Assembly: GCA_001805445.1 (NCBI GenBank)
Contig: MHGF01000003.1
Location: forward strand, 312,429 to 360,027
Direction: 5' to 3'
Origin: Omnitrophica WOR_2 bacterium GWF2_43_52
Lineage (GTDB): Bacteria > Omnitrophota > Gorgyraeia > Gygaellales > UBA12090
Length of the DNA stretch: 47,599 nucleotides
The position numbers were made by a program, and so were the translations under genes. Below, piece by piece: positions 1-47,599 of the stretch; the stretch's first letter is position 1, and the number at the start of each line of letters is the position of its first letter. The notes beneath the pieces are model-generated. The model was not told the origin of the DNA. It did not search any database and saw only the letters and a list, made by a program, of their open reading frames with translations.

Positions 1-3000
1 ACCCCACTCTGACGGATAATCGTGAACTTTATATGACCACTGGCTCCAACTCCAGCCCAAGCCATTATATTTTCCCATATGCAATTCCCATATGGCCGCG
101 TCATTAAACCCGTTAAATTCACCAACCAGCACAGGGACACGATACTGCGATTGCTTTGACTGCGAAAGCTTACTGTTGAGATAGGTAACTGTTTCCTGAT
201 AATTCATTGTGCCATCTATTTCGCCATTCTCATCAAACGTGAAACCATAATAATGGAACTGATACATCAGATTATTCCATCCGTACACCGCGGGATTAGG
301 CAAGGTATCCCAATCATTATCTGAAGGAATGCTTTCCATTACAATAAGATGATTACTGTCAGAGGCGCCACCTGAGGCCAGGGGATCCCTGATGACATCG
401 TATATCCTGTCATATAAATTCCATAAAGCCTGATAGCCATCGGTAATTTGCGGATAATAATCCTTCGTAATCGCGCCAAATGGTTCATTGAGCAGGTCGT
501 AACCGATAACCGTCGTATCATTTTTATAATGCAGCGCTATCGCCTTCCATAGTTCAAGCAAACGCTCTCTATAGATCTCGTTTGCAGGGTCAAACAGCTT
601 GTTGTAACCTTTTCGCCCTGTATGCATCTCTTTGCTTTGCCCACCCGGGGCGCCGTGAAGATCAAGCAGGACGTATATGCCCCGGTTGCCGCAGTATTCC
701 ACAATACGGTCAAGAGCGCTAAAATCAAAGGCGGTGTCCTGCCACTGGCCGTTATCGCTTAAAGAGCGGATAGTTTCATAATACATTGGCAGGCGGATAA
801 AATTAATACCCATTCGCGCCAGATTATCCATATCTTCTTCCTGAAGGTATGTTTGCTGGTAGTGACGTTTTAAAGCCTTTGCCTTTTCCCCACCGATATC
901 CGCGCGCGTAGTCAATGCCTGGGTCATAGAATAATCATCAGGAAAATCTTCTTCCAGAGAACTGTTACTGCCGAAAAACATCCATGGCTCAAGCAAGAAG
1001 GCATTTCCTAAATTAACACCCCTTAAAGAAACAAGCGGCCCTGTAGCTTTTTCTCTCAAGGCCGTCCCGTTTGCCTTAACAAATGCGGCAGGATCATAAA
1101 GGATAGCCGGGCTAAAAACGCCTGCCTCAAGAATAGTCCCTGAGGTATTCTGCCTCACAGGCCGCACCCTGTACCACTTGCCCTGCGTTGCCCAAAGAGG
1201 CGGAGGAACCTTGTATGTCCCTAAATAAATCCTTTTCCACGCCCCGAATCTTGAATTACCTTCCTGAATCTCGTATGAGCCGGCCTGCGGGATAAACGTC
1301 CAGTCCACAACGCCCTGCTGAATAAGCTCTTCCTTTTTGATAAGGCTAAGCTTAGGCTGATATTCAACCGTATCGCTCCAATCTGAATAATATGCGACAT
1401 TGCCTTGAGATGAACTTTGCGCGGTTTGCCAACGCAGGCGAAGCCATGCCTTATTCAATCGGTTACTCACAAAAAGGTTATTACTGCCCGAATAAATCGT
1501 CTGCCAGGGGCCGTCAGCGCCTTGAGTGCTTTGCTGAAGCGTATAGGTAACCGCGGAGACAGCGGGTTTCCAGGAAACAATTCCTGAAGACAAATAGAGA
1601 GTATCAATCACCGGAGGCTCAGTTTTTGCCGCGCGGATATCATCAAAGTAATACGTCCCCGGCCAGTAAGCTATCAGCTCTATTTTGTTACTATCCTCAA
1701 GTTTAAAATCGTCCGGTAATTCGCTAAAGGGCACCGCCAGCCGTGTCCATCTGCCGTATTCCGCTGAGCGTTTAGTCCAGATTTCAAAACCCTTCGCGAA
1801 ATAATTCTTATGATCGAAAAATTTCACCGCCATATTGTTGGCAAGGCGGTTCTGCCCATATTCCCTAACCCAAAAAGTCAGGTGGTCATAGAGCTCGGGG
1901 TCTATTGATTGAGGGGCTAAATTCACGTGCCAGAAATCCTGCGCCAAACAGTTATCAGGGGAATCACAGCGTTTTTCCTGCGATTTTATCCCAATACCGC
2001 CCCACTTTGAGGTAGTTACCAGCTTAAGCGACTGCGTTGACTCCTGCGCTAAGGATGAAAGCGATACCACCCCGCCATCCCAACTCCACGCGCACTCACC
2101 CGGATTAGAAGACGGGCAAGACCACGGCTCAAATGCCTGATAAACCCTATCCTCACCGACTATCGCGATATCATCTACATAATAGGTGCCGTCCCAATAA
2201 TTATAGAATTCTATCTTATCAATATCGTTAAGCTCAAAATCAGACGGCAGCTGGGTAAAAAGGACACTCAGCTTAGTCCATTTTTTTATCTCAGCCTGTT
2301 TTGTAGTCCAGACCCAAAAACCGTCTTTGTCATTCTGAGGATCATAAACATACTTGTTATGGTCAAAGAATTTGACCGCAACTGTATTTGGGGCATTGTT
2401 TGAAGGATTAGCCCATATCCAAAAATCCATACGGTCATGGCGCTGGGGCTCTACATTTGTATGCCATTGCTGGATTTGGGCTGCAACCGCAGTACCTCCG
2501 AAAACACCTGAAGGCATCCCATAAGGTATAGTAAACTTCCATGCCTGGCTTCCGGAATGGACCTGTTCCGAAGAAAGCCCCGCGCTGACACCGTATGCGT
2601 CATTAATCGGCCAGCCATAGGTTCCGCCTGAGCCGTTTGCGGCTTCAAAGTTCTGATACACAATCCCGTGAGAAAGCCCATCGCATAAATTCCTGATCTC
2701 AACAGCGCTTAAAATACGGTTATAAACGCGGATATCATCAATCAAGCCATGGAATGAGCGTTCATTCGGCCTCCTGCCGATATAGATATCATAAGATGTT
2801 TGGGGCGTAAAAATACCGAGATTTTTTTTATTCGCGAGCGCACCGTCTATATAGACCGCGGCATCTCCTGTCTTATCGTCATAAGTAACCGCGATATGAT
2901 GCCACTGATTAACAGATGCGTTGCCTGTATTTATCACATGGTCAATATCATTGCCTTGCGTATCAACAAAGTTAGCGCCTGAACCCGCGCCCTGCCACTG

Positions 3001-4047
3001 ATACCCGGTAACATTAACCCACATGTGCGCGCCGCTCGTATTTCCGTTATTCCATTCAATAATCGGCCCTTGCTTGGTATCGTAAATGTTATACCAACCG
3101 CACAGCGTTATCTGGCCTTTTACATCCAGCATCCCGCTTTTAGGAATCTTTATCGCGTCGTTAAGGCCGTCAAAGAAATAAGCCCCCCCATTTTTGCCGT
3201 TTGTGGAATAGCTGGCACCCATAACAGTACCGGTATGGCCATTGTTACTATCATCATGCACCTCTGCCCCGCTATTTTTGTCAAAGGTATAATGCAGCAC
3301 TAACCCTGCTTCTTCCCCACGATACAGCGTAAGCACTTCAGCGGCATTTAAGGGCCGCTCGTAAATCCGTGCCTCATCCACCATCCCCTTCCAATAGCGC
3401 TGGGATTCAAGAGAATAGCCGTTACCTATGGCGACGTTTGCAAAAGTGAGGGTAGTTTGCTTATATTCTCCGGCGGTAAGCGGCAAATCCGGATGCACCA
3501 GAGAATTGGGGTCGGGATGCGGGTTCTTGAACTTTAATTCACCATCTAAGTATCCATAAACGTTATTTTTATCCCAGACATAGGCAACATGATACCAGCG
3601 TTTAGGCTGCAAGGTAGCGGTAAAAAGATCGCCTCTGCCTAAGCCATGCCCGCCGCCGCTTAAATAACCCGCGGAGCTGATTTCAAAACGGATATTATCA
3701 TCCCAGCTGGCGTAATCGGTAGAAAATGGGTTACGCCAATTTTCAACCGCATCAGCGTAAATCCAAAAAGAGATTGCCCCTGTTTCATGGTAGCCCAGGT
3801 CTCCTGCCAAGATATAATCATCTTGTCCGTCAAAACGGTAAGCGCCGGAAAACCTGCCTGCCGACGTATAAGCAGCACCGTAGATAGTACCACTGTGGCC
3901 GCCACCGCTTTCGTCAGTAACATGGCCGCCTTCATTCGTGTCAAATGAATAATAAAGGATAAGTCCATCGGTAATTTCCGCAAATGCCGGCGTTTTACAG
4001 GGAATTAATAGTCCCATTAGCAGTAAAATGATTGATAGTTTATTCAT
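1..4047 (-). CDS. Giant secreted multidomain glycoside hydrolase, GH5-like (3' partial)
   Basis: Open for 1349 codons from ATG 4047 (AAAGG six bases upstream) to the window edge, so the C-terminus is missing. Residues 1-23 form a type I signal peptide ending AFA. Two LamG/concanavalin-type domains follow (about 26-235 and 236-450), each starting with L-x-YYSFD or L-HYTFD and ending with an IDD/VDEARIY motif. Two related jelly-roll modules follow (about 452-628 and 632-807), each ending YYVDDI or YYFDDI, then fibronectin-like sequence to about 985. The catalytic part opens with LRGVNLGN...LEPW, typical of GH5 exo-beta-1,3-glucanases. It shows LLNEPFG with acid/base Glu1188 and VLVGEFNG with candidate nucleophile Glu1310. 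Domain order suggests polysaccharide binding plus hydrolysis outside the cytoplasm. The substrate (beta-glucan) is inferred only. Confidence 0.9.
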   Translation of the reverse strand, partial: MNKLSIILLLMGLLIPCKTPAFAEITDGLILYYSFDTNEGGHVTDESGGGHSGTIYGAAYTSAGRFSGAYRFDGQDDYILAGDLGYHETGAISFWIYADAVENWRNPFSTDYASWDDNIRFEISSAGYLSGGGHGLGRGDLFTATLQPKRWYHVAYVWDKNNVYGYLDGELKFKNPHPDPNSLVHPDLPLTAGEYKQTTLTFANVAIGNGYSLESQRYWKGMVDEARIYERPLNAAEVLTLYRGEEAGLVLHYTFDKNSGAEVHDDSNNGHTGTVMGASYSTNGKNGGAYFFDGLNDAIKIPKSGMLDVKGQITLCGWYNIYDTKQGPIIEWNNGNTSGAHMWVNVTGYQWQGAGSGANFVDTQGNDIDHVINTGNASVNQWHHIAVTYDDKTGDAAVYIDGALANKKNLGIFTPQTSYDIYIGRRPNERSFHGLIDDIRVYNRILSAVEIRNLCDGLSHGIVYQNFEAANGSGGTYGWPINDAYGVSAGLSSEQVHSGSQAWKFTIPYGMPSGVFGGTAVAAQIQQWHTNVEPQRHDRMDFWIWANPSNNAPNTVAVKFFDHNKYVYDPQNDKDGFWVWTTKQAEIKKWTKLSVLFTQLPSDFELNDIDKIEFYNYWDGTYYVDDIAIVGEDRVYQAFEPWSCPSSNPGECAWSWDGGVVSLSSLAQESTQSLKLVTTSKWGGIGIKSQEKRCDSPDNCLAQDFWHVNLAPQSIDPELYDHLTFWVREYGQNRLANNMAVKFFDHKNYFAKGFEIWTKRSAEYGRWTRLAVPFSELPDDFKLEDSNKIELIAYWPGTYYFDDIRAAKTEPPVIDTLYLSSGIVSWKPAVSAVTYTLQQSTQGADGPWQTIYSGSNNLFVSNRLNKAWLRLRWQTAQSSSQGNVAYYSDWSDTVEYQPKLSLIKKEELIQQGVVDWTFIPQAGSYEIQEGNSRFGAWKRIYLGTYKVPPPLWATQGKWYRVRPVRQNTSGTILEAGVFSPAILYDPAAFVKANGTALREKATGPLVSLRGVNLGNAFLLEPWMFFGSNSSLEEDFPDDYSMTQALTTRADIGGEKAKALKRHYQQTYLQEEDMDNLARMGINFIRLPMYYETIRSLSDNGQWQDTAFDFSALDRIVEYCGNRGIYVLLDLHGAPGGQSKEMHTGRKGYNKLFDPANEIYRERLLELWKAIALHYKNDTTVIGYDLLNEPFGAITKDYYPQITDGYQALWNLYDRIYDVIRDPLASGGASDSNHLIVMESIPSDNDWDTLPNPAVYGWNNLMYQFHYYGFTFDENGEIDGTMNYQETVTYLNSKLSQSKQSQYRVPVLVGEFNGFNDAAIWELHMGKYNGLGWSWSQWSYKVHDYPSEWG

Positions 4048-4178
4048 ACCATACCTTTGCTAAAGATTTAAATTACTAAAGATAAAAAAGTAACGCTTAA
4101 TTTTTCCGAGGATCCCCGGGAGAAGATGCTTCATTCTTCAGAACAAACCTACCCACGCATTCCTCCGCGTTGTTGATA

Positions 4179-4967
4179 TCAGGAAAAGAGTTCATTTAAG
4201 AACACCTCCATTGCCTTCCAGGAACGCGTATCCGCTTCCTGATTGTAAGCAACACCTTTTTTAGGGTCAGCTCCTGAATCGGCATTGGTAAAACTATGCA
4301 CGGCATTCCCATAAGAAACCATCTGCCAATCAGCGTGTGAACCGCGCATCTCATCCTGAAAAGCGCTTATCTGCTGGGTGGAAATAAAAGGATCATCTGC
4401 CCCGTGGAGCACTAATATTTTAGCTTTAATAGCCTTTGTTTCCTCAGGGGAAGGAGTATCCAAGCCCCCGTGGAAACTCACCACCCCTTGTATCTGGGCG
4501 CCACCGCGGGCAAGCTCAAGCACCGTTGTTCCGCCAAAACAATACCCCACTGCCGCGATACGCTCAGAATCAACAAATTCACACCTCCTGAGCCTCTCTA
4601 ATCCGGCAGTTACTCTCTGACGCATAAGCTTGCGGTCCACCTTATAGCGTGATGCCTGCTCTGATGCCTCTTGAGCATCTTTCGGCCTGATTCCTTTACC
4701 GTAGATATCCGCGCAAAAAACTACATATCCTAATGCCGCTACCTGTTGCGCGCGTTTCATGACATAAGGCCCAATACCAGTCCATTCATGAACTATCAAC
4801 ACTCCTGGAGCTTTATTCTTTAGAGCATCATCATAGGCAAGATACCCTTCCAGGATTACCTCATTATCTTTGTATTCAACGGTTTCGGTATGTATCCCTG
4901 CTATAACATCAGACCGAAACGCTACGACAGAAATAATCACCACCACTATGCACCATATTTTCTTCAT
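4179..4967 (-). CDS. Periplasmic dienelactone hydrolase family protein
   Basis: 262-residue alpha/beta hydrolase. The N-terminus (about 23 residues, ending VIAG) is a signal peptide, so the enzyme is probably periplasmic. The nucleophile elbow GYCFGG carries Cys143, and Asp191 or Asp192 in HGADDPF and His224 in AVHSF complete the Cys-Asp-His triad of dienelactone hydrolases. EWTG at 61-64 matches the family's conserved N-terminal Glu region. Start supported by GGGAGG just before ATG. The family opens cyclic ester or lactone bonds, but the natural substrate cannot be read from sequence. It lies 131 bp downstream of the GH5 gene start, so a carbohydrate-ester role is possible but unproven. Confidence 0.9.
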   Translation of the reverse strand: MKKIWCIVVVIISVVAFRSDVIAGIHTETVEYKDNEVILEGYLAYDDALKNKAPGVLIVHEWTGIGPYVMKRAQQVAALGYVVFCADIYGKGIRPKDAQEASEQASRYKVDRKLMRQRVTAGLERLRRCEFVDSERIAAVGYCFGGTTVLELARGGAQIQGVVSFHGGLDTPSPEETKAIKAKILVLHGADDPFISTQQISAFQDEMRGSHADWQMVSYGNAVHSFTNADSGADPKKGVAYNQEADTRSWKAMEVFLNELFS

Positions 4968-5019
4968 ATCCCTCCCTTACCGCTCCCTTACAAGCTCACA
5001 CACTTTGAGTAACGCTCCA

Positions 5020-5532
5020 CTAATGAGGCTCTCTATTCTTAAAAGTCTCGCCATGAGCAACTGGTTTCACAGGGCTAAAGATATTCCCTTGATTATCAAT
5101 AATCCAACGCTGCCGACTGCGCGGTTTAAGATAGCCGAAAGGAAGCCGCATAAATAATAAGCCGTCTTTTTGAGGGATAGCCCACGATACAGTGCTTCCA
5201 GGCCACTGCATATTTTTTTTGTTATCACAAGGATAATCAAGAATCAACACATCTTTTACTTTAAGGCCAAGGGCTGTTGGCTTCTTAAAGATTTCGATAA
5301 TTTCGTAAACGGCCGCGCACTGGCATGCCGTTCTAAGAGCCGACTTAATCCCGCACAGGATTTCACTATCCAGCTTAACCAAGGAAATCGCAGCCTCTAT
5401 GTCCGCTGACTTTAAGAAAGCCTCGTCCATTTTACGCGCGTCGTCCGGTAAAAGAGCCGCTCCCGCGTTAAAGCATACGAGTGCCAAGGGTAAAGCCATG
5501 GTAAAGCATTTTGTAAAATACTTCCACACCAC
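5020..5532 (-). CDS. Small secreted protein of unknown function
   Basis: No family recognised. The reading frame continues upstream to a TTG at 5577, but a GGGAGG motif lies 5-8 bases before tandem GTG codons at 5532 and 5529. Starting there gives about 170 residues with a good signal peptide (VWKYFTKC, then a hydrophobic run ending NAGA). The mature part contains a Cys pair in ACQCAA and further cysteines at CGIK and YPCDN, so disulfides are possible. The C-terminal half is rich in Trp, Pro and Gly. It lies 52 bp upstream of the dienelactone hydrolase gene in the same direction and may be cotranscribed. Confidence 0.6.
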   Translation of the reverse strand: MVWKYFTKCFTMALPLALVCFNAGAALLPDDARKMDEAFLKSADIEAAISLVKLDSEILCGIKSALRTACQCAAVYEIIEIFKKPTALGLKVKDVLILDYPCDNKKNMQWPGSTVSWAIPQKDGLLFMRLPFGYLKPRSRQRWIIDNQGNIFSPVKPVAHGETFKNREPH

Positions 5533-5575
5533 ACCTGCCTCCCGGGTATTGATTATTTCGTGAATTAATGGAGCC

Positions 5576-5680
5576 AACCCGGGCTAAAGCCCGGGGTTAC
5601 TTTTCTTCTTGCCCCTTCGGGGCGGAATCCCGACCGACTCCATCCGCGGCCTGAAGGCCGCGGTTTTAAAGCGTCGGGAT
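5576..5680. repeat. Nested GC-rich palindrome cluster
   Basis: Three palindromes sit in about 105 bp. CCCGGGCT/AGCCCGGG (8-bp stem, loop AA) lies at 5578-5595, GCCCCTTCGGGGC at 5611-5623, and CCGCGGCC/GGCCGCGG (8-bp stem, loop TGAA) at 5644-5663. The last is enclosed by an outer 8-bp inverted repeat ATCCCGAC (5627-5634) and GTCGGGAT (5673-5680). No coding potential was seen. It looks like a REP-type or palindromic-unit repeat and lies between two same-strand genes. Confidence 0.7.
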
Positions 5681-5704
5681 AAAAAGAGGAAAATGGTAAA
5701 AGCG

Positions 5705-6118
5705 CTATTTTCGCTCTTTACGCCTTGGAAAAAATGGTTTCTTTTTCCCGGCAAATCCTGAGTTTTCGTCACGCTGATGTTTTCCAAAATGGCGCCCTGG
5801 CCCATGCTCCCTTTTCCCGGCAAACCCCGAGTTTTCGTCACGTTGATGTTTTTCAAAATGGCGCCCCGGCTCATACTTCCTTTCCCCTGCATTATTATAC
5901 TGCTCTCCACTACGAGGGTGTGAGGAACGGCCAAAAGAACGATAAGGCTTTGAAAAAGGTTTACTCCTAAAAGGCCTTTCTTGAGATTGGCTTATCAACG
6001 CGTCTATTTTCTTTTCCAAAAAGACAAGCTGCTGCTGCATTTTTTTAATTAATGCCACTACATTCGAATCTCCCTGCGGCGAAGCCGTAGGCGCATCGTG
6101 GCTAAACTGTTCACTCAT
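5705..6118 (-). CDS. Small basic protein with coiled coil and 23-residue tandem repeat
   Basis: 137 residues. Two ATGs stand in tandem, and the second (6118) is better spaced behind AGAGG. Residues about 20-47 (ALIKKMQQQLVFLEKKIDAL) form a short coiled coil. The rest is Arg/Lys/Gly/Phe rich and carries two near-identical 23-residue repeats around GRHFxKHQRDENSGFAG, ending with a basic tail PRRKERK. This suggests a nucleic-acid-binding, probably disordered protein. No enzyme motif is present. Its neighbour across a terminator is a cold-shock gene, which fits an RNA-related role by inference only. A longer overlapping frame at 5584-5934 is a shadow. Confidence 0.6.
   Translation of the reverse strand: MSEQFSHDAPTASPQGDSNVVALIKKMQQQLVFLEKKIDALISQSQERPFRSKPFSKPYRSFGRSSHPRSGEQYNNAGERKYEPGRHFEKHQRDENSGFAGKREHGPGRHFGKHQRDENSGFAGKKKPFFPRRKERK
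5747..5884 (-). repeat. Two tandem 69-bp coding repeats
   Basis: Two in-frame 69-bp units (5816-5884 and 5747-5815) encode residues 80-102 and 103-125, counted from the first ATG at 6121. They differ at only a few positions, indicating recent duplication. Confidence 0.85.
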
Positions 6119-6188
6119 CATATCCTCTCTTCCTTAGTTACCTGCTGTCCTAATCAATATACTACTCCACCCTTTACATAAAGAGGTG

Positions 6189-6223
6189 AAAAAAAAGGGC
6201 CCGACACTTATAATGCCGGGCCC
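6189..6223 (-). terminator. Intrinsic terminator of cold-shock gene
   Basis: On the minus strand GGGCCCGGC and GTCGGGCCC form a strong stem around an ATTATAAGT loop, followed directly by eight T. It lies 16 bp after the csp stop codon. Confidence 0.93.
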
Positions 6224-6239
6224 TTCGCGGTCTTTAAGG

Positions 6240-6440
6240 TTAGAGCTTAACTACATTCGTAGCCTGCTCGCCTTTAGGCCCTTGTTCGATGTCGAACTCG
6301 ACCTGCTGGCCCTCTGCTAAAGACTTAAAACCATCACCCTTAATCGCGGAATGATGCACAAAAACATCTTTCCCATTTTCTGGGGTGACAAATCCATAAC
6401 CTTTTTGATCACTGAACCACTTTACTGTTCCTTTTGCCAT
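6240..6440 (-). CDS. CspA-family cold-shock protein
   Basis: 66-residue single cold-shock domain, the normal CspA length. RNP1 is KGYGFV (13-18) and RNP2 is VFVHH (26-30). These proteins bind single-stranded RNA/DNA and melt RNA structure. GAGGT precedes the ATG by about nine bases. The gene is monocistronic: its own promoter (6613-6640), a leader of about 165 nt and a strong terminator (6189-6223) bracket it. The long leader resembles regulated E. coli cspA leaders. A close paralogue lies at 21269. Confidence 0.96.
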
Positions 6441-6548
6441 TGCTTATTACCTCACTTTCTTAAGATTTAGTAAATTGCTAGAAACCCTCATCATCTTTAC
6501 CTGCCGAGAATCTTCAGATTCCTAACGAGGCAAACAATGACATCAACG

Positions 6549-6582
6549 AAAAACCGCAAGGTTAGATTTCCTATCCCTGCGG
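6549..6582 (-). promoter_or_regulatory. Hairpin plus T-run in csp leader (possible attenuator)
   Basis: Minus-strand CCGCAGGG...CCTTGCGG can form an 8-bp stem with one G-T pair, followed by five T, inside the transcribed leader about 110 nt before the csp start. It could be an attenuator or cold-responsive element. It could instead act as terminator of the upstream MATE gene. The segment CTAACCTTGCGGTTT recurs nearly unchanged in the second csp leader. Confidence 0.55.
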
Positions 6583-6612
6583 CCTAAGACTTCTAATCAT
6601 TTACTTGTAAAA

Positions 6613-6640
6613 AGTATACCATAATTTATTTTATTGTCAA
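6613..6640 (-). promoter_or_regulatory. Promoter of csp, TTGACA-16-TATACT
   Basis: Perfect -35 TTGACA (6635-6640), 16-bp spacer, -10 TATACT (6613-6618) preceded by TGG (extended -10). Predicted start near 6606 gives a leader of about 165 nt. Confidence 0.85.
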
Positions 6641-6675
6641 TAGAAATAAATTTTAATTTCTATGAGCGATTATTA

Positions 6676-8064
6676 CTACTCAACAGGAATTACAGGCTGT
6701 AGGTGCCCTGCCATAGAAGGCAGGCGCTGATACAGCCATGCGCGCTTAAAATAACGCCTACTCATAAAGAACGCCTGAAACAAAAGTGAAAGATTCATCG
6801 CCCACCAGACCCCCACAGCGCCCATCTTAAACGTAATGGCAAGAAGGTAGCTTGCTGGCAGACGCACCAACCAAACGCTTAAGCCTACAATCCACATAAC
6901 CGCCTTAGTATCTCCCGCGCCGTTTAAGGCTCCGCCAAGAATCACTCCCCAGGCCATTACCGGCTCAGAGAGTAAAGCGATATATATATAGCGGACACAT
7001 TCATTCACGACGATAGCGTCAGGCGAAAGCAGGGACGCTATACAATGAGCATTCAGCATCACCAATAAAGTCAATATCATAACAATGCTCACCCCAAAGA
7101 CAGCAGTAACAATACCGATAAGGAAAGCATCGCTCTCTTTCTTCTTCCCTAATAAATTTCCTACTACAACCGCGTTCGCCATATTGAAGGCAAAGGCAGG
7201 AAGAAAAATTGCCGATTCTATTTTGAGCCCATTGGTAAAAGCAGCCATAATTTCTATATTGCGCTCTGGCAATACTGCCAAAATCAAAAAAAGCACCATT
7301 GCCCCAACTTGCCACAACACCTGCATGAGCCCAGCCGGCCAGCCAATGCGGGCTATGGCTCCTAGGGCGCGGGCAGAAAATTTGAATAGCTCGGAAATCT
7401 TCCGGCGCAGGAAAAAGAAATTCATGGAACAGCCGACAAACGTGCTCACTACGGTTGCCACCGCAATCCCCCTGAATCCCAAGGGTGTGCCAAACGCAAG
7501 CAGAAAATTAAGCAGTGTATTTAACAGGCATACGCCTGCCATGGTAAAAAGCGATTTGCGTATCATACCACTGGCGCGAAGGATTCCGTTTGAGCTGATC
7601 AAAAAATATGAGAATATAAGCCCCGCGGAATATATGCGCAGCAATACAACAGCGTACCCTTTAAGCAGTACAGGCACATTCAATGCGTTGATAATACTCC
7701 GAGAAAAGAGAAAACCTCCCAGGGCAAAGGCTACCCCTGATGCCAAGGAGACACTCAGAGACGAAGCAACCGTGATATCATAATCCTTCTTCTCCCCAGA
7801 AGCATCAAGCCGCGAAATCAAAGATACCGATCCAACGGTCAAGGCAAAAACAATAATACTCAAGATAAAACAAATCTGCGTGGCAAGGCCATAAGCAGCC
7901 TGGACCTCCTTGCTGATTCTTCCGGCAACATAGACATCCGAGAGTCCAATGAAAAAGAGAAAAAGCATAACCAGTGTCATCGGCCAGCTTACAGACCAGC
8001 TTTGGCGAAACAGCAAAATGATTCTCTGATTTTTCAGTTTTTTTGCGATATTAAAAATAAACAT
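6676..8064 (-). CDS. MATE family multidrug/solute exporter
   Basis: 462 residues with 12 predicted membrane segments, the standard MATE length and layout (two six-helix halves). Inner-membrane antiporters of this family export drugs or metabolites using Na+ or H+ gradients. The first helix region (VSWPMTLVMLFLFFIGLSDV) and the motif around residues 85-120 fit the NorM/DinF group. Substrate is not deducible. The ATG lies one base after the stop of the DUF2156 gene, so the two are translationally coupled. A Tyr/Arg-rich tail ends the protein. Confidence 0.92.
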   Translation of the reverse strand: MFIFNIAKKLKNQRIILLFRQSWSVSWPMTLVMLFLFFIGLSDVYVAGRISKEVQAAYGLATQICFILSIIVFALTVGSVSLISRLDASGEKKDYDITVASSLSVSLASGVAFALGGFLFSRSIINALNVPVLLKGYAVVLLRIYSAGLIFSYFLISSNGILRASGMIRKSLFTMAGVCLLNTLLNFLLAFGTPLGFRGIAVATVVSTFVGCSMNFFFLRRKISELFKFSARALGAIARIGWPAGLMQVLWQVGAMVLFLILAVLPERNIEIMAAFTNGLKIESAIFLPAFAFNMANAVVVGNLLGKKKESDAFLIGIVTAVFGVSIVMILTLLVMLNAHCIASLLSPDAIVVNECVRYIYIALLSEPVMAWGVILGGALNGAGDTKAVMWIVGLSVWLVRLPASYLLAITFKMGAVGVWWAMNLSLLFQAFFMSRRYFKRAWLYQRLPSMAGHLQPVIPVE

Positions 8065-8065
8065 T

Positions 8066-8950
8066 TTATATCTTAGCGCTCACAGTGTATTTTTTTATCA
8101 GCGTAAGCGGATGGTAAGACTGTTTTGAAACGCGCAGCCCCTCAACTCCTAAATCCTGTTCAAGATTCACATAGTGAACAGATTGCCCGTGAGCACGCAA
8201 AAAATCATTCAACATCACCTGGTAAAGCCCAGGGATCGCCGGGTCAGCCTTAAGCATATGCATGACGAGTGTTTCAGGATTAAGCATTTCGGCAATTGCC
8301 ACCGCGCGGATTTTACCCTTTAATGCAATGATACCGCACTTTAGTTTAAAATCTTTGAAATTCGCGGCTATCTCCTTGAGCGCCTGCCTCTCGCTATTCA
8401 AGCCTTCTATGTGATCACAACCCTTGAGCGCGCACCATGCCTCTTCGAATTCCATGATATGTTCTATATCAGAACCCTTACTATCTCTATAAGTATACTC
8501 ATACTCCGATTTGAATCTTTTTATTTGATTGCGCTTTCCGTCATATTTCCTGCCGGGAAGATTAATCAATGCAGATGAAAGATAGAGGTAATCGGCATTA
8601 TTTCTGTCCTCTTCAACTTTAAACAAACTGTTACTTTCAAAAAGCTTCGCTGCGCTCTCCGGAATACGGATAAACGCTCCTTGCGTATCACGGAGAACCT
8701 TCTCTATAACCGCGTAAGAATCAGCTATTCCTATCGGCTGCATAAAACGGGCTCCCTCTCCACTATCACAACCAAGAATAAGCGATTCACCCAGCGATGA
8801 AACCTTAAAACCATAAGCCTTCCTCCAGCTAAAAAGGTTAGTAAAGGTAAATTCTGAAATTTCCGGAGGGCACTTTTTAAATGCCGCGTCAAAAAATTCC
8901 TTATGCGCGAGCTCAAGCCTCATAAATTCAGGGTACCGCGGTATTTCCAT
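8066..8950 (-). CDS. DUF2156 protein (LPG-synthase C-terminal-like GNAT fold)
   Basis: 294 residues from ATG 8950; a TTG at 8956 is an alternative, since GGAGG suits either. The central DYLYLSSALINLPGRKYDGK and the terminal NLEQDLGVEGLRVSKQSYHP segments are hallmarks of DUF2156. This soluble double-GNAT fold is related to the catalytic domain of lysylphosphatidylglycerol synthase. No membrane segment is present, so it is a cytoplasmic aminoacyl- or acyl-transferase-like protein of unknown substrate. It is followed after one base by the MATE gene and preceded after 21 bp by a GIY-YIG gene. Confidence 0.85.
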   Translation of the reverse strand: MEIPRYPEFMRLELAHKEFFDAAFKKCPPEISEFTFTNLFSWRKAYGFKVSSLGESLILGCDSGEGARFMQPIGIADSYAVIEKVLRDTQGAFIRIPESAAKLFESNSLFKVEEDRNNADYLYLSSALINLPGRKYDGKRNQIKRFKSEYEYTYRDSKGSDIEHIMEFEEAWCALKGCDHIEGLNSERQALKEIAANFKDFKLKCGIIALKGKIRAVAIAEMLNPETLVMHMLKADPAIPGLYQVMLNDFLRAHGQSVHYVNLEQDLGVEGLRVSKQSYHPLTLIKKYTVSAKI

Positions 8951-8971
8951 AAACAAAAAACCTCCACCCTG

Positions 8972-9220
8972 TCAAGCGGAAGTTTTAATCAGATTCAATT
9001 TTTCTATTCTTGTCAATCTCTTGATCGCGGCTTCGCGCTTACAAGCCATAGAGCGATTGGCCATGGTTTCATGATACACAAGCTTAACCGGCATCTTGTT
9101 TTTCGTGTAGAATGCTCCCTTTTTAGAATTATGTTCGCTTATACGGCGAACAATATCAGTGGTTATACCGGTATACAAAGATTCATCACTACATTCTACT
9201 ATATAGAGAAACCAAGGCAT
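8972..9220 (-). CDS. GIY-YIG domain protein (UPF0213-like)
   Basis: 82 residues, essentially one GIY-YIG nuclease domain. YIVEC and LYTGITTD correspond to the two motif halves, followed by Arg (VRRISEHN) and a conserved KRLTRIEKL tail. Such stand-alone proteins are small, possibly DNA-cleaving, and of uncertain function. Spacing is 22 bp after thiH and 21 bp before the DUF2156 gene, so it probably belongs to one transcript. A truncated relative lies at 38404-38508. Confidence 0.9.
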   Translation of the reverse strand: MPWFLYIVECSDESLYTGITTDIVRRISEHNSKKGAFYTKNKMPVKLVYHETMANRSMACKREAAIKRLTRIEKLNLIKTSA

Positions 9221-9242
9221 CGCCAGACCTTTGCTTTATTTT

Positions 9243-10355
9243 TCAGATCACATTCAGCCAGTCATGAAAGACTGGCTGATATCCTTTCTGATGCACCATG
9301 TGCCGGACCGCATCCACACTACTGGTATCGGCAATCTCAAACTGCCCTTCGGTTTTATCGGAGAGCGCGTACCCTCCTACCTGGGTCCTTGACCCCGCGG
9401 ATAAACGGGTCAGCCCCAGGCCAATAAGATTACTTCGCAGCTCTTTGGCCTCGCGGGTAGATAGAGTAATGCCCGCGTGAGGCAAAAAAATCCGCGTGGC
9501 CACAATGGCCTGGGCCAGCTGGCGGTCACTAAGAGGATTGGCCGGGGAAAAATTTCCCACCTGAGGCTGTATGCGCGGGAAAGACACACCTACTTCTATG
9601 CCTGGATAGTAACGTTCCAGCCAATACCCGTGGAGGCCGGTAAAAAAAACCTCTTTCTTAAACTCAGAAAGCCCAAGCAATGCCCCGATGTTTATTTGCC
9701 GCATACCCGCCTGGGCCGCGCGCTCGGGAGCCATAAGCCTAAAGCGGTAATCACTCTTTGGCCCCTGCCTATGCAATTGAGAATATAACCGCTCGTCATA
9801 CGTTTCTTGATAAATAGTCAAACCAGAAACCCCCGCCGCGATGAGCTCGGCATATTCATTAACACTCAAAGGATAAATCTCAACCGAAATCATGCTGAAG
9901 CTTTTCTTCAATAAAATTACGCATTCTTTTATGTACGCAAGCGGCGCCTGTGAGCGCGACTCTCCAGTCAATAACAATACGTGCCGGATACCGCTTTTAG
10001 CGATTTCCTTGGCTTCCTCCTTGAGCTCCGCGATGCTCAGGCACTTTCTGGTTATCGGGTTAGAATGTTTAAATCCGCAATAGGCGCAATCATTAACGCA
10101 GTAGTTGGAGAGATATAACGGAGCGTAAAGCTGAATAACCTTGCCAAAATTGCCCCAGGTTATCCTCCGCGCCTTTTGAGCCAAAAGCTCAAGAGAGCCA
10201 AAGGCCGCCTCAGACAATAATAAAAGGAAATCGTTCTCCGAAAGAGCTTCTTTATCCATGACCCGCTCAACATCTTTGGGAGCAGCCTGGCGAAAAAAAT
10301 CTTCGAAATCAAAACGGCTGAATTTTACAATCTGATCATAAAAGGTTATCGGCAT
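9243..10355 (-). CDS. thiH: 2-iminoacetate synthase ThiH
   Basis: 370 residues, normal ThiH length. Radical SAM cluster motif CVNDCAYCGF (Cys86, Cys90, Cys93). The enzyme cleaves tyrosine to dehydroglycine (2-iminoacetate) and p-cresol, supplying the glycine-derived part of the thiamine thiazole in anaerobic or ThiO-lacking bacteria. Later family signatures include SVEIYPL, IGALLGL and LSAGSRTQVGGY. It follows thiG after a 218-bp gap occupied by a repeat-like element. Its start has no strong Shine-Dalgarno sequence, so expression probably depends on the TPP-riboswitch transcript from thiS. Confidence 0.95.
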   Translation of the reverse strand: MPITFYDQIVKFSRFDFEDFFRQAAPKDVERVMDKEALSENDFLLLLSEAAFGSLELLAQKARRITWGNFGKVIQLYAPLYLSNYCVNDCAYCGFKHSNPITRKCLSIAELKEEAKEIAKSGIRHVLLLTGESRSQAPLAYIKECVILLKKSFSMISVEIYPLSVNEYAELIAAGVSGLTIYQETYDERLYSQLHRQGPKSDYRFRLMAPERAAQAGMRQINIGALLGLSEFKKEVFFTGLHGYWLERYYPGIEVGVSFPRIQPQVGNFSPANPLSDRQLAQAIVATRIFLPHAGITLSTREAKELRSNLIGLGLTRLSAGSRTQVGGYALSDKTEGQFEIADTSSVDAVRHMVHQKGYQPVFHDWLNVI

Positions 10356-10379
10356 AGCTCTTGAAAGGAATACTAGTGC

Positions 10380-10560
10380 GTTGTTACATACATTATCATT
10401 AAATCCGAAGCACGAAATCCGAAATTCTAAACAATATTTAAATTACCCAATTCTAAAATGACCGAAAACACAGAATGATTTTGGACATTTGGAAATTAGG
10501 AATTTGGATTTGTTTCGGATTTAGATATTCGAATTTCGTATTTCACGTTATAAGAAATTA
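10380..10560. repeat. AT-rich imperfect inverted repeat inside thi operon (MITE-like)
   Basis: The gap between thiG and thiH holds repeated short forms of AAATCCGAA, CGAAATTC and AATTTGG in both orientations. AAATCCGAAGCACGAAATCC near 10403 faces TTTCGGATTTAG and TTCGAATTTCG near 10512-10540. No ORF is present. The pattern resembles abundant non-coding interspersed repeats seen in many environmental genomes; mobility is inferred. Confidence 0.55.
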
Positions 10561-10573
10561 ATGCCCCGGGGCA

Positions 10574-11341
10574 CTAACATAAGAAACCGGTCAGAGGAGA
10601 AGAGCTTTGCGGACTTTCTTTTATAGGGCTCATTCCACTAACATACCCCAGCCTGCCCGCGGCTACGGCCAGCGAAAAAGCCCGGGCGGCCAAAACAGGA
10701 TCATCTGAGGCCGCCACTGCCGTATTCACCAATACCGCGGCCGCTCCGATCTCCATGGCTTCGGCGGCATGAGAAGGCCTGCCAATACCAGCATCTACCA
10801 CAACCGGCAGCTCTATTTCCGCAATAAGTATCTTAAGTAACTCCCGCGTGCATAATCCTTTATTTGTCCCAATAGGCGCGCCCAAAGGCATAATAGAAGC
10901 TGCCCCTGCGTCACGCAAACGCCGGGCATCCGCCAAATCCGGATTAACATAGGGCATCACAATAAATCCTTCTTTGGCCAGAACCTCGGTGGCCTTAATC
11001 GTCTGGGCATTATCAGGAAGCAAATATTTATTATCAGGTATCACCTCAATTTTTATCCAATCGCCGCAGCCTAAGGCGCGGGCGAGGCGGGCAATCCGAA
11101 TTGCCTCATCGGCATTCCTAGCGCCTGAGGTATTAGCCATTACAATGCAATCCTTAGGGATATACTCCAGGATATTTTCTTCTTTTGCCTGAGGGTCAAT
11201 CCGCCTTAACGCCACGGTAACTATATGCGCGGAGGAAGCAATAATCGCCTCCTTCATTATTTGATAGGAGGGAAACTTCCCTGTCCCCAGAAAAAACCTG
11301 CTGCGTATGGGTTGTCCTGCGATAACAAGTTGAGTTTCCAT
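10574..11341 (-). CDS. thiG: Thiazole synthase ThiG
   Basis: 255 residues, a (beta/alpha)8 enzyme making the thiazole phosphate of thiamine from DXP, dehydroglycine and ThiS thiocarboxylate. Schiff-base lysine is Lys97 in WIKIEVI. The phosphate-binding loops [12 protein letters not shown] and [12 protein letters not shown], and AVLVNTAVA, match the family. The start lies two bases after the thiS stop. The C-terminus ends SSPLTGFLC. Cytoplasmic, acting with ThiS and ThiH; no thiF is in this window. Confidence 0.97.
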
Positions 11342-11343
11342 TT

Positions 11344-11544
11344 TTACCCGCCTCCTACAAACGATACAATTTCAAGGGTATCATTTTCTTTTAAGACCAC
11401 AGGCTTCCATTTTTCTCGAGTCAAAATAACACCGTTATATTCCACCACCACGGCTTGAGCATTAATTTTCCGTTCTGTAATGATAGCCGATAGTGAAACC
11501 CCCTGAGGCAAAAAAACATCCTCACCATTAATACGCACCTTCAT
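11344..11544 (-). CDS. thiS: Sulfur carrier protein ThiS
   Basis: 66-residue ubiquitin-like protein ending VGGG. The terminal Gly-Gly is adenylated and converted to a thiocarboxylate, which donates sulfur to ThiG. The frame stays open upstream through the riboswitch, but ATG 11544 is preceded by GGAGG at good spacing and gives the usual ThiS length and N-terminus (MKVRINGED). First gene of the thiS-thiG-thiH unit. Confidence 0.95.
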
Positions 11545-11556
11545 TAACTCCTCCAT

Positions 11557-11586
11557 AAAAAAACCCTTATGCCTAAGCATTAAGGG
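11557..11586 (-). terminator. Riboswitch-linked intrinsic terminator before thiS
   Basis: CCCTT-A-ATGC/GCAT-AAGGG stem with TTAG loop, then seven T, lying between the TPP aptamer and the thiS Shine-Dalgarno sequence. It fits TPP-induced transcription termination. Confidence 0.9.
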
Positions 11587-11601
11587 CCACCCTTGCGCGC
11601 T

Positions 11602-11692
11602 TCGTCCCTCCGCTGGCATTACCCAGATCAGGTTTTTTCGGGTCATCCGCTTCTCATGGCGGAACTCTCAGGCCGAAAGAACGACCTCCCCT
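11602..11692 (-). ncRNA. TPP riboswitch (THI element)
   Basis: Minus strand shows the conserved order GGGGA...CTGAGAG...GATGACCC...ACCTGATCTGGGTAATGCC...GCGGAGGGA of the THI box. It lies directly downstream of a strong promoter and upstream of a terminator and thiSGH. Confidence 0.97.
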
Positions 11693-11793
11693 TATATATT
11701 TTCTAACTTAATTAAAGCACACACCCGCTTCTTTGTCAAGGCACATTGTATGCGCGTGTTCCATCTGTCGTATTTCTTCGGCGTCATGCTCAT
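11692..11793 (-). pseudogene. Truncated methyltransferase-like ORF (33 codons)
   Basis: ATG 11793 is preceded by AGAGG at six bases and encodes MSMTPKKYDRWNTRIQ before losing family resemblance. The start resembles the MSMTPEEYDxWY beginning of many SAM-dependent methyltransferases. It stops after 33 residues and overlaps the thi promoter. It lies just after the ArsS-ArsM gene. Probably a remnant; it could be a chance ORF. Confidence 0.35.
11711..11739 (-). promoter_or_regulatory. Promoter of thi operon, TTGACA-17-TTTAAT
   Basis: -35 TTGACA at 11734-11739, 17-bp spacer, -10 TTTAAT at 11711-11716. Transcription would begin about 10 nt before the TPP aptamer. Confidence 0.88.
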
Positions 11794-11809
11794 AGAAAAC
11801 CTCTTTTTT

Positions 11810-13909
11810 TTAACAGCATCCTTCACTGCTACGCGTATCGGCATTGACAGGCTTTCCAGTAATAGCTCCACAGAGAAAAGGCCCGTAATGGATGTTTCTA
11901 TCTCCGATAATCTTAAAATGTTTTTCATAGCGGGTTTTACTCAACATAGAAGCAGTATTACCACACACAAGCAAAGGCTTATGAACAACAAAAGTATGAT
12001 GGCCATCCAGTTGAAATTGATGAGGATAGCCGGAAATAGTGCCTAAATAAACCGCTGCCTGGCCGTAATCCTCACAGATATCTTCCAGCTCAGCCAACTT
12101 AAAAGCGCGGATAGTCATAGAATAAAAATTGATGTTCCCTGCTTTGGATGCAATCTTGGCGTCTTCAATTGTAATTTTCCTCTTTGAGGTAACACGATAA
12201 TCAAGACACCCCAGTCCCCTGAGCACTCTGCGAAAATCTTCAGTATACATAGCCCCACCCAGGCATTCGCCATAAAGCACCGGATCATTTTTTACATCCT
12301 CCGGAACACGCCGGTTGGCAAAGACATCAGAGAAATAGAGCTCTCCACCCGGCTTAAGCACACGGAATATCTCTGAAAAAACGCTCTTTTTATCTGGAGA
12401 GAGGTTTATCACGCAATTAGAAATAACTACATCAACTGAGTTATCCGCTAGCCCAATCTCCTTTAAATCTTCAATATATCCTTTCTTAAAATCTACGTTG
12501 CATTTTTTAAATCCAAACCTTCTCATTTGAGCGTCTTTATACCTTTGGGCAACCTCAAGTTGTTCATCGGTCATATCCACTCCGATAGCCAGGCCGTTTT
12601 CTCCAGCCAAAGCGGATGCGATATAAACATCCCTCCCCGTGCCACAGCCCAAATCTAAAACTGTGCAATCTTTAAGAAGCGGCGGGATAGGAGAACCGCA
12701 CCCGTAAAACTTATCCAGGATTTCAGGCTCAATGTTTTTGATAATAGACTTCAACGGCTCAGAGAACGCGCTAGCAGAACAGCACGCGCTCGTTTTAAGG
12801 TCTTTTTGGCCTTTCAGCACTTTCCCATAGTACTCTTTGACCGTCTGCTGCGCAGAGGCGCGCACCAAACCTTCGCCTTGGTTTGGGTGCTGCGCAGAGT
12901 CACAAACCAAGCCTTCCGGGGCAAGCGCGCCCTGACAACTCGAGCCACTGCCCGCGGTACAGGCAAAACAATGCTCTCCGGTAAGGATTTCTCTTTCTTC
13001 CAGATCCTTCAGGCGTAATTTAGCGATAGTCAGAAAATTGCCTTCCTTGTCTTTAAGCCCATGCCCCAGGGCAAGGTTAAAATCGCAGTCATATAATCTA
13101 CCATCATACCCCACGCTCAAAAAAGTCCGGCACATAAGATTCTTGAGGTTCTGCGGATTGAAATTTTCTTCCAACACCTTAGAATACTCCTCATATCTGT
13201 TATTTGATTCCAAATATTTTTTGAATCTCTTAATCACCACATTGGTTAACGTAAGAAGCCTGTTGAATTCAATCCCGTAATTCTCTTTCAAAACCTTCTT
13301 ATAATCCCTCTCTAAAGAACTCTGGGCTCCGGGAAGATACGCCCCAAGAGAGTTATACACCAAATCTAACTGCAAATCTTTACGCTTCGCAAAACCTATA
13401 TCATTAAGTAACCTTAGCGCCTTGATGCTTTTCTCAAATACACCTGGCCCGCGCTGGCGGTCTACGTTTTCCTTTGTATAACAAGGCAAGGAACACATAA
13501 GGCGCGCCTTATGCAATCTAAAAAATTCGGGCAAATATTCTTTCCCCTTTTCAAATAACACCGTCAAATTAGAACGCACAATAAGCTCATCAACAAGAGG
13601 CCGCGCTGATTCAACGAAATAGCCGAAATTCGGATTTAATTCCGGAGCTCCTCCGGTAATATCCACTGTCTCAATCACATTTTTCCTTAAAAAATCAAGG
13701 ATATCACCCACTACCTTCCTTGACATGATATTCTTCCCCTGAACAGACGCGTCAATATGGCAATGCACGCAGCTCTGATTACAAAGATCACCCATATTAA
13801 CTTGAAGTGTCGTTAATCGAGCTCTTCTGAGAATATCTTTCTTTATCTCATATCTCTCTAAAACATTTAAAAATGTGTTCATTGATGAGTTTTTCATCTT
13901 CCTAATCAT
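11810..13909 (-). CDS. Fused ArsS radical SAM enzyme - ArsM arsenite methyltransferase
   Basis: 699 residues. Part 1 (about 20-330) is an ArsS-type radical SAM enzyme, known in arsenosugar synthesis for adding the deoxyadenosyl group to methylated arsenic. It has CNQSCVHC (Cys43, 47, 50), TGGAPEL at 85-91 and a Cys-rich end CFACTAGSGSSC (314-325). Part 2 (about 357-645) is an ArsM-type methyltransferase: VKEYYGKVL, ACC (376-377), FYGCGSPIP, SAM loop VLDLGCGTGRD (417-427), Cys499 in SNCVINL and Cys549. A tail of about 50 residues ends in CC. The two are normally separate proteins. The linker holds a duplicated EGLVxxSAQ segment. The start overlaps the TVP38 gene by 8 bp, with AAGGA before ATG. 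Cytoplasmic. Confidence 0.92.
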   Translation of the reverse strand: MIRKMKNSSMNTFLNVLERYEIKKDILRRARLTTLQVNMGDLCNQSCVHCHIDASVQGKNIMSRKVVGDILDFLRKNVIETVDITGGAPELNPNFGYFVESARPLVDELIVRSNLTVLFEKGKEYLPEFFRLHKARLMCSLPCYTKENVDRQRGPGVFEKSIKALRLLNDIGFAKRKDLQLDLVYNSLGAYLPGAQSSLERDYKKVLKENYGIEFNRLLTLTNVVIKRFKKYLESNNRYEEYSKVLEENFNPQNLKNLMCRTFLSVGYDGRLYDCDFNLALGHGLKDKEGNFLTIAKLRLKDLEEREILTGEHCFACTAGSGSSCQGALAPEGLVCDSAQHPNQGEGLVRASAQQTVKEYYGKVLKGQKDLKTSACCSASAFSEPLKSIIKNIEPEILDKFYGCGSPIPPLLKDCTVLDLGCGTGRDVYIASALAGENGLAIGVDMTDEQLEVAQRYKDAQMRRFGFKKCNVDFKKGYIEDLKEIGLADNSVDVVISNCVINLSPDKKSVFSEIFRVLKPGGELYFSDVFANRRVPEDVKNDPVLYGECLGGAMYTEDFRRVLRGLGCLDYRVTSKRKITIEDAKIASKAGNINFYSMTIRAFKLAELEDICEDYGQAAVYLGTISGYPHQFQLDGHHTFVVHKPLLVCGNTASMLSKTRYEKHFKIIGDRNIHYGPFLCGAITGKPVNADTRSSEGCC

Positions 13910-14669
13910 TTTTCCTTAATTTCTTCCTAACAATCTGGTAGAGAGCCGGAACCGCTATGATGAAAACCATAAGCCCTATGGCAATAAGAAATTGTGGGGC
14001 ACCTATATCACGTATGCTTTTAATCTCACCGAGGCTCCCACCGAAGAAGGCCGAGATAACGACGCCAGGAATAATCCCCAAAAATGTAGCCAAAAAATAA
14101 TCTTTAAACTTAATGCCAGATAACCCTCCCGAGTAATTCAAAACCTCGTAGGGCACTAAGGGAATAACACGAAAAAACAGAATAGTCATAAAACCGCTCT
14201 TCGCGAGCTTTTCATCGAGGTCCTTCAGCCAGAGGGCAGTGCCTGCCTGCCGGTAGGCAGGGTTTGACTTCCCTATAGCCCAAGCCATAAATTTAGCTTT
14301 CAATAGTTGCTCTATAAAAGCCCTGCCGAAATACCGCGATATCATGAATGTGGCGGTTGTCCCGAGCATCGCGCCTATCATTAAGTAGAGCGCGCCCCAA
14401 ACTGCCCCAAAAGCCAGCCCAGCAGTCAAGGAAATGGCGGCGATAGGCGGCATAATAGAGATTGTATTCAACGCGTAAGCAATGATATACGCCAAGACCG
14501 CAAGTTTGCCGAAAGATTGGATAAAATCGCGCAACGCAGCAGGCGTCAAAGACTTAAGATTAACGCACTGACACTTTACCATCCACCATACGCCTGCAAC
14601 AAGCATACCCCCGATCAGCAGCTTGATCAGTATCCCTTTATAGTTTTTTTTCATAAGCCAGGAAGGCAA
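13902..14669 (-). CDS. TVP38/TMEM64 (DedA-like) membrane protein
   Basis: Up to 255 residues. TTG 14669 has GAGG eight bases upstream. ATG 14654 is the alternative and gives MKKNYKGILI. About six membrane segments, with the SNARE-associated domain core: ISIMPPIAAISLTAGLAFG, then GAMLGTTATFMISRYFGR and FFRVIPLVPYEVLNYSGG. The family is thought to move lipids or small molecules across the inner membrane. TVP38 genes often sit beside a flavin disulfide oxidoreductase, as here (37 bp downstream of it). Residues near 135-145 (NPAYRQAGT) come from a palindromic insertion. The stop overlaps the ArsS-ArsM start. Confidence 0.92.
   Translation of the reverse strand: MPSWLMKKNYKGILIKLLIGGMLVAGVWWMVKCQCVNLKSLTPAALRDFIQSFGKLAVLAYIIAYALNTISIMPPIAAISLTAGLAFGAVWGALYLMIGAMLGTTATFMISRYFGRAFIEQLLKAKFMAWAIGKSNPAYRQAGTALWLKDLDEKLAKSGFMTILFFRVIPLVPYEVLNYSGGLSGIKFKDYFLATFLGIIPGVVISAFFGGSLGEIKSIRDIGAPQFLIAIGLMVFIIAVPALYQIVRKKLRKND
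14242..14261. repeat. In-frame palindromic repeat inserted in TVP38 gene
   Basis: CCTGCCTGCC followed by GGTAGGCAGG: a 20-bp palindrome with one mismatched pair. On the coding strand it translates as part of NPAYRQAGT, without shifting frame. Similar palindromic sequences giving xAGRQAG-type peptides occur in other environmental bacterial genomes (from memory). Confidence 0.7.
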
Positions 14670-14705
14670 TGGTTTGGCCTCATTTGGCCAAAGCCATAAT
14701 GATTC

Positions 14706-16136
14706 CTATCGTAAAAACTTCAGCATCAGCCTGAAAAACCCCTTAAGCCAGCCGGCATTCATCATTTCAATATAATACTCATCGGCTGAGCGCTTTACTA
14801 CCTGCGCAAGCGTCGGATAGATATGGATTGCCGAGCTAAGATTCTTGATTTTTAGTTTTAATGATTTTACCAAAACATACTCATGGATAATCTCTCCGGC
14901 ATTGGCTCCTACTATATGCGCTCCAAGTATGTATCCTTTTTTATCGGTGATTACTTTGGCTAACCCCTTCTCTTCTCTATCGGTAACTGCCCGGTCATTA
15001 CCACTGTAGAAAGAGCGGTAGACTCTTATATTTTTGTGCTTAGCCTTTGCTTCATCTTCAGTTAAGCCTACCCGAGCTACCTCCGGATCGGTAAACGTGC
15101 ACCAGGGGACAACGCTGTAATCAACCTTTCTCTTAAAAGGAAATAGCGCATTACCAATAGCGATGATGGCCTGATATTCAGCCATGTGGCTAAACTGATA
15201 CGGCCCGGCTACGTCGCCGCAGGCATAGATGTTCTTAGCAGAAGTTCTCAATGTCGCGTCTACCTCTACCCCTTTAGTGGAATATTTGACTCCGGATTTT
15301 TCAAGATCAAGCCCCTGTACATTAGCCGCTCTTCCTACCGCAACAAGGACCTGTTCGGCTTTCACTACGGATTGTTTCTTATCCTTATCTTCAAGGGTTA
15401 GGGAAACCAAGCCGCCGTCTTTTAAGAAACGCACAGCCTTTTTTCCGGTGTATATCCTAATTCCTTCGGCCTTAAACTCATCAACTAACACCTCGGCAAT
15501 CTCTTTATCTTCTCTGGCCATAAGCCGGTCAAACATCTCAATAATCGAGACTTCCACCCCCAGGCGGGCAAAGGCTAAAGAAAGCTCCATCCCTATAGGC
15601 CCGCCTCCTAAAACAGCCAGAGATTTAGGCAAAACTTCCAAATCAAATATGTTCTCGTTAGTCAAATAACCGATATCCTTGAGCCCTGCAATGGGAGGAA
15701 TCATTGGATGCGAACCGGTGGCGATAATAAAGCGCTTCGCTGAGATTTTCTCTCCCTTACACTCAAGAGTATTTTGATCAATGAATTTTGGGCCTGCGAA
15801 AAGCACCTTTATCCCTCTCTTTTCAAAGACCTCCGGGGGATGATGAGTGCTTATCTTTTTTATGATATCCCTCACATGGGACATTACTAAAGAAGAATCA
15901 TACGTATTCTGCGTGCCGGCAGAAATCCCAAATTCTTTAAGTCTCTTTACTAAAGAAAAAATCTGCGCTGATTTTAGCAGGCTTTTAGAGGGAATACACC
16001 CATACCAGGTACAATCGCCTCCCAATTTGTTTTTCTCTATGAGTGCTGTTTTTGCGCCTAAAGCTGCCGCGCCCGTAGCCGCAACCAATCCTGCGGCCCC
16101 TCCACCGATTATCACAACATCATAGTCATAACACAT
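14706..16136 (-). CDS. Pyridine nucleotide-disulfide oxidoreductase (mercuric-reductase/lipoamide-dehydrogenase-like)
   Basis: 476 residues. FAD loop GGGAAGLVAATGAAALG (11-27). Redox disulfide GGDCTWYGCIPSK (Cys42, Cys47). NAD(P) loop GGGPIGMELSLAFARLG and a second FAD motif YACGDVAGPYQFSHMAEYQ. The C-terminal dimerisation domain carries SAIHIYPTLAQVV, where the usual His-Glu pair has Gln in place of Glu. There is no N-terminal metal-binding domain and no C-terminal Cys-Cys, so mercury reduction is unlikely. Similar proteins accompany TVP38 genes; their thiol substrate is unknown. CGAGGTG precedes ATG. Probably transcribed with the glycosyltransferase upstream and TVP38 and ArsS-ArsM downstream. 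Confidence 0.88.
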   Translation of the reverse strand: MCYDYDVVIIGGGAAGLVAATGAAALGAKTALIEKNKLGGDCTWYGCIPSKSLLKSAQIFSLVKRLKEFGISAGTQNTYDSSLVMSHVRDIIKKISTHHPPEVFEKRGIKVLFAGPKFIDQNTLECKGEKISAKRFIIATGSHPMIPPIAGLKDIGYLTNENIFDLEVLPKSLAVLGGGPIGMELSLAFARLGVEVSIIEMFDRLMAREDKEIAEVLVDEFKAEGIRIYTGKKAVRFLKDGGLVSLTLEDKDKKQSVVKAEQVLVAVGRAANVQGLDLEKSGVKYSTKGVEVDATLRTSAKNIYACGDVAGPYQFSHMAEYQAIIAIGNALFPFKRKVDYSVVPWCTFTDPEVARVGLTEDEAKAKHKNIRVYRSFYSGNDRAVTDREEKGLAKVITDKKGYILGAHIVGANAGEIIHEYVLVKSLKLKIKNLSSAIHIYPTLAQVVKRSADEYYIEMMNAGWLKGFFRLMLKFLR

Positions 16137-16273
16137 TGAACACCTCGTGCTTCTATCGCGCTATTTCCCTCTGCAGCCATCTTTTTTTCGATAGCAGAAT
16201 TCAAACCTTCCTCCCTTGTGTTTACTCTAACATGGCGAGGCTCTTTATCACATACTACAAGGGCACGTTTCAT
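16112..16273 (-). pseudogene. Remnant of DUF2064/TIGR04282-type sugar transferase
   Basis: A 53-codon ORF starts at ATG 16273, sharing ATGA with the glycosyltransferase stop, and runs 25 bp into the oxidoreductase gene. Its start MKRALVVCDKEPRHVRVNTR resembles the KRALVVFAKEPRPGRVKTRL opening of DUF2064 proteins, which usually follow this glycosyltransferase in arsenosugar loci. After about 20 residues the likeness ends. Best read as a heavily deleted gene whose start still sits in the operon. Confidence 0.5.
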
Positions 16274-16944
16274 CGTAAATCATCATACAATAATTTTATC
16301 TTCTCTAAAGGAAATCGCAGCCAAAACAAGGCATTTATCAAACTATAAAGAAGCGATGTTTTAACGACGCCTTTTTTATCCCATCGTCTTGGAGATGTGA
16401 AAATCCTATCCGGCAGCACTGCGGTTTTGCCTACCCTTTTCAACTGCTTTGAGAAGATCACATCCTCCATGATAGGGACTTCTGGAAATCCGCCTATTCT
16501 TAAGAATATATCCCTTCTCACAAACATTCCCTGATCTCCATAAAAAACTTTCGTTATTGCAGCTCTTGCATTGCCAAAGCCTTCGATGAATCGGTATATC
16601 TTTCCAGGAGCATCTATTCTTTGCCTAAGACAACCGCCAACACACCTCCCATCTTTTATACAGTTTTCTATAGAAGATACCGCCTTCGGTGAGATGATTG
16701 TATCGGCATGCATGAAAAGCAAGATATCTCCCTTTGCAATACTTGCTCCTTTATTCATCTGTCTAGGGCGCCCTTTCTTGGAATAACAGCCACATCCATA
16801 ACGTTTGGCACACTCGGCGCTCTTATCGATGCTGCCGCCGTCAACAAAAATAAGTTCCGCGTGCCTTGACAGGGCATGGAATTGAATAGAATTTTCACAG
16901 AGTATTTTTTCTTCATTATAGAAAGGAACAATGATTGTTATCAT
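16270..16944 (-). CDS. Arsenosugar-type family 2 glycosyltransferase (TIGR04283-like)
   Basis: 224 residues, GT-A fold. MITIIVPFYNEEKIL at the start, FVDGGSIDKSAE, GRPRQMNKGASIAKGDILLFMHADT (about 77-101, DxD-like HAD), GGCLRQRID, YGDQGMFVRRD, GGFPEVPIMEDVIFSKQL and TSPRRWDKKGVVKT. These match the TIGR04283 glycosyltransferases found with ArsS/ArsM in arsenosugar loci. Here it heads a run of four genes ending with ArsS-ArsM. The likely role is attaching a sugar, but acceptor and donor are not visible. No clear Shine-Dalgarno sequence precedes ATG 16944. Confidence 0.88.
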   Translation of the reverse strand: MITIIVPFYNEEKILCENSIQFHALSRHAELIFVDGGSIDKSAECAKRYGCGCYSKKGRPRQMNKGASIAKGDILLFMHADTIISPKAVSSIENCIKDGRCVGGCLRQRIDAPGKIYRFIEGFGNARAAITKVFYGDQGMFVRRDIFLRIGGFPEVPIMEDVIFSKQLKRVGKTAVLPDRIFTSPRRWDKKGVVKTSLLYSLINALFWLRFPLEKIKLLYDDLR

Positions 16945-16971
16945 AACTATCGCATTGCGTACGCGTTAAGC

Positions 16972-17008
16972 ATAAAGGCCTTCGTCAGCTCCCAGCCAAC
17001 GAAGGCCT
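16972..17008 (-). terminator. Hairpin after His-rich protein gene (probable terminator)
   Basis: Minus-strand AGGCCTTCGT and ACGAAGGCCT form a 10-bp perfect stem with a 13-nt loop, followed by TTTAT. The T-run is short, so termination may be partial, allowing read-through into the glycosyltransferase operon. Confidence 0.6.
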
Positions 17009-17055
17009 CTCTGTACTATGATGGCAATTTATAGCCCGTCAGCAGTTTGTTAAAT

Positions 17056-17526
17056 CTATTTGGAGCCGCCAGCCACCGGGATACGATTATCTTTCGCATC
17101 ATACGTATAGCGCTCTTTTCCGCCTACCTTATGAACCCTGACATCTACGACAGAAAGGTTTCCATCCTTAGATTCCACATCCAGGTCTAAGTCTAGCATC
17201 TCCTGGGATTCTGTGTCTTTAAAATCGGCGCAGGAATAATAATAATTTCCCGTCTTGCCCACCCGCTCGTGGACTTTGATAAGAGATAGCTTTCTGGTTT
17301 TTCCTGCCTCTTTATCATAGACATCCAAGGTTCCTGTTTTCTTTGACTCTTTCGCAACATACTCGCTCATAGCCGCGCGGATCTGCTCTGCTGATGGTTC
17401 CGAAACCTTGACTCCATCATGCTCATGGCCACCGTGTTCCTTGCCACCGTGCTCGGCCGCAGGAGATATACCACAAAAATATCCCATACATGTGAAAATA
17501 AACAAAAAACATATCACCCTTTTCAT
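17056..17526 (-). CDS. Secreted His-rich protein
   Basis: 156 residues with a signal peptide ending SPAA. The mature N-terminus EHGGKEHGGHEHDG holds five His in 14 residues, suggesting a periplasmic metal-binding tail. A compact domain follows: EQIRAAMSEYVAKESKK, YDKEAGKTRKLSLIKVHERV, YYSCADFKD and DVRVHKVGGKERYTYD. Similar His-rich, CADF-containing small secreted proteins occur in Omnitrophota-like genomes (from memory), with no assigned function. GGAG lies seven bases before ATG. It is 62 bp downstream of the transglutaminase-like gene and upstream of the arsenosugar locus; a role in metal(loid) handling is inference. Confidence 0.75.
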   Translation of the reverse strand: MKRVICFLFIFTCMGYFCGISPAAEHGGKEHGGHEHDGVKVSEPSAEQIRAAMSEYVAKESKKTGTLDVYDKEAGKTRKLSLIKVHERVGKTGNYYYSCADFKDTESQEMLDLDLDVESKDGNLSVVDVRVHKVGGKERYTYDAKDNRIPVAGGSK

Positions 17527-17588
17527 CTCACCGCTCCTTTCTTACTTTTGTTATTAGAGAGATGCGCCTTCGGCCATCACATCCTCAC

Positions 17589-18566
17589 TTATTTCAACTC
17601 CTTAAAAGAGACTCTAAAATCCACATCCTTAAATAGTGACCCGTTAACTTCTACATAGGGATACACAAAAAAGTTGACAGGCTCCCTGTTTCTGGCGTTT
17701 TTAAGCACTATATCTCTTCCCGTGGTAACGGCGAATCTGTTTTCGTCGATGTGGCCGAAGAAATAATCTCTTTTCTCAGGATGCTTATATGCTTCAGAGG
17801 CATCGAGCGGAATCCAACCCCTGGCTTTTATGTAGAACGCTGCCCAACAATGATATCCTTCGATTTCGCCTTCCTTCTTGCCCTCAGGGACGCGAAAGCC
17901 GATTTCGAACTTAGCCGGTATACCTAAAGAGCGCGCTAAAGAAATGAATAAAGAATGCCAATCTGTGCACATTCCTTTCTTATAGTGTAAGGTGAGCAGG
18001 CTATTTCCAATACCGCATACTTTTGGATCGTCTCGTGCATAGCTATAGTTATCGATAAGATAATCATAGATGGCTTTCGCCTTCTCTAAATCGCCGGCCT
18101 TGCCTGCGGTTATTTTTACCGCCAGCTCTTGTATCTGGCCATCGATCGGCACGGTCTTATCCGGCTTGAGATAACGCGATAGATCTTTTCTATACTGTGG
18201 TGTTTCTTCTGAGGCGCCGCGCTCTTTTCTCTGGATTTTATATGATACAGCTATTTCTTGCGGCCTACGGGCTTTAGCATTTTGCTTCGACCTAAGATAA
18301 AGAATTTTATTTCCATATTTCTTTTCGGTCAGAAAATTCGCGGCTAAAGGACTTTTTAAATTAAGGCCGCCCACTGTTTGCCATTCATCATTGGAAGGAA
18401 TTGGAATCCAGATTTGCACATCATCTATTTTTACGGAAGGAGATTTCAACAAGAGCCGTTCTTCTATAAAGAACACACGCTCTCTCACGGAGAGTAAAGC
18501 GGAGGATTTATTGCTTAATAAAACAACGCCAATAACTGCTGCACATAACACTACAACGCTCTTCAT
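17589..18566 (-). CDS. Secreted transglutaminase-like cysteine protease-fold protein
   Basis: 325 residues, signal peptide of about 23 residues (MKSVVVLCAAVIGVVLLSNK). The transglutaminase core has the Cys-His-Asp triad: Cys200 in GMCTDWHSLF, His239 in GYHCWAAFY and Asp255 in WIPLDASEA. Such bacterial proteins act outside the cytoplasm as peptidases or amide-modifying enzymes; the substrate is unknown. The N-terminal 120 residues form a beta-rich domain with IWIPIPSNDEWQ, common in this group. A TATAAT lies eight bases before ATG and no Shine-Dalgarno sequence is visible, so the mRNA may be leaderless. Confidence 0.9.
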   Translation of the reverse strand: MKSVVVLCAAVIGVVLLSNKSSALLSVRERVFFIEERLLLKSPSVKIDDVQIWIPIPSNDEWQTVGGLNLKSPLAANFLTEKKYGNKILYLRSKQNAKARRPQEIAVSYKIQRKERGASEETPQYRKDLSRYLKPDKTVPIDGQIQELAVKITAGKAGDLEKAKAIYDYLIDNYSYARDDPKVCGIGNSLLTLHYKKGMCTDWHSLFISLARSLGIPAKFEIGFRVPEGKKEGEIEGYHCWAAFYIKARGWIPLDASEAYKHPEKRDYFFGHIDENRFAVTTGRDIVLKNARNREPVNFFVYPYVEVNGSLFKDVDFRVSFKELK

Positions 18567-18574
18567 AGCATAGT

Positions 18575-18580
18575 ATTATA
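18575..18580 (-). promoter_or_regulatory. -10 box TATAAT eight bases before start codon (leaderless candidate)
   Basis: TATAAT then ACTATGCT then ATG. Normal spacing puts transcription start within about two bases of the ATG. The -35 region (TATGCT) is weak. Confidence 0.5.
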
Positions 18581-18684
18581 CAGCAATTCATAGGAGGAGC
18601 ATAGAAATTTTAAGTTTATGGAGGACTATCCGGCTAATCGGAGGGATCTTTACCGGGCACCCTTCTTTCAGTAGGCGCGGGTTT

Positions 18685-19401
18685 TTAGTTGCCGCATAAT
18701 TGTTCTCGCGTAAGATCCCGCAAACGATTATACTCGGCAGGCAAATATACCGATGTATCAATCGAGGGCAGTACTTTTATCAGGCAAGAAATCCTGGTCG
18801 TAAATCGCCAGCTTCCTTTTGGGATAGCATCTCTTGTTCCCTGAATAAGAATAGGCAATATCGGGACTTTTTCTTTTATAGCTAATTTAAACGCTCCGTT
18901 CTGGAATTCTCCCACTGCCGCGTCATTGTTTCTTGTGCCTTCGGGGAAAAATGCTACTGAAATGCCGTTACGCAGCCACACGGAAGCTTCCTTGTAAACC
19001 TTCTTTATGCTTGAAAATTTACTGCGCCTTAACCTGATGTGTTTAGCAAGCAGCATATTCCATCCCAAGACAGGGATCTTAAAGAGGCTTTCCTTGGCAA
19101 CCCACTTAAACTGCATCTTGGTCTTATACATTAATACAATATCAGCCAGACTCTGATGGTTTAATACGGCAACGTATGCTTTGTTCTGGTCAATATTGTC
19201 GAGGCCATAGACCTTTACATCCCAGTATGGGTTTAGCGCGGTAACTGCGTCAGTCCACCAAAAACATTGGGCGTGCGTAAATTTCCGCTTCCTGTCAAAA
19301 GGAAACAATAGTACTGAGACAAGCGCCATGACAAAAAATAATAAAATTGTCAGGGAAACTATCACAAACCAGACGATTATCGAGAGTAGTGTTTGCCTCA
19401 T
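18685..19401 (-). CDS. 1-acyl-glycerol-3-phosphate acyltransferase (PlsC family)
   Basis: 238 residues. An N-terminal membrane segment (about 5-35) anchors it to the inner membrane. The HX4D catalytic motif is NHQSLAD (His82, Asp87), block II LRRSKF, block III FFPEGTRNND (151-160) and block IV VPILPILIQG. It transfers an acyl group to lysophosphatidic acid or a related lysolipid in phospholipid synthesis. Single gene, separated from the helicase by a repeat element. Confidence 0.92.
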   Translation of the reverse strand: MRQTLLSIIVWFVIVSLTILLFFVMALVSVLLFPFDRKRKFTHAQCFWWTDAVTALNPYWDVKVYGLDNIDQNKAYVAVLNHQSLADIVLMYKTKMQFKWVAKESLFKIPVLGWNMLLAKHIRLRRSKFSSIKKVYKEASVWLRNGISVAFFPEGTRNNDAAVGEFQNGAFKLAIKEKVPILPILIQGTRDAIPKGSWRFTTRISCLIKVLPSIDTSVYLPAEYNRLRDLTREQLCGN

Positions 19402-19429
19402 GCTCTATCCGTAGAATTTTCTGTGTTTA

Positions 19430-19563
19430 CCCCGTTAGAAAGCCCCGTCCCGTTACAAAGAGGCTTTGTAACAGGACACGCCATTTATGGCGGGGATGAA
19501 AGATATGAAAGTTTAATTCCTTATAGAAAGGGCGGGGTAAAAGCCCCGTCCTTTCTAACGGGG
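19430..19563. repeat. 134-bp palindromic element with 13-bp perfect terminal inverted repeats
   Basis: CCCCGTTAGAAAG (19430-19442) faces CTTTCTAACGGGG (19551-19563). Inside are GTTACAAAG/CTTTGTAAC and CGCCATTTATGGCG hairpins and GGCGGGG/CCCCGTCC arms. No ORF is present. It lies one base after the helicase stop codon. It resembles folded IS200/IS605-type ends or non-autonomous derivatives; origin inferred. Confidence 0.75.
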
Positions 19564-19564
19564 T

Positions 19565-20806
19565 TTATTTTTTGCCGGAAAACTTATCTTTTTGCCTGTT
19601 TTTATGCCACGTCGGTTTTGCTGGGAGGGAATCATTCTTGGATTCTATAAATTCCTCAGGGGGAACCTCAGGATGCTGTGACACAGGAAGCGTAGACCTG
19701 ATAATCTTTTCTATATCGCGCACATCGCGGCTCTGTTCAGGCGTTGCAAAAGAAACCGCGTGCCCCCGCTGGCCCGCCCTGGCTGTTCTGCCGATGCGAT
19801 GCACATAATTTTCGGCGTCTGACGGAAGGTCATAATTAATTACCAGTTCTATACCGGTTACGTCAATACCTCTAGCGGCAATGTCGGTAGCGACAAGCAC
19901 CTTATACCTTCCTGATTTAAAACCGTCCAAGGCCTCCCGTCGCTGGCTCAGGGAGCGGTTAGAATGCATCTCCGCGGCGCTATAGCCCATATCCTTAATT
20001 GAGCGCATAATCTTTTGCGCGTTATGCTTCGTGCGGGAAAATAAAAGAATCGCGCCTTTATAGTGCGCCAGCAGCTTACTCAAAAGCTTAAGCTTTGCCT
20101 CTTTTTTTACAATAAATAATTCCTGGGTAACATGCTCCGCGGTTGTCCCGGAAAGAGCAATCTCTACAGACACAGGAAGTTTCATATGCTTAGCAACTAT
20201 CCCCATAATCTCTTTGGGCATAGTCGCGGAAAAAAGCATGGTTTGCCGCGCTTGCGGCAGAAAACGTAAGATCTTATCAATCTGCAAAGCAAACCCCATA
20301 TCCAGCATACGGTCCGCTTCATCGAGCACGAGCATTACTACTTCTTCCGGCAAAAAATTCCATTGCCCCATATGGTCAATGAGCCTGCCTGGAGTCGCAA
20401 TCACTATCCGAGGTTTCCTGCGCAAAACCTCAACCTGTCCCTCCATCGGCACCCCTCCGATAAGGCAAGCGGTCAGCATCCCAAAAGCTCGGGCTATTTC
20501 CTTAAAGGCCTCATCGATTTGAATAGCCAATTCACGGGTAGGCGCAAGGACCAAACCAATCCCTTTTTTTTGCTCCAGAAGCTGAACCATAGGTATGGCA
20601 AATGAATGCGTCTTGCCGGTCCCGGTCTGCGCAATCCCGATAATATCTTTGCCTTGGATTGCCAGAGGGATTGCCTTTTCTTGTATCGGCGTAGGAACTT
20701 TGAACTTTATGCGCTCTAAAGTGTCCAGAATCTTCGGGGCAATGCCCAATCCGTAGAAACTTCGCCCAGATTGGCCATCCCTTTGCGCATAACTGTTTGT
20801 ATTCAT
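19565..20806 (-). CDS. DEAD-box RNA helicase (RhlE-like)
   Basis: 413 residues with all core motifs: Q motif VPTPIQ, motif I AQTGTGKT (59-66), Ia PTRELAIQ, Ib TPGR, II DEAD (162-165), III SAT (193-195), V ATDIAARGID and VI HRIGRTARAG. A short basic tail (PTWHKNRQKDKFSGKK) likely binds RNA. It unwinds RNA using ATP. The start is 14 bp after a tiny zinc-finger gene that follows two cold-shock genes, so it is probably the last gene of a cold-shock operon. RhlE-like is assigned by motif similarity; CsdA-like function is possible. Confidence 0.95.
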   Translation of the reverse strand: MNTNSYAQRDGQSGRSFYGLGIAPKILDTLERIKFKVPTPIQEKAIPLAIQGKDIIGIAQTGTGKTHSFAIPMVQLLEQKKGIGLVLAPTRELAIQIDEAFKEIARAFGMLTACLIGGVPMEGQVEVLRRKPRIVIATPGRLIDHMGQWNFLPEEVVMLVLDEADRMLDMGFALQIDKILRFLPQARQTMLFSATMPKEIMGIVAKHMKLPVSVEIALSGTTAEHVTQELFIVKKEAKLKLLSKLLAHYKGAILLFSRTKHNAQKIMRSIKDMGYSAAEMHSNRSLSQRREALDGFKSGRYKVLVATDIAARGIDVTGIELVINYDLPSDAENYVHRIGRTARAGQRGHAVSFATPEQSRDVRDIEKIIRSTLPVSQHPEVPPEEFIESKNDSLPAKPTWHKNRQKDKFSGKK

Positions 20807-20820
20807 TGCCTTATACGTCC

Positions 20821-20970
20821 TTATGCCTTGGAGGCCTTCGGCTTATCTTCACACGTAACCTGGCCAAGATGGACATGGCAATATGCCGCATAATTATACA
20901 TACTCAGTATGTGTTTGCAGTGAGGGAATTTGCATTTCCTGCCTTTAAGCGAAGTCTTGATTTTTTTCAT
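20821..20970 (-). CDS. 49-residue zinc-finger-like protein in cold-shock operon
   Basis: Short gene with ATG 20970 and TAA at 20821. The basic start MKKIKTSLKGRK is followed by CKFPHCKHILSMYNYAAYCHVHLG, that is C-x4-C-x12-C-x2-H, a plausible zinc knuckle. It lies 11 bp after a cold-shock gene and 14 bp before the DEAD helicase, with tight same-strand spacing. Size, charge and position suggest an RNA- or ribosome-associated factor; no named family was recognised. Confidence 0.7.
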   Translation of the reverse strand: MKKIKTSLKGRKCKFPHCKHILSMYNYAAYCHVHLGQVTCEDKPKASKA

Positions 20971-20981
20971 GATATGCTTGT

Positions 20982-21188
20982 TTATTCTTTGACGATAGAC
21001 ACCTTAACAGCGCGGGGGCCTTTGGGGGAATTTTCAATCTCAAACTCTACGCTCTGGCCGTCCTTAAGGGCATCAAATTGCGCGTCGACCAGGCTGCTCT
21101 GATGGAAAAATACTTCTTTTCCGTCAGTATCGCAGATAAAACCAAACCCTCTTTCCTGCACTACTTTTTTGATCTTTCCGGTATGCAT
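20982..21188 (-). CDS. Divergent cold-shock domain protein
   Basis: 68 residues with the cold-shock fold: GKIKKVVQERGFGFI (RNP1 ERGFGFI) and EVFFHQSSL (RNP2), ending SPKGPRAVKVSIVKE. It is less conserved than the other two Csp proteins (Trp of KWF replaced by Val). ATG 21188 lies 80 bp after the preceding csp, likely in the same transcript, and is followed after 11 bp by the zinc-finger gene. Confidence 0.92.
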   Translation of the reverse strand: MHTGKIKKVVQERGFGFICDTDGKEVFFHQSSLVDAQFDALKDGQSVEFEIENSPKGPRAVKVSIVKE

Positions 21189-21268
21189 GGCACATCCTCT
21201 CTACCCGCCGGCCTTACTGCCTTTTAATAATGAGCTAAAACTTATACTCCGGCTGGAACTATTCCTGG

Positions 21269-21469
21269 TTATATTTTGGTAACTTTTACGGCCTGATATC
21301 CTTTGGGGCCTTTTTCAATCTCAAACTCTACTTCCTGGCCTTCAGCTAAAGACTTAAAACCTTCGCCTTGAATAGATTTATGATGCACAAAGACATCATC
21401 GCCTGATTCAGGGGTAATAAATCCATATCCTTTCTGATCGCTAAACCACTTCACTTTTCCTCTTGCCAT
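21269..21469 (-). CDS. CspA-family cold-shock protein
   Basis: 66 residues from ATG 21469 (MARGKVKW). A TTG six bases upstream is less likely because GGAG is nine bases from the ATG. RNP1 KGYGFI and RNP2 VFVHH are intact. It is a close paralogue of the csp at 6240, sharing most of SDQKGYGF and GFKSLAEGQ. It leads an apparent operon csp-csp-zinc finger-DEAD helicase, transcribed from TTGACA-17-TAAACT at 21592-21620 through a hairpin-rich leader of about 115 nt. Confidence 0.95.
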
Positions 21470-21512
21470 TATCAAGATCTCCTTTCTTCAAAGCAATACA
21501 ATCCACTGGACT

Positions 21513-21567
21513 AAAAAACCAACAAACCGCATAGGTTAGTTAACTTCCACCTATAGCCTGGTTTTTC
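21513..21567 (-). promoter_or_regulatory. Hairpin in leader of cold-shock operon
   Basis: Nested inverted repeats on the minus strand: AAAACCA/TGGTTTT outside and ATAGGT/ACCTAT inside. The segment CTAACCTATGCGGTTT nearly matches one in the csp leader at 6549-6582, so a shared cis-acting RNA element is likely. Confidence 0.6.
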
Positions 21568-21591
21568 CTAATCTTTTTTTTATTATCCCTT

Positions 21592-21620
21592 AGTTTACTC
21601 CTGCTATCCGCTTTTGTCAA
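21592..21620 (-). promoter_or_regulatory. Promoter of cold-shock operon, TTGACA-17-TAAACT
   Basis: TTGACA at 21615-21620, 17-bp spacer, TAAACT at 21592-21597. Confidence 0.87.
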
Positions 21621-21772
21621 ATGTTACTTTTCTAAATCCTTCTTGCTCCGTATGCCGCAGGGCACTAAACCTATCCCTGTCCTTATGATATGGTACTGAG
21701 CACTATACCCTATACATACAGGTTTTTAACAAACATCGGCAAGAATTCATAATCAAGGAAACAATATCAAAT
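21621..21772. other. Gap with no gene seen
   Basis: Between the cold-shock promoter and the next terminator. No ORF with a ribosome site is visible. Short stretches such as CCTATCCCTG recur from the csp leader near 6571, but no clear structure was identified. Confidence 0.4.
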
Positions 21773-21807
21773 AAAAAACCGCAAGGCCGAGCATCCTGTC
21801 CTTGCGG
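21773..21807 (-). terminator. Intrinsic terminator of CxxC protein gene
   Basis: CCGCAAGG and CCTTGCGG form a perfect 8-bp stem with a 13-nt loop, followed by six T. It lies 50 bp after the stop codon. Confidence 0.9.
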
Positions 21808-21856
21808 TTTTGGACTTCTACACTCTTACTCTACTTATTGCATCACTCTGTTACAG

Positions 21857-22030
21857 TTAACGGCCTTCGTTCTTGCGCTTTGAATAACAATCCTTGCAGT
21901 ATATCGGACGATCCTCTCTAGGTTTAAACGGCACCTCACACTCTTTTTTGCACTCCGAGCAAACTGCTTTGTGCATCTCTCGTGGGCCGCCAAATCCACC
22001 ACCACCACCACTACTACCTTGATACCTCAT
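21857..22030 (-). CDS. Small CxxC-x17-CxxC zinc-ribbon protein (copy 1)
   Basis: 57 residues. A Gly-rich start (GSSGGGGGFGG) is followed by REMHKAVCSECKKECEVPFKPREDRPIYCKDCYSKR. The two CxxC pairs (CSEC and CKDC) are spaced as in the CxxC-x17-CxxC family, predicted to bind zinc; function unknown. AGGAGG precedes ATG. It has its own promoter (22075-22102) and terminator. A near-identical paralogue is at 23826-23990. Confidence 0.9.
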   Translation of the reverse strand: MRYQGSSGGGGGFGGPREMHKAVCSECKKECEVPFKPREDRPIYCKDCYSKRKNEGR

Positions 22031-22074
22031 GCTTCCTCCTTTTATTTCTGCTAATAATTTAGCTTTGAGTTATA

Positions 22075-22102
22075 ATTATAGGGCTTTTAAAAAAGATTGC
22101 AA
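22075..22102 (-). promoter_or_regulatory. Promoter TTGCAA-16-TATAAT of CxxC protein gene
   Basis: TTGCAA at 22097-22102, 16-bp spacer, TATAAT at 22075-22080. About 40 nt of leader with AGGAGG follows. Confidence 0.8.
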
Positions 22103-22144
22103 GTATTTCTTTATTCTTTATTCTTAGGCGGCATGGTCAGAAGA

Positions 22145-22351
22145 TTACGCAACGATACTGATTTGCTCTTGGCCAAATTCCACGGAATCTCCCGCTCGCA
22201 GCTTTCGGCGAACGCGGGTCTCAACGTGCCCATTGATCTTGATCGAACCCGACTGTATACATTGCCTGGCATGGGCTCCGCTTGCAACAAGATGCAGAGC
22301 CTTGAGCATATTATCCAATTCAACAAACTCAGCTTTTAGTTGAAAATCCAT
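22145..22351 (-). CDS. S4 RNA-binding domain protein (YbcJ-like)
   Basis: 68 residues, a single S4 domain: ELDNMLKALHLVASGAHA, then IQSGSIKINGHVETRVRRKLRAGDSVEF, the classic S4 signature. ATG 22351 has AAGGTGG five bases upstream; a GTG at 22360 is an alternative. YbcJ-like proteins bind structured RNA, possibly rRNA. The gene overlaps the end of the uracil-DNA glycosylase gene by 23 bp, so the two are coupled. Confidence 0.9.
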   Translation of the reverse strand: MDFQLKAEFVELDNMLKALHLVASGAHARQCIQSGSIKINGHVETRVRRKLRAGDSVEFGQEQISIVA

Positions 22352-22997
22352 ACCTGCCACCTTTATTGTGTTGTGGAAAATTAAACGCTGGATGTTTAAT
22401 AATATGCCTCAAAGCTCGCTTAAGCAAACTTTTGCCCGGCTCCTTGCGGTGCCAGGGTGAAGCGCCTGAAGGATGAGGCAAAGGGATCACATCAAAGCAA
22501 TGCCCATCGCGGATTACTCTAAATTTACGGCCGATGATCTGATCAAGCTTTTGCAAAGGAAGGAATTGTTCGATAGCCAGCTTGCCGACAGGTATAACCA
22601 AAGCCGGCTGCAGAATTTTTAGCTCGTGATTAAGCCACGCACTGCAATTAAGCACTTCCTCCGGTGACGGCACCCGATCCCCTCCCGCAGGGTTCTTTCC
22701 AGGAAAGCACCGGCACACCGCGGCCATATATAAGGAAGAGCGAAACTGTTCTTCACTCATTCCCGCGGCTTCATTAAACCAACGAAAGAGCGTCTTACCC
22801 GCGGTCCAGGCAAATGGCCGGCCTATTTTTGGTTCCTTATCCCCAGGCGCCTGCCCCACCAGCAGGATTTTGCTTACGACCGCCCCACCGCTAACCACCG
22901 GCGGATACATCCGCGGACACAACCGGCATTGCCGCAACTTTTTAACATGCTCAGTAAGTTCTTTTGCAATATTAAAAAAACAGTGTCGTTTCTGCAT
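22329..22997 (-). CDS. Uracil-DNA glycosylase superfamily protein (Fe-S type)
   Basis: 222 residues. Motif A is GQAPGDKEPKIGRPF (48-62), close to the GEAPGxxEDxxGxPF of Fe-S UDG families 4/5, and the motif B region is PLPHPSGAS. CRLC (Cys24, Cys27) and VCRC (near 94-96) supply four Cys that could ligate the 4Fe-4S cluster. It removes uracil or related deaminated bases from DNA. The divergent APGDKE (family 4 has APGxxE) and DRVPSPEE hint at the family 5 (UDGb) side. Assignment to a numbered family is tentative. Confidence 0.88.
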   Translation of the reverse strand: MQKRHCFFNIAKELTEHVKKLRQCRLCPRMYPPVVSGGAVVSKILLVGQAPGDKEPKIGRPFAWTAGKTLFRWFNEAAGMSEEQFRSSLYMAAVCRCFPGKNPAGGDRVPSPEEVLNCSAWLNHELKILQPALVIPVGKLAIEQFLPLQKLDQIIGRKFRVIRDGHCFDVIPLPHPSGASPWHRKEPGKSLLKRALRHIIKHPAFNFPQHNKGGRYGFSTKS

Positions 22998-23124
22998 AAC
23001 TACAATAACTACATCATGTTATGACTTAATGTCTATCTTGATATATTGCCATATCACAACTTGACTTAAAAAATATGACTACTCTATCACAAGAGTTCGG
23101 CTCTCGGAATTAATGAGCCTTCTT

Positions 23125-23180
23125 AAAAACAAAGAAAACATCTGCTTTGCCTGGCTGTAGCGCACAAAGCACAGATGTTT
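23125..23180 (-). terminator. Intrinsic terminator of small lipoprotein gene
   Basis: AAACATCTG/CAGATGTTT (9 bp) plus CTTTG/CAAAG (5 bp) stem with a two-base bulge, then TTTTC and a T-rich tail. It lies about 70 bp after the lipoprotein stop. Confidence 0.85.
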
Positions 23181-23252
23181 CCATCTTTAACAACTACGTG
23201 ACTTTCAAATGAATACACTAAGAATGCTCACCCTTTGCTGCCTTAAGAGGGA

Positions 23253-23381
23253 TTACTTTTTTGTCGCCTGATAGATCCCGTAAGCCGCCGCCGCGCTAAC
23301 CGCTGTGCCGATCACTGCGCACCCGGAACTCAATAAACACAGCAGGATAATCATAATAAAACCGCATGTTTTCTTAAACAT
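23253..23381 (-). CDS. 42-residue lipoprotein
   Basis: ATG 23381 with GAGGAGG five bases upstream. Sequence MFKKTCGFIMIILLCLLSSG is followed by Cys21 in the lipobox LSSGC, then AVIGTAVSAAAAYGIYQATKK. It is a tiny membrane-anchored lipoprotein with an Ala/Gly-rich mature part of 22 residues. Such mini-lipoproteins are common and uncharacterised. It has its own terminator. No functional neighbour is evident. Confidence 0.82.
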   Translation of the reverse strand: MFKKTCGFIMIILLCLLSSGCAVIGTAVSAAAAYGIYQATKK

Positions 23382-23471
23382 GAAAACCTCCTCATAGCAG
23401 GTAAAAATGTAACGGTGGCATCAATCGTGTTTTTGTTATAGGAGCACTTTGCTGCCTCTATCCCAACTAAC

Positions 23472-23825
23472 CTATCGGGGCCTTTTCTTCATTTTTACTT
23501 TTGATTTAACTACCGGGCATAATACATCCGCAAGCGGCGACAATTTCCCGTTTTCGTATGGGAATTCTTTACAGTGAGCCGGCTTCAAATCATAGTCGAC
23601 TTTGTGAATAGAGCAAAGCCCCTCTGAGGTAAGAAAAGAACACTGATTATCTTCCCAACTCGTCCCAACTTTATATCCGGAAGGAAAATCTTTGTCCTTC
23701 TCAAGATGATAAAAGTCACCCTTTAATCCGAGGACCAGTATTTTTTTGGCTTCTTCCAGATCTACCCATGCCCCAAAATCGCAACAAACATTCTGCTCCT
23801 TGCATTTCAAGCAATTGATATCCAT
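23472..23825 (-). CDS. YkgJ family cysteine-cluster protein
   Basis: 117 residues. Cysteines are arranged as CLKCKEQNVCCDFG (5-18), then CSFL, LCSIH, HCKEFP and LCPVV, the YkgJ-type metal-binding pattern (probably Fe-S or zinc). Function unknown. The ATG follows the stop of the CxxC gene with no intervening base (TAA-ATG), so it is translationally coupled to that zinc-ribbon protein. Confidence 0.9.
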   Translation of the reverse strand: MDINCLKCKEQNVCCDFGAWVDLEEAKKILVLGLKGDFYHLEKDKDFPSGYKVGTSWEDNQCSFLTSEGLCSIHKVDYDLKPAHCKEFPYENGKLSPLADVLCPVVKSKVKMKKRPR

Positions 23826-23990
23826 TTAACGGCCTTCGTCCTTACGTTTTGAAAAGCAATCCCGGCAGTACACAGGACGGTCTTCTCTGGGTTTAAAAGG
23901 AACTTCGCATTCTTTCTTACATTCCGCGCAAATCGCCTTGTGCATCTCTCGTTGTGCCCCGCCATATCCACCGCCGTATTGATTTCCCAT
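23826..23990 (-). CDS. Small CxxC-x17-CxxC zinc-ribbon protein (copy 2)
   Basis: 54 residues, paralogue of the protein at 21857: the shared core includes MHKA, ECEVPFKPREDRP, then YC, DC and SKRK. The N-terminus is a shorter Gly/Tyr-rich stretch (NQYGGGYGGAQ). AGGAGG precedes ATG 23990. It is followed immediately by the YkgJ gene and preceded after 18 bp by the lysine-rich protein, forming a small operon of three. Confidence 0.9.
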   Translation of the reverse strand: MGNQYGGGYGGAQREMHKAICAECKKECEVPFKPREDRPVYCRDCFSKRKDEGR

Positions 23991-24008
23991 ACTTCCTCCT
24001 TTTTAGTT

Positions 24009-24206
24009 TTATACTACCGCGCTCGTCTCATGTGAAGCCTCCGCCGACTCCGTCACGGAAGCAGCACACGTGCCATCCGATAAGGCAGGGCGCGCTTTGG
24101 CCTGTATGTTTTTATTCAGTTTGCTTTGCTGTTTTTCTTCTTTTTTCTTTTTCCTTGCCAATTCCTTCTGATACTTTTTATACGAATAATTTTCTCTTGC
24201 CACCAT
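24009..24206 (-). CDS. Lysine-rich conserved micro-protein
   Basis: 65 residues. The start VARENYSYKKYQKELARKKKKEEKQQ is a strongly basic helix resembling a conserved small protein seen in deltaproteobacteria and other groups (from memory), of unknown function. The second half is Ala/Ser/Thr-rich and acidic. GGAGG is two bases before the ATG and five before the next codon GTG, so either may be the start. First gene of a three-gene unit with the CxxC and YkgJ genes. Confidence 0.75.
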   Translation of the reverse strand: MVARENYSYKKYQKELARKKKKEEKQQSKLNKNIQAKARPALSDGTCAASVTESAEASHETSAVV

Positions 24207-24498
24207 ACCCTCCTTTTAACTTAGTTTACACTGAAAAAGCCCATTTTAAACACTAATTTCCACAAATTAAACGCCGAATTTTCACAAATTTATCCGTGTT
24301 AATTCGCTAAAAATTCGTGTAAAATAAGGTTTTTTTCAACTATAACTAACTTAGGTACCGCTAAAAAACCCCTGTTTTTCCGCAGTAACTAATTCCAAAG
24401 AGGCTCTCTACCCCCTATGGCTATTGTGATAGCAGCTTTCTCTTTATATTTGTCGGCCCTTCTCGTAAGAGCCGAGAAGAAATTTCTCTTAAATTTCG
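24207..24498. other. Non-coding gap with short direct repeats
   Basis: No gene seen. Contains AATTTCCACAAATT and AATTTTCACAAATT about 23 bp apart, and CTTCTCG/CGAGAAG (7-bp hairpin) at 24468-24488 after the radical SAM gene stop, without a T-run. A weak -10 TAAACT lies near 24222. Confidence 0.45.
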
Positions 24499-25959
24499 TC
24501 AGGCGTTTCTGATAAAGGTGCGTTTCAGAGAATCTTTAAGCCTGCCTGTTTGTTTTTCCCTGGTGATAACGCTTGCAAGGATACGCGGAAAGACAAGAAA
24601 GAGAGATACGATTTCGCTAAAGGTGCAGAACTTTGTGACAAAAATATTCTTCCAGAGTATTTTCACGTATCGGGAAGGGGTATAAAAAGAAAATTTTATT
24701 TTTCTGCCGATTTTTTTTAGGGCAGCGTGGCTATACATATCGGAATACAACTCTCCTTTTGCGGTAATATGATAGCCTGGCGTTTTCTCCGCGAGCTCTT
24801 TTAAAGGCGAAAACTTTTCAATCCTCAATTTATTGCAAGCAATAATATCAACCCCGATCTCCTTGGCAAATTTCGGGATGTAGAGCATCTCTTTTTCCGT
24901 TTCTCCGATATTCCCATAGATAAAGTAACCGCTGTAGAGAATAGGATATTTGGTAAGGACCCTGAAATACTTTCTTATCGCTTCTTGAGTGAAGCCTTTA
25001 TTAAGCTGTGTCAGTATCCAGTCATGAGGAGACTCTATTCCGACCAACAGCGCCTTGAATCCCGCTTTAACCATTTTCGCTAACAATCTCGGATGCCTGG
25101 CAATTTCAATACGTGCCTGGGCGATGAAGCGCTTTTTAATTTTGCGTTCAATGATTAAATCGCAGATTTCTTCCGCCCTTTTAGGGTTGACAAAGAGGTT
25201 ATCATCGCTAAAAAGTACCACCCCTGCCTTTAATCCTTGTATTTCATTAACCACGGAATCTACGTTGCGCACAGCATAACTTCTTTTTTGTCCGAGGGGA
25301 TTCATATTGAACGTGCAGAATTTACAATCAAGAGGACAGCCCCTTGCGCTTAATACCGAATCAAAACTTATATTCGCTACCTTCACGCCGTTTACCGCCA
25401 TCATATATTCGTTACGCCGCAGGGTTCGGTCAGGCGCTATAAGGCTGTTTATATCCGGCAGGGGCCGGTTTGGATTATGGAGTACCCTGTTGCCCTCACG
25501 GTAAGAGGCTCCAAGGATATCCTTGAGTGCTACACCAGAGAATATTTCCCTTATCGTTTCTTCGCCTTCACCCCTGACTATGATATCTATTGTGGGACAC
25601 ACCTTAAAAAGTTCATCTACTTTTTCGGTAGCCTTATAACCGCCTACCACTAAAGGTATGTTATCCGGCATACGGTTAAGCAGATGGCAGATTTCTTCAA
25701 ACTGCCGGTCCCAACCGATACTGACACAGATAATATCAATTGAGTTGGATATAAACTCCAGGAGTTTATCGGTATCGGAAAAATCCTTCTCATACCGTAA
25801 ATCTAAAAGGGTTATTTTATCAACCAGGCCCTTAACGCTCGTCGCCACATATTCTACGCCAATAGACGGAAAAAGCATCATCGTATTGGTGGCGCTTCGT
25901 TCGATATAGGGATTGAGAAATAAAGCGTGCTTATATTTAATGCGGGCCTCGCTTGCCAT
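24499..25959 (-). CDS. B12-binding-type radical SAM protein
   Basis: 486 residues. The N-terminal Rossmann-like B12-binding domain (about 10-150: IGVEYVATSV, VVGGYKAT, IIVRGEGEETI) lacks an obvious DxHxxG lower-ligand motif. The radical SAM core has ARGCPLDCKFCTFN (Cys208, 212, 215), FSDDNLFVNPKRAEE and GIESPHDWILTQLNKG. The C-terminal 80 residues are hydrophobic and basic (YTPSRYVKILWKNIF), suggesting membrane association. Such enzymes often methylate or rearrange lipids, pigments or tetrapyrroles; the substrate is unknown. Its neighbour is another of the same class. Promoter at 26057-26084. Confidence 0.9.
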   Translation of the reverse strand: MASEARIKYKHALFLNPYIERSATNTMMLFPSIGVEYVATSVKGLVDKITLLDLRYEKDFSDTDKLLEFISNSIDIICVSIGWDRQFEEICHLLNRMPDNIPLVVGGYKATEKVDELFKVCPTIDIIVRGEGEETIREIFSGVALKDILGASYREGNRVLHNPNRPLPDINSLIAPDRTLRRNEYMMAVNGVKVANISFDSVLSARGCPLDCKFCTFNMNPLGQKRSYAVRNVDSVVNEIQGLKAGVVLFSDDNLFVNPKRAEEICDLIIERKIKKRFIAQARIEIARHPRLLAKMVKAGFKALLVGIESPHDWILTQLNKGFTQEAIRKYFRVLTKYPILYSGYFIYGNIGETEKEMLYIPKFAKEIGVDIIACNKLRIEKFSPLKELAEKTPGYHITAKGELYSDMYSHAALKKIGRKIKFSFYTPSRYVKILWKNIFVTKFCTFSEIVSLFLVFPRILASVITREKQTGRLKDSLKRTFIRNA

Positions 25960-26056
25960 TGGATTGAAGAACAGTAACCGTGTATATTTCTACCAAGAGG
26001 CTACTTTTTGAATACCGGGGGCATAAAAGGAATGCTCTCTTTATTTCCCAGTACCA

Positions 26057-26084
26057 ATTATATAGTAACACCTTAATAAAGCAA
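26057..26084 (-). promoter_or_regulatory. Promoter TTGCTT-16-TATAAT of radical SAM gene
   Basis: TTGCTT at 26079-26084, 16-bp spacer, TATAAT at 26057-26062, giving a leader of about 90 nt. Confidence 0.7.
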
Positions 26085-26143
26085 GCTATTTCAAGTTTCA
26101 AGAGAAAAGAGGTCACACCTATTTTCCACCCCTTTACCTTTGT

Positions 26144-27715
26144 TTATTTAACTTTTAGGTGTTCCTTTGCCTTTTGTAACCGTTTATGAAACGTATCTTT
26201 TTTAAACTCAGAGGCCCAGCGCTTCATAATAATCCATCCGCCAAAACGAACCAGGTTATTACGCCACGGCCTGTACCATCTCCCCCATCCTGACCTGATA
26301 TTATGTAAAAAGAAAACCAGGGCAGGAAAAGAAACAATGTGCAACCCTAACATAAACATATACTTAAACTGATAAAATTTCCCCATGATCTTCCTGATAG
26401 AATCCTGCATTTCTTCAGCGGTCATAGGCTGGTCAGGCTCAAAAAGCGGGAAATTACCGTCATAATATTCCCAGCCAACGACTTGAATTGGGTAAACCCT
26501 ATTTTGGCTGACAAGCCTATGCCTTAACTCTGTTCCAGGCAGAGGAGTCGGCAACAAAGTCTGTATTGTGTCAATCTTTGCCTTTCTAATAAAGCTCTTG
26601 AAACGCTTTATCCGCTCTCCCGCTGACATTTGAAAATTCACGCCTTCTTTTAACGGATAACCAAAAATAAACATGCCGTGTACCAAAAATCCGAATTTAT
26701 GAAATATCTTTGTCAAGGCTAACATATCTTCAGATTTAATATGCTTATTCATGGCCTTTAATTCTTCGTCAATAGGCGACTCAAAACCGATAGCTACCGT
26801 GTTAATGCCAGCCTGGCGCATCGCGGAGAGAAGTTCGGGGTCTTTGGCTTTATCCAGCCTTATCTGAACTATTAAACCCAGCCTTTTGCCTATATTTTTT
26901 TGATAATCCCTAAGCATAGTACAGAACCTTATGGTTTCCTCCCGCTGCTGCCCAAAAAGATCGTCAACAATAAAAAAATGCCTGGCATCATGAGTCTCAA
27001 GAAGAAAACTGATACATTCAAGCAGGCGTTCAGGAGAAGAACTCCTTGGCTTACCTTTAACGGTGCAAAACTCACAATCCATCCCACAGCCTCGTATCCT
27101 TCCCACAGGATACACTTTAATCTTTGCGTAACGCACTAAGGAAAAATCCGGCAACGGCAGCTTCTTAAAATCAGTTATATGCGCTCTCGTAGGAGTACGA
27201 ATAACCTTTCCGTTGTCTAGATAGGCAATACCTTTAATTCCGCTTGTATCCTGTCTTCCTTCTATGGCTCGCAGGAGCTCCTTAATAGTTTCTTCTCCTT
27301 CACCGACAACCACATAGTCAATGCAAGAATTCAACGCCTCGACAATGGTATCTTCAACAAAATGTTGGCCTCCGGCGATGGTCACAATCCCCTTATTTTT
27401 ATAAAAACGGGCTATTTCATAGAGCCTGGGGATGGTGCTTGTCAAGCCACCATATATCCCCACAACATCCGCGGGCCTGTATCGTTGTAAAAATTCATGG
27501 TCGGCTCCGGCCGAATCGCCCCTGGGGCCATATCTGCGGAGATTATTCTCATCAATAACCTCGACATCCCATCCTTCCATTTCATTTGCGGAGCTGGCGA
27601 CACATACCGGCCCCAACGCCGTAGTCTTCTTAGCCACGTGAGAATAAATATTAAACGCTGGATACGCAGGAATTATGATTCTCAATCTTAATCTCTTTTT
27701 TGACCCATCAAGCAT
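26144..27715 (-). CDS. B12-binding-type radical SAM protein (BchE/HpnR-like)
   Basis: 523 residues. The B12-binding domain covers about 12-150 (VVGIYGGLTSTIPR, IAGGQHFVEDTI, VVVGEGEETIKELL). The radical SAM core has IRGCGMDCEFCTV (Cys210, 214, 217), then FIVDDLFGQQREETIRF and IGFESPIDEELKAMNKH. A C-terminal domain of about 90 residues (QFKYMFMLGLHIVSFPALVF and a Trp-rich WGRWYRPWRNNLVRF) suggests peripheral membrane contact. The B-type layout is shared with P-methyltransferases, hopanoid methylases and BchE. AAAGGG precedes ATG, and its own promoter lies at 27763-27791. Confidence 0.92.
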   Translation of the reverse strand: MLDGSKKRLRLRIIIPAYPAFNIYSHVAKKTTALGPVCVASSANEMEGWDVEVIDENNLRRYGPRGDSAGADHEFLQRYRPADVVGIYGGLTSTIPRLYEIARFYKNKGIVTIAGGQHFVEDTIVEALNSCIDYVVVGEGEETIKELLRAIEGRQDTSGIKGIAYLDNGKVIRTPTRAHITDFKKLPLPDFSLVRYAKIKVYPVGRIRGCGMDCEFCTVKGKPRSSSPERLLECISFLLETHDARHFFIVDDLFGQQREETIRFCTMLRDYQKNIGKRLGLIVQIRLDKAKDPELLSAMRQAGINTVAIGFESPIDEELKAMNKHIKSEDMLALTKIFHKFGFLVHGMFIFGYPLKEGVNFQMSAGERIKRFKSFIRKAKIDTIQTLLPTPLPGTELRHRLVSQNRVYPIQVVGWEYYDGNFPLFEPDQPMTAEEMQDSIRKIMGKFYQFKYMFMLGLHIVSFPALVFFLHNIRSGWGRWYRPWRNNLVRFGGWIIMKRWASEFKKDTFHKRLQKAKEHLKVK

Positions 27716-27762
27716 GCTTTGCCCTTTCGGATGATACTACTAGAACAAACATTGTATTTTTT

Positions 27763-27791
27763 ATTATACCCCTTTTAACCTTATTCCACAA
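27763..27791 (-). promoter_or_regulatory. Promoter TTGTGG-17-TATAAT
   Basis: TTGTGG at 27786-27791, 17-bp spacer, TATAAT at 27763-27768, upstream of the radical SAM gene at 26144-27715. Confidence 0.75.
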
Positions 27792-27830
27792 TTAAAAATA
27801 CCTTTGTGTGAAAAATGGTGACCCCTTTTT

Positions 27831-29234
27831 TTAGAATAAAATGCTCGCGCTTATGGAAAAATATCTTTCGTTGTCGGGAGCCTCCGCGGAATACGCTTTG
27901 CCGGGTGAAAAATAACCATATCGGACGGCACAGTTGAGGTCAGAAAACATATCCCAATTGAGCGTGGCGTCAACCTCATAGCCGATATCGCGATGCGTCC
28001 CAAGGGCATCGGTATCGTATATACCCCCGGATTTTCGCGCCTTATAGTATCGGTAATAATCAACTCCCAAGAAGCAATTCTTGAAAAGCCGTATTTTCTC
28101 CAGCGGCTTTAGAGTAAACCCTGTTTTAAAAAAGTACAGATTTGAGAGCCGCGGGGCTAAGGCATACCCGGAAGGAATATAACCGAAATAAAGAAAATTC
28201 CGGTCTTTGCCTGAAGCGTTTCCGCCAAAGGTATCCGTAACGCTTACTCTCTCTTTATCCCCCGAACCATAGGCATATTTGAAGAAAATCGAAGGATGGC
28301 TGTAGATAGCAGGATCATAGGAAAGCGCTAAAATGCCCGCGGAGCCATCAATATCTTTTTTGCTATTGCTTTCATAGATAAAACTTCTGCCACTCTCCTT
28401 AATACCTTCTAACCAATATGAAACGCGGTAGGGAAAACTTCCCCGCGCGCCCGCTCCTACATATAGGGAATCATAGGTATAATCGTGTTCGGTGTCTTCC
28501 GGCTGTTCCTCGCTCGAATCCCTTTGCGTAACCACATACCCATAGAGAGTATGGCTGGTGAATCCGGTATAGTCATATTGCAGGCCGTAAAAAGCGCGCT
28601 GGCTTGACTTATCATAGCCGGGGATGGAAATATCAATATTTTCCTGGTGCGGCAGGGTACGCGCGAAAAACCCTTTTATTTTTGCCCGAGGAAAAACTAA
28701 CGATGCCTCTATCCCGTCGTTAACATCGCTATAGGCAAGGCCCTGCCCAACGCTAAAATATTGCCTGCCGGCCTTTATCCACAGAGGGCTGAAATCCAAA
28801 AGGCAATACCCGTAGTCCAGATGCGGGCCGTCATGGTCGCTGCCTCCGGCTGTCTCCTTAGGCCTGAGATTAGAACGCAGGTCTTTCATGCGCGCATACA
28901 CGGCATGCTGGCGCTGGCTAAGCTCAGTAAACGTGATTTTAATCCACGGCCGTACATCAAAATACGCAGCGTAATCAACTACGTCCGCGAGCGCGGCATT
29001 ATTATCGTCATCAGTATAGTCAATAAAAAGAAAATTAACCCACCCACCGTAATCAAAACCCCAATTGTAGCGGCCTTGAGGTTCTGCCGATTCTGTGGCG
29101 AGCAACTTCTCCCTCGTCTCCTCTTCAACGCGCCGCGTGGCTTCATGAGCAAAGGCAATTTTTAGGAAGCCAGCGGCTAAAATCACGCACACTCCTAACA
29201 CCATTACCTTGCGAATAAAATAGTTACTGATCAT
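27831..29234 (-). CDS. Outer-membrane beta-barrel, alginate-export (AlgE-like) family
   Basis: 467 residues. A signal peptide of about 29 residues ends AFA. Alternating aromatic/hydrophobic strands fill the rest, and the last residues are SISASILF, the usual C-terminal Phe signal for outer-membrane insertion. WIKAGRQYFSVGQGLAYSDVNDGIEAS is the conserved GRQ segment of alginate-export porins. It may move anionic polysaccharide or other solutes. The start overlaps the end of the preceding secreted-protein gene by 11 bp. Confidence 0.85.
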   Translation of the reverse strand: MISNYFIRKVMVLGVCVILAAGFLKIAFAHEATRRVEEETREKLLATESAEPQGRYNWGFDYGGWVNFLFIDYTDDDNNAALADVVDYAAYFDVRPWIKITFTELSQRQHAVYARMKDLRSNLRPKETAGGSDHDGPHLDYGYCLLDFSPLWIKAGRQYFSVGQGLAYSDVNDGIEASLVFPRAKIKGFFARTLPHQENIDISIPGYDKSSQRAFYGLQYDYTGFTSHTLYGYVVTQRDSSEEQPEDTEHDYTYDSLYVGAGARGSFPYRVSYWLEGIKESGRSFIYESNSKKDIDGSAGILALSYDPAIYSHPSIFFKYAYGSGDKERVSVTDTFGGNASGKDRNFLYFGYIPSGYALAPRLSNLYFFKTGFTLKPLEKIRLFKNCFLGVDYYRYYKARKSGGIYDTDALGTHRDIGYEVDATLNWDMFSDLNCAVRYGYFSPGKAYSAEAPDNERYFSISASILF

Positions 29235-29775
29235 GAGAACGAGTCAAATAATCAACTGCCTGGGTTAAGGTAATAAGTAATTCCTTGCCACTCATAAAAT
29301 CCTGCACGCTTCCTGAAAACATAATCCCTTCATACACTAACTCTCTAAGGGCATAGCGCTGGTTTAAGCCCAAAAACCGCAGCCACAATCCGCCTTTTAT
29401 ATCAAGGGCCTTACAAAGCATATAAGCAACCTGGCCTTTACGTAACGGCTGAGGATACTTAAATTCTTTCTTCACAGAAGGAGGCAATAAATTGTCCTGG
29501 ACAAACTGTTCATCTCTGCCCAAGAGGATACTTATGGCACGGCAGGCATCAGCGATACTACTTATTTTTTTATTATAAAGATCTGATAAAAAAGCGTAAT
29601 TCTCTTTATCTGACTTTGGTTCCGGCGCCAGTGCGGCAGGGGGTTGCTGGGCTTCAGTAGGAGCTAAGCTTTTTCTTTTATCCTCTTCTCTTCCCCTGGT
29701 GTCTTCGGCAGATGCGGCAAAAGCAGAAACAGGCATTATGAGGAGGCAGAAAAAAACTAAAGCTATTTTTTTCAT
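29224..29775 (-). CDS. Secreted protein of unknown function, partner of porin
   Basis: 183 residues. Signal peptide MKKIALVFFCLLIMPVSAFA. A disordered charged/Pro-rich linker (about 21-56) is followed by a helical domain (NYAFLSDLYNKKISSIADACRAIS, LRKGQVAYMLCKALDIKGGLW) resembling small periplasmic domains encoded beside outer-membrane barrels. The stop overlaps the porin start by 11 bp, indicating coupled translation and shared function. No lipobox. The -10 box lies seven bases before ATG with no Shine-Dalgarno sequence, so the transcript is probably leaderless. Confidence 0.78.
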   Translation of the reverse strand: MKKIALVFFCLLIMPVSAFAASAEDTRGREEDKRKSLAPTEAQQPPAALAPEPKSDKENYAFLSDLYNKKISSIADACRAISILLGRDEQFVQDNLLPPSVKKEFKYPQPLRKGQVAYMLCKALDIKGGLWLRFLGLNQRYALRELVYEGIMFSGSVQDFMSGKELLITLTQAVDYLTRSHDQ

Positions 29776-29782
29776 TAAGTCA

Positions 29783-29810
29783 ATCTTACTCTATACTTGC
29801 CCAAAGTCAA
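29783..29810 (-). promoter_or_regulatory. Promoter TTGACT-16-TAAGAT, leaderless
   Basis: TTGACT at 29805-29810, 16-bp spacer, TAAGAT at 29783-29788; ATG at 29775 is seven bases further on. Confidence 0.75.
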
Positions 29811-29938
29811 GTAAAATGAGTTGTCCCTATCCGTGTAAATCCAGCCCCTTTCTATTATTCAATGACACATTCTAACTTTATATATTTCAATGTGTTATAG
29901 TTTAATTACACAAAAATATGGTTTTTAACCGCAGTATA

Positions 29939-29947
29939 TGGTATACT
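29939..29947 (+). promoter_or_regulatory. Extended -10 promoter TGGTATACT before riboswitch
   Basis: TGG plus TATACT on the plus strand, about 15 bp before the aptamer. No good -35, as is usual for extended -10 promoters. Confidence 0.65.
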
Positions 29948-29961
29948 TGCAATAGTTGAAA

Positions 29962-30056
29962 GTGCGTTTCGATAAAGGCAAACTCTTCGTAAGGAGAGGA
30001 CGCAAAGCCACAGGGTCCAGCAATAGGACAGCCTAGCTACCGAAGAACGTTGAAGC
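29962..30056 (+). ncRNA. Cyclic-di-GMP-I (GEMM) riboswitch
   Basis: Plus strand shows AAAGGCAAACTCTTCG, then GGAGAGGACGCAAAGCCACAG, a variable hairpin, and GACAGCCTAGCTACCGAAGAACG. This reproduces the GEMM-I consensus: GGGCAAACC-like start, GGACGCAAAGCC core, GGTAGCTACCG-like P1b part. A terminator and the Pro-rich gene follow. Confidence 0.93.
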
Positions 30057-30087
30057 GTAGTTTATATACGCGGTAAATGCGTCTTTT

Positions 30088-30121
30088 AAACCTACTTCTT
30101 ACGAAGAAGTAGGTTTTTTTT
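30088..30121 (+). terminator. Riboswitch-linked terminator
   Basis: CCTACTTCTT/AAGAAGTAGG 10-bp stem with ACG loop and eight T, placed between the aptamer and the ATG at 30136. It implies control by transcription termination. Confidence 0.93.
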
Positions 30122-30135
30122 GGGGAGAAACGGCG

Positions 30136-30948
30136 ATGAAACTATTAAAAACGTGCCTCGCAGGAGTCATCCTTCCTTCACTTTTAGTGGCGGGGACATG
30201 TCTTATTGCTGAAGCAAAAGATAAAGATAAGGATAATAAAAATGGCAATAGTAGCGAACACGCCGAGAAACAGGAAAACCGAAGCCAAGCCGAAGCGCAA
30301 TCACAGCAAATAACCTTCCATGAAAACCGGGGCCAAGCCAAAAAAGAAGAAGCCCTATCACAACAAGCAACCATACATAAACAAGAAAGAGTTTCTGTAG
30401 AGAGAGTTTCTATAAGGGATACAAGGCATTTCGAAAAACAAGCAGCTATTGAACGCGGAGTTCAAAACGAAAGAGAAAAACAACAAATGCTGCACAAGAT
30501 AGAAAATTCACTTCAGAAAATTAATCAGTCCCGTTGGTCATATAATCCAAAAGATACGCGCGCCCAGGGTAATATGGCCAAGGCCATCATGCTCGCGCCG
30601 TATGGCCATGACAAGGACCCTGCGCGTAAGGAATTATACGGAAATAATGGAAGAGTCATTCGTTCGCTTAAGCCTGCTCCCGAACCAGAACCGATACCCG
30701 AGCCAACACCTGAGCCGACGCCAACTCCTGAACCTACTCCGACTCCTGAGCCAACGCCTGAGCCGACTCCAACTCCTGAACCTACTCCTGAGCCAACACC
30801 TGAACCTGCGCCGGAACCTACACCGACACCAACGCCTGAGCCAACACCTACGCCAACACCAACACCTGAACCGACTCCTGAGCCAACACCAACTCCCACG
30901 CCTACGCCCGAGCCACCTCCGATTCCTCCTGACTATCCTGCATTTTAG
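30136..30948 (+). CDS. Secreted protein with Pro-rich EPTP-repeat stalk, cyclic-di-GMP-controlled
   Basis: 270 residues. Signal peptide of about 27 residues ends AEA. A charged Lys/Glu/Gln-rich region (about 28-135, likely helical coiled coil) is followed by a short segment ([20 protein letters not shown]...). The last 85 residues are made almost wholly of EPTP/TPTP units, ending PPDYPAF. The Pro-Thr-Glu tail resembles extended cell-surface stalks. No lipobox, LPxTG or membrane anchor is visible. It is the only clear plus-strand gene in the window and stands alone behind a cyclic-di-GMP riboswitch and terminator. That suggests a role in the motile/sessile switch, for example adhesion or matrix. 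GGGAG is nine bases before ATG. Confidence 0.88.
30685..30933 (+). repeat. Degenerate EPTP-coding minisatellite
   Basis: About 40 tandem six-base units of the CCNACN/CCTGAG type encode Pro-Thr and Pro-Glu alternation. Purely coding; the third bases vary. Confidence 0.85.
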
Positions 30949-31015
30949 CCAAAAGGTACCATTCGCATAAAACCAGCTTACGGCTTATACTTCTTTTAAA
31001 AAATGTTTTATCTTT

Positions 31016-32695
31016 TTAAAAAAGGATTTTAATGCTTGCCTGGATGGAATAATATTTGTCATCCGCTTTGAATTCTTTTGGACGGCCATCTATTTGCAGA
31101 AACGTAGTATACTGAGGCACAAAATACCACTTCAGTGAAAAAATACTGTTACGCGTCAGCCGGGCGTCAGTCGTAAACTCAAAGAAATAGTACGGCCTGA
31201 AGAGGTAAAACCTGCTCCTTAAATAAAACGCGGAGGCAGGGTCGCCCAACACAAAATGATGGAGATGATTCCCCGAACGATAGCCAACCTTGCACCCCGC
31301 GTTTACCTTATCCGTTACCCCATAGTTTAAACCTAATTGGAAAAAATGAAAATTTTGCGGGGAAACGTCGGCTGCCTGCGAAGAAGTATTACCGGTAAAA
31401 TATGCCCCATATTCGGTCCCGGCCACAAAGTAATCAAGCGGATACATGAATACGCTATAGGGATTAATGATATTTTGCGGGCCGTTGTTGTCATTTTTAT
31501 CCAAATACGTCAGGTCGCGATAATACATAACTTCCGTATAGAGCTGCCCTTGCCGCAGCAGGCTTTTGGTTACCCCTGCTAACGCGTCATCTTCTATAAC
31601 CTTCTTGTTATCATAAAGGTAAGACAAACGTACACCTGGGGTAGCATTGGTATACGTTAACGCCCGCGATGGATATTCTGTTTTGATGCCAGTAGTAGCT
31701 TTTGTCCAGTAGGTGAGTCCTTGATTGATCAATGAAAAATTACAAAACATGGATACTTCGCCGTTGTTCAAAGGGCGGTAACGCAAGGCAAGCGGAAATT
31801 GAAAATTATTGTCTATTTTATATTCACCGTAGAGTTGAGAAAAACCGTTTACGTCTTGCTGCCTAAATTCAAAGGTGTAATCAAACGGCGAGGTATAGCT
31901 TATACCCGATTCAATTTCCAAATTATCGCGCAGGCCATAACGCGCAATTAGCCGAGGCGTAACATGGGGCTCTAAGTGGTGATAATAATTTAAATAGACA
32001 AGGCTTGCTCCTCCGTAATAAGGAGTATTTCGACGCATGACGCCGTTACGATACTCCATCTGGGTTTCAATATTAACCTGCTCATCATCAAGTAACGGCT
32101 GGGTAAACACACTCAAGGTGGATAACGCTCTCTTCTGCTTTTCAAGCCCTAGATAGCGCGCTCCAACTGTAAAATCCTCAAAGTGCGCCCGGATATAACT
32201 GTAGTAGTCCACGCCTTTGGGATAAGGCGCGCTCGTCCAATTAGTTTTCTGGCCTTTTTCCAAAAAAGACGCGGCTACCTCAAAAGGGTCATTTCTGAGC
32301 CGCATCGCAAACGAGTAATCACGAAAATAATCTATGGTGTAACCTTGGACAACGGTAAGTGCCCCTACCGTATTAAAGGTATCCCGTTGAAATTGGGTAA
32401 GTAAAGAGTGGTTAAGGCTTGCCTCAAACTCCGCGCGCTCGGCAACAAAAAAATTTAGTTTTGATTCAAGGGATGAATAATGCAGGTGGGAATTAAACTT
32501 GCCATACAGCGGAGAGGCGTGAAGCCCATATTCCTCATTATCGAAATAGGAATAGTTTTCTTCCCAGAGAATCCCCTTCTGCAAAATCGGATGGTAACGC
32601 CCGCTCAGGTCAGCTGCCTGCAGATGGTTTAAAGATAGAAACAGCAATCCAATAATCAGCGCCAGGCGCATCTTTTTCACTTTTTCACTATTCAT
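31016..32695 (-). CDS. Outer-membrane beta-barrel protein of MacAB-TolC operon
   Basis: About 559 residues from ATG 32695, which overlaps the macB stop by 8 bp; an in-frame upstream extension inside macB is unlikely. A second ATG (32671) would give MRLALIIGLLFLSLNHLQA as signal peptide; either start yields one. The rest is rich in Tyr/Phe/Asn amphipathic strands (LRNDPFEVAASFLEKGQ, YRSGNHLHHFVLGD) and ends SIQASIKILF with a terminal Phe. It is predicted to be an outer-membrane barrel. No family recognised. It is the fourth gene of tolC-macA-macB-barrel and may work with the exporter. Confidence 0.8.
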   Translation of the reverse strand: MNSEKVKKMRLALIIGLLFLSLNHLQAADLSGRYHPILQKGILWEENYSYFDNEEYGLHASPLYGKFNSHLHYSSLESKLNFFVAERAEFEASLNHSLLTQFQRDTFNTVGALTVVQGYTIDYFRDYSFAMRLRNDPFEVAASFLEKGQKTNWTSAPYPKGVDYYSYIRAHFEDFTVGARYLGLEKQKRALSTLSVFTQPLLDDEQVNIETQMEYRNGVMRRNTPYYGGASLVYLNYYHHLEPHVTPRLIARYGLRDNLEIESGISYTSPFDYTFEFRQQDVNGFSQLYGEYKIDNNFQFPLALRYRPLNNGEVSMFCNFSLINQGLTYWTKATTGIKTEYPSRALTYTNATPGVRLSYLYDNKKVIEDDALAGVTKSLLRQGQLYTEVMYYRDLTYLDKNDNNGPQNIINPYSVFMYPLDYFVAGTEYGAYFTGNTSSQAADVSPQNFHFFQLGLNYGVTDKVNAGCKVGYRSGNHLHHFVLGDPASAFYLRSRFYLFRPYYFFEFTTDARLTRNSIFSLKWYFVPQYTTFLQIDGRPKEFKADDKYYSIQASIKILF

Positions 32696-34649
32696 ATCGC
32701 AGCGCTTCGATAGGGTTAAGCCGCGCGGCCTGGCGGGCGGGCCAGAGGCCAAAGACGACCCCGACAACGAATGAGAAAATTGACGCGAGGAGAATAGAAA
32801 AAAGCGAAACCTGAATTGCCCATCCGGCGATTGCAACCATAAGCATCGCGATAAAGAAGCCTAGGCCAATCCCCAAGCCGCCGCCGATTAACGAAAGAAG
32901 CACAGACTCACAGAGAAACTGCATGAGAATATCACCTTCAGCCGCGCCAATTGCCTTACGCAGCCCTATTTCCCGGGTGCGCTCGGTCACCGCGACCAGC
33001 ATTATGTTCATAATCCCTATACCGCCTACCAATAACGAAATAGCGGCAATAGAACCGAGCAAAATACGCATAGTTTTGGTAGTAGTTTCCAGGGCGCTGC
33101 GGATATCGGCCATATTGCGGATCTGAAAAGAATCTTCTTGTTCCTTGCTAAGGCGATGCTGCCTTTTTATAAGCGCGCTTATTGCCTCCTGCGTTTCTTC
33201 CAGTAAATCGGGAGCCACGGCCTCCACATAAATCGTATCATAATAATCCTTGCCAAAGAGCCGGTTCATGGCAGTAGTAACCGGAATCACGACAATATCA
33301 TCCTGGTCGCGCCAGGTGCTGGCACCCTTGGCCGGCAAGACCCCGATTACTTTAAAATTAATTAAATTAATTTTTATAGTTTCGCCGAGAGGATTGTTTT
33401 CCCCAAAAAGCTCTTTGGCAACAGTCGCCCCCAGAAGGGCCACCTTCTCTTGCGCCTTAAGCTCCTGTTCGTTAAAAAAACGGCCGGCCTCCGGCGTGGC
33501 CGCGCGAATGCTCTCATAAGCAACCCCTGTTCCTTCCACCTGGGTATTCCAGTTCTTATTCGCGTAGACCAGCTGGGCCCTGCCTACTACCGAGGGAGTA
33601 ACGACTTTTACTATGCCGCTTAAACTTGAGATCGCGTTCACATCAGCAATAGTAAAACGGGTAACTGCCCCTGCCTCAAGAGCTACTCCCTGTATTTTGG
33701 CGGACCCCGGCCGGATAACCAGAAGATTCGCGCCTAACGAAGATAAACGCTTTTCAATAGAGGCTTTGGCACCCTCGCCTAACGCCAACATCGCGATTAC
33801 CGCGGCCACACCAATAAGAATCCCTAAAATAGAAAGAATAGACCGCAGAGGATGAGAAAACATGGCTATGCATGCCTGTTTTACATAATCCAGAAGCTTC
33901 ATTCCGCCTAAACCCTGAGCAGCCTGAGATGATATGCCTGGCGCGGAAACAGTGTTAATGATTTTATTTTCAACATAGGGTACAAAAGTTTCATCAGAGA
34001 TAATCTTTCCATCCCGGACATAAATGATACGCTTCGCGCAAGAAGCCACCTCTTTTTCGTGCGTTACAATAATCACGGTTTTTCCTTCATCATTCAGGCG
34101 CTTTAAGATGGCGATTATCTCTTCCTGACTCTTTGAATCAAGATTCCCTGTCGGCTCATCCGCGAGGATAATACGCGGGTCGTTAACCAGCGCCCTGGCG
34201 ATAGCCACACGCTGCTGCTGGCCACCGGAGAGCTCGTTTGGCCGGTGAGCAGCGCGGTCGCTCAAGCCAACCAAAGCTATTTTCTCTTTTGCCGTATCTC
34301 TAAGGTGCCCCTTGCCGCCATAGATAAGCGGTAACATTACATTCTCCAAAGCGGACATTCTCGGCAGTAAATGGAATTGCTGAAAAATAAACCCTACTAC
34401 CCTGTTTCTTAGCGCGGACAGTTGGCCTCCGGATAACGCGGTCAAATCCGAACCCTCAAAATAATAAGCGCCATCGTCGGGACGGTCCAATAAACCAATG
34501 ATGTGCATGAGCGTGGATTTTCCCGAGCCGGAAGGCCCCATAATGGCGATAAATTCTCCCTTTGAGATTTTTAGCGACACACCCGCTAAGGCATATACTT
34601 CAGTGTTACCCATCATATAGGTTTTATGAATATTTTTAAGCTCTATCAT
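32688..34649 (-). CDS. macB: MacB-type ABC transporter (ATPase-permease fusion)
   Basis: 653 residues, typical MacB length. The ATPase half (1-225) has Walker [10 protein letters not shown] (38-46), signature LSGGQQQR (140-147), Walker B IILADEPT (160-167) and H-loop VTHE. The permease half has one transmembrane helix near 275, a large periplasmic MacB_PCD domain and an FtsX-like three-helix end ([31 protein letters not shown]). It exports macrolides, peptides or lipoprotein-like substrates together with MacA and TolC. The start overlaps the macA stop (ATGA type). Confidence 0.93.
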
Positions 34650-35629
34650 CGCGTGTTTTCCCGGGGACTGGGCCTTCTCTGCGGCATAAAAGGATTAGTG
34701 CCTCCCTCATCAGCCTTAGGCAGGGCATAGCGCTTGGTTTTAATTACTACCACATCATCCTTACCTAAACCGGAGATAACTTCAACTTTCTTATCTTCTG
34801 AAATTCCAATTATAACACTGCGCTTCGTAAGGCTTACGCTTTGGCTATCTTTAACCATCACAAAGCTCTGCCCCTTCTCGCTCACTATAGCTTCTAAAGG
34901 AATCAGCAACGCATCTTCTTTGCCGCCTACAATAAAGGTTACACCAGCGTTCATTCCGGAACGGAAGAATTCAGGCAGTTCTTTGGTCCGTAAATCCACT
35001 TCGTAGATAGTGACATTATTAATGGTCTTTGACTCATAATAAATATGTTCAACCGTTGCCTTTATCTTTGTATCAGGGTAGGCGTCGAGGACTACCTGGG
35101 CATCCTGTCCCAATCTAACTTTTCCGATATCCGTTTCATCAACCTGTGAGCGCACAATCAATTGGTCAGATAATACGATAACCGCGTCATTGGCGGTAAA
35201 GGTTTGGCCGGCCTGTGTCTTTGCCACAATAACCTCGCCGTCAATAGGCGAAATCAAAGGAATCGCCTTATAGGCTTCTTTCCAATAGCTCAAAGATTCC
35301 TCCCCTTGTCCCCGCGCCGCGTCAAGGAGTGCCGCGCGTTCTGTTGAGCTCATCCAGGCGATAACCTGGCCTGCCTTTACTTTTTCACCTTCTCTGACAA
35401 GAATTTCATCAAGCCTTCCGCTCACCGGAGGCTTTACTTCAAGCCTGTTTTTAGGCAACACTGTCCCTGTCGTAGTAATGGTAGCCTTTATGGCGCCTAT
35501 AGTTGGCGTAACCTCATTAGTTATTTCATTCTCGGACGCCCGAGGCTTCATGCGATAATAAAAAAATAGCGCCAGCGCTGCCGCAATCAGAAAAACAATC
35601 ACTACTGCCTTTGGTATTTTATTGCGCAT
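34646..35629 (-). CDS. macA: MacA-like periplasmic adaptor (HlyD family)
   Basis: 327 residues from ATG 35629, overlapping the tolC-like stop by 11 bp; the open frame extends upstream inside the other gene and is ignored. One N-terminal membrane anchor (about 7-25) is followed by the lipoyl/barrel-sandwich domain VKPPVSGRLDEILVREGEKVKAGQVIAWM and SPIDGEVIVAKTQAGQTF, and a beta-barrel domain. The alpha-hairpin is unusually short (about 25 residues: SSTERAALLDAARGQG...YWKEAYK), so contact with TolC may differ from classical MacA. It bridges MacB and the outer-membrane channel. Confidence 0.9.
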   Translation of the reverse strand: MRNKIPKAVVIVFLIAAALALFFYYRMKPRASENEITNEVTPTIGAIKATITTTGTVLPKNRLEVKPPVSGRLDEILVREGEKVKAGQVIAWMSSTERAALLDAARGQGEESLSYWKEAYKAIPLISPIDGEVIVAKTQAGQTFTANDAVIVLSDQLIVRSQVDETDIGKVRLGQDAQVVLDAYPDTKIKATVEHIYYESKTINNVTIYEVDLRTKELPEFFRSGMNAGVTFIVGGKEDALLIPLEAIVSEKGQSFVMVKDSQSVSLTKRSVIIGISEDKKVEVISGLGKDDVVVIKTKRYALPKADEGGTNPFMPQRRPSPRENTR

Positions 35630-36911
35630 ATTCCAGTGTTTCTCCTTTCGCCTGAATCCAGCCTGCCTCAAACAGTAACGCGTCTGCCTGGGCATCGAGA
35701 TAACTTTTCTTGGCTGCCACCAAAGTATTCTCAATGATAATCCAGTCATCAAAACTGATAAAACCCGCCGCGTACTGCGCTTCGGCTATCTTAGAACGTT
35801 CTTTCGCGGCCTCAAGAGACTTACGCCGCACCTCAACGGTTTCAATCGCGTCCTGTAAACCTGCCCAGGCTTGCGCTAAATTTACGATGGCAGTATTTCT
35901 TACGCTCATTTCATCCGCCTCTAATTGACGGTAGCGCGCCTTAGCCTGGGAAACCTGGGCAAACTGCAAGCCGCCTTCAAAAAGAGGCATAGTAACGCTT
36001 AGCCCAAGATTCCATTGGTCGTTTTCAGGAGGCCACTGCGCGCTCTTTTTCTGCGCCCCCGCGCTCGCGGAGAGTTCCGGATAAAAATCGCCATAAGCCG
36101 AATTAAGGCCGAATAACGCGGAATTCTTCTTAGCAATCGCCTCAAGCAGTGAAGGATTGTTTGTAACTAATTCCTCAAAATCCGGTTTAGCCCGCACAGT
36201 ATCGGAAACCGTAAAATCGCCCTTAACCGCTACAGCCATAAATTCCTTACGCCCCATCTCTTTGACAACCTGCCTTTGGGCAAATTCCACATTTCTCCTG
36301 GCCTGGGAAAGCTCGAAATTTGCTTCCGCGAGATTTGCCTCTGCCGTCAAGAGCGCTCCTTTATGCTCTAATCCTGACTGATAACGCAAGGTAATCAATA
36401 TCAGGCTGTTTCTGCGGATTTTTACAATATCTTCGGCCACTCCTGTCAACTCCTGCGCCTTCAATAAAGCGACAAACGCGCTACGCAGATTCAGCCTTAC
36501 GCCTGATGAGGTAAAACGATACGCCTGGCGCGCGGCCTCTATATTCTGAGATGCTGCCTTTACTTCTTGAATGCTTTTTGAACCGTCAAAAATGAGTTGT
36601 GAACCGCTCACTCCGTAAGTATATGAATCACTGGTGGAGCTGGTAGTAATTCCGGAACTGCTGGTAGTGCTTGTTTTTGAAGTAGACCCAGCCACATTCG
36701 CGCTGATTTGAGGGTAAAGGGCGCTGGCTGTTATGTCCTTACCTGCCTTTTGTATATTGATATCTTCCTCTGCCGAGATTAAATCCGGGTTATTTTTATG
36801 AGTTTCCTTAAGACAATCACCCCAGGTGATAATCTCCTGCGCGCGCGCTGGCCTATGGCCTCCACAGCTAAAAATTAAAAGTGCCGCCAGAATCTTTAAT
36901 GTAGGTATCAT
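35619..36911 (-). CDS. TolC family outer-membrane efflux channel
   Basis: 430 residues. A signal peptide of about 24 residues ends ARA. Two OEP repeats carry the long alpha-helical hairpins (for example AQELTGVAEDIVKIRRNSL and AQAWAGLQDAIETVEVRRKSLEAAKERS) and beta segments rich in Ser/Thr (AGSTSKTSTTSSSGITTSS). It forms the trimeric tunnel across the outer membrane for the MacAB-type pump encoded next. First gene of a four-gene operon. The 34-bp box at 37014-37047 lies upstream, with TATAGA about 85 bp before the start. Confidence 0.93.
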   Translation of the reverse strand: MIPTLKILAALLIFSCGGHRPARAQEIITWGDCLKETHKNNPDLISAEEDINIQKAGKDITASALYPQISANVAGSTSKTSTTSSSGITTSSTSDSYTYGVSGSQLIFDGSKSIQEVKAASQNIEAARQAYRFTSSGVRLNLRSAFVALLKAQELTGVAEDIVKIRRNSLILITLRYQSGLEHKGALLTAEANLAEANFELSQARRNVEFAQRQVVKEMGRKEFMAVAVKGDFTVSDTVRAKPDFEELVTNNPSLLEAIAKKNSALFGLNSAYGDFYPELSASAGAQKKSAQWPPENDQWNLGLSVTMPLFEGGLQFAQVSQAKARYRQLEADEMSVRNTAIVNLAQAWAGLQDAIETVEVRRKSLEAAKERSKIAEAQYAAGFISFDDWIIIENTLVAAKKSYLDAQADALLFEAGWIQAKGETLEYAQ

Positions 36912-37013
36912 TAACTTTTAGAAACAAAAATTCCTTGGTTTTAAGAAATAATTACCCCTCTATTTTATCAACTTTACCATCAAAATATGCATCCTTAAGC
37001 CCTTATTCTATAC

Positions 37014-37047
37014 TGCCACTAGTTAACAAACAGGTTAAAATAAGGTA
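37014..37047. repeat. 34-bp exact repeat box, copy 1 (upstream of tolC-macAB)
   Basis: The segment starting TGCCACTAGTTAACAAACAG and ending TAAGGTA is identical to 46609-46642. Minus strand contains TTAAC-CTGTTT-GTTAA, a dyad, and the box ends one base before TATAGA. Candidate regulator site or unusual promoter. Confidence 0.8.
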
Positions 37048-37114
37048 AAATATGGCTCAAGGGGCAAAGCCTCCAAAAAGGAGCTCAGAGAAAAAGGGGC
37101 CATCCTTGATTATT

Positions 37115-38125
37115 CTATTTCTTAACCGCTAAAACAAGCGGGGAGACCGAAGGAGCCTTATCCAATATTTTTACCTGCCTAAATCCGGTGCTATGAAGCC
37201 AGCGCTTTAATTCAACGGTTGTAAACACATCCCCTTGATTCGTATTTACCAGCATATTTAACGCGAAAAGCAGCGGCATGAGCGGCCCGGCCTTATCTTT
37301 ATCCAGCAAAAACTCTGCAATAAGAAGAACGCCTCCTTTTTTAAGGGCGCGAAATGATTTTTTAAGGAGCCGCTGTGTATATATTTTCCCTTCGCTATGG
37401 CATATATGGCCTAAGATGATCAATCCGTAACGCTCTTTACCGAAATCTATCCTGCGCAAATCACCTTTGATATAGTTATACCTGTCGCTGAGGTTGAACC
37501 TGTTTACGTATTCGCGCGTAACTTTAAGCACTTCTGGAAAATCAAGCGCGCGTAACCTGGCTGTCGTAAACTCTTCGGCGATAGCGATACTCCAAACGCC
37601 TGAACCGGCTGCCACATCCAAGATATCGGAAATTTTCATATGATTTCTTTTTAAATATAACGCCGCGTACTTTGCGCAGGGATAATTCATCTGGAAAAGC
37701 CCCCGCACAAGTACGGGAAAATAATCCTCCGCATCTTCTTTTTCATCTACGGCGGTATAAGGCTTGCCGCTACGGACACACTGCGCAAGATGAAGCCAGA
37801 TCTTACTCAATTCCATGGCATGCAGGCTCATATCTCCCAAATAACCCGGCTTTCCGCGCACCAGAAATTCACTGGATTCAGGACTAAGGTTAAAAAATCC
37901 GGCCTTATCTTTAGCCAAGAGACCAAGCCCTGCCAGCGCGTTAAGGAGCATCTCCATCCCGCGCCGGCTACTCTTTGCTGCTTTTGAGACCTGATCAACG
38001 GTTTTTTTACCGCTGGCAATATGCGTAAATACTTCCAGCTCTACCCCGGCAGCCAATACGCTGGTCTTTGCATAAGCCCAATGCATATCTAATATTTTCT
38101 CCGGCAGTACTTTTTTATTATTCAT
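37115..38125 (-). CDS. SAM-dependent O-methyltransferase family 2-like
   Basis: 336 residues. An N-terminal winged-helix dimerisation domain (about 15-100: ELEVFTHIASGKKTVDQVSKAAKSS, LLNALAGLGLLAKDKAGFFNLSPES) is followed by a Rossmann methyltransferase domain with DILDVAAGSGVWSIAIAE (SAM loop) and LRALDFPEV. LIILGHICHSEG replaces the usual acidic/His motif region. The organisation matches plant-type O-methyltransferases and bacterial BchU/CrtF-like enzymes that methylate small hydroxylated molecules; the acceptor is unknown. Single gene upstream of tolC, separated by 203 bp. Confidence 0.9.
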   Translation of the reverse strand: MNNKKVLPEKILDMHWAYAKTSVLAAGVELEVFTHIASGKKTVDQVSKAAKSSRRGMEMLLNALAGLGLLAKDKAGFFNLSPESSEFLVRGKPGYLGDMSLHAMELSKIWLHLAQCVRSGKPYTAVDEKEDAEDYFPVLVRGLFQMNYPCAKYAALYLKRNHMKISDILDVAAGSGVWSIAIAEEFTTARLRALDFPEVLKVTREYVNRFNLSDRYNYIKGDLRRIDFGKERYGLIILGHICHSEGKIYTQRLLKKSFRALKKGGVLLIAEFLLDKDKAGPLMPLLFALNMLVNTNQGDVFTTVELKRWLHSTGFRQVKILDKAPSVSPLVLAVKK

Positions 38126-38170
38126 AATTTTATTACCTCACATTATAAGAGGCGTTTTCTTTCTCGCTGT

Positions 38171-38407
38171 TCAATAGTTAAACAGATCCTTAAGCCGGTA
38201 CTGTCTGCCCGCGGCTTTGTTCAGCGCGTTGAGGACTTTGCGCTGGATATTCGGGGTCAGCCGCCTGCCCCTAACTGCCCTACTGACCATTTTATGGGTA
38301 AGCTGCTCAGTAGAGCTACTGACCAGGGAATTAGGCTTAAGCCCATGTTCAGCTATGAGTTTCGCGACCGGTTGCGGGCCTAGATCATATTCGGTAGTAT
38401 TATTCAC
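38171..38407 (-). CDS. Small conserved DNA-binding-like protein
   Basis: 78 residues from GTG 38407. Core PVAKLIAEHGLKPNSLVSSSTEQLTHKMVSRAVRGRRLTPNIQRKVLNALNKAAGRQYRLKDLFNY has predicted helices with the pattern of a small helix-turn-helix fold. Similar proteins occur in Omnitrophota and deltaproteobacteria-like genomes (from memory), uncharacterised. The GTG overlaps the stop of a truncated GIY-YIG ORF (TTGTGA), and no strong Shine-Dalgarno sequence is seen. Confidence 0.72.
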   Translation of the reverse strand: MNNTTEYDLGPQPVAKLIAEHGLKPNSLVSSSTEQLTHKMVSRAVRGRRLTPNIQRKVLNALNKAAGRQYRLKDLFNY

Positions 38408-38508
38408 AATGACTCATCAGAGGTCGCCCATTTCTTGGGAAGGTTGGCGATAACTCCGGGATAGAGTGTCTTGTCGCGGCATTCGATTATGTAGACGTGC
38501 CAGGGCAT
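38404..38508 (-). pseudogene. Truncated GIY-YIG protein gene
   Basis: 34-codon ORF MPWHVYIIECRDKTLYPGVI... matches the start of GIY-YIG proteins (compare MPWFLYIVECSDESLYTGIT at 8972-9220). The YTG motif has decayed to YPG, and TGA follows soon after at 38404-38406. No continuation is found downstream. A degraded or deleted copy; its TGA overlaps the next gene's GTG. Confidence 0.65.
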
Positions 38509-38643
38509 GAAAGGCAAGTTACTCCGAGATCTGTATGTTCTACCTGTAAGGCGAGGGAATCGTAATAGAGTGAGGAAAGTATTATTGCCAATTCCAACCC
38601 TACCCTGACGAGAATACTAAAACACCTCTCTAAAACAATACTA
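38509..38643. other. Non-coding gap
   Basis: Between the truncated GIY-YIG ORF and the HEPN gene stop. No gene, strong hairpin or promoter recognised. Confidence 0.4.
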
Positions 38644-39111
38644 TTAAAACCTAAAATTACCTTGAGGATTTTCTTTTTGCACTATTCCTATTATCAGCCT
38701 GACAAACTCCTCTGCCGTACGCAAGGACTCGACCGCCTCGGTACGCGAAATAGTTGTGTCTATCTCGTAAGTAAAAATATTCCGCTTCCTGCGCATCCGG
38801 TCAAAACGCTCAATTATCCCGACATATTCTTTTCCAAGGGCCTCACCCATAAACCGCACCACTGTCTTATGCTGATACCCGTTAGACGGCCTAAAACCCT
38901 TCAAGAGCATAAAACCTCTTGCCGCCCTAAGCATGGCAAGATAGGCAACGGTATAAGTAATCCCTTCGTCAATCTTTAAGTTAGCCTTGGAGGCTAAAAG
39001 GTCCTTTGTACTGCGCTTGAGAAGTTTTTCTACCGCAGATACAGAAGATTTCTGCTTTTGAATCAAACCTCCGGCCAAAGATTCGCTTATAAATTTATCA
39101 TACGTCATCAT
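38644..39111 (-). CDS. HEPN-domain toxin of MNT-HEPN pair
   Basis: 155 residues, all-helical. TYTVAYLAMLRAARGFMLLKGFRP and the C-terminal FDRMRRKRNIFTYEID are typical of HEPN proteins. The Rx4-6H RNase motif appears as RNIFTY (Arg110, Asn111, Tyr115), that is, with Tyr in place of His. It forms a toxin-antitoxin unit with the overlapping nucleotidyltransferase (14-bp overlap; ATG 39111 or 39108). In studied pairs HEPN is an RNase toxin silenced by AMPylation from its MNT partner; here that is by analogy. Confidence 0.87.
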   Translation of the reverse strand: MMTYDKFISESLAGGLIQKQKSSVSAVEKLLKRSTKDLLASKANLKIDEGITYTVAYLAMLRAARGFMLLKGFRPSNGYQHKTVVRFMGEALGKEYVGIIERFDRMRRKRNIFTYEIDTTISRTEAVESLRTAEEFVRLIIGIVQKENPQGNFRF

Positions 39112-39670
39112 TATTTCCTATAAGCATTATTTTAGGATTCCCAAGGAGATCCATAATAAATGAATCTTTTTTCTTTTTTTTCTTTTTGTATTCTTCCCGG
39201 CTGAAAATCGTATAATTAACTTCTCTTTTTATGGTATTTTCTATCTTGTTCAACTGCCGGATAAGCTGCCCCTCATCAATATCCCCTATAAGAAATACAT
39301 CCACGTCGCTTTTTGCCTTTTCCTTCTGCTTAGCGAAAGATCCGTAGATAAAAGCCCCCTTAACGCCTTTTAGCTTTAAAACAGCTTCCTTAATAAGCCC
39401 TTCGATGCCAATAGTTTTACGCACGATGCTCTTTAACTCATCAAAAAGCGGATAAGCGGTATTAAGGCGGAAATAAACAAGATTTCCTTTTTTCTCAGAA
39501 AGAAAAACCCCTTCCTCTTCTAACCGGAGGAGTTCTTTACGAACAATACTTACCGGGATATCCAGCTTCCGTTCAAGCTCCCTAAGATAAAATAAGCTCT
39601 CGGGGTTAGTGAAATAAAGCTGAAAGATAGCCGAACGCGCCTTTGATTTGAATAATCTATATATATCCAT
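39098..39670 (-). CDS. HTH-MNT antitoxin (nucleotidyltransferase with N-terminal winged helix)
   Basis: 190 residues. The N-terminal winged helix (about 1-75: FYLRELERKLDIPVSIVRKELLRLEEEGVFLSEKKGNLVYFRLN) reads like an ArsR-type DNA-binding domain. The nucleotidyltransferase domain carries GSFAKQKEKAKSDVDVFLIG (Gly110-Ser111, Asp122, Asp124). Lys165-171 form a run of about seven lysines encoded by an A-rich tract. Fusion of a DNA-binding domain to the antitoxin fits direct autorepression at the two palindromic operators upstream (39672-39715). Coupled to the HEPN toxin by a 14-bp overlap. Confidence 0.9.
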   Translation of the reverse strand: MDIYRLFKSKARSAIFQLYFTNPESLFYLRELERKLDIPVSIVRKELLRLEEEGVFLSEKKGNLVYFRLNTAYPLFDELKSIVRKTIGIEGLIKEAVLKLKGVKGAFIYGSFAKQKEKAKSDVDVFLIGDIDEGQLIRQLNKIENTIKREVNYTIFSREEYKKKKKKKDSFIMDLLGNPKIMLIGNNDDV

Positions 39671-39671
39671 A

Positions 39672-39715
39672 TTGTAACCTCTTTAGGTTACAATTGTAAT
39701 ATATACAGGTTACAA
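39672..39715 (-). promoter_or_regulatory. Two abutting 22-bp operators of the MNT-HEPN operon
   Basis: Operator 1 (39672-39693) is a perfect palindrome TTGTAACCT-CTTT-AGGTTACAA. Operator 2 (39694-39715) directly adjoins it with the same 9-4-9 geometry: TTGTAATAT-ATAC-AGGTTACAA, six of nine arm positions conserved on the left. Operator 2 fills the promoter spacer and -10; operator 1 covers the transcription start region up to the ATG. Confidence 0.88.
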
Positions 39716-39721
39716 TGTCAA
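39693..39721 (-). promoter_or_regulatory. Promoter of MNT-HEPN operon, TTGACA-17-TACAAT
   Basis: TTGACA at 39716-39721, 17-bp spacer, TACAAT at 39693-39698. Confidence 0.88.
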
Positions 39722-39915
39722 ATTATTTTTTTGCGGTATTTCACAATTGGGGGGGCCACAACGCCTATTTCTCTTTCTTCTTGCACCCTGCCCTCTTTAT
39801 ACTGCCACGACTGCCTCATATAAATACTTCTGAAACTCAATAAAAGCAGTGCGGATATTTTCAACTCCGCCCAACATTTATTCTGCGTCGCGGATGCCTG
39901 ATATTTTAGAGTCGA
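39722..39915. other. Gap without a convincing gene
   Basis: A 78-codon frame (39718-39954) crosses both the MNT promoter and the transposase end repeats and has no ribosome site, so it is not accepted. A short frame MLGGVENIRTAFIEF...AVVAV near 39790-39870 may be a gene remnant. Confidence 0.35.
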
Positions 39916-39961
39916 GGCAATCAGGGGACACAATACTTGGCAATCAGGGGACACAATACTT
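39916..39961. repeat. Tandem 23-bp duplication of RAYT element end
   Basis: Two identical 23-bp units (39916-39938, 39939-39961), each containing AATCAGGGGACACAATACTT. The second carries the right inverted end of the transposase element. Confidence 0.92.
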
Positions 39962-40622
39962 ATTTCTCCTTCATCTTACGTCCCGCTCTCTTCTTCTTAA
40001 GATTTATTTTGAGCAAATCCTCCAGTTTCTCTATAAATGGAGCGCCTCCTAACGGCCGTCCTGTCCGCTCATGCAGCTGAAGTAATCTACTATCATCATC
40101 TCCGAATGCTGTAGTAAGAAACTTTTCCCAGCTTCCCACAAGTCCTCTCAAAAGGCTGTCTTTTACCGGAAAACTATTGTCTAACATCATATGCTGCCGG
40201 GCACTTGACCATTTATAATCCCATGGCTTATTTACCATCTTTGCTTTTACAGGATTTAAAAGTATATAGCGGGTTGCCGCTAATAGATACTGTTCATCTA
40301 ACACATACGATGAGAATCTTCCCTGCCAAAGATATCCTCTCCATTTTTCTCTGAAATTAATAAATCTTGTATAATTACGGTGGGTTTCGCCTATGGCTTG
40401 AGCCAGGCTTCCATCTTCATGAGGAATTGCGATGAGGTGTATATGGTTGGGCATTAAGCAATACGCCAGAATATCAACCTTAAATTTCTCTGAATAGCTA
40501 TTGAGGAATCTAAGATATTCACGATAGTCATCTTCCTTAAAGAACACCTTCTGGCGACGGTTACCTCTTTGGATTATATGATGGGGAAATTCAGGAACAA
40601 CAACTCTCGCTATCCTTGCCAT
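39960..40622 (-). CDS. REP-associated tyrosine transposase (Y1/IS200-like, RAYT)
   Basis: 220 residues. MARIARVVVPEFPHHIIQRGNRRQKVFF is the standard RAYT opening. The HUH motif region is YCLMPNHIHLIAIP. The WQGRFSSYVLDEQYLLAATRYILLNPVKAKMV and WDYKWSSARQH segments match the family. The C-terminal LHERTGRPLGGAPFIEKLE and a basic tail follow. It cuts and joins single-stranded DNA at palindromic REP-like sequences. The promoter lies at 40629-40657 with the -10 only six bases before ATG (leaderless). The gene appears intact. Confidence 0.95.
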   Translation of the reverse strand: MARIARVVVPEFPHHIIQRGNRRQKVFFKEDDYREYLRFLNSYSEKFKVDILAYCLMPNHIHLIAIPHEDGSLAQAIGETHRNYTRFINFREKWRGYLWQGRFSSYVLDEQYLLAATRYILLNPVKAKMVNKPWDYKWSSARQHMMLDNSFPVKDSLLRGLVGSWEKFLTTAFGDDDSRLLQLHERTGRPLGGAPFIEKLEDLLKINLKKKRAGRKMKEK

Positions 40623-40628
40623 GGATAA

Positions 40629-40657
40629 ATCTTAGCCAATTAGCCCGCCTTTGTCAA
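40629..40657 (-). promoter_or_regulatory. Promoter of RAYT gene, TTGACA-17-TAAGAT, leaderless
   Basis: TTGACA at 40652-40657, 17-bp spacer, TAAGAT at 40629-40634; ATG begins at 40622. Confidence 0.8.
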
Positions 40658-40662
40658 TGAAA

Positions 40663-42084
40663 TTAGTATTGTGTCCCTCGATTACGATCACCAAGCTTAT
40701 TATGAAAATCGTTAATAAAACGCACTATATTTTTATCTTTAAATCGCCAGCTATCTAAATCCGATTTATGCTCAACTAAGAGCCCCTCTTTTTTTAGCTT
40801 TTGATAAATAGGCAGACAGCTATCGTAAAGAATGAGGCCATTACCGAAATCAAAGGAGTCAAATAGTTCCTGCATATTTACCGCTGATTCCGCGTACTTC
40901 TTAAGTTCATCGCTGGTTATCCAAGGATTGATACCGATGAAACCATGCCCTCCATCTTGAAAATTGCGCGGATAGATGCCCTTAAGTTTGCGAATTAATT
41001 CCACTACCTTATGATTTTGCTCAATCTTGTATCCTTTGTTATACACATCCAGATCGCTTTGCAAAAGACTCTCAAACCCCAATTGTTGCAAACTAATCTT
41101 AAAATCATGCTTTTTTGCGGCCTTCAGCACGTCAATCAACAGGTTTTCGTTCTGGTTAACCCAGTCCACCCGGCTGCGTATAGCCAGCATCTTAAGCTTT
41201 ACATTTTCCTGGATCAGGCGCGAAATAAGCGGCTTAAGGAATCTAAAGGGATTCTCCGAACCAATGACAAAACTTTTAAAACCATAGTTCTTCTGTAAAA
41301 AACTGGCCTGCTCAATTAAGCAATCAACGGTTTCTTTAACGGGCAAAAAAACATTCTTGCCAGGGCAAGTGCAGAAACTACACCCCCCCATCCTTTCCTC
41401 AAACAATTCCCTAATCCTCTTTTTTGCCTTCCGGGAAAATGTATACCGGCGTGGTAGCGCTAACCGAAGATGATCATACTGAGGATTTAATTTTCTCAAG
41501 CGGTAAGAACAACCAAATTCAGCAACAATTGGAGGCGGATCAACAATCTCATCTCTTCTGGTAAAGCCTACGTATCTCCATTTCAGAAATGGCTGATAGG
41601 GAAACAACTCTCGCCTTAGATCAAACTGCTGATTTATACCTGAATAATCTATAACTGTTTTATTATTAATCCCCGTCTTAAAGAATAAATTCGGGATTTT
41701 CGAGAGATCTCTTTTTGACTTTAAGGCCTTTACTAATTCTAAAAAGCTCTGCCTCCCTGCTCCAATCACGGCAAAATCTATCTTGCTCTTCAAAAAAGTG
41801 TCCAGGAAACCATTCCCCCCGGTCACAAAGCTGGCCTTGGGGAAGATAGCTTTTAATTCCTTAATAAAGAGGATGGGGAAAGTGTAATCCAGGGCGATCA
41901 GATCAAATCGTTTTGGCTTAAGGTCTTCGATTAAATCTTCTAATTTCGCGCGGGACGCGCAGATACACTCAAAGCTACAGCCAAGCTTCAGAATATCCTC
42001 AACAAAAAGAGGCATATTCATATGAGGCAATTCCTTGACCATCTGACACTGAAGGAAGGCTATTCTAAACATTTTTCTCATCAT
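40663..42084 (-). CDS. Radical SAM protein with interrupted cluster motif
   Basis: 473 residues from ATG 42084, overlapping the ABC-F stop by four bases. The N-terminal domain resembles B12-binding folds (FDLIALDYTFPI, SFVTGGNGFLDTF, FAVIGAGRQSFLELVKAL). The usual CxxxCxxC is split: the Cys in EFGCSYRLRK is followed by 42 extra residues before GGCSFCTCPG. The following regions (SFVIGSENPFRFLKPLISRL, QLGFESLLQSDLDVYNKGY, DGGHGFIGINPW) match the radical SAM barrel. The final GTQY and stop are encoded by the transposase inverted end, so the native C-terminus was probably replaced. Function unknown. Confidence 0.8.
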   Translation of the reverse strand: MMRKMFRIAFLQCQMVKELPHMNMPLFVEDILKLGCSFECICASRAKLEDLIEDLKPKRFDLIALDYTFPILFIKELKAIFPKASFVTGGNGFLDTFLKSKIDFAVIGAGRQSFLELVKALKSKRDLSKIPNLFFKTGINNKTVIDYSGINQQFDLRRELFPYQPFLKWRYVGFTRRDEIVDPPPIVAEFGCSYRLRKLNPQYDHLRLALPRRYTFSRKAKKRIRELFEERMGGCSFCTCPGKNVFLPVKETVDCLIEQASFLQKNYGFKSFVIGSENPFRFLKPLISRLIQENVKLKMLAIRSRVDWVNQNENLLIDVLKAAKKHDFKISLQQLGFESLLQSDLDVYNKGYKIEQNHKVVELIRKLKGIYPRNFQDGGHGFIGINPWITSDELKKYAESAVNMQELFDSFDFGNGLILYDSCLPIYQKLKKEGLLVEHKSDLDSWRFKDKNIVRFINDFHNKLGDRNRGTQY

Positions 42085-43973
42085 TCTGCTAATTCTTCCA
42101 GATACTCCCATCGCTGGTATGCTTTTTGGAGTTCCTCAGACAGAGACGAGGATCTGGCTTTGGCTTGGCTTATTTCCGAGGGATCCCGCTGGTAAAAAGA
42201 AAAATCAGCGAACAGGCTATAGAGCATTTTCTGCTCCTCTTCTAATGTCTCAATTTTTAAGGGAAGATTGTCTAACTCCTGCTGCTCTTTATAGGTGAGC
42301 TTGCGCGGGACAATAGGTTTTACTCTCTTTTCAGGCTCTTTTTTGGCTTTGATCTTTGACGGCTCAGGTTTTGATATCGGCTGGCGCTGGCTTAACCAGT
42401 CATCATAACCTCCGGGATATTCATTAATTACTCCGTCGCCTTCCAAAACAATGGTAGAAGTAACCACGTTATTCAAGAATGCCCGGTCGTGGCTGACTAA
42501 AAGCAACGTGCCGGGATACTCAAGAAGCAATTCCTCAAGAAGCTCCAAAGTCTCAATATCTAAGTCATTAGTAGGCTCATCCATCACCAGCACATTAGAA
42601 GGTTTGGAAAATAACTGCGCCAGAAACAAACGGTTGCGTTCTCCTCCGGAGAGAACTTTTACCCGCGTACGGGCCCGGTCAGGTGTAAAAAGAAAATCCT
42701 GCAAATATCCCAGGATATGCCGAGGCTTACCGTTAATGAGTATAGTCTCGCTTTCGCCGTTTATATTCTCGGCAACCGTCTTGTCTTCATCCAGTTGCTC
42801 GCGCAGTTGGTCGTAATACGCGATCTCCAGGTTTGTTCCCAGGGTAGTTTTTCCTCTCTGTGGAGAGAGTTTCCCCAGTAAAATACGCAGCAATGTAGTT
42901 TTGCCGCTGCCGTTGGGCCCGATCACCCCGATTTTATCTTGGCGCATAACCTGAGTGGAAAAATCCCGAATCAAACACTTATCTCCGTAGCTAAAACCAA
43001 GATGGGCCGCCTTGATCACCCGGTGGCCGGAAAGAATAGATTTTTGCGCGCGCATGCGCACAAGGCCTTCTTGCTTGCGCTGGGTTTTCTTCTCCTCCCT
43101 TAATCGTTCCAGGGCCTTGATCCGGCCTTCATTACGGCATCTCCTGGCCTTAACTCCCTGGCGGATCCATTTTTCTTCCTCGGCTAACTTTTTATCAAAA
43201 TGTCCCCACTCTACTTCCTCGATATCTAATGCCGCCTGTTTACGCTCAAGAAAAGTCCTATAATCGCATGACCAGCTGTAAATTCTCCCCCGATCAAGCT
43301 CGACGATCCTGGTGGCTAAATGCGTCATAAACATCCGGTCATGGGTGACAAAAAAAACCGTACCCGGATAATTAGATAAAAACCCCTCCAGCCAATTAAT
43401 TGAATCAATATCCAGATGATTGGTAGGTTCATCGAGGAGCAAAACCTCAGGCTTTAACACCAGCGCCCGGGCTAAAAGTACCCGGCGTTTCTGTCCTCCG
43501 GAGAGGCTTTTAAAATCGCTCTGCGCGTCAAGTTTCATCTGGGCAATAACATACTCAACCTGATTATTCACATCCCAGCAGCCGGTGCGGTCTAACTCGG
43601 ACTGCAGGACATCCAGCTGTTGCAATAATTCAGGAGTGTGTTCCGTTTGAAGCCGATGGGTTAGTTGATGGTATTGGCTTAAAAGATTGGCGCGCTCCCC
43701 CAAACCAGAAAGGACAATATCAAAAACACTTCCTTCTATATCAACCGGTACTTCCTGCGGCAGATGCGTGACCTGGATCCCTTTCTGAAAGTTGATGTAT
43801 CCCTCATCAAGCTCAAGCTGGCCCGCCATTACTTTCATAAGGGTAGTCTTGCCCGCACCGTTTCGGCCAAGCAGGGCAACCCGTTCGCCGAGCTCCAGCT
43901 GCAGGCTTAACCGGTCAAAGATAAGCGGGCCGCTAAATTTAAGAGTTGCTTCCTGTATGTTGATTAAAGCCAT
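42081..43973 (-). CDS. ABC-F family ATPase (Uup-like)
   Basis: 630 residues with two ABC cassettes: GRNGAGKTT, LSGGQKRR and LLDEPTNHLDID in the first; GPNGSGKTT, LSGGERNR and VMDEPTNDLDIE in the second. The linker between them is Arg/Lys-rich (KARRCRNEGRIKALERLREEKKTQRKQE). A C-terminal coiled coil (LTYKEQQELDNLPLKIETLEEEQKML) is typical of Uup. ABC-F proteins act on ribosomes or DNA repair rather than transport. Preceded by a hairpin leader (44000-44029) and promoter (44058-44085). Confidence 0.93.
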   Translation of the reverse strand: MALINIQEATLKFSGPLIFDRLSLQLELGERVALLGRNGAGKTTLMKVMAGQLELDEGYINFQKGIQVTHLPQEVPVDIEGSVFDIVLSGLGERANLLSQYHQLTHRLQTEHTPELLQQLDVLQSELDRTGCWDVNNQVEYVIAQMKLDAQSDFKSLSGGQKRRVLLARALVLKPEVLLLDEPTNHLDIDSINWLEGFLSNYPGTVFFVTHDRMFMTHLATRIVELDRGRIYSWSCDYRTFLERKQAALDIEEVEWGHFDKKLAEEEKWIRQGVKARRCRNEGRIKALERLREEKKTQRKQEGLVRMRAQKSILSGHRVIKAAHLGFSYGDKCLIRDFSTQVMRQDKIGVIGPNGSGKTTLLRILLGKLSPQRGKTTLGTNLEIAYYDQLREQLDEDKTVAENINGESETILINGKPRHILGYLQDFLFTPDRARTRVKVLSGGERNRLFLAQLFSKPSNVLVMDEPTNDLDIETLELLEELLLEYPGTLLLVSHDRAFLNNVVTSTIVLEGDGVINEYPGGYDDWLSQRQPISKPEPSKIKAKKEPEKRVKPIVPRKLTYKEQQELDNLPLKIETLEEEQKMLYSLFADFSFYQRDPSEISQAKARSSSLSEELQKAYQRWEYLEELAE

Positions 43974-43999
43974 AAATTTCTCGTTTTCTATAAAAGTAA

Positions 44000-44029
44000 G
44001 GGCCCGGATCTAAATTAAGATGCGGGCCC
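44000..44029 (-). promoter_or_regulatory. Hairpin in ABC-F leader
   Basis: GGGCCCG/CGGGCCC plus ATCT/AGAT stem. On the minus strand it is followed by TTACTTTTAT; on the plus strand by ATTTTTAG. It lies in the transcribed leader about 30 nt before the ATG. It may be an attenuator, as in some antibiotic-responsive ABC-F genes. It could also end plus-strand transcripts, though no plus-strand gene is nearby. Confidence 0.5.
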
Positions 44030-44057
44030 TATTTTTAGTTCTCAATTGACCGTATTT

Positions 44058-44085
44058 AGTTTACCACACGAATACTACTTGTCCA
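44058..44085 (-). promoter_or_regulatory. Promoter of ABC-F gene, TGGACA-16-TAAACT
   Basis: TGGACA at 44080-44085, 16-bp spacer, TAAACT at 44058-44063. Confidence 0.7.
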
Positions 44086-44596
44086 TGTTTATTATCTTAT
44101 AGTTTTAATGATTTATAATTTGGGGGTCGCTCCGATTAACTATTGGTAACGGCCTGACATAAGTCTGCATGTATCTATTATATACGCGCCATTATATAAA
44201 ATAGGTTTTGGGCTCTTTTGGGTGGTAATTTAGCTTGGTGAACTCCATTTTATCCACACAAAATCGCAGCTGAAATTATAGAGCTATGGGAAATTAAATA
44301 TTGCCCTAACCCCATAGAGGCATCGAGAGATAAAAAAGGCTATGATCGATGATGCTGATCATAGCCTTGAACCTCTATCTTTTAGAGGGTAATAATTGGG
44401 GTCGCAGTAATACTTAGGGTCGCGAAACCTATCTGTTTCCCAGATGTCAATTATAGCTCAATATGGTAACGAAACAAGCGAAATCGCTGGTTCAAAGAGG
44501 TCATCGCTACCGCAAATATGTCCTTTTTGTCCGGTATTTTTGTGGCGGAAATCACGTAACCGTTTGCAATATTTAAAGTAACAAAATATCCGCCCA
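44086..44596. other. Long non-coding gap
   Basis: No gene seen. It contains a terminator at 44332-44366. GGGGTCGC-type motifs recur near 44123, 44390 and 44410 (GGGTCGC in the last) and resemble decayed element ends. A tRNA-like string near 44455-44490 does not fold. Confidence 0.45.
44332..44366 (-). terminator. Intrinsic terminator downstream of DUF4238 gene
   Basis: GGCTATGATC/GATCATAGCC perfect 10-bp stem (12 bp with flanking AA/TT) and nine-base loop, then six T on the minus strand. It lies about 230 bp after the DUF4238 stop. Confidence 0.88.
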
Positions 44597-45646
44597 TCAA
44601 AGGTGGACATCTTGCTCGCACCTTTCAAGGCTTTCCTTAAACCCTTCCCTTAATTTGTCCCTAAGATCAAAACCTCTCTTTTTGAACATATTTATGATTT
44701 CTTCGGCATTTATTTTAGGAGCTTTATAGGTAGCAGAATACTTCTCTACGAATTTCTTTATTCTATTACTACAGAAAGGAGATATAACAAACCGTTCAGC
44801 CATATAGACCGATCTACAATTTATCTCATTAATATAAGAGGCACCCGCACGCTCTACGGAACCAATCGGATTTCGATCTAAATGCAAGCATACCTTCGGA
44901 GACAAAGGAAATGTTAACTGTACCGTTGGTAACCCTAAACCTCCACCAAAGATTACTTGATTATTCGGTAGAGGCGTAAAGATTGTAACCGGAGCATCAG
45001 AAGTAATGAAAAAATGCTCTTTGGTTGCTATACGGACATGCCAATCTAAATCAACAATCTTACGGTGAAATACTTCAGCAAAAAGCAAGCTCTCTCCGAT
45101 AGCGTGCTTTTCATTAACCTCAACATAGACTCCCTTCTTTGGATCACTTATCACTTGAAGAAACTCATCATAAGTAAGCCTGGGATCTTTGTCTTCTTTT
45201 TGTGAGAATTTCTCATACAACTTCCTCGATTCCACAGAATCTTTTGCAACTTCCTTAACCTGCTCAAGCACATAATCAAGACCTGCCTCATCCATTTCTT
45301 TAATAGCCTGGACAGAACGAGGACTTCGGCAATATGTGAAAGCAATAAACATTGCTAAAAAATCTTTGTTTACCTTACTTAAACTATCCGGATGATTAAT
45401 AATCCAATCTAATGCGGGCTTCGCCCACCCTTCTATAATTGAAAGGAATTCTTCAGCCCTGCGATCCTTCGTTCCCTTATCATCCGGTGCTGACAAATAA
45501 TAATCGCCTATAACAGTGGTATTAACCGGCGGCTGAGGCCGAACATCAGCATCTTTTTTGTCATACACCCAAAGAAGTCTCGATCCAGGTTGCAAAAAGT
45601 AGTTTAAATAAAATTGGGGAACTGTGTGACAACGAATAGAAGCCAT
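44597..45646 (-). CDS. DUF4238 domain protein
   Basis: 349 residues. The start HTVPQFYLNYFLQPG...LLWVYDKK is the hallmark of DUF4238. RAEEFLSIIEGWAKPALDWI, FLAMFIAFTYCRSPR and a later FFITSDAPVTIFTP also match. The C-terminal 60 residues are charged and helical. The family is widespread in genomic islands; function unknown, with proposed links to defence or mobile regions. Isolated here by about 150 bp upstream and a terminator downstream, next to other accessory and truncated genes. Confidence 0.88.
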   Translation of the reverse strand: MASIRCHTVPQFYLNYFLQPGSRLLWVYDKKDADVRPQPPVNTTVIGDYYLSAPDDKGTKDRRAEEFLSIIEGWAKPALDWIINHPDSLSKVNKDFLAMFIAFTYCRSPRSVQAIKEMDEAGLDYVLEQVKEVAKDSVESRKLYEKFSQKEDKDPRLTYDEFLQVISDPKKGVYVEVNEKHAIGESLLFAEVFHRKIVDLDWHVRIATKEHFFITSDAPVTIFTPLPNNQVIFGGGLGLPTVQLTFPLSPKVCLHLDRNPIGSVERAGASYINEINCRSVYMAERFVISPFCSNRIKKFVEKYSATYKAPKINAEEIINMFKKRGFDLRDKLREGFKESLERCEQDVHL

Positions 45647-45658
45647 TATTTTAGTTTC

Positions 45659-45718
45659 CTATTCTGCTTCAGCTTCTATATGGCCAAAATTAACTTTTCG
45701 AAGGGTTCCGGTTTCCAT
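45659..45718 (-). CDS. 19-codon ORF upstream of DUF4238 gene
   Basis: AAAGGAG precedes ATG 45718 by about eight bases. The peptide METGTLRKVNFGHIEAEAE ends at TAG, 13 bp before the DUF4238 start. The FGxIxAExE pattern recalls the start of some P-loop ATPases, so it may be a remnant or a coupling leader peptide. Confidence 0.35.
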   Translation of the reverse strand: METGTLRKVNFGHIEAEAE

Positions 45719-45794
45719 GCCCTATTCTCCTTTTTTTCTACTCGTAAGGGCGTTTCTCTTTCTCAAAAATTGGAAACAAAAATATAGCTATCCC

Positions 45795-46589
45795 TTATTC
45801 CTGTAGAACTTTTATTAGCATTTTCCGCTGAGGGGTCCTAAAATCTTCTCCCGAAATCGAATATTCGGCTTCATAAGTTTTAGGCTCAATAAATTCTAAT
45901 TCAAGCGGCCACAAAAACAATTTTATATTAGGATTAATATTAATAAGGTTAGCATAAACAGATGTGTTAGAGGTAGGAATCCATGTTTCTCCACCAATCA
46001 CACGACAACCTTTTGGTAGATTAATATGTAATATTCCATTCCTTAATGTCTTCCTACTACTATTATATACGTAAAGTTTTAGTTTATTCCGTTTTAACCA
46101 ACTCAACTTGATTTCAATTGGTGAAACCGAGATATTAGGAATTGAATTCGAGGAGTCTCTAGCTACATCAAAAAGCATAATATTTTCTTCTTTAATAGAA
46201 TTAAAAGATTTCCACGATACCTGTATCACTAATCCGATAACAATGGGCAACAGCAACCATCTAAAAATACTTAAAGCACCTTTAAAGATTTTTCTTGAAT
46301 CTTCATCTTTCATTGTTATTTCGTCTGTGCCTGTAGGAATCTTGTATTTATCAGAAAGATAAGAGAATATTATAGCTAACGAAAACAACCCAATTAAAAA
46401 AATAACTAAGATTTTGCCCACAAGGGGCGCATTTATTTTGCTTGTAAAACCGGGAAAAATATACGTGTCTAACAAATATAACATGGGCAATCCTATAATC
46501 AAAAGCAAAACGCCAGTCCCAATATCAAACTTATTAGGTAAAATCCCTTTCAACACATCTTTTATGATCTTCAAAAATCGCGTTTTCAT
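45795..46589 (-). CDS. Membrane protein of unknown function
   Basis: 264 residues, no family recognised. Hydrophobic segments are near 22-50, 60-80 and 108-128 (GVLLLIIGLPMLYLLDTYIF, ILVIFLIGLFSLAIIFSYL, FRWLLLPIVIGLVIQVSW). They are followed by a soluble C-terminal domain of about 130 residues with beta-strand character (IEIKLSWLKRNKLKLYVYNSS, LHINLPKGCRVIGGE). The first cytosolic part is basic. Codon use and AT-richness look higher than in the housekeeping genes. A TATACT 12 bases before ATG directly follows the second copy of the 34-bp box. Confidence 0.72.
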   Translation of the reverse strand: MKTRFLKIIKDVLKGILPNKFDIGTGVLLLIIGLPMLYLLDTYIFPGFTSKINAPLVGKILVIFLIGLFSLAIIFSYLSDKYKIPTGTDEITMKDEDSRKIFKGALSIFRWLLLPIVIGLVIQVSWKSFNSIKEENIMLFDVARDSSNSIPNISVSPIEIKLSWLKRNKLKLYVYNSSRKTLRNGILHINLPKGCRVIGGETWIPTSNTSVYANLININPNIKLFLWPLELEFIEPKTYEAEYSISGEDFRTPQRKMLIKVLQE

Positions 46590-46608
46590 CTCATCTACAA
46601 AAGTATAT

Positions 46609-46642
46609 TGCCACTAGTTAACAAACAGGTTAAAATAAGGTA
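46609..46642. repeat. 34-bp exact repeat box, copy 2
   Basis: Identical to 37014-37047. On the minus strand it ends one base before TATACT (46602-46607) and 20 bp before the membrane-protein ATG. Confidence 0.8.
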
Positions 46643-46674
46643 GCAAGTTCCGAGCAAGTTCGGGGACACATCAC

Positions 46675-46791
46675 TTAATTATTGTTTTTCGACCATGGTT
46701 TTCGTATCTTTAGTTCCCCTCCGGTTTCATCCTTAATAGCCTTTATAAACTTATCATCTCCTAACGGCCTGCCTGTAGCCGCATGTAATTT
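46675..46791 (-). pseudogene. C-terminal fragment of a RAYT transposase
   Basis: A frame of 38 residues, KLHAATGRPLGDDKFIKAI...KPWSKNNN, matches the end of RAYT proteins (compare LHERTGRPLGGAPF at 39960). It stops with TAA immediately followed by GTGATGTGTCCCCG, the counterpart of TAAGTATTGTGTCCCC at the intact element. The rest of the gene is missing upstream. Confidence 0.78.
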
Positions 46792-46818
46792 ATTTGTAAC
46801 TTATTCATAATTATTGTG

Positions 46819-46923
46819 TTACGCAGAAACGACACTATTTTTCCTATTTTTCTGGAATTGTTTCCAATCCCGCTCATCCCGGAACTTTTTAATTTTTTCG
46901 GTAATCGATTTTATTTCACCCAT
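46819..46923 (-). pseudogene. N-terminal fragment of MazG-like pyrophosphohydrolase
   Basis: 34 codons from ATG 46923 with GGAGG at good spacing. MGEIKSITEKIKKFRDERDWKQF is the conserved start of MazG-like nucleotide pyrophosphohydrolases; the continuing HxPKNLAxSLxxEAxEL is absent. It ends QKNRKNSVVSA at TAA. Truncated gene. Confidence 0.75.
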
Positions 46924-47197
46924 TGAATCCTCCGTTGTTGCTTCCCAGTAGCCATAATACCCTATCGGAATTTCCAATGTGCATTTTTCGCACATTGCTT
47001 TTTTCTTTGACTTCCTTCGATTTTAAAACGTTTCCAATATGTTTAGTTACAACAGAACGGTCAATCTCAAAAACATTGGCAATCTGCGCCTGGGTAGCCC
47101 AAATGGTTTCTTTTTCCGCGTCACGGCGAAGTTCGATAGCGCCGGATTTTGTTTGATACACAACAACCTGATTTTTTCGAAAACTATTTTTTGTCAT
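46916..47197 (-). pseudogene. N-terminal fragment of RhuM-family protein
   Basis: 93 codons from ATG 47197 (GGAGG six bases upstream). VVVYQTKSGAIELRRDAEKETIWATQAQIANVFEIDRSVVTKHIGNVLKSKEV and SNVRKMHIGNSDR match the helix-turn-helix start of RhuM proteins, which are usually over 300 residues. After SDR the likeness ends and the frame stops in the MazG fragment's start (8-bp overlap). Truncated by deletion. Confidence 0.8.
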
Positions 47198-47221
47198 TAG
47201 AAACCTCCGTCGCGCGCTTCG

Positions 47222-47371
47222 CTATATGGTTACGCGTAGGGTGCGTTCTATCTGGCATTTCTCCCGGCAACGGGAACTGATTTCCCGCTCATAAACAGTT
47301 ACAGCCGTTCTGGCAAGGCTCTGGATATTTTTCGCTAATCGCATAATTGTCTGATTTTGCTTACGAATCAT
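47222..47371 (-). CDS. Small ORF, possibly truncated, before RhuM fragment
   Basis: 49 residues: MIRKQNQTIMRLAKNIQSL...AVTVYEREISSRCREKCQIERTLRVTI. GAGG precedes ATG by about ten bases. The VYEREI and QIERTL parts resemble small helical proteins found with restriction/RhuM-type islands, where a longer C-terminus (LDGLLDF) follows; here it stops early. It ends 24 bp before the RhuM fragment. Confidence 0.45.
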   Translation of the reverse strand: MIRKQNQTIMRLAKNIQSLARTAVTVYEREISSRCREKCQIERTLRVTI

Positions 47372-47599
47372 ATAATTCTATCCTCAAGCCCTTCTTGAGC
47401 AGATTTGAGCCCTTTATGAGTCGTTTAAACTAATTACCCTGATGCCCCTTTCGCGGCTCGTTTAACGCAGATTTTATTTTTCCGTAGCGACTTCTTAAAT
47501 TCCTTATCGAGCCTCCGCGGAAAATCTGCGATAATGACACAGGGATAGGGGTAGGAGTTGTGTTGAAAGCTTCTCTGGGGTAGAATAGGACACAGAGAG
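47372..47599. other. Window-edge gap with long-range inverted repeat
   Basis: CGCAGATTTT (47466-47475) and AAAATCTGCG (47521-47530) are perfect 10-bp inverted arms 45 bp apart. A minus-strand frame is open to the window end and stops near 47440 (peptide ...RRLDKEFKKSLRKNKICVKRAAKGASG), so a partial gene is possible but not supported by motifs. Confidence 0.35.

Follow-up and report, generated by a model that had tools for sequence, protein, structure and literature searches.

MNT-HEPN modules have been described without a DNA-binding part, which left open how their expression is set; Makarova 2009 (PMC2701414) thought it improbable that the antitoxin regulates transcription and suggested a DNA-binding part acting in trans. 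The locus analysed here, within a 47,599-nucleotide stretch of contig MHGF01000003.1 of Omnitrophica WOR_2 bacterium GWF2_43_52 (the window), raises this question in a particular form: two abutting palindromes fill the promoter of a gene pair in which a winged helix-turn-helix (wHTH) domain is joined to the minimal nucleotidyltransferase (MNT), and it has to be asked which protein reads them and to what effect. Comparison of sequences across the family leads to a probability of roughly 85% that the adjacent wHTH-MNT protein uses the paired sites as its operators and through them represses the wHTH-MNT/HEPN operon.

Promoter and paired palindromes

On the minus strand, the promoter of the gene pair leads into the start codon at 39670 with the sequence TTGACA-TTGTAACCTGTATATAT-TACAAT-TGTAACCTAAAGAGGTTACAAT-ATG. 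This TTGACA-N17-TACAAT arrangement (−35 hexamer at 39716–39721, −10 hexamer at 39693–39698) is sigma-70-like at 11 of 12 positions and represents the top promoter match in the region. Two 22-bp sites on the same strand abut at 39693/39694 with zero gap. The start-proximal site (39672–39693) is a perfect 9-4-9 palindrome, TTGTAACCT-CTTT-AGGTTACAA; it spans the last base of the −10 hexamer, the start region and a putative Shine-Dalgarno-like AGAGG (39678–39682, 7 nt before the ATG), and ends one base before the ATG. The promoter-distal site (39694–39715), TTGTAATAT-ATAC-AGGTTACAA, agrees at 7 of 9 arm positions and spans the spacer between −35 and −10 as well as all but one base of the −10 hexamer, which straddles the operator junction. 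The initial annotation had described two 22-bp operators placed end to end, one over the spacer and −10 and the other over the start region, and the coordinates bear out this length, abutment and placement; both of its 9-4-9 palindromes are present, but the perfect TTGTAACCT arms that it gave to each occur in only one of them, and the range 39672–39721 that it assigned to the operators holds both sites but also takes in the −35 hexamer.

When the window was searched for the pattern TTGTAACCTNNNNAGGTTACAA with at most three mismatches, only the two operators were found, against a chance expectation of 0.02; in the whole genome the same pattern gave the two operators plus three weaker matches with two to three mismatches, and a reversed control pattern gave one match per strand. 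A wider regulon was rejected: the other genomic matches are comparable to the reversed control, and the strongest, with two mismatches, sits inside an ORF. Next to the promoter is a gene for a Y1 transposase (IS200/REP-associated, PF01797; 39960–40622, minus strand), and a ~21-nt tandem repeat (GGCAATCAGGGGACACAATACTT-like, 39918–39963) lies between the two.

The wHTH-MNT protein

The 190-aa product of the first gene (39098–39670, minus strand), the proposed autorepressor and antitoxin, combines an N-terminal wHTH (residues 10–69; 39464–39643, minus strand) with an MNT domain (residues 91–186; 39113–39400, minus strand; Pfam PF18765/PF01909). The wHTH was modelled by AlphaFold with a mean pLDDT of 89.7, and its nearest folds in Foldseek were SqrR, SmtB and other ArsR-family repressors; the model places the recognition helix at residues 40–52 (39515–39553, minus strand). 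Model and fold comparison agree with the earlier claim that the antitoxin carries a winged-helix domain of its own. The MNT motif GSX10DXD occupies residues 110–124, and G110, S111, D122 and D124 are invariant in 56 sequences. Asn152 (39215–39217), nearly invariant at 96%, lies on the strand where nucleotidyltransferases usually have their third catalytic carboxylate, and aligns with an Asp of 2rff.

A paralogue within the same genome (L006; C38:28166–28639), 27% identical, has TTGACA-N17-TATCAT followed by a single 22-bp palindrome, CATGCTCCATGAAAGGAGCATG. The wHTH is also found, at 30–41% identity, within open frames of ~520–545 aa in many related genomes (e.g., G083:C26:13804–14049); in these frames the MNT part of the wHTH-MNT protein gives no match.

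Recurrence of the paired sites among homologues

The initial annotation had proposed a search of related HTH-MNT genes for the same paired operators, and had named their absence upstream of close homologues as evidence against its prediction. This test did not refute the prediction: of 118 homologous loci, most carry paired sites, and at 50–69% protein identity loci from Deltaproteobacteria, Aerophobetes, WOR-3 and Omnitrophota have both sites at the corresponding position. Information content across 23 loci with this half-site class is 1.45 bits per position in the operators vs. 0.16 in the flank upstream of −35; the likeness of the sites is therefore not a matter of recent common DNA. For the 114 loci with enough upstream sequence for palindrome scoring, the double-palindrome score averaged 19.1 upstream, whereas coding controls averaged 14.4. 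At 68 of these loci the score was higher than in every one of 40 dinucleotide shuffles of the locus itself; the ~40% that fall short do so partly because half-sites diverge. No clear operator pair was found at L068, L059, L131 and L132. The start codon follows 0–5 bases after the proximal site in most loci, and TTGACA, matched at five or more of its six positions, stands 16–17 bp before the −10 in 54 of 71 loci.

The half-sites vary by subfamily while their geometry stays constant: the window belongs to the class GTAACC/GTAATA, other classes read GTACTC (e.g., L022), GTTCTC (L095), GTTGTA (L029), GTATGC (L069) and GAACCC (L089), and across classes the site length is 21 or 22 bp, which amounts to some two turns of the helix. 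Because the −10 constrains the half-site that it overlaps, a score based on palindromes only failed to pick up several clear pairs, and it was replaced by a junction-aware parse. The half-site that overlaps the −10 keeps GTA, because TACAAT requires it, where the other half-sites read GTT (13/13) or GAA (3/3), although this 16/16 retention is partly selected for by a parse that favours TACAATT at the junction.

Covariation of half-sites with the wHTH

Half-site distance was correlated with wHTH distance (Mantel r 0.71, n = 71), also given MNT distance (0.63, permutation p 0.001), whereas given wHTH distance it was related neither to MNT distance (−0.03) nor to HEPN distance (0.03); these permutations ignore phylogeny, and locus pairs are not independent. 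The eight alignment columns with the most mutual information on the half-site (39, 42, 29, 44, 30, 33, 43, 48) all fall within residues 29–48, in helix 2 (29–36) and the recognition helix (40–52). Pairs of loci with a similar recognition helix and a dissimilar MNT had an operator distance of 0.18 (142 pairs), vs. 0.45 where the recognition helix was dissimilar and the MNT similar (72 pairs); likewise, the distance was 0.13 for a similar wHTH with a dissimilar HEPN (26 pairs) and 0.48 for a dissimilar wHTH with a similar HEPN (14 pairs). At L054 and L020, the operator class matches the locus’s own wHTH, and the HEPN comes from another class; at L014, L016 and L018, the sites are kept with no HEPN within ~1.4 kb downstream. 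Plasmid homologues from Cupriavidus and Bradyrhizobium, which stood outside the covariation tests and serve as an outside check, combine a GAVxREL recognition helix with (G)AACCCA sites, like L089, L101 and L104.

Since the operator follows the wHTH and HEPN-less loci keep their sites, it is very probably the wHTH-MNT fusion that reads the operator; the basis for this conclusion is that domains within one protein behave differently in these comparisons. The proposed antitoxin contains a DNA-binding domain, and its own promoter contains putative operators that covary with it. The prediction of autorepression by an HTH-MNT fusion, rather than by the toxin complex alone, is well supported by the recurrence of the sites, by their covariation with the wHTH and by their presence at loci without HEPN.

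Proposed mechanism and alternatives

One wHTH-MNT dimer would bind each 22-bp site and read it through its recognition helices; two dimers would lie next to each other at a distance of about two helical turns, together covering the DNA from the −35/−10 spacer through the −10 and the transcription start to the ribosome site. The bound dimers would block RNA polymerase and keep the wHTH-MNT/HEPN operon repressed, and the 21–22 bp spacing suggests that they may bind cooperatively. Separately, the MNT would act on HEPN, probably by nucleotidylation, perhaps AMPylation, near the tyrosine of its R-x4-Y motif. Operator and wHTH may travel together as an exchangeable 5′ cassette, joined by recombination to varying MNT and HEPN parts; natural shuffles would arise because the two adjoin at the 5′ end, where one intragenic crossover moves both.

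The repressor might also be a complex of wHTH-MNT with HEPN, in which HEPN is required for operator binding or tunes it. Many type II modules show conditional cooperativity, the wHTH-MNT and HEPN genes overlap and are co-transcribed, and crystal structures from related systems contain MNT and HEPN in complex (8xeh, 9xbd); against this, HEPN divergence is unrelated to operator divergence given wHTH (0.03), L054 and L020 combine a HEPN from another class with the operator type of their own wHTH, and L014, L016 and L018 retain their sites with no HEPN in the ~1.4 kb downstream, so that a repressor dependent on HEPN appears unlikely. Binding-site evidence alone leaves the sign of regulation undefined, and the wHTH-MNT protein might bind as an activator or in another DNA role; yet the sites overlap the spacer, −10 and start of a near-consensus promoter that needs no activator, and operator positions of this kind are typical of repressors, which makes a role other than repression very improbable. 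Hardly credible, and the least probable of these alternatives, is a palindrome that acts in RNA, as a leader hairpin that hides the ribosome site and controls translation. The proximal site contains AGAGG and does fold strongly in the window (−11.5 kcal/mol, z −3.7), but the distal site precedes the transcription start and is absent from the RNA, and homologues keep the half-sites, but their hairpins are either less stable, at about −4 kcal/mol (L040, L043), or displaced; Rfam gave no match, and RNA hairpin control was rejected.

Transcriptional repression by the wHTH-MNT protein is the preferred reading. It can be extended to a self-contained, recombining cassette of operator and wHTH with a readable helix-to-half-site code, in which the same polypeptide would couple enzymatic HEPN control to transcription: the catalytic state of the MNT or HEPN binding would free the operators, and an attack that depletes or engages the protein would induce the whole defence operon. 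This extension is tentative, and as a whole it is considerably more likely to fail than to hold.

The HEPN partner

The second gene encodes a 155-aa HEPN protein (PF05168; 38644–39111, minus strand) and overlaps the wHTH-MNT gene by 14 nt; HEPN was detected at 110 of the 118 loci. The structural model of the protein has a pLDDT of 94.9, with 2hsb as its nearest structure, and Y57, H81, R110 and Y115 are invariant across 48 aligned HEPN proteins. In place of the RX4-6H motif, R-x4-Y (R110, Y115; 38767–38784, minus strand) is found throughout the wHTH-MNT-linked group, with a tyrosine where the histidine is expected; because of this substitution, the role of HEPN as an ordinary RNase toxin appears doubtful, and its assignment as a classical RNase was set aside as unproven. 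The earlier MNT-HEPN label is correct in that a HEPN partner is present, but with RX4-6H missing the word “toxin” is an assumption. HEPN could still modulate DNA binding, in addition to the binding by the wHTH.

Members of HEPN-T (PF05168) often lack the histidine (PMC3710099), and HEPN-T structures (2hsb, 9xbd/9xbc) provide the best sequence and fold matches to the HEPN protein here. HEPN-T and the window’s HEPN have the conserved tyrosine in common; 2hsb and 9xbd read RxxxDY, in contrast to R-N/H-x3-Y here, where no acidic residue precedes the tyrosine. The deposits 9xbd and 9xbc differ at the conserved tyrosine (Y vs. F), which suggests that this residue was studied.

HEPN is broken or split beside an intact operator and wHTH-MNT start at L013, L015, L043, L045 and L052; these cases could be assembly errors, and L015 also has a stop in its own MNT. 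On a Legionella anisa plasmid (L132), more short NTase/HEPN-like frames lie downstream of the pair (2421–3086), annotated as nucleotidyltransferase or aminoglycoside adenylyltransferase domain proteins.

Relationship to known systems

The adjacent genes both match profiles of PDC-M05, a phage defence candidate in PADLOC with the same parts as the pair here (wHTH-MNT to M05A, 5.8e-53; HEPN to M05B, 2.6e-17), and all 56 homologues match M05A. In the papers found, PDC-M05 is described only as NTase plus HEPN, its role being unconfirmed (PMC12988326), or as induced in Burkholderia during phage infection (PMC12584637). As in the type VII MNT-HEPN system HepT-MntA, the NTase gene lies directly upstream of the HEPN gene and overlaps it; the MNT of 8xeh/5yep gives a profile match to the MNT here, and GSX10DXD and the HEPN fold are common to both. 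Unlike HepT-MntA, the pair has an extra N-terminal wHTH, operators, and a HEPN with R-x4-Y instead of RX4-6H, and its score against the NCBIfam MntA equivalog, 22.7 bits, stays below the cut-off of 60. The pair matches the PDC-M05 candidate, as a wHTH-bearing variant of MNT-HEPN and not as canonical HepT-MntA.

The regulatory arrangement proposed here has its counterpart in the type IV system AbiEi/AbiEii, with a wHTH antitoxin, an NTase-fold protein and two inverted repeats at the promoter. AbiE is autorepressed through the two inverted repeats, and the toxin is without effect on binding (PMC3985639); cooperative binding is credited to Hampton 2018 in PMC6929052. AbiE has its wHTH and NTase on two proteins, of which the NTase acts as the toxin, whereas here the two are fused; the AbiE repeats are 11 bp long and 27 bp apart, whereas the 22-bp sites here abut. 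The AbiE Pfam families had no match in this gene pair, which falls outside AbiEi/AbiEii. The locus most likely represents a wHTH-MNT autorepressor arrangement, with AbiEi as the proven analogue. A viral origin was also considered and rejected, as no match was found in phages or viral contigs by protein, or in viral contigs by exact operator pattern.

Significance

That the gene pair is a defence candidate is already known, as is autorepression by wHTH antitoxins; in the non-subscription papers searched, no description was found of operators or of wHTH-operator pairing for the wHTH-MNT/HEPN family, and nothing relevant was found on type VII autoregulation. A large, wHTH-bearing branch of MNT-HEPN appears to carry its own regulator together with its target sites. 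With their matching recognition helices, the many half-site classes would supply orthogonal repressor-operator pairs ready for use, along with a recognition code that can be put to the test. The HEPN RNase histidine is missing family-wide, so that the nature of the “toxin” becomes a question to be asked directly.
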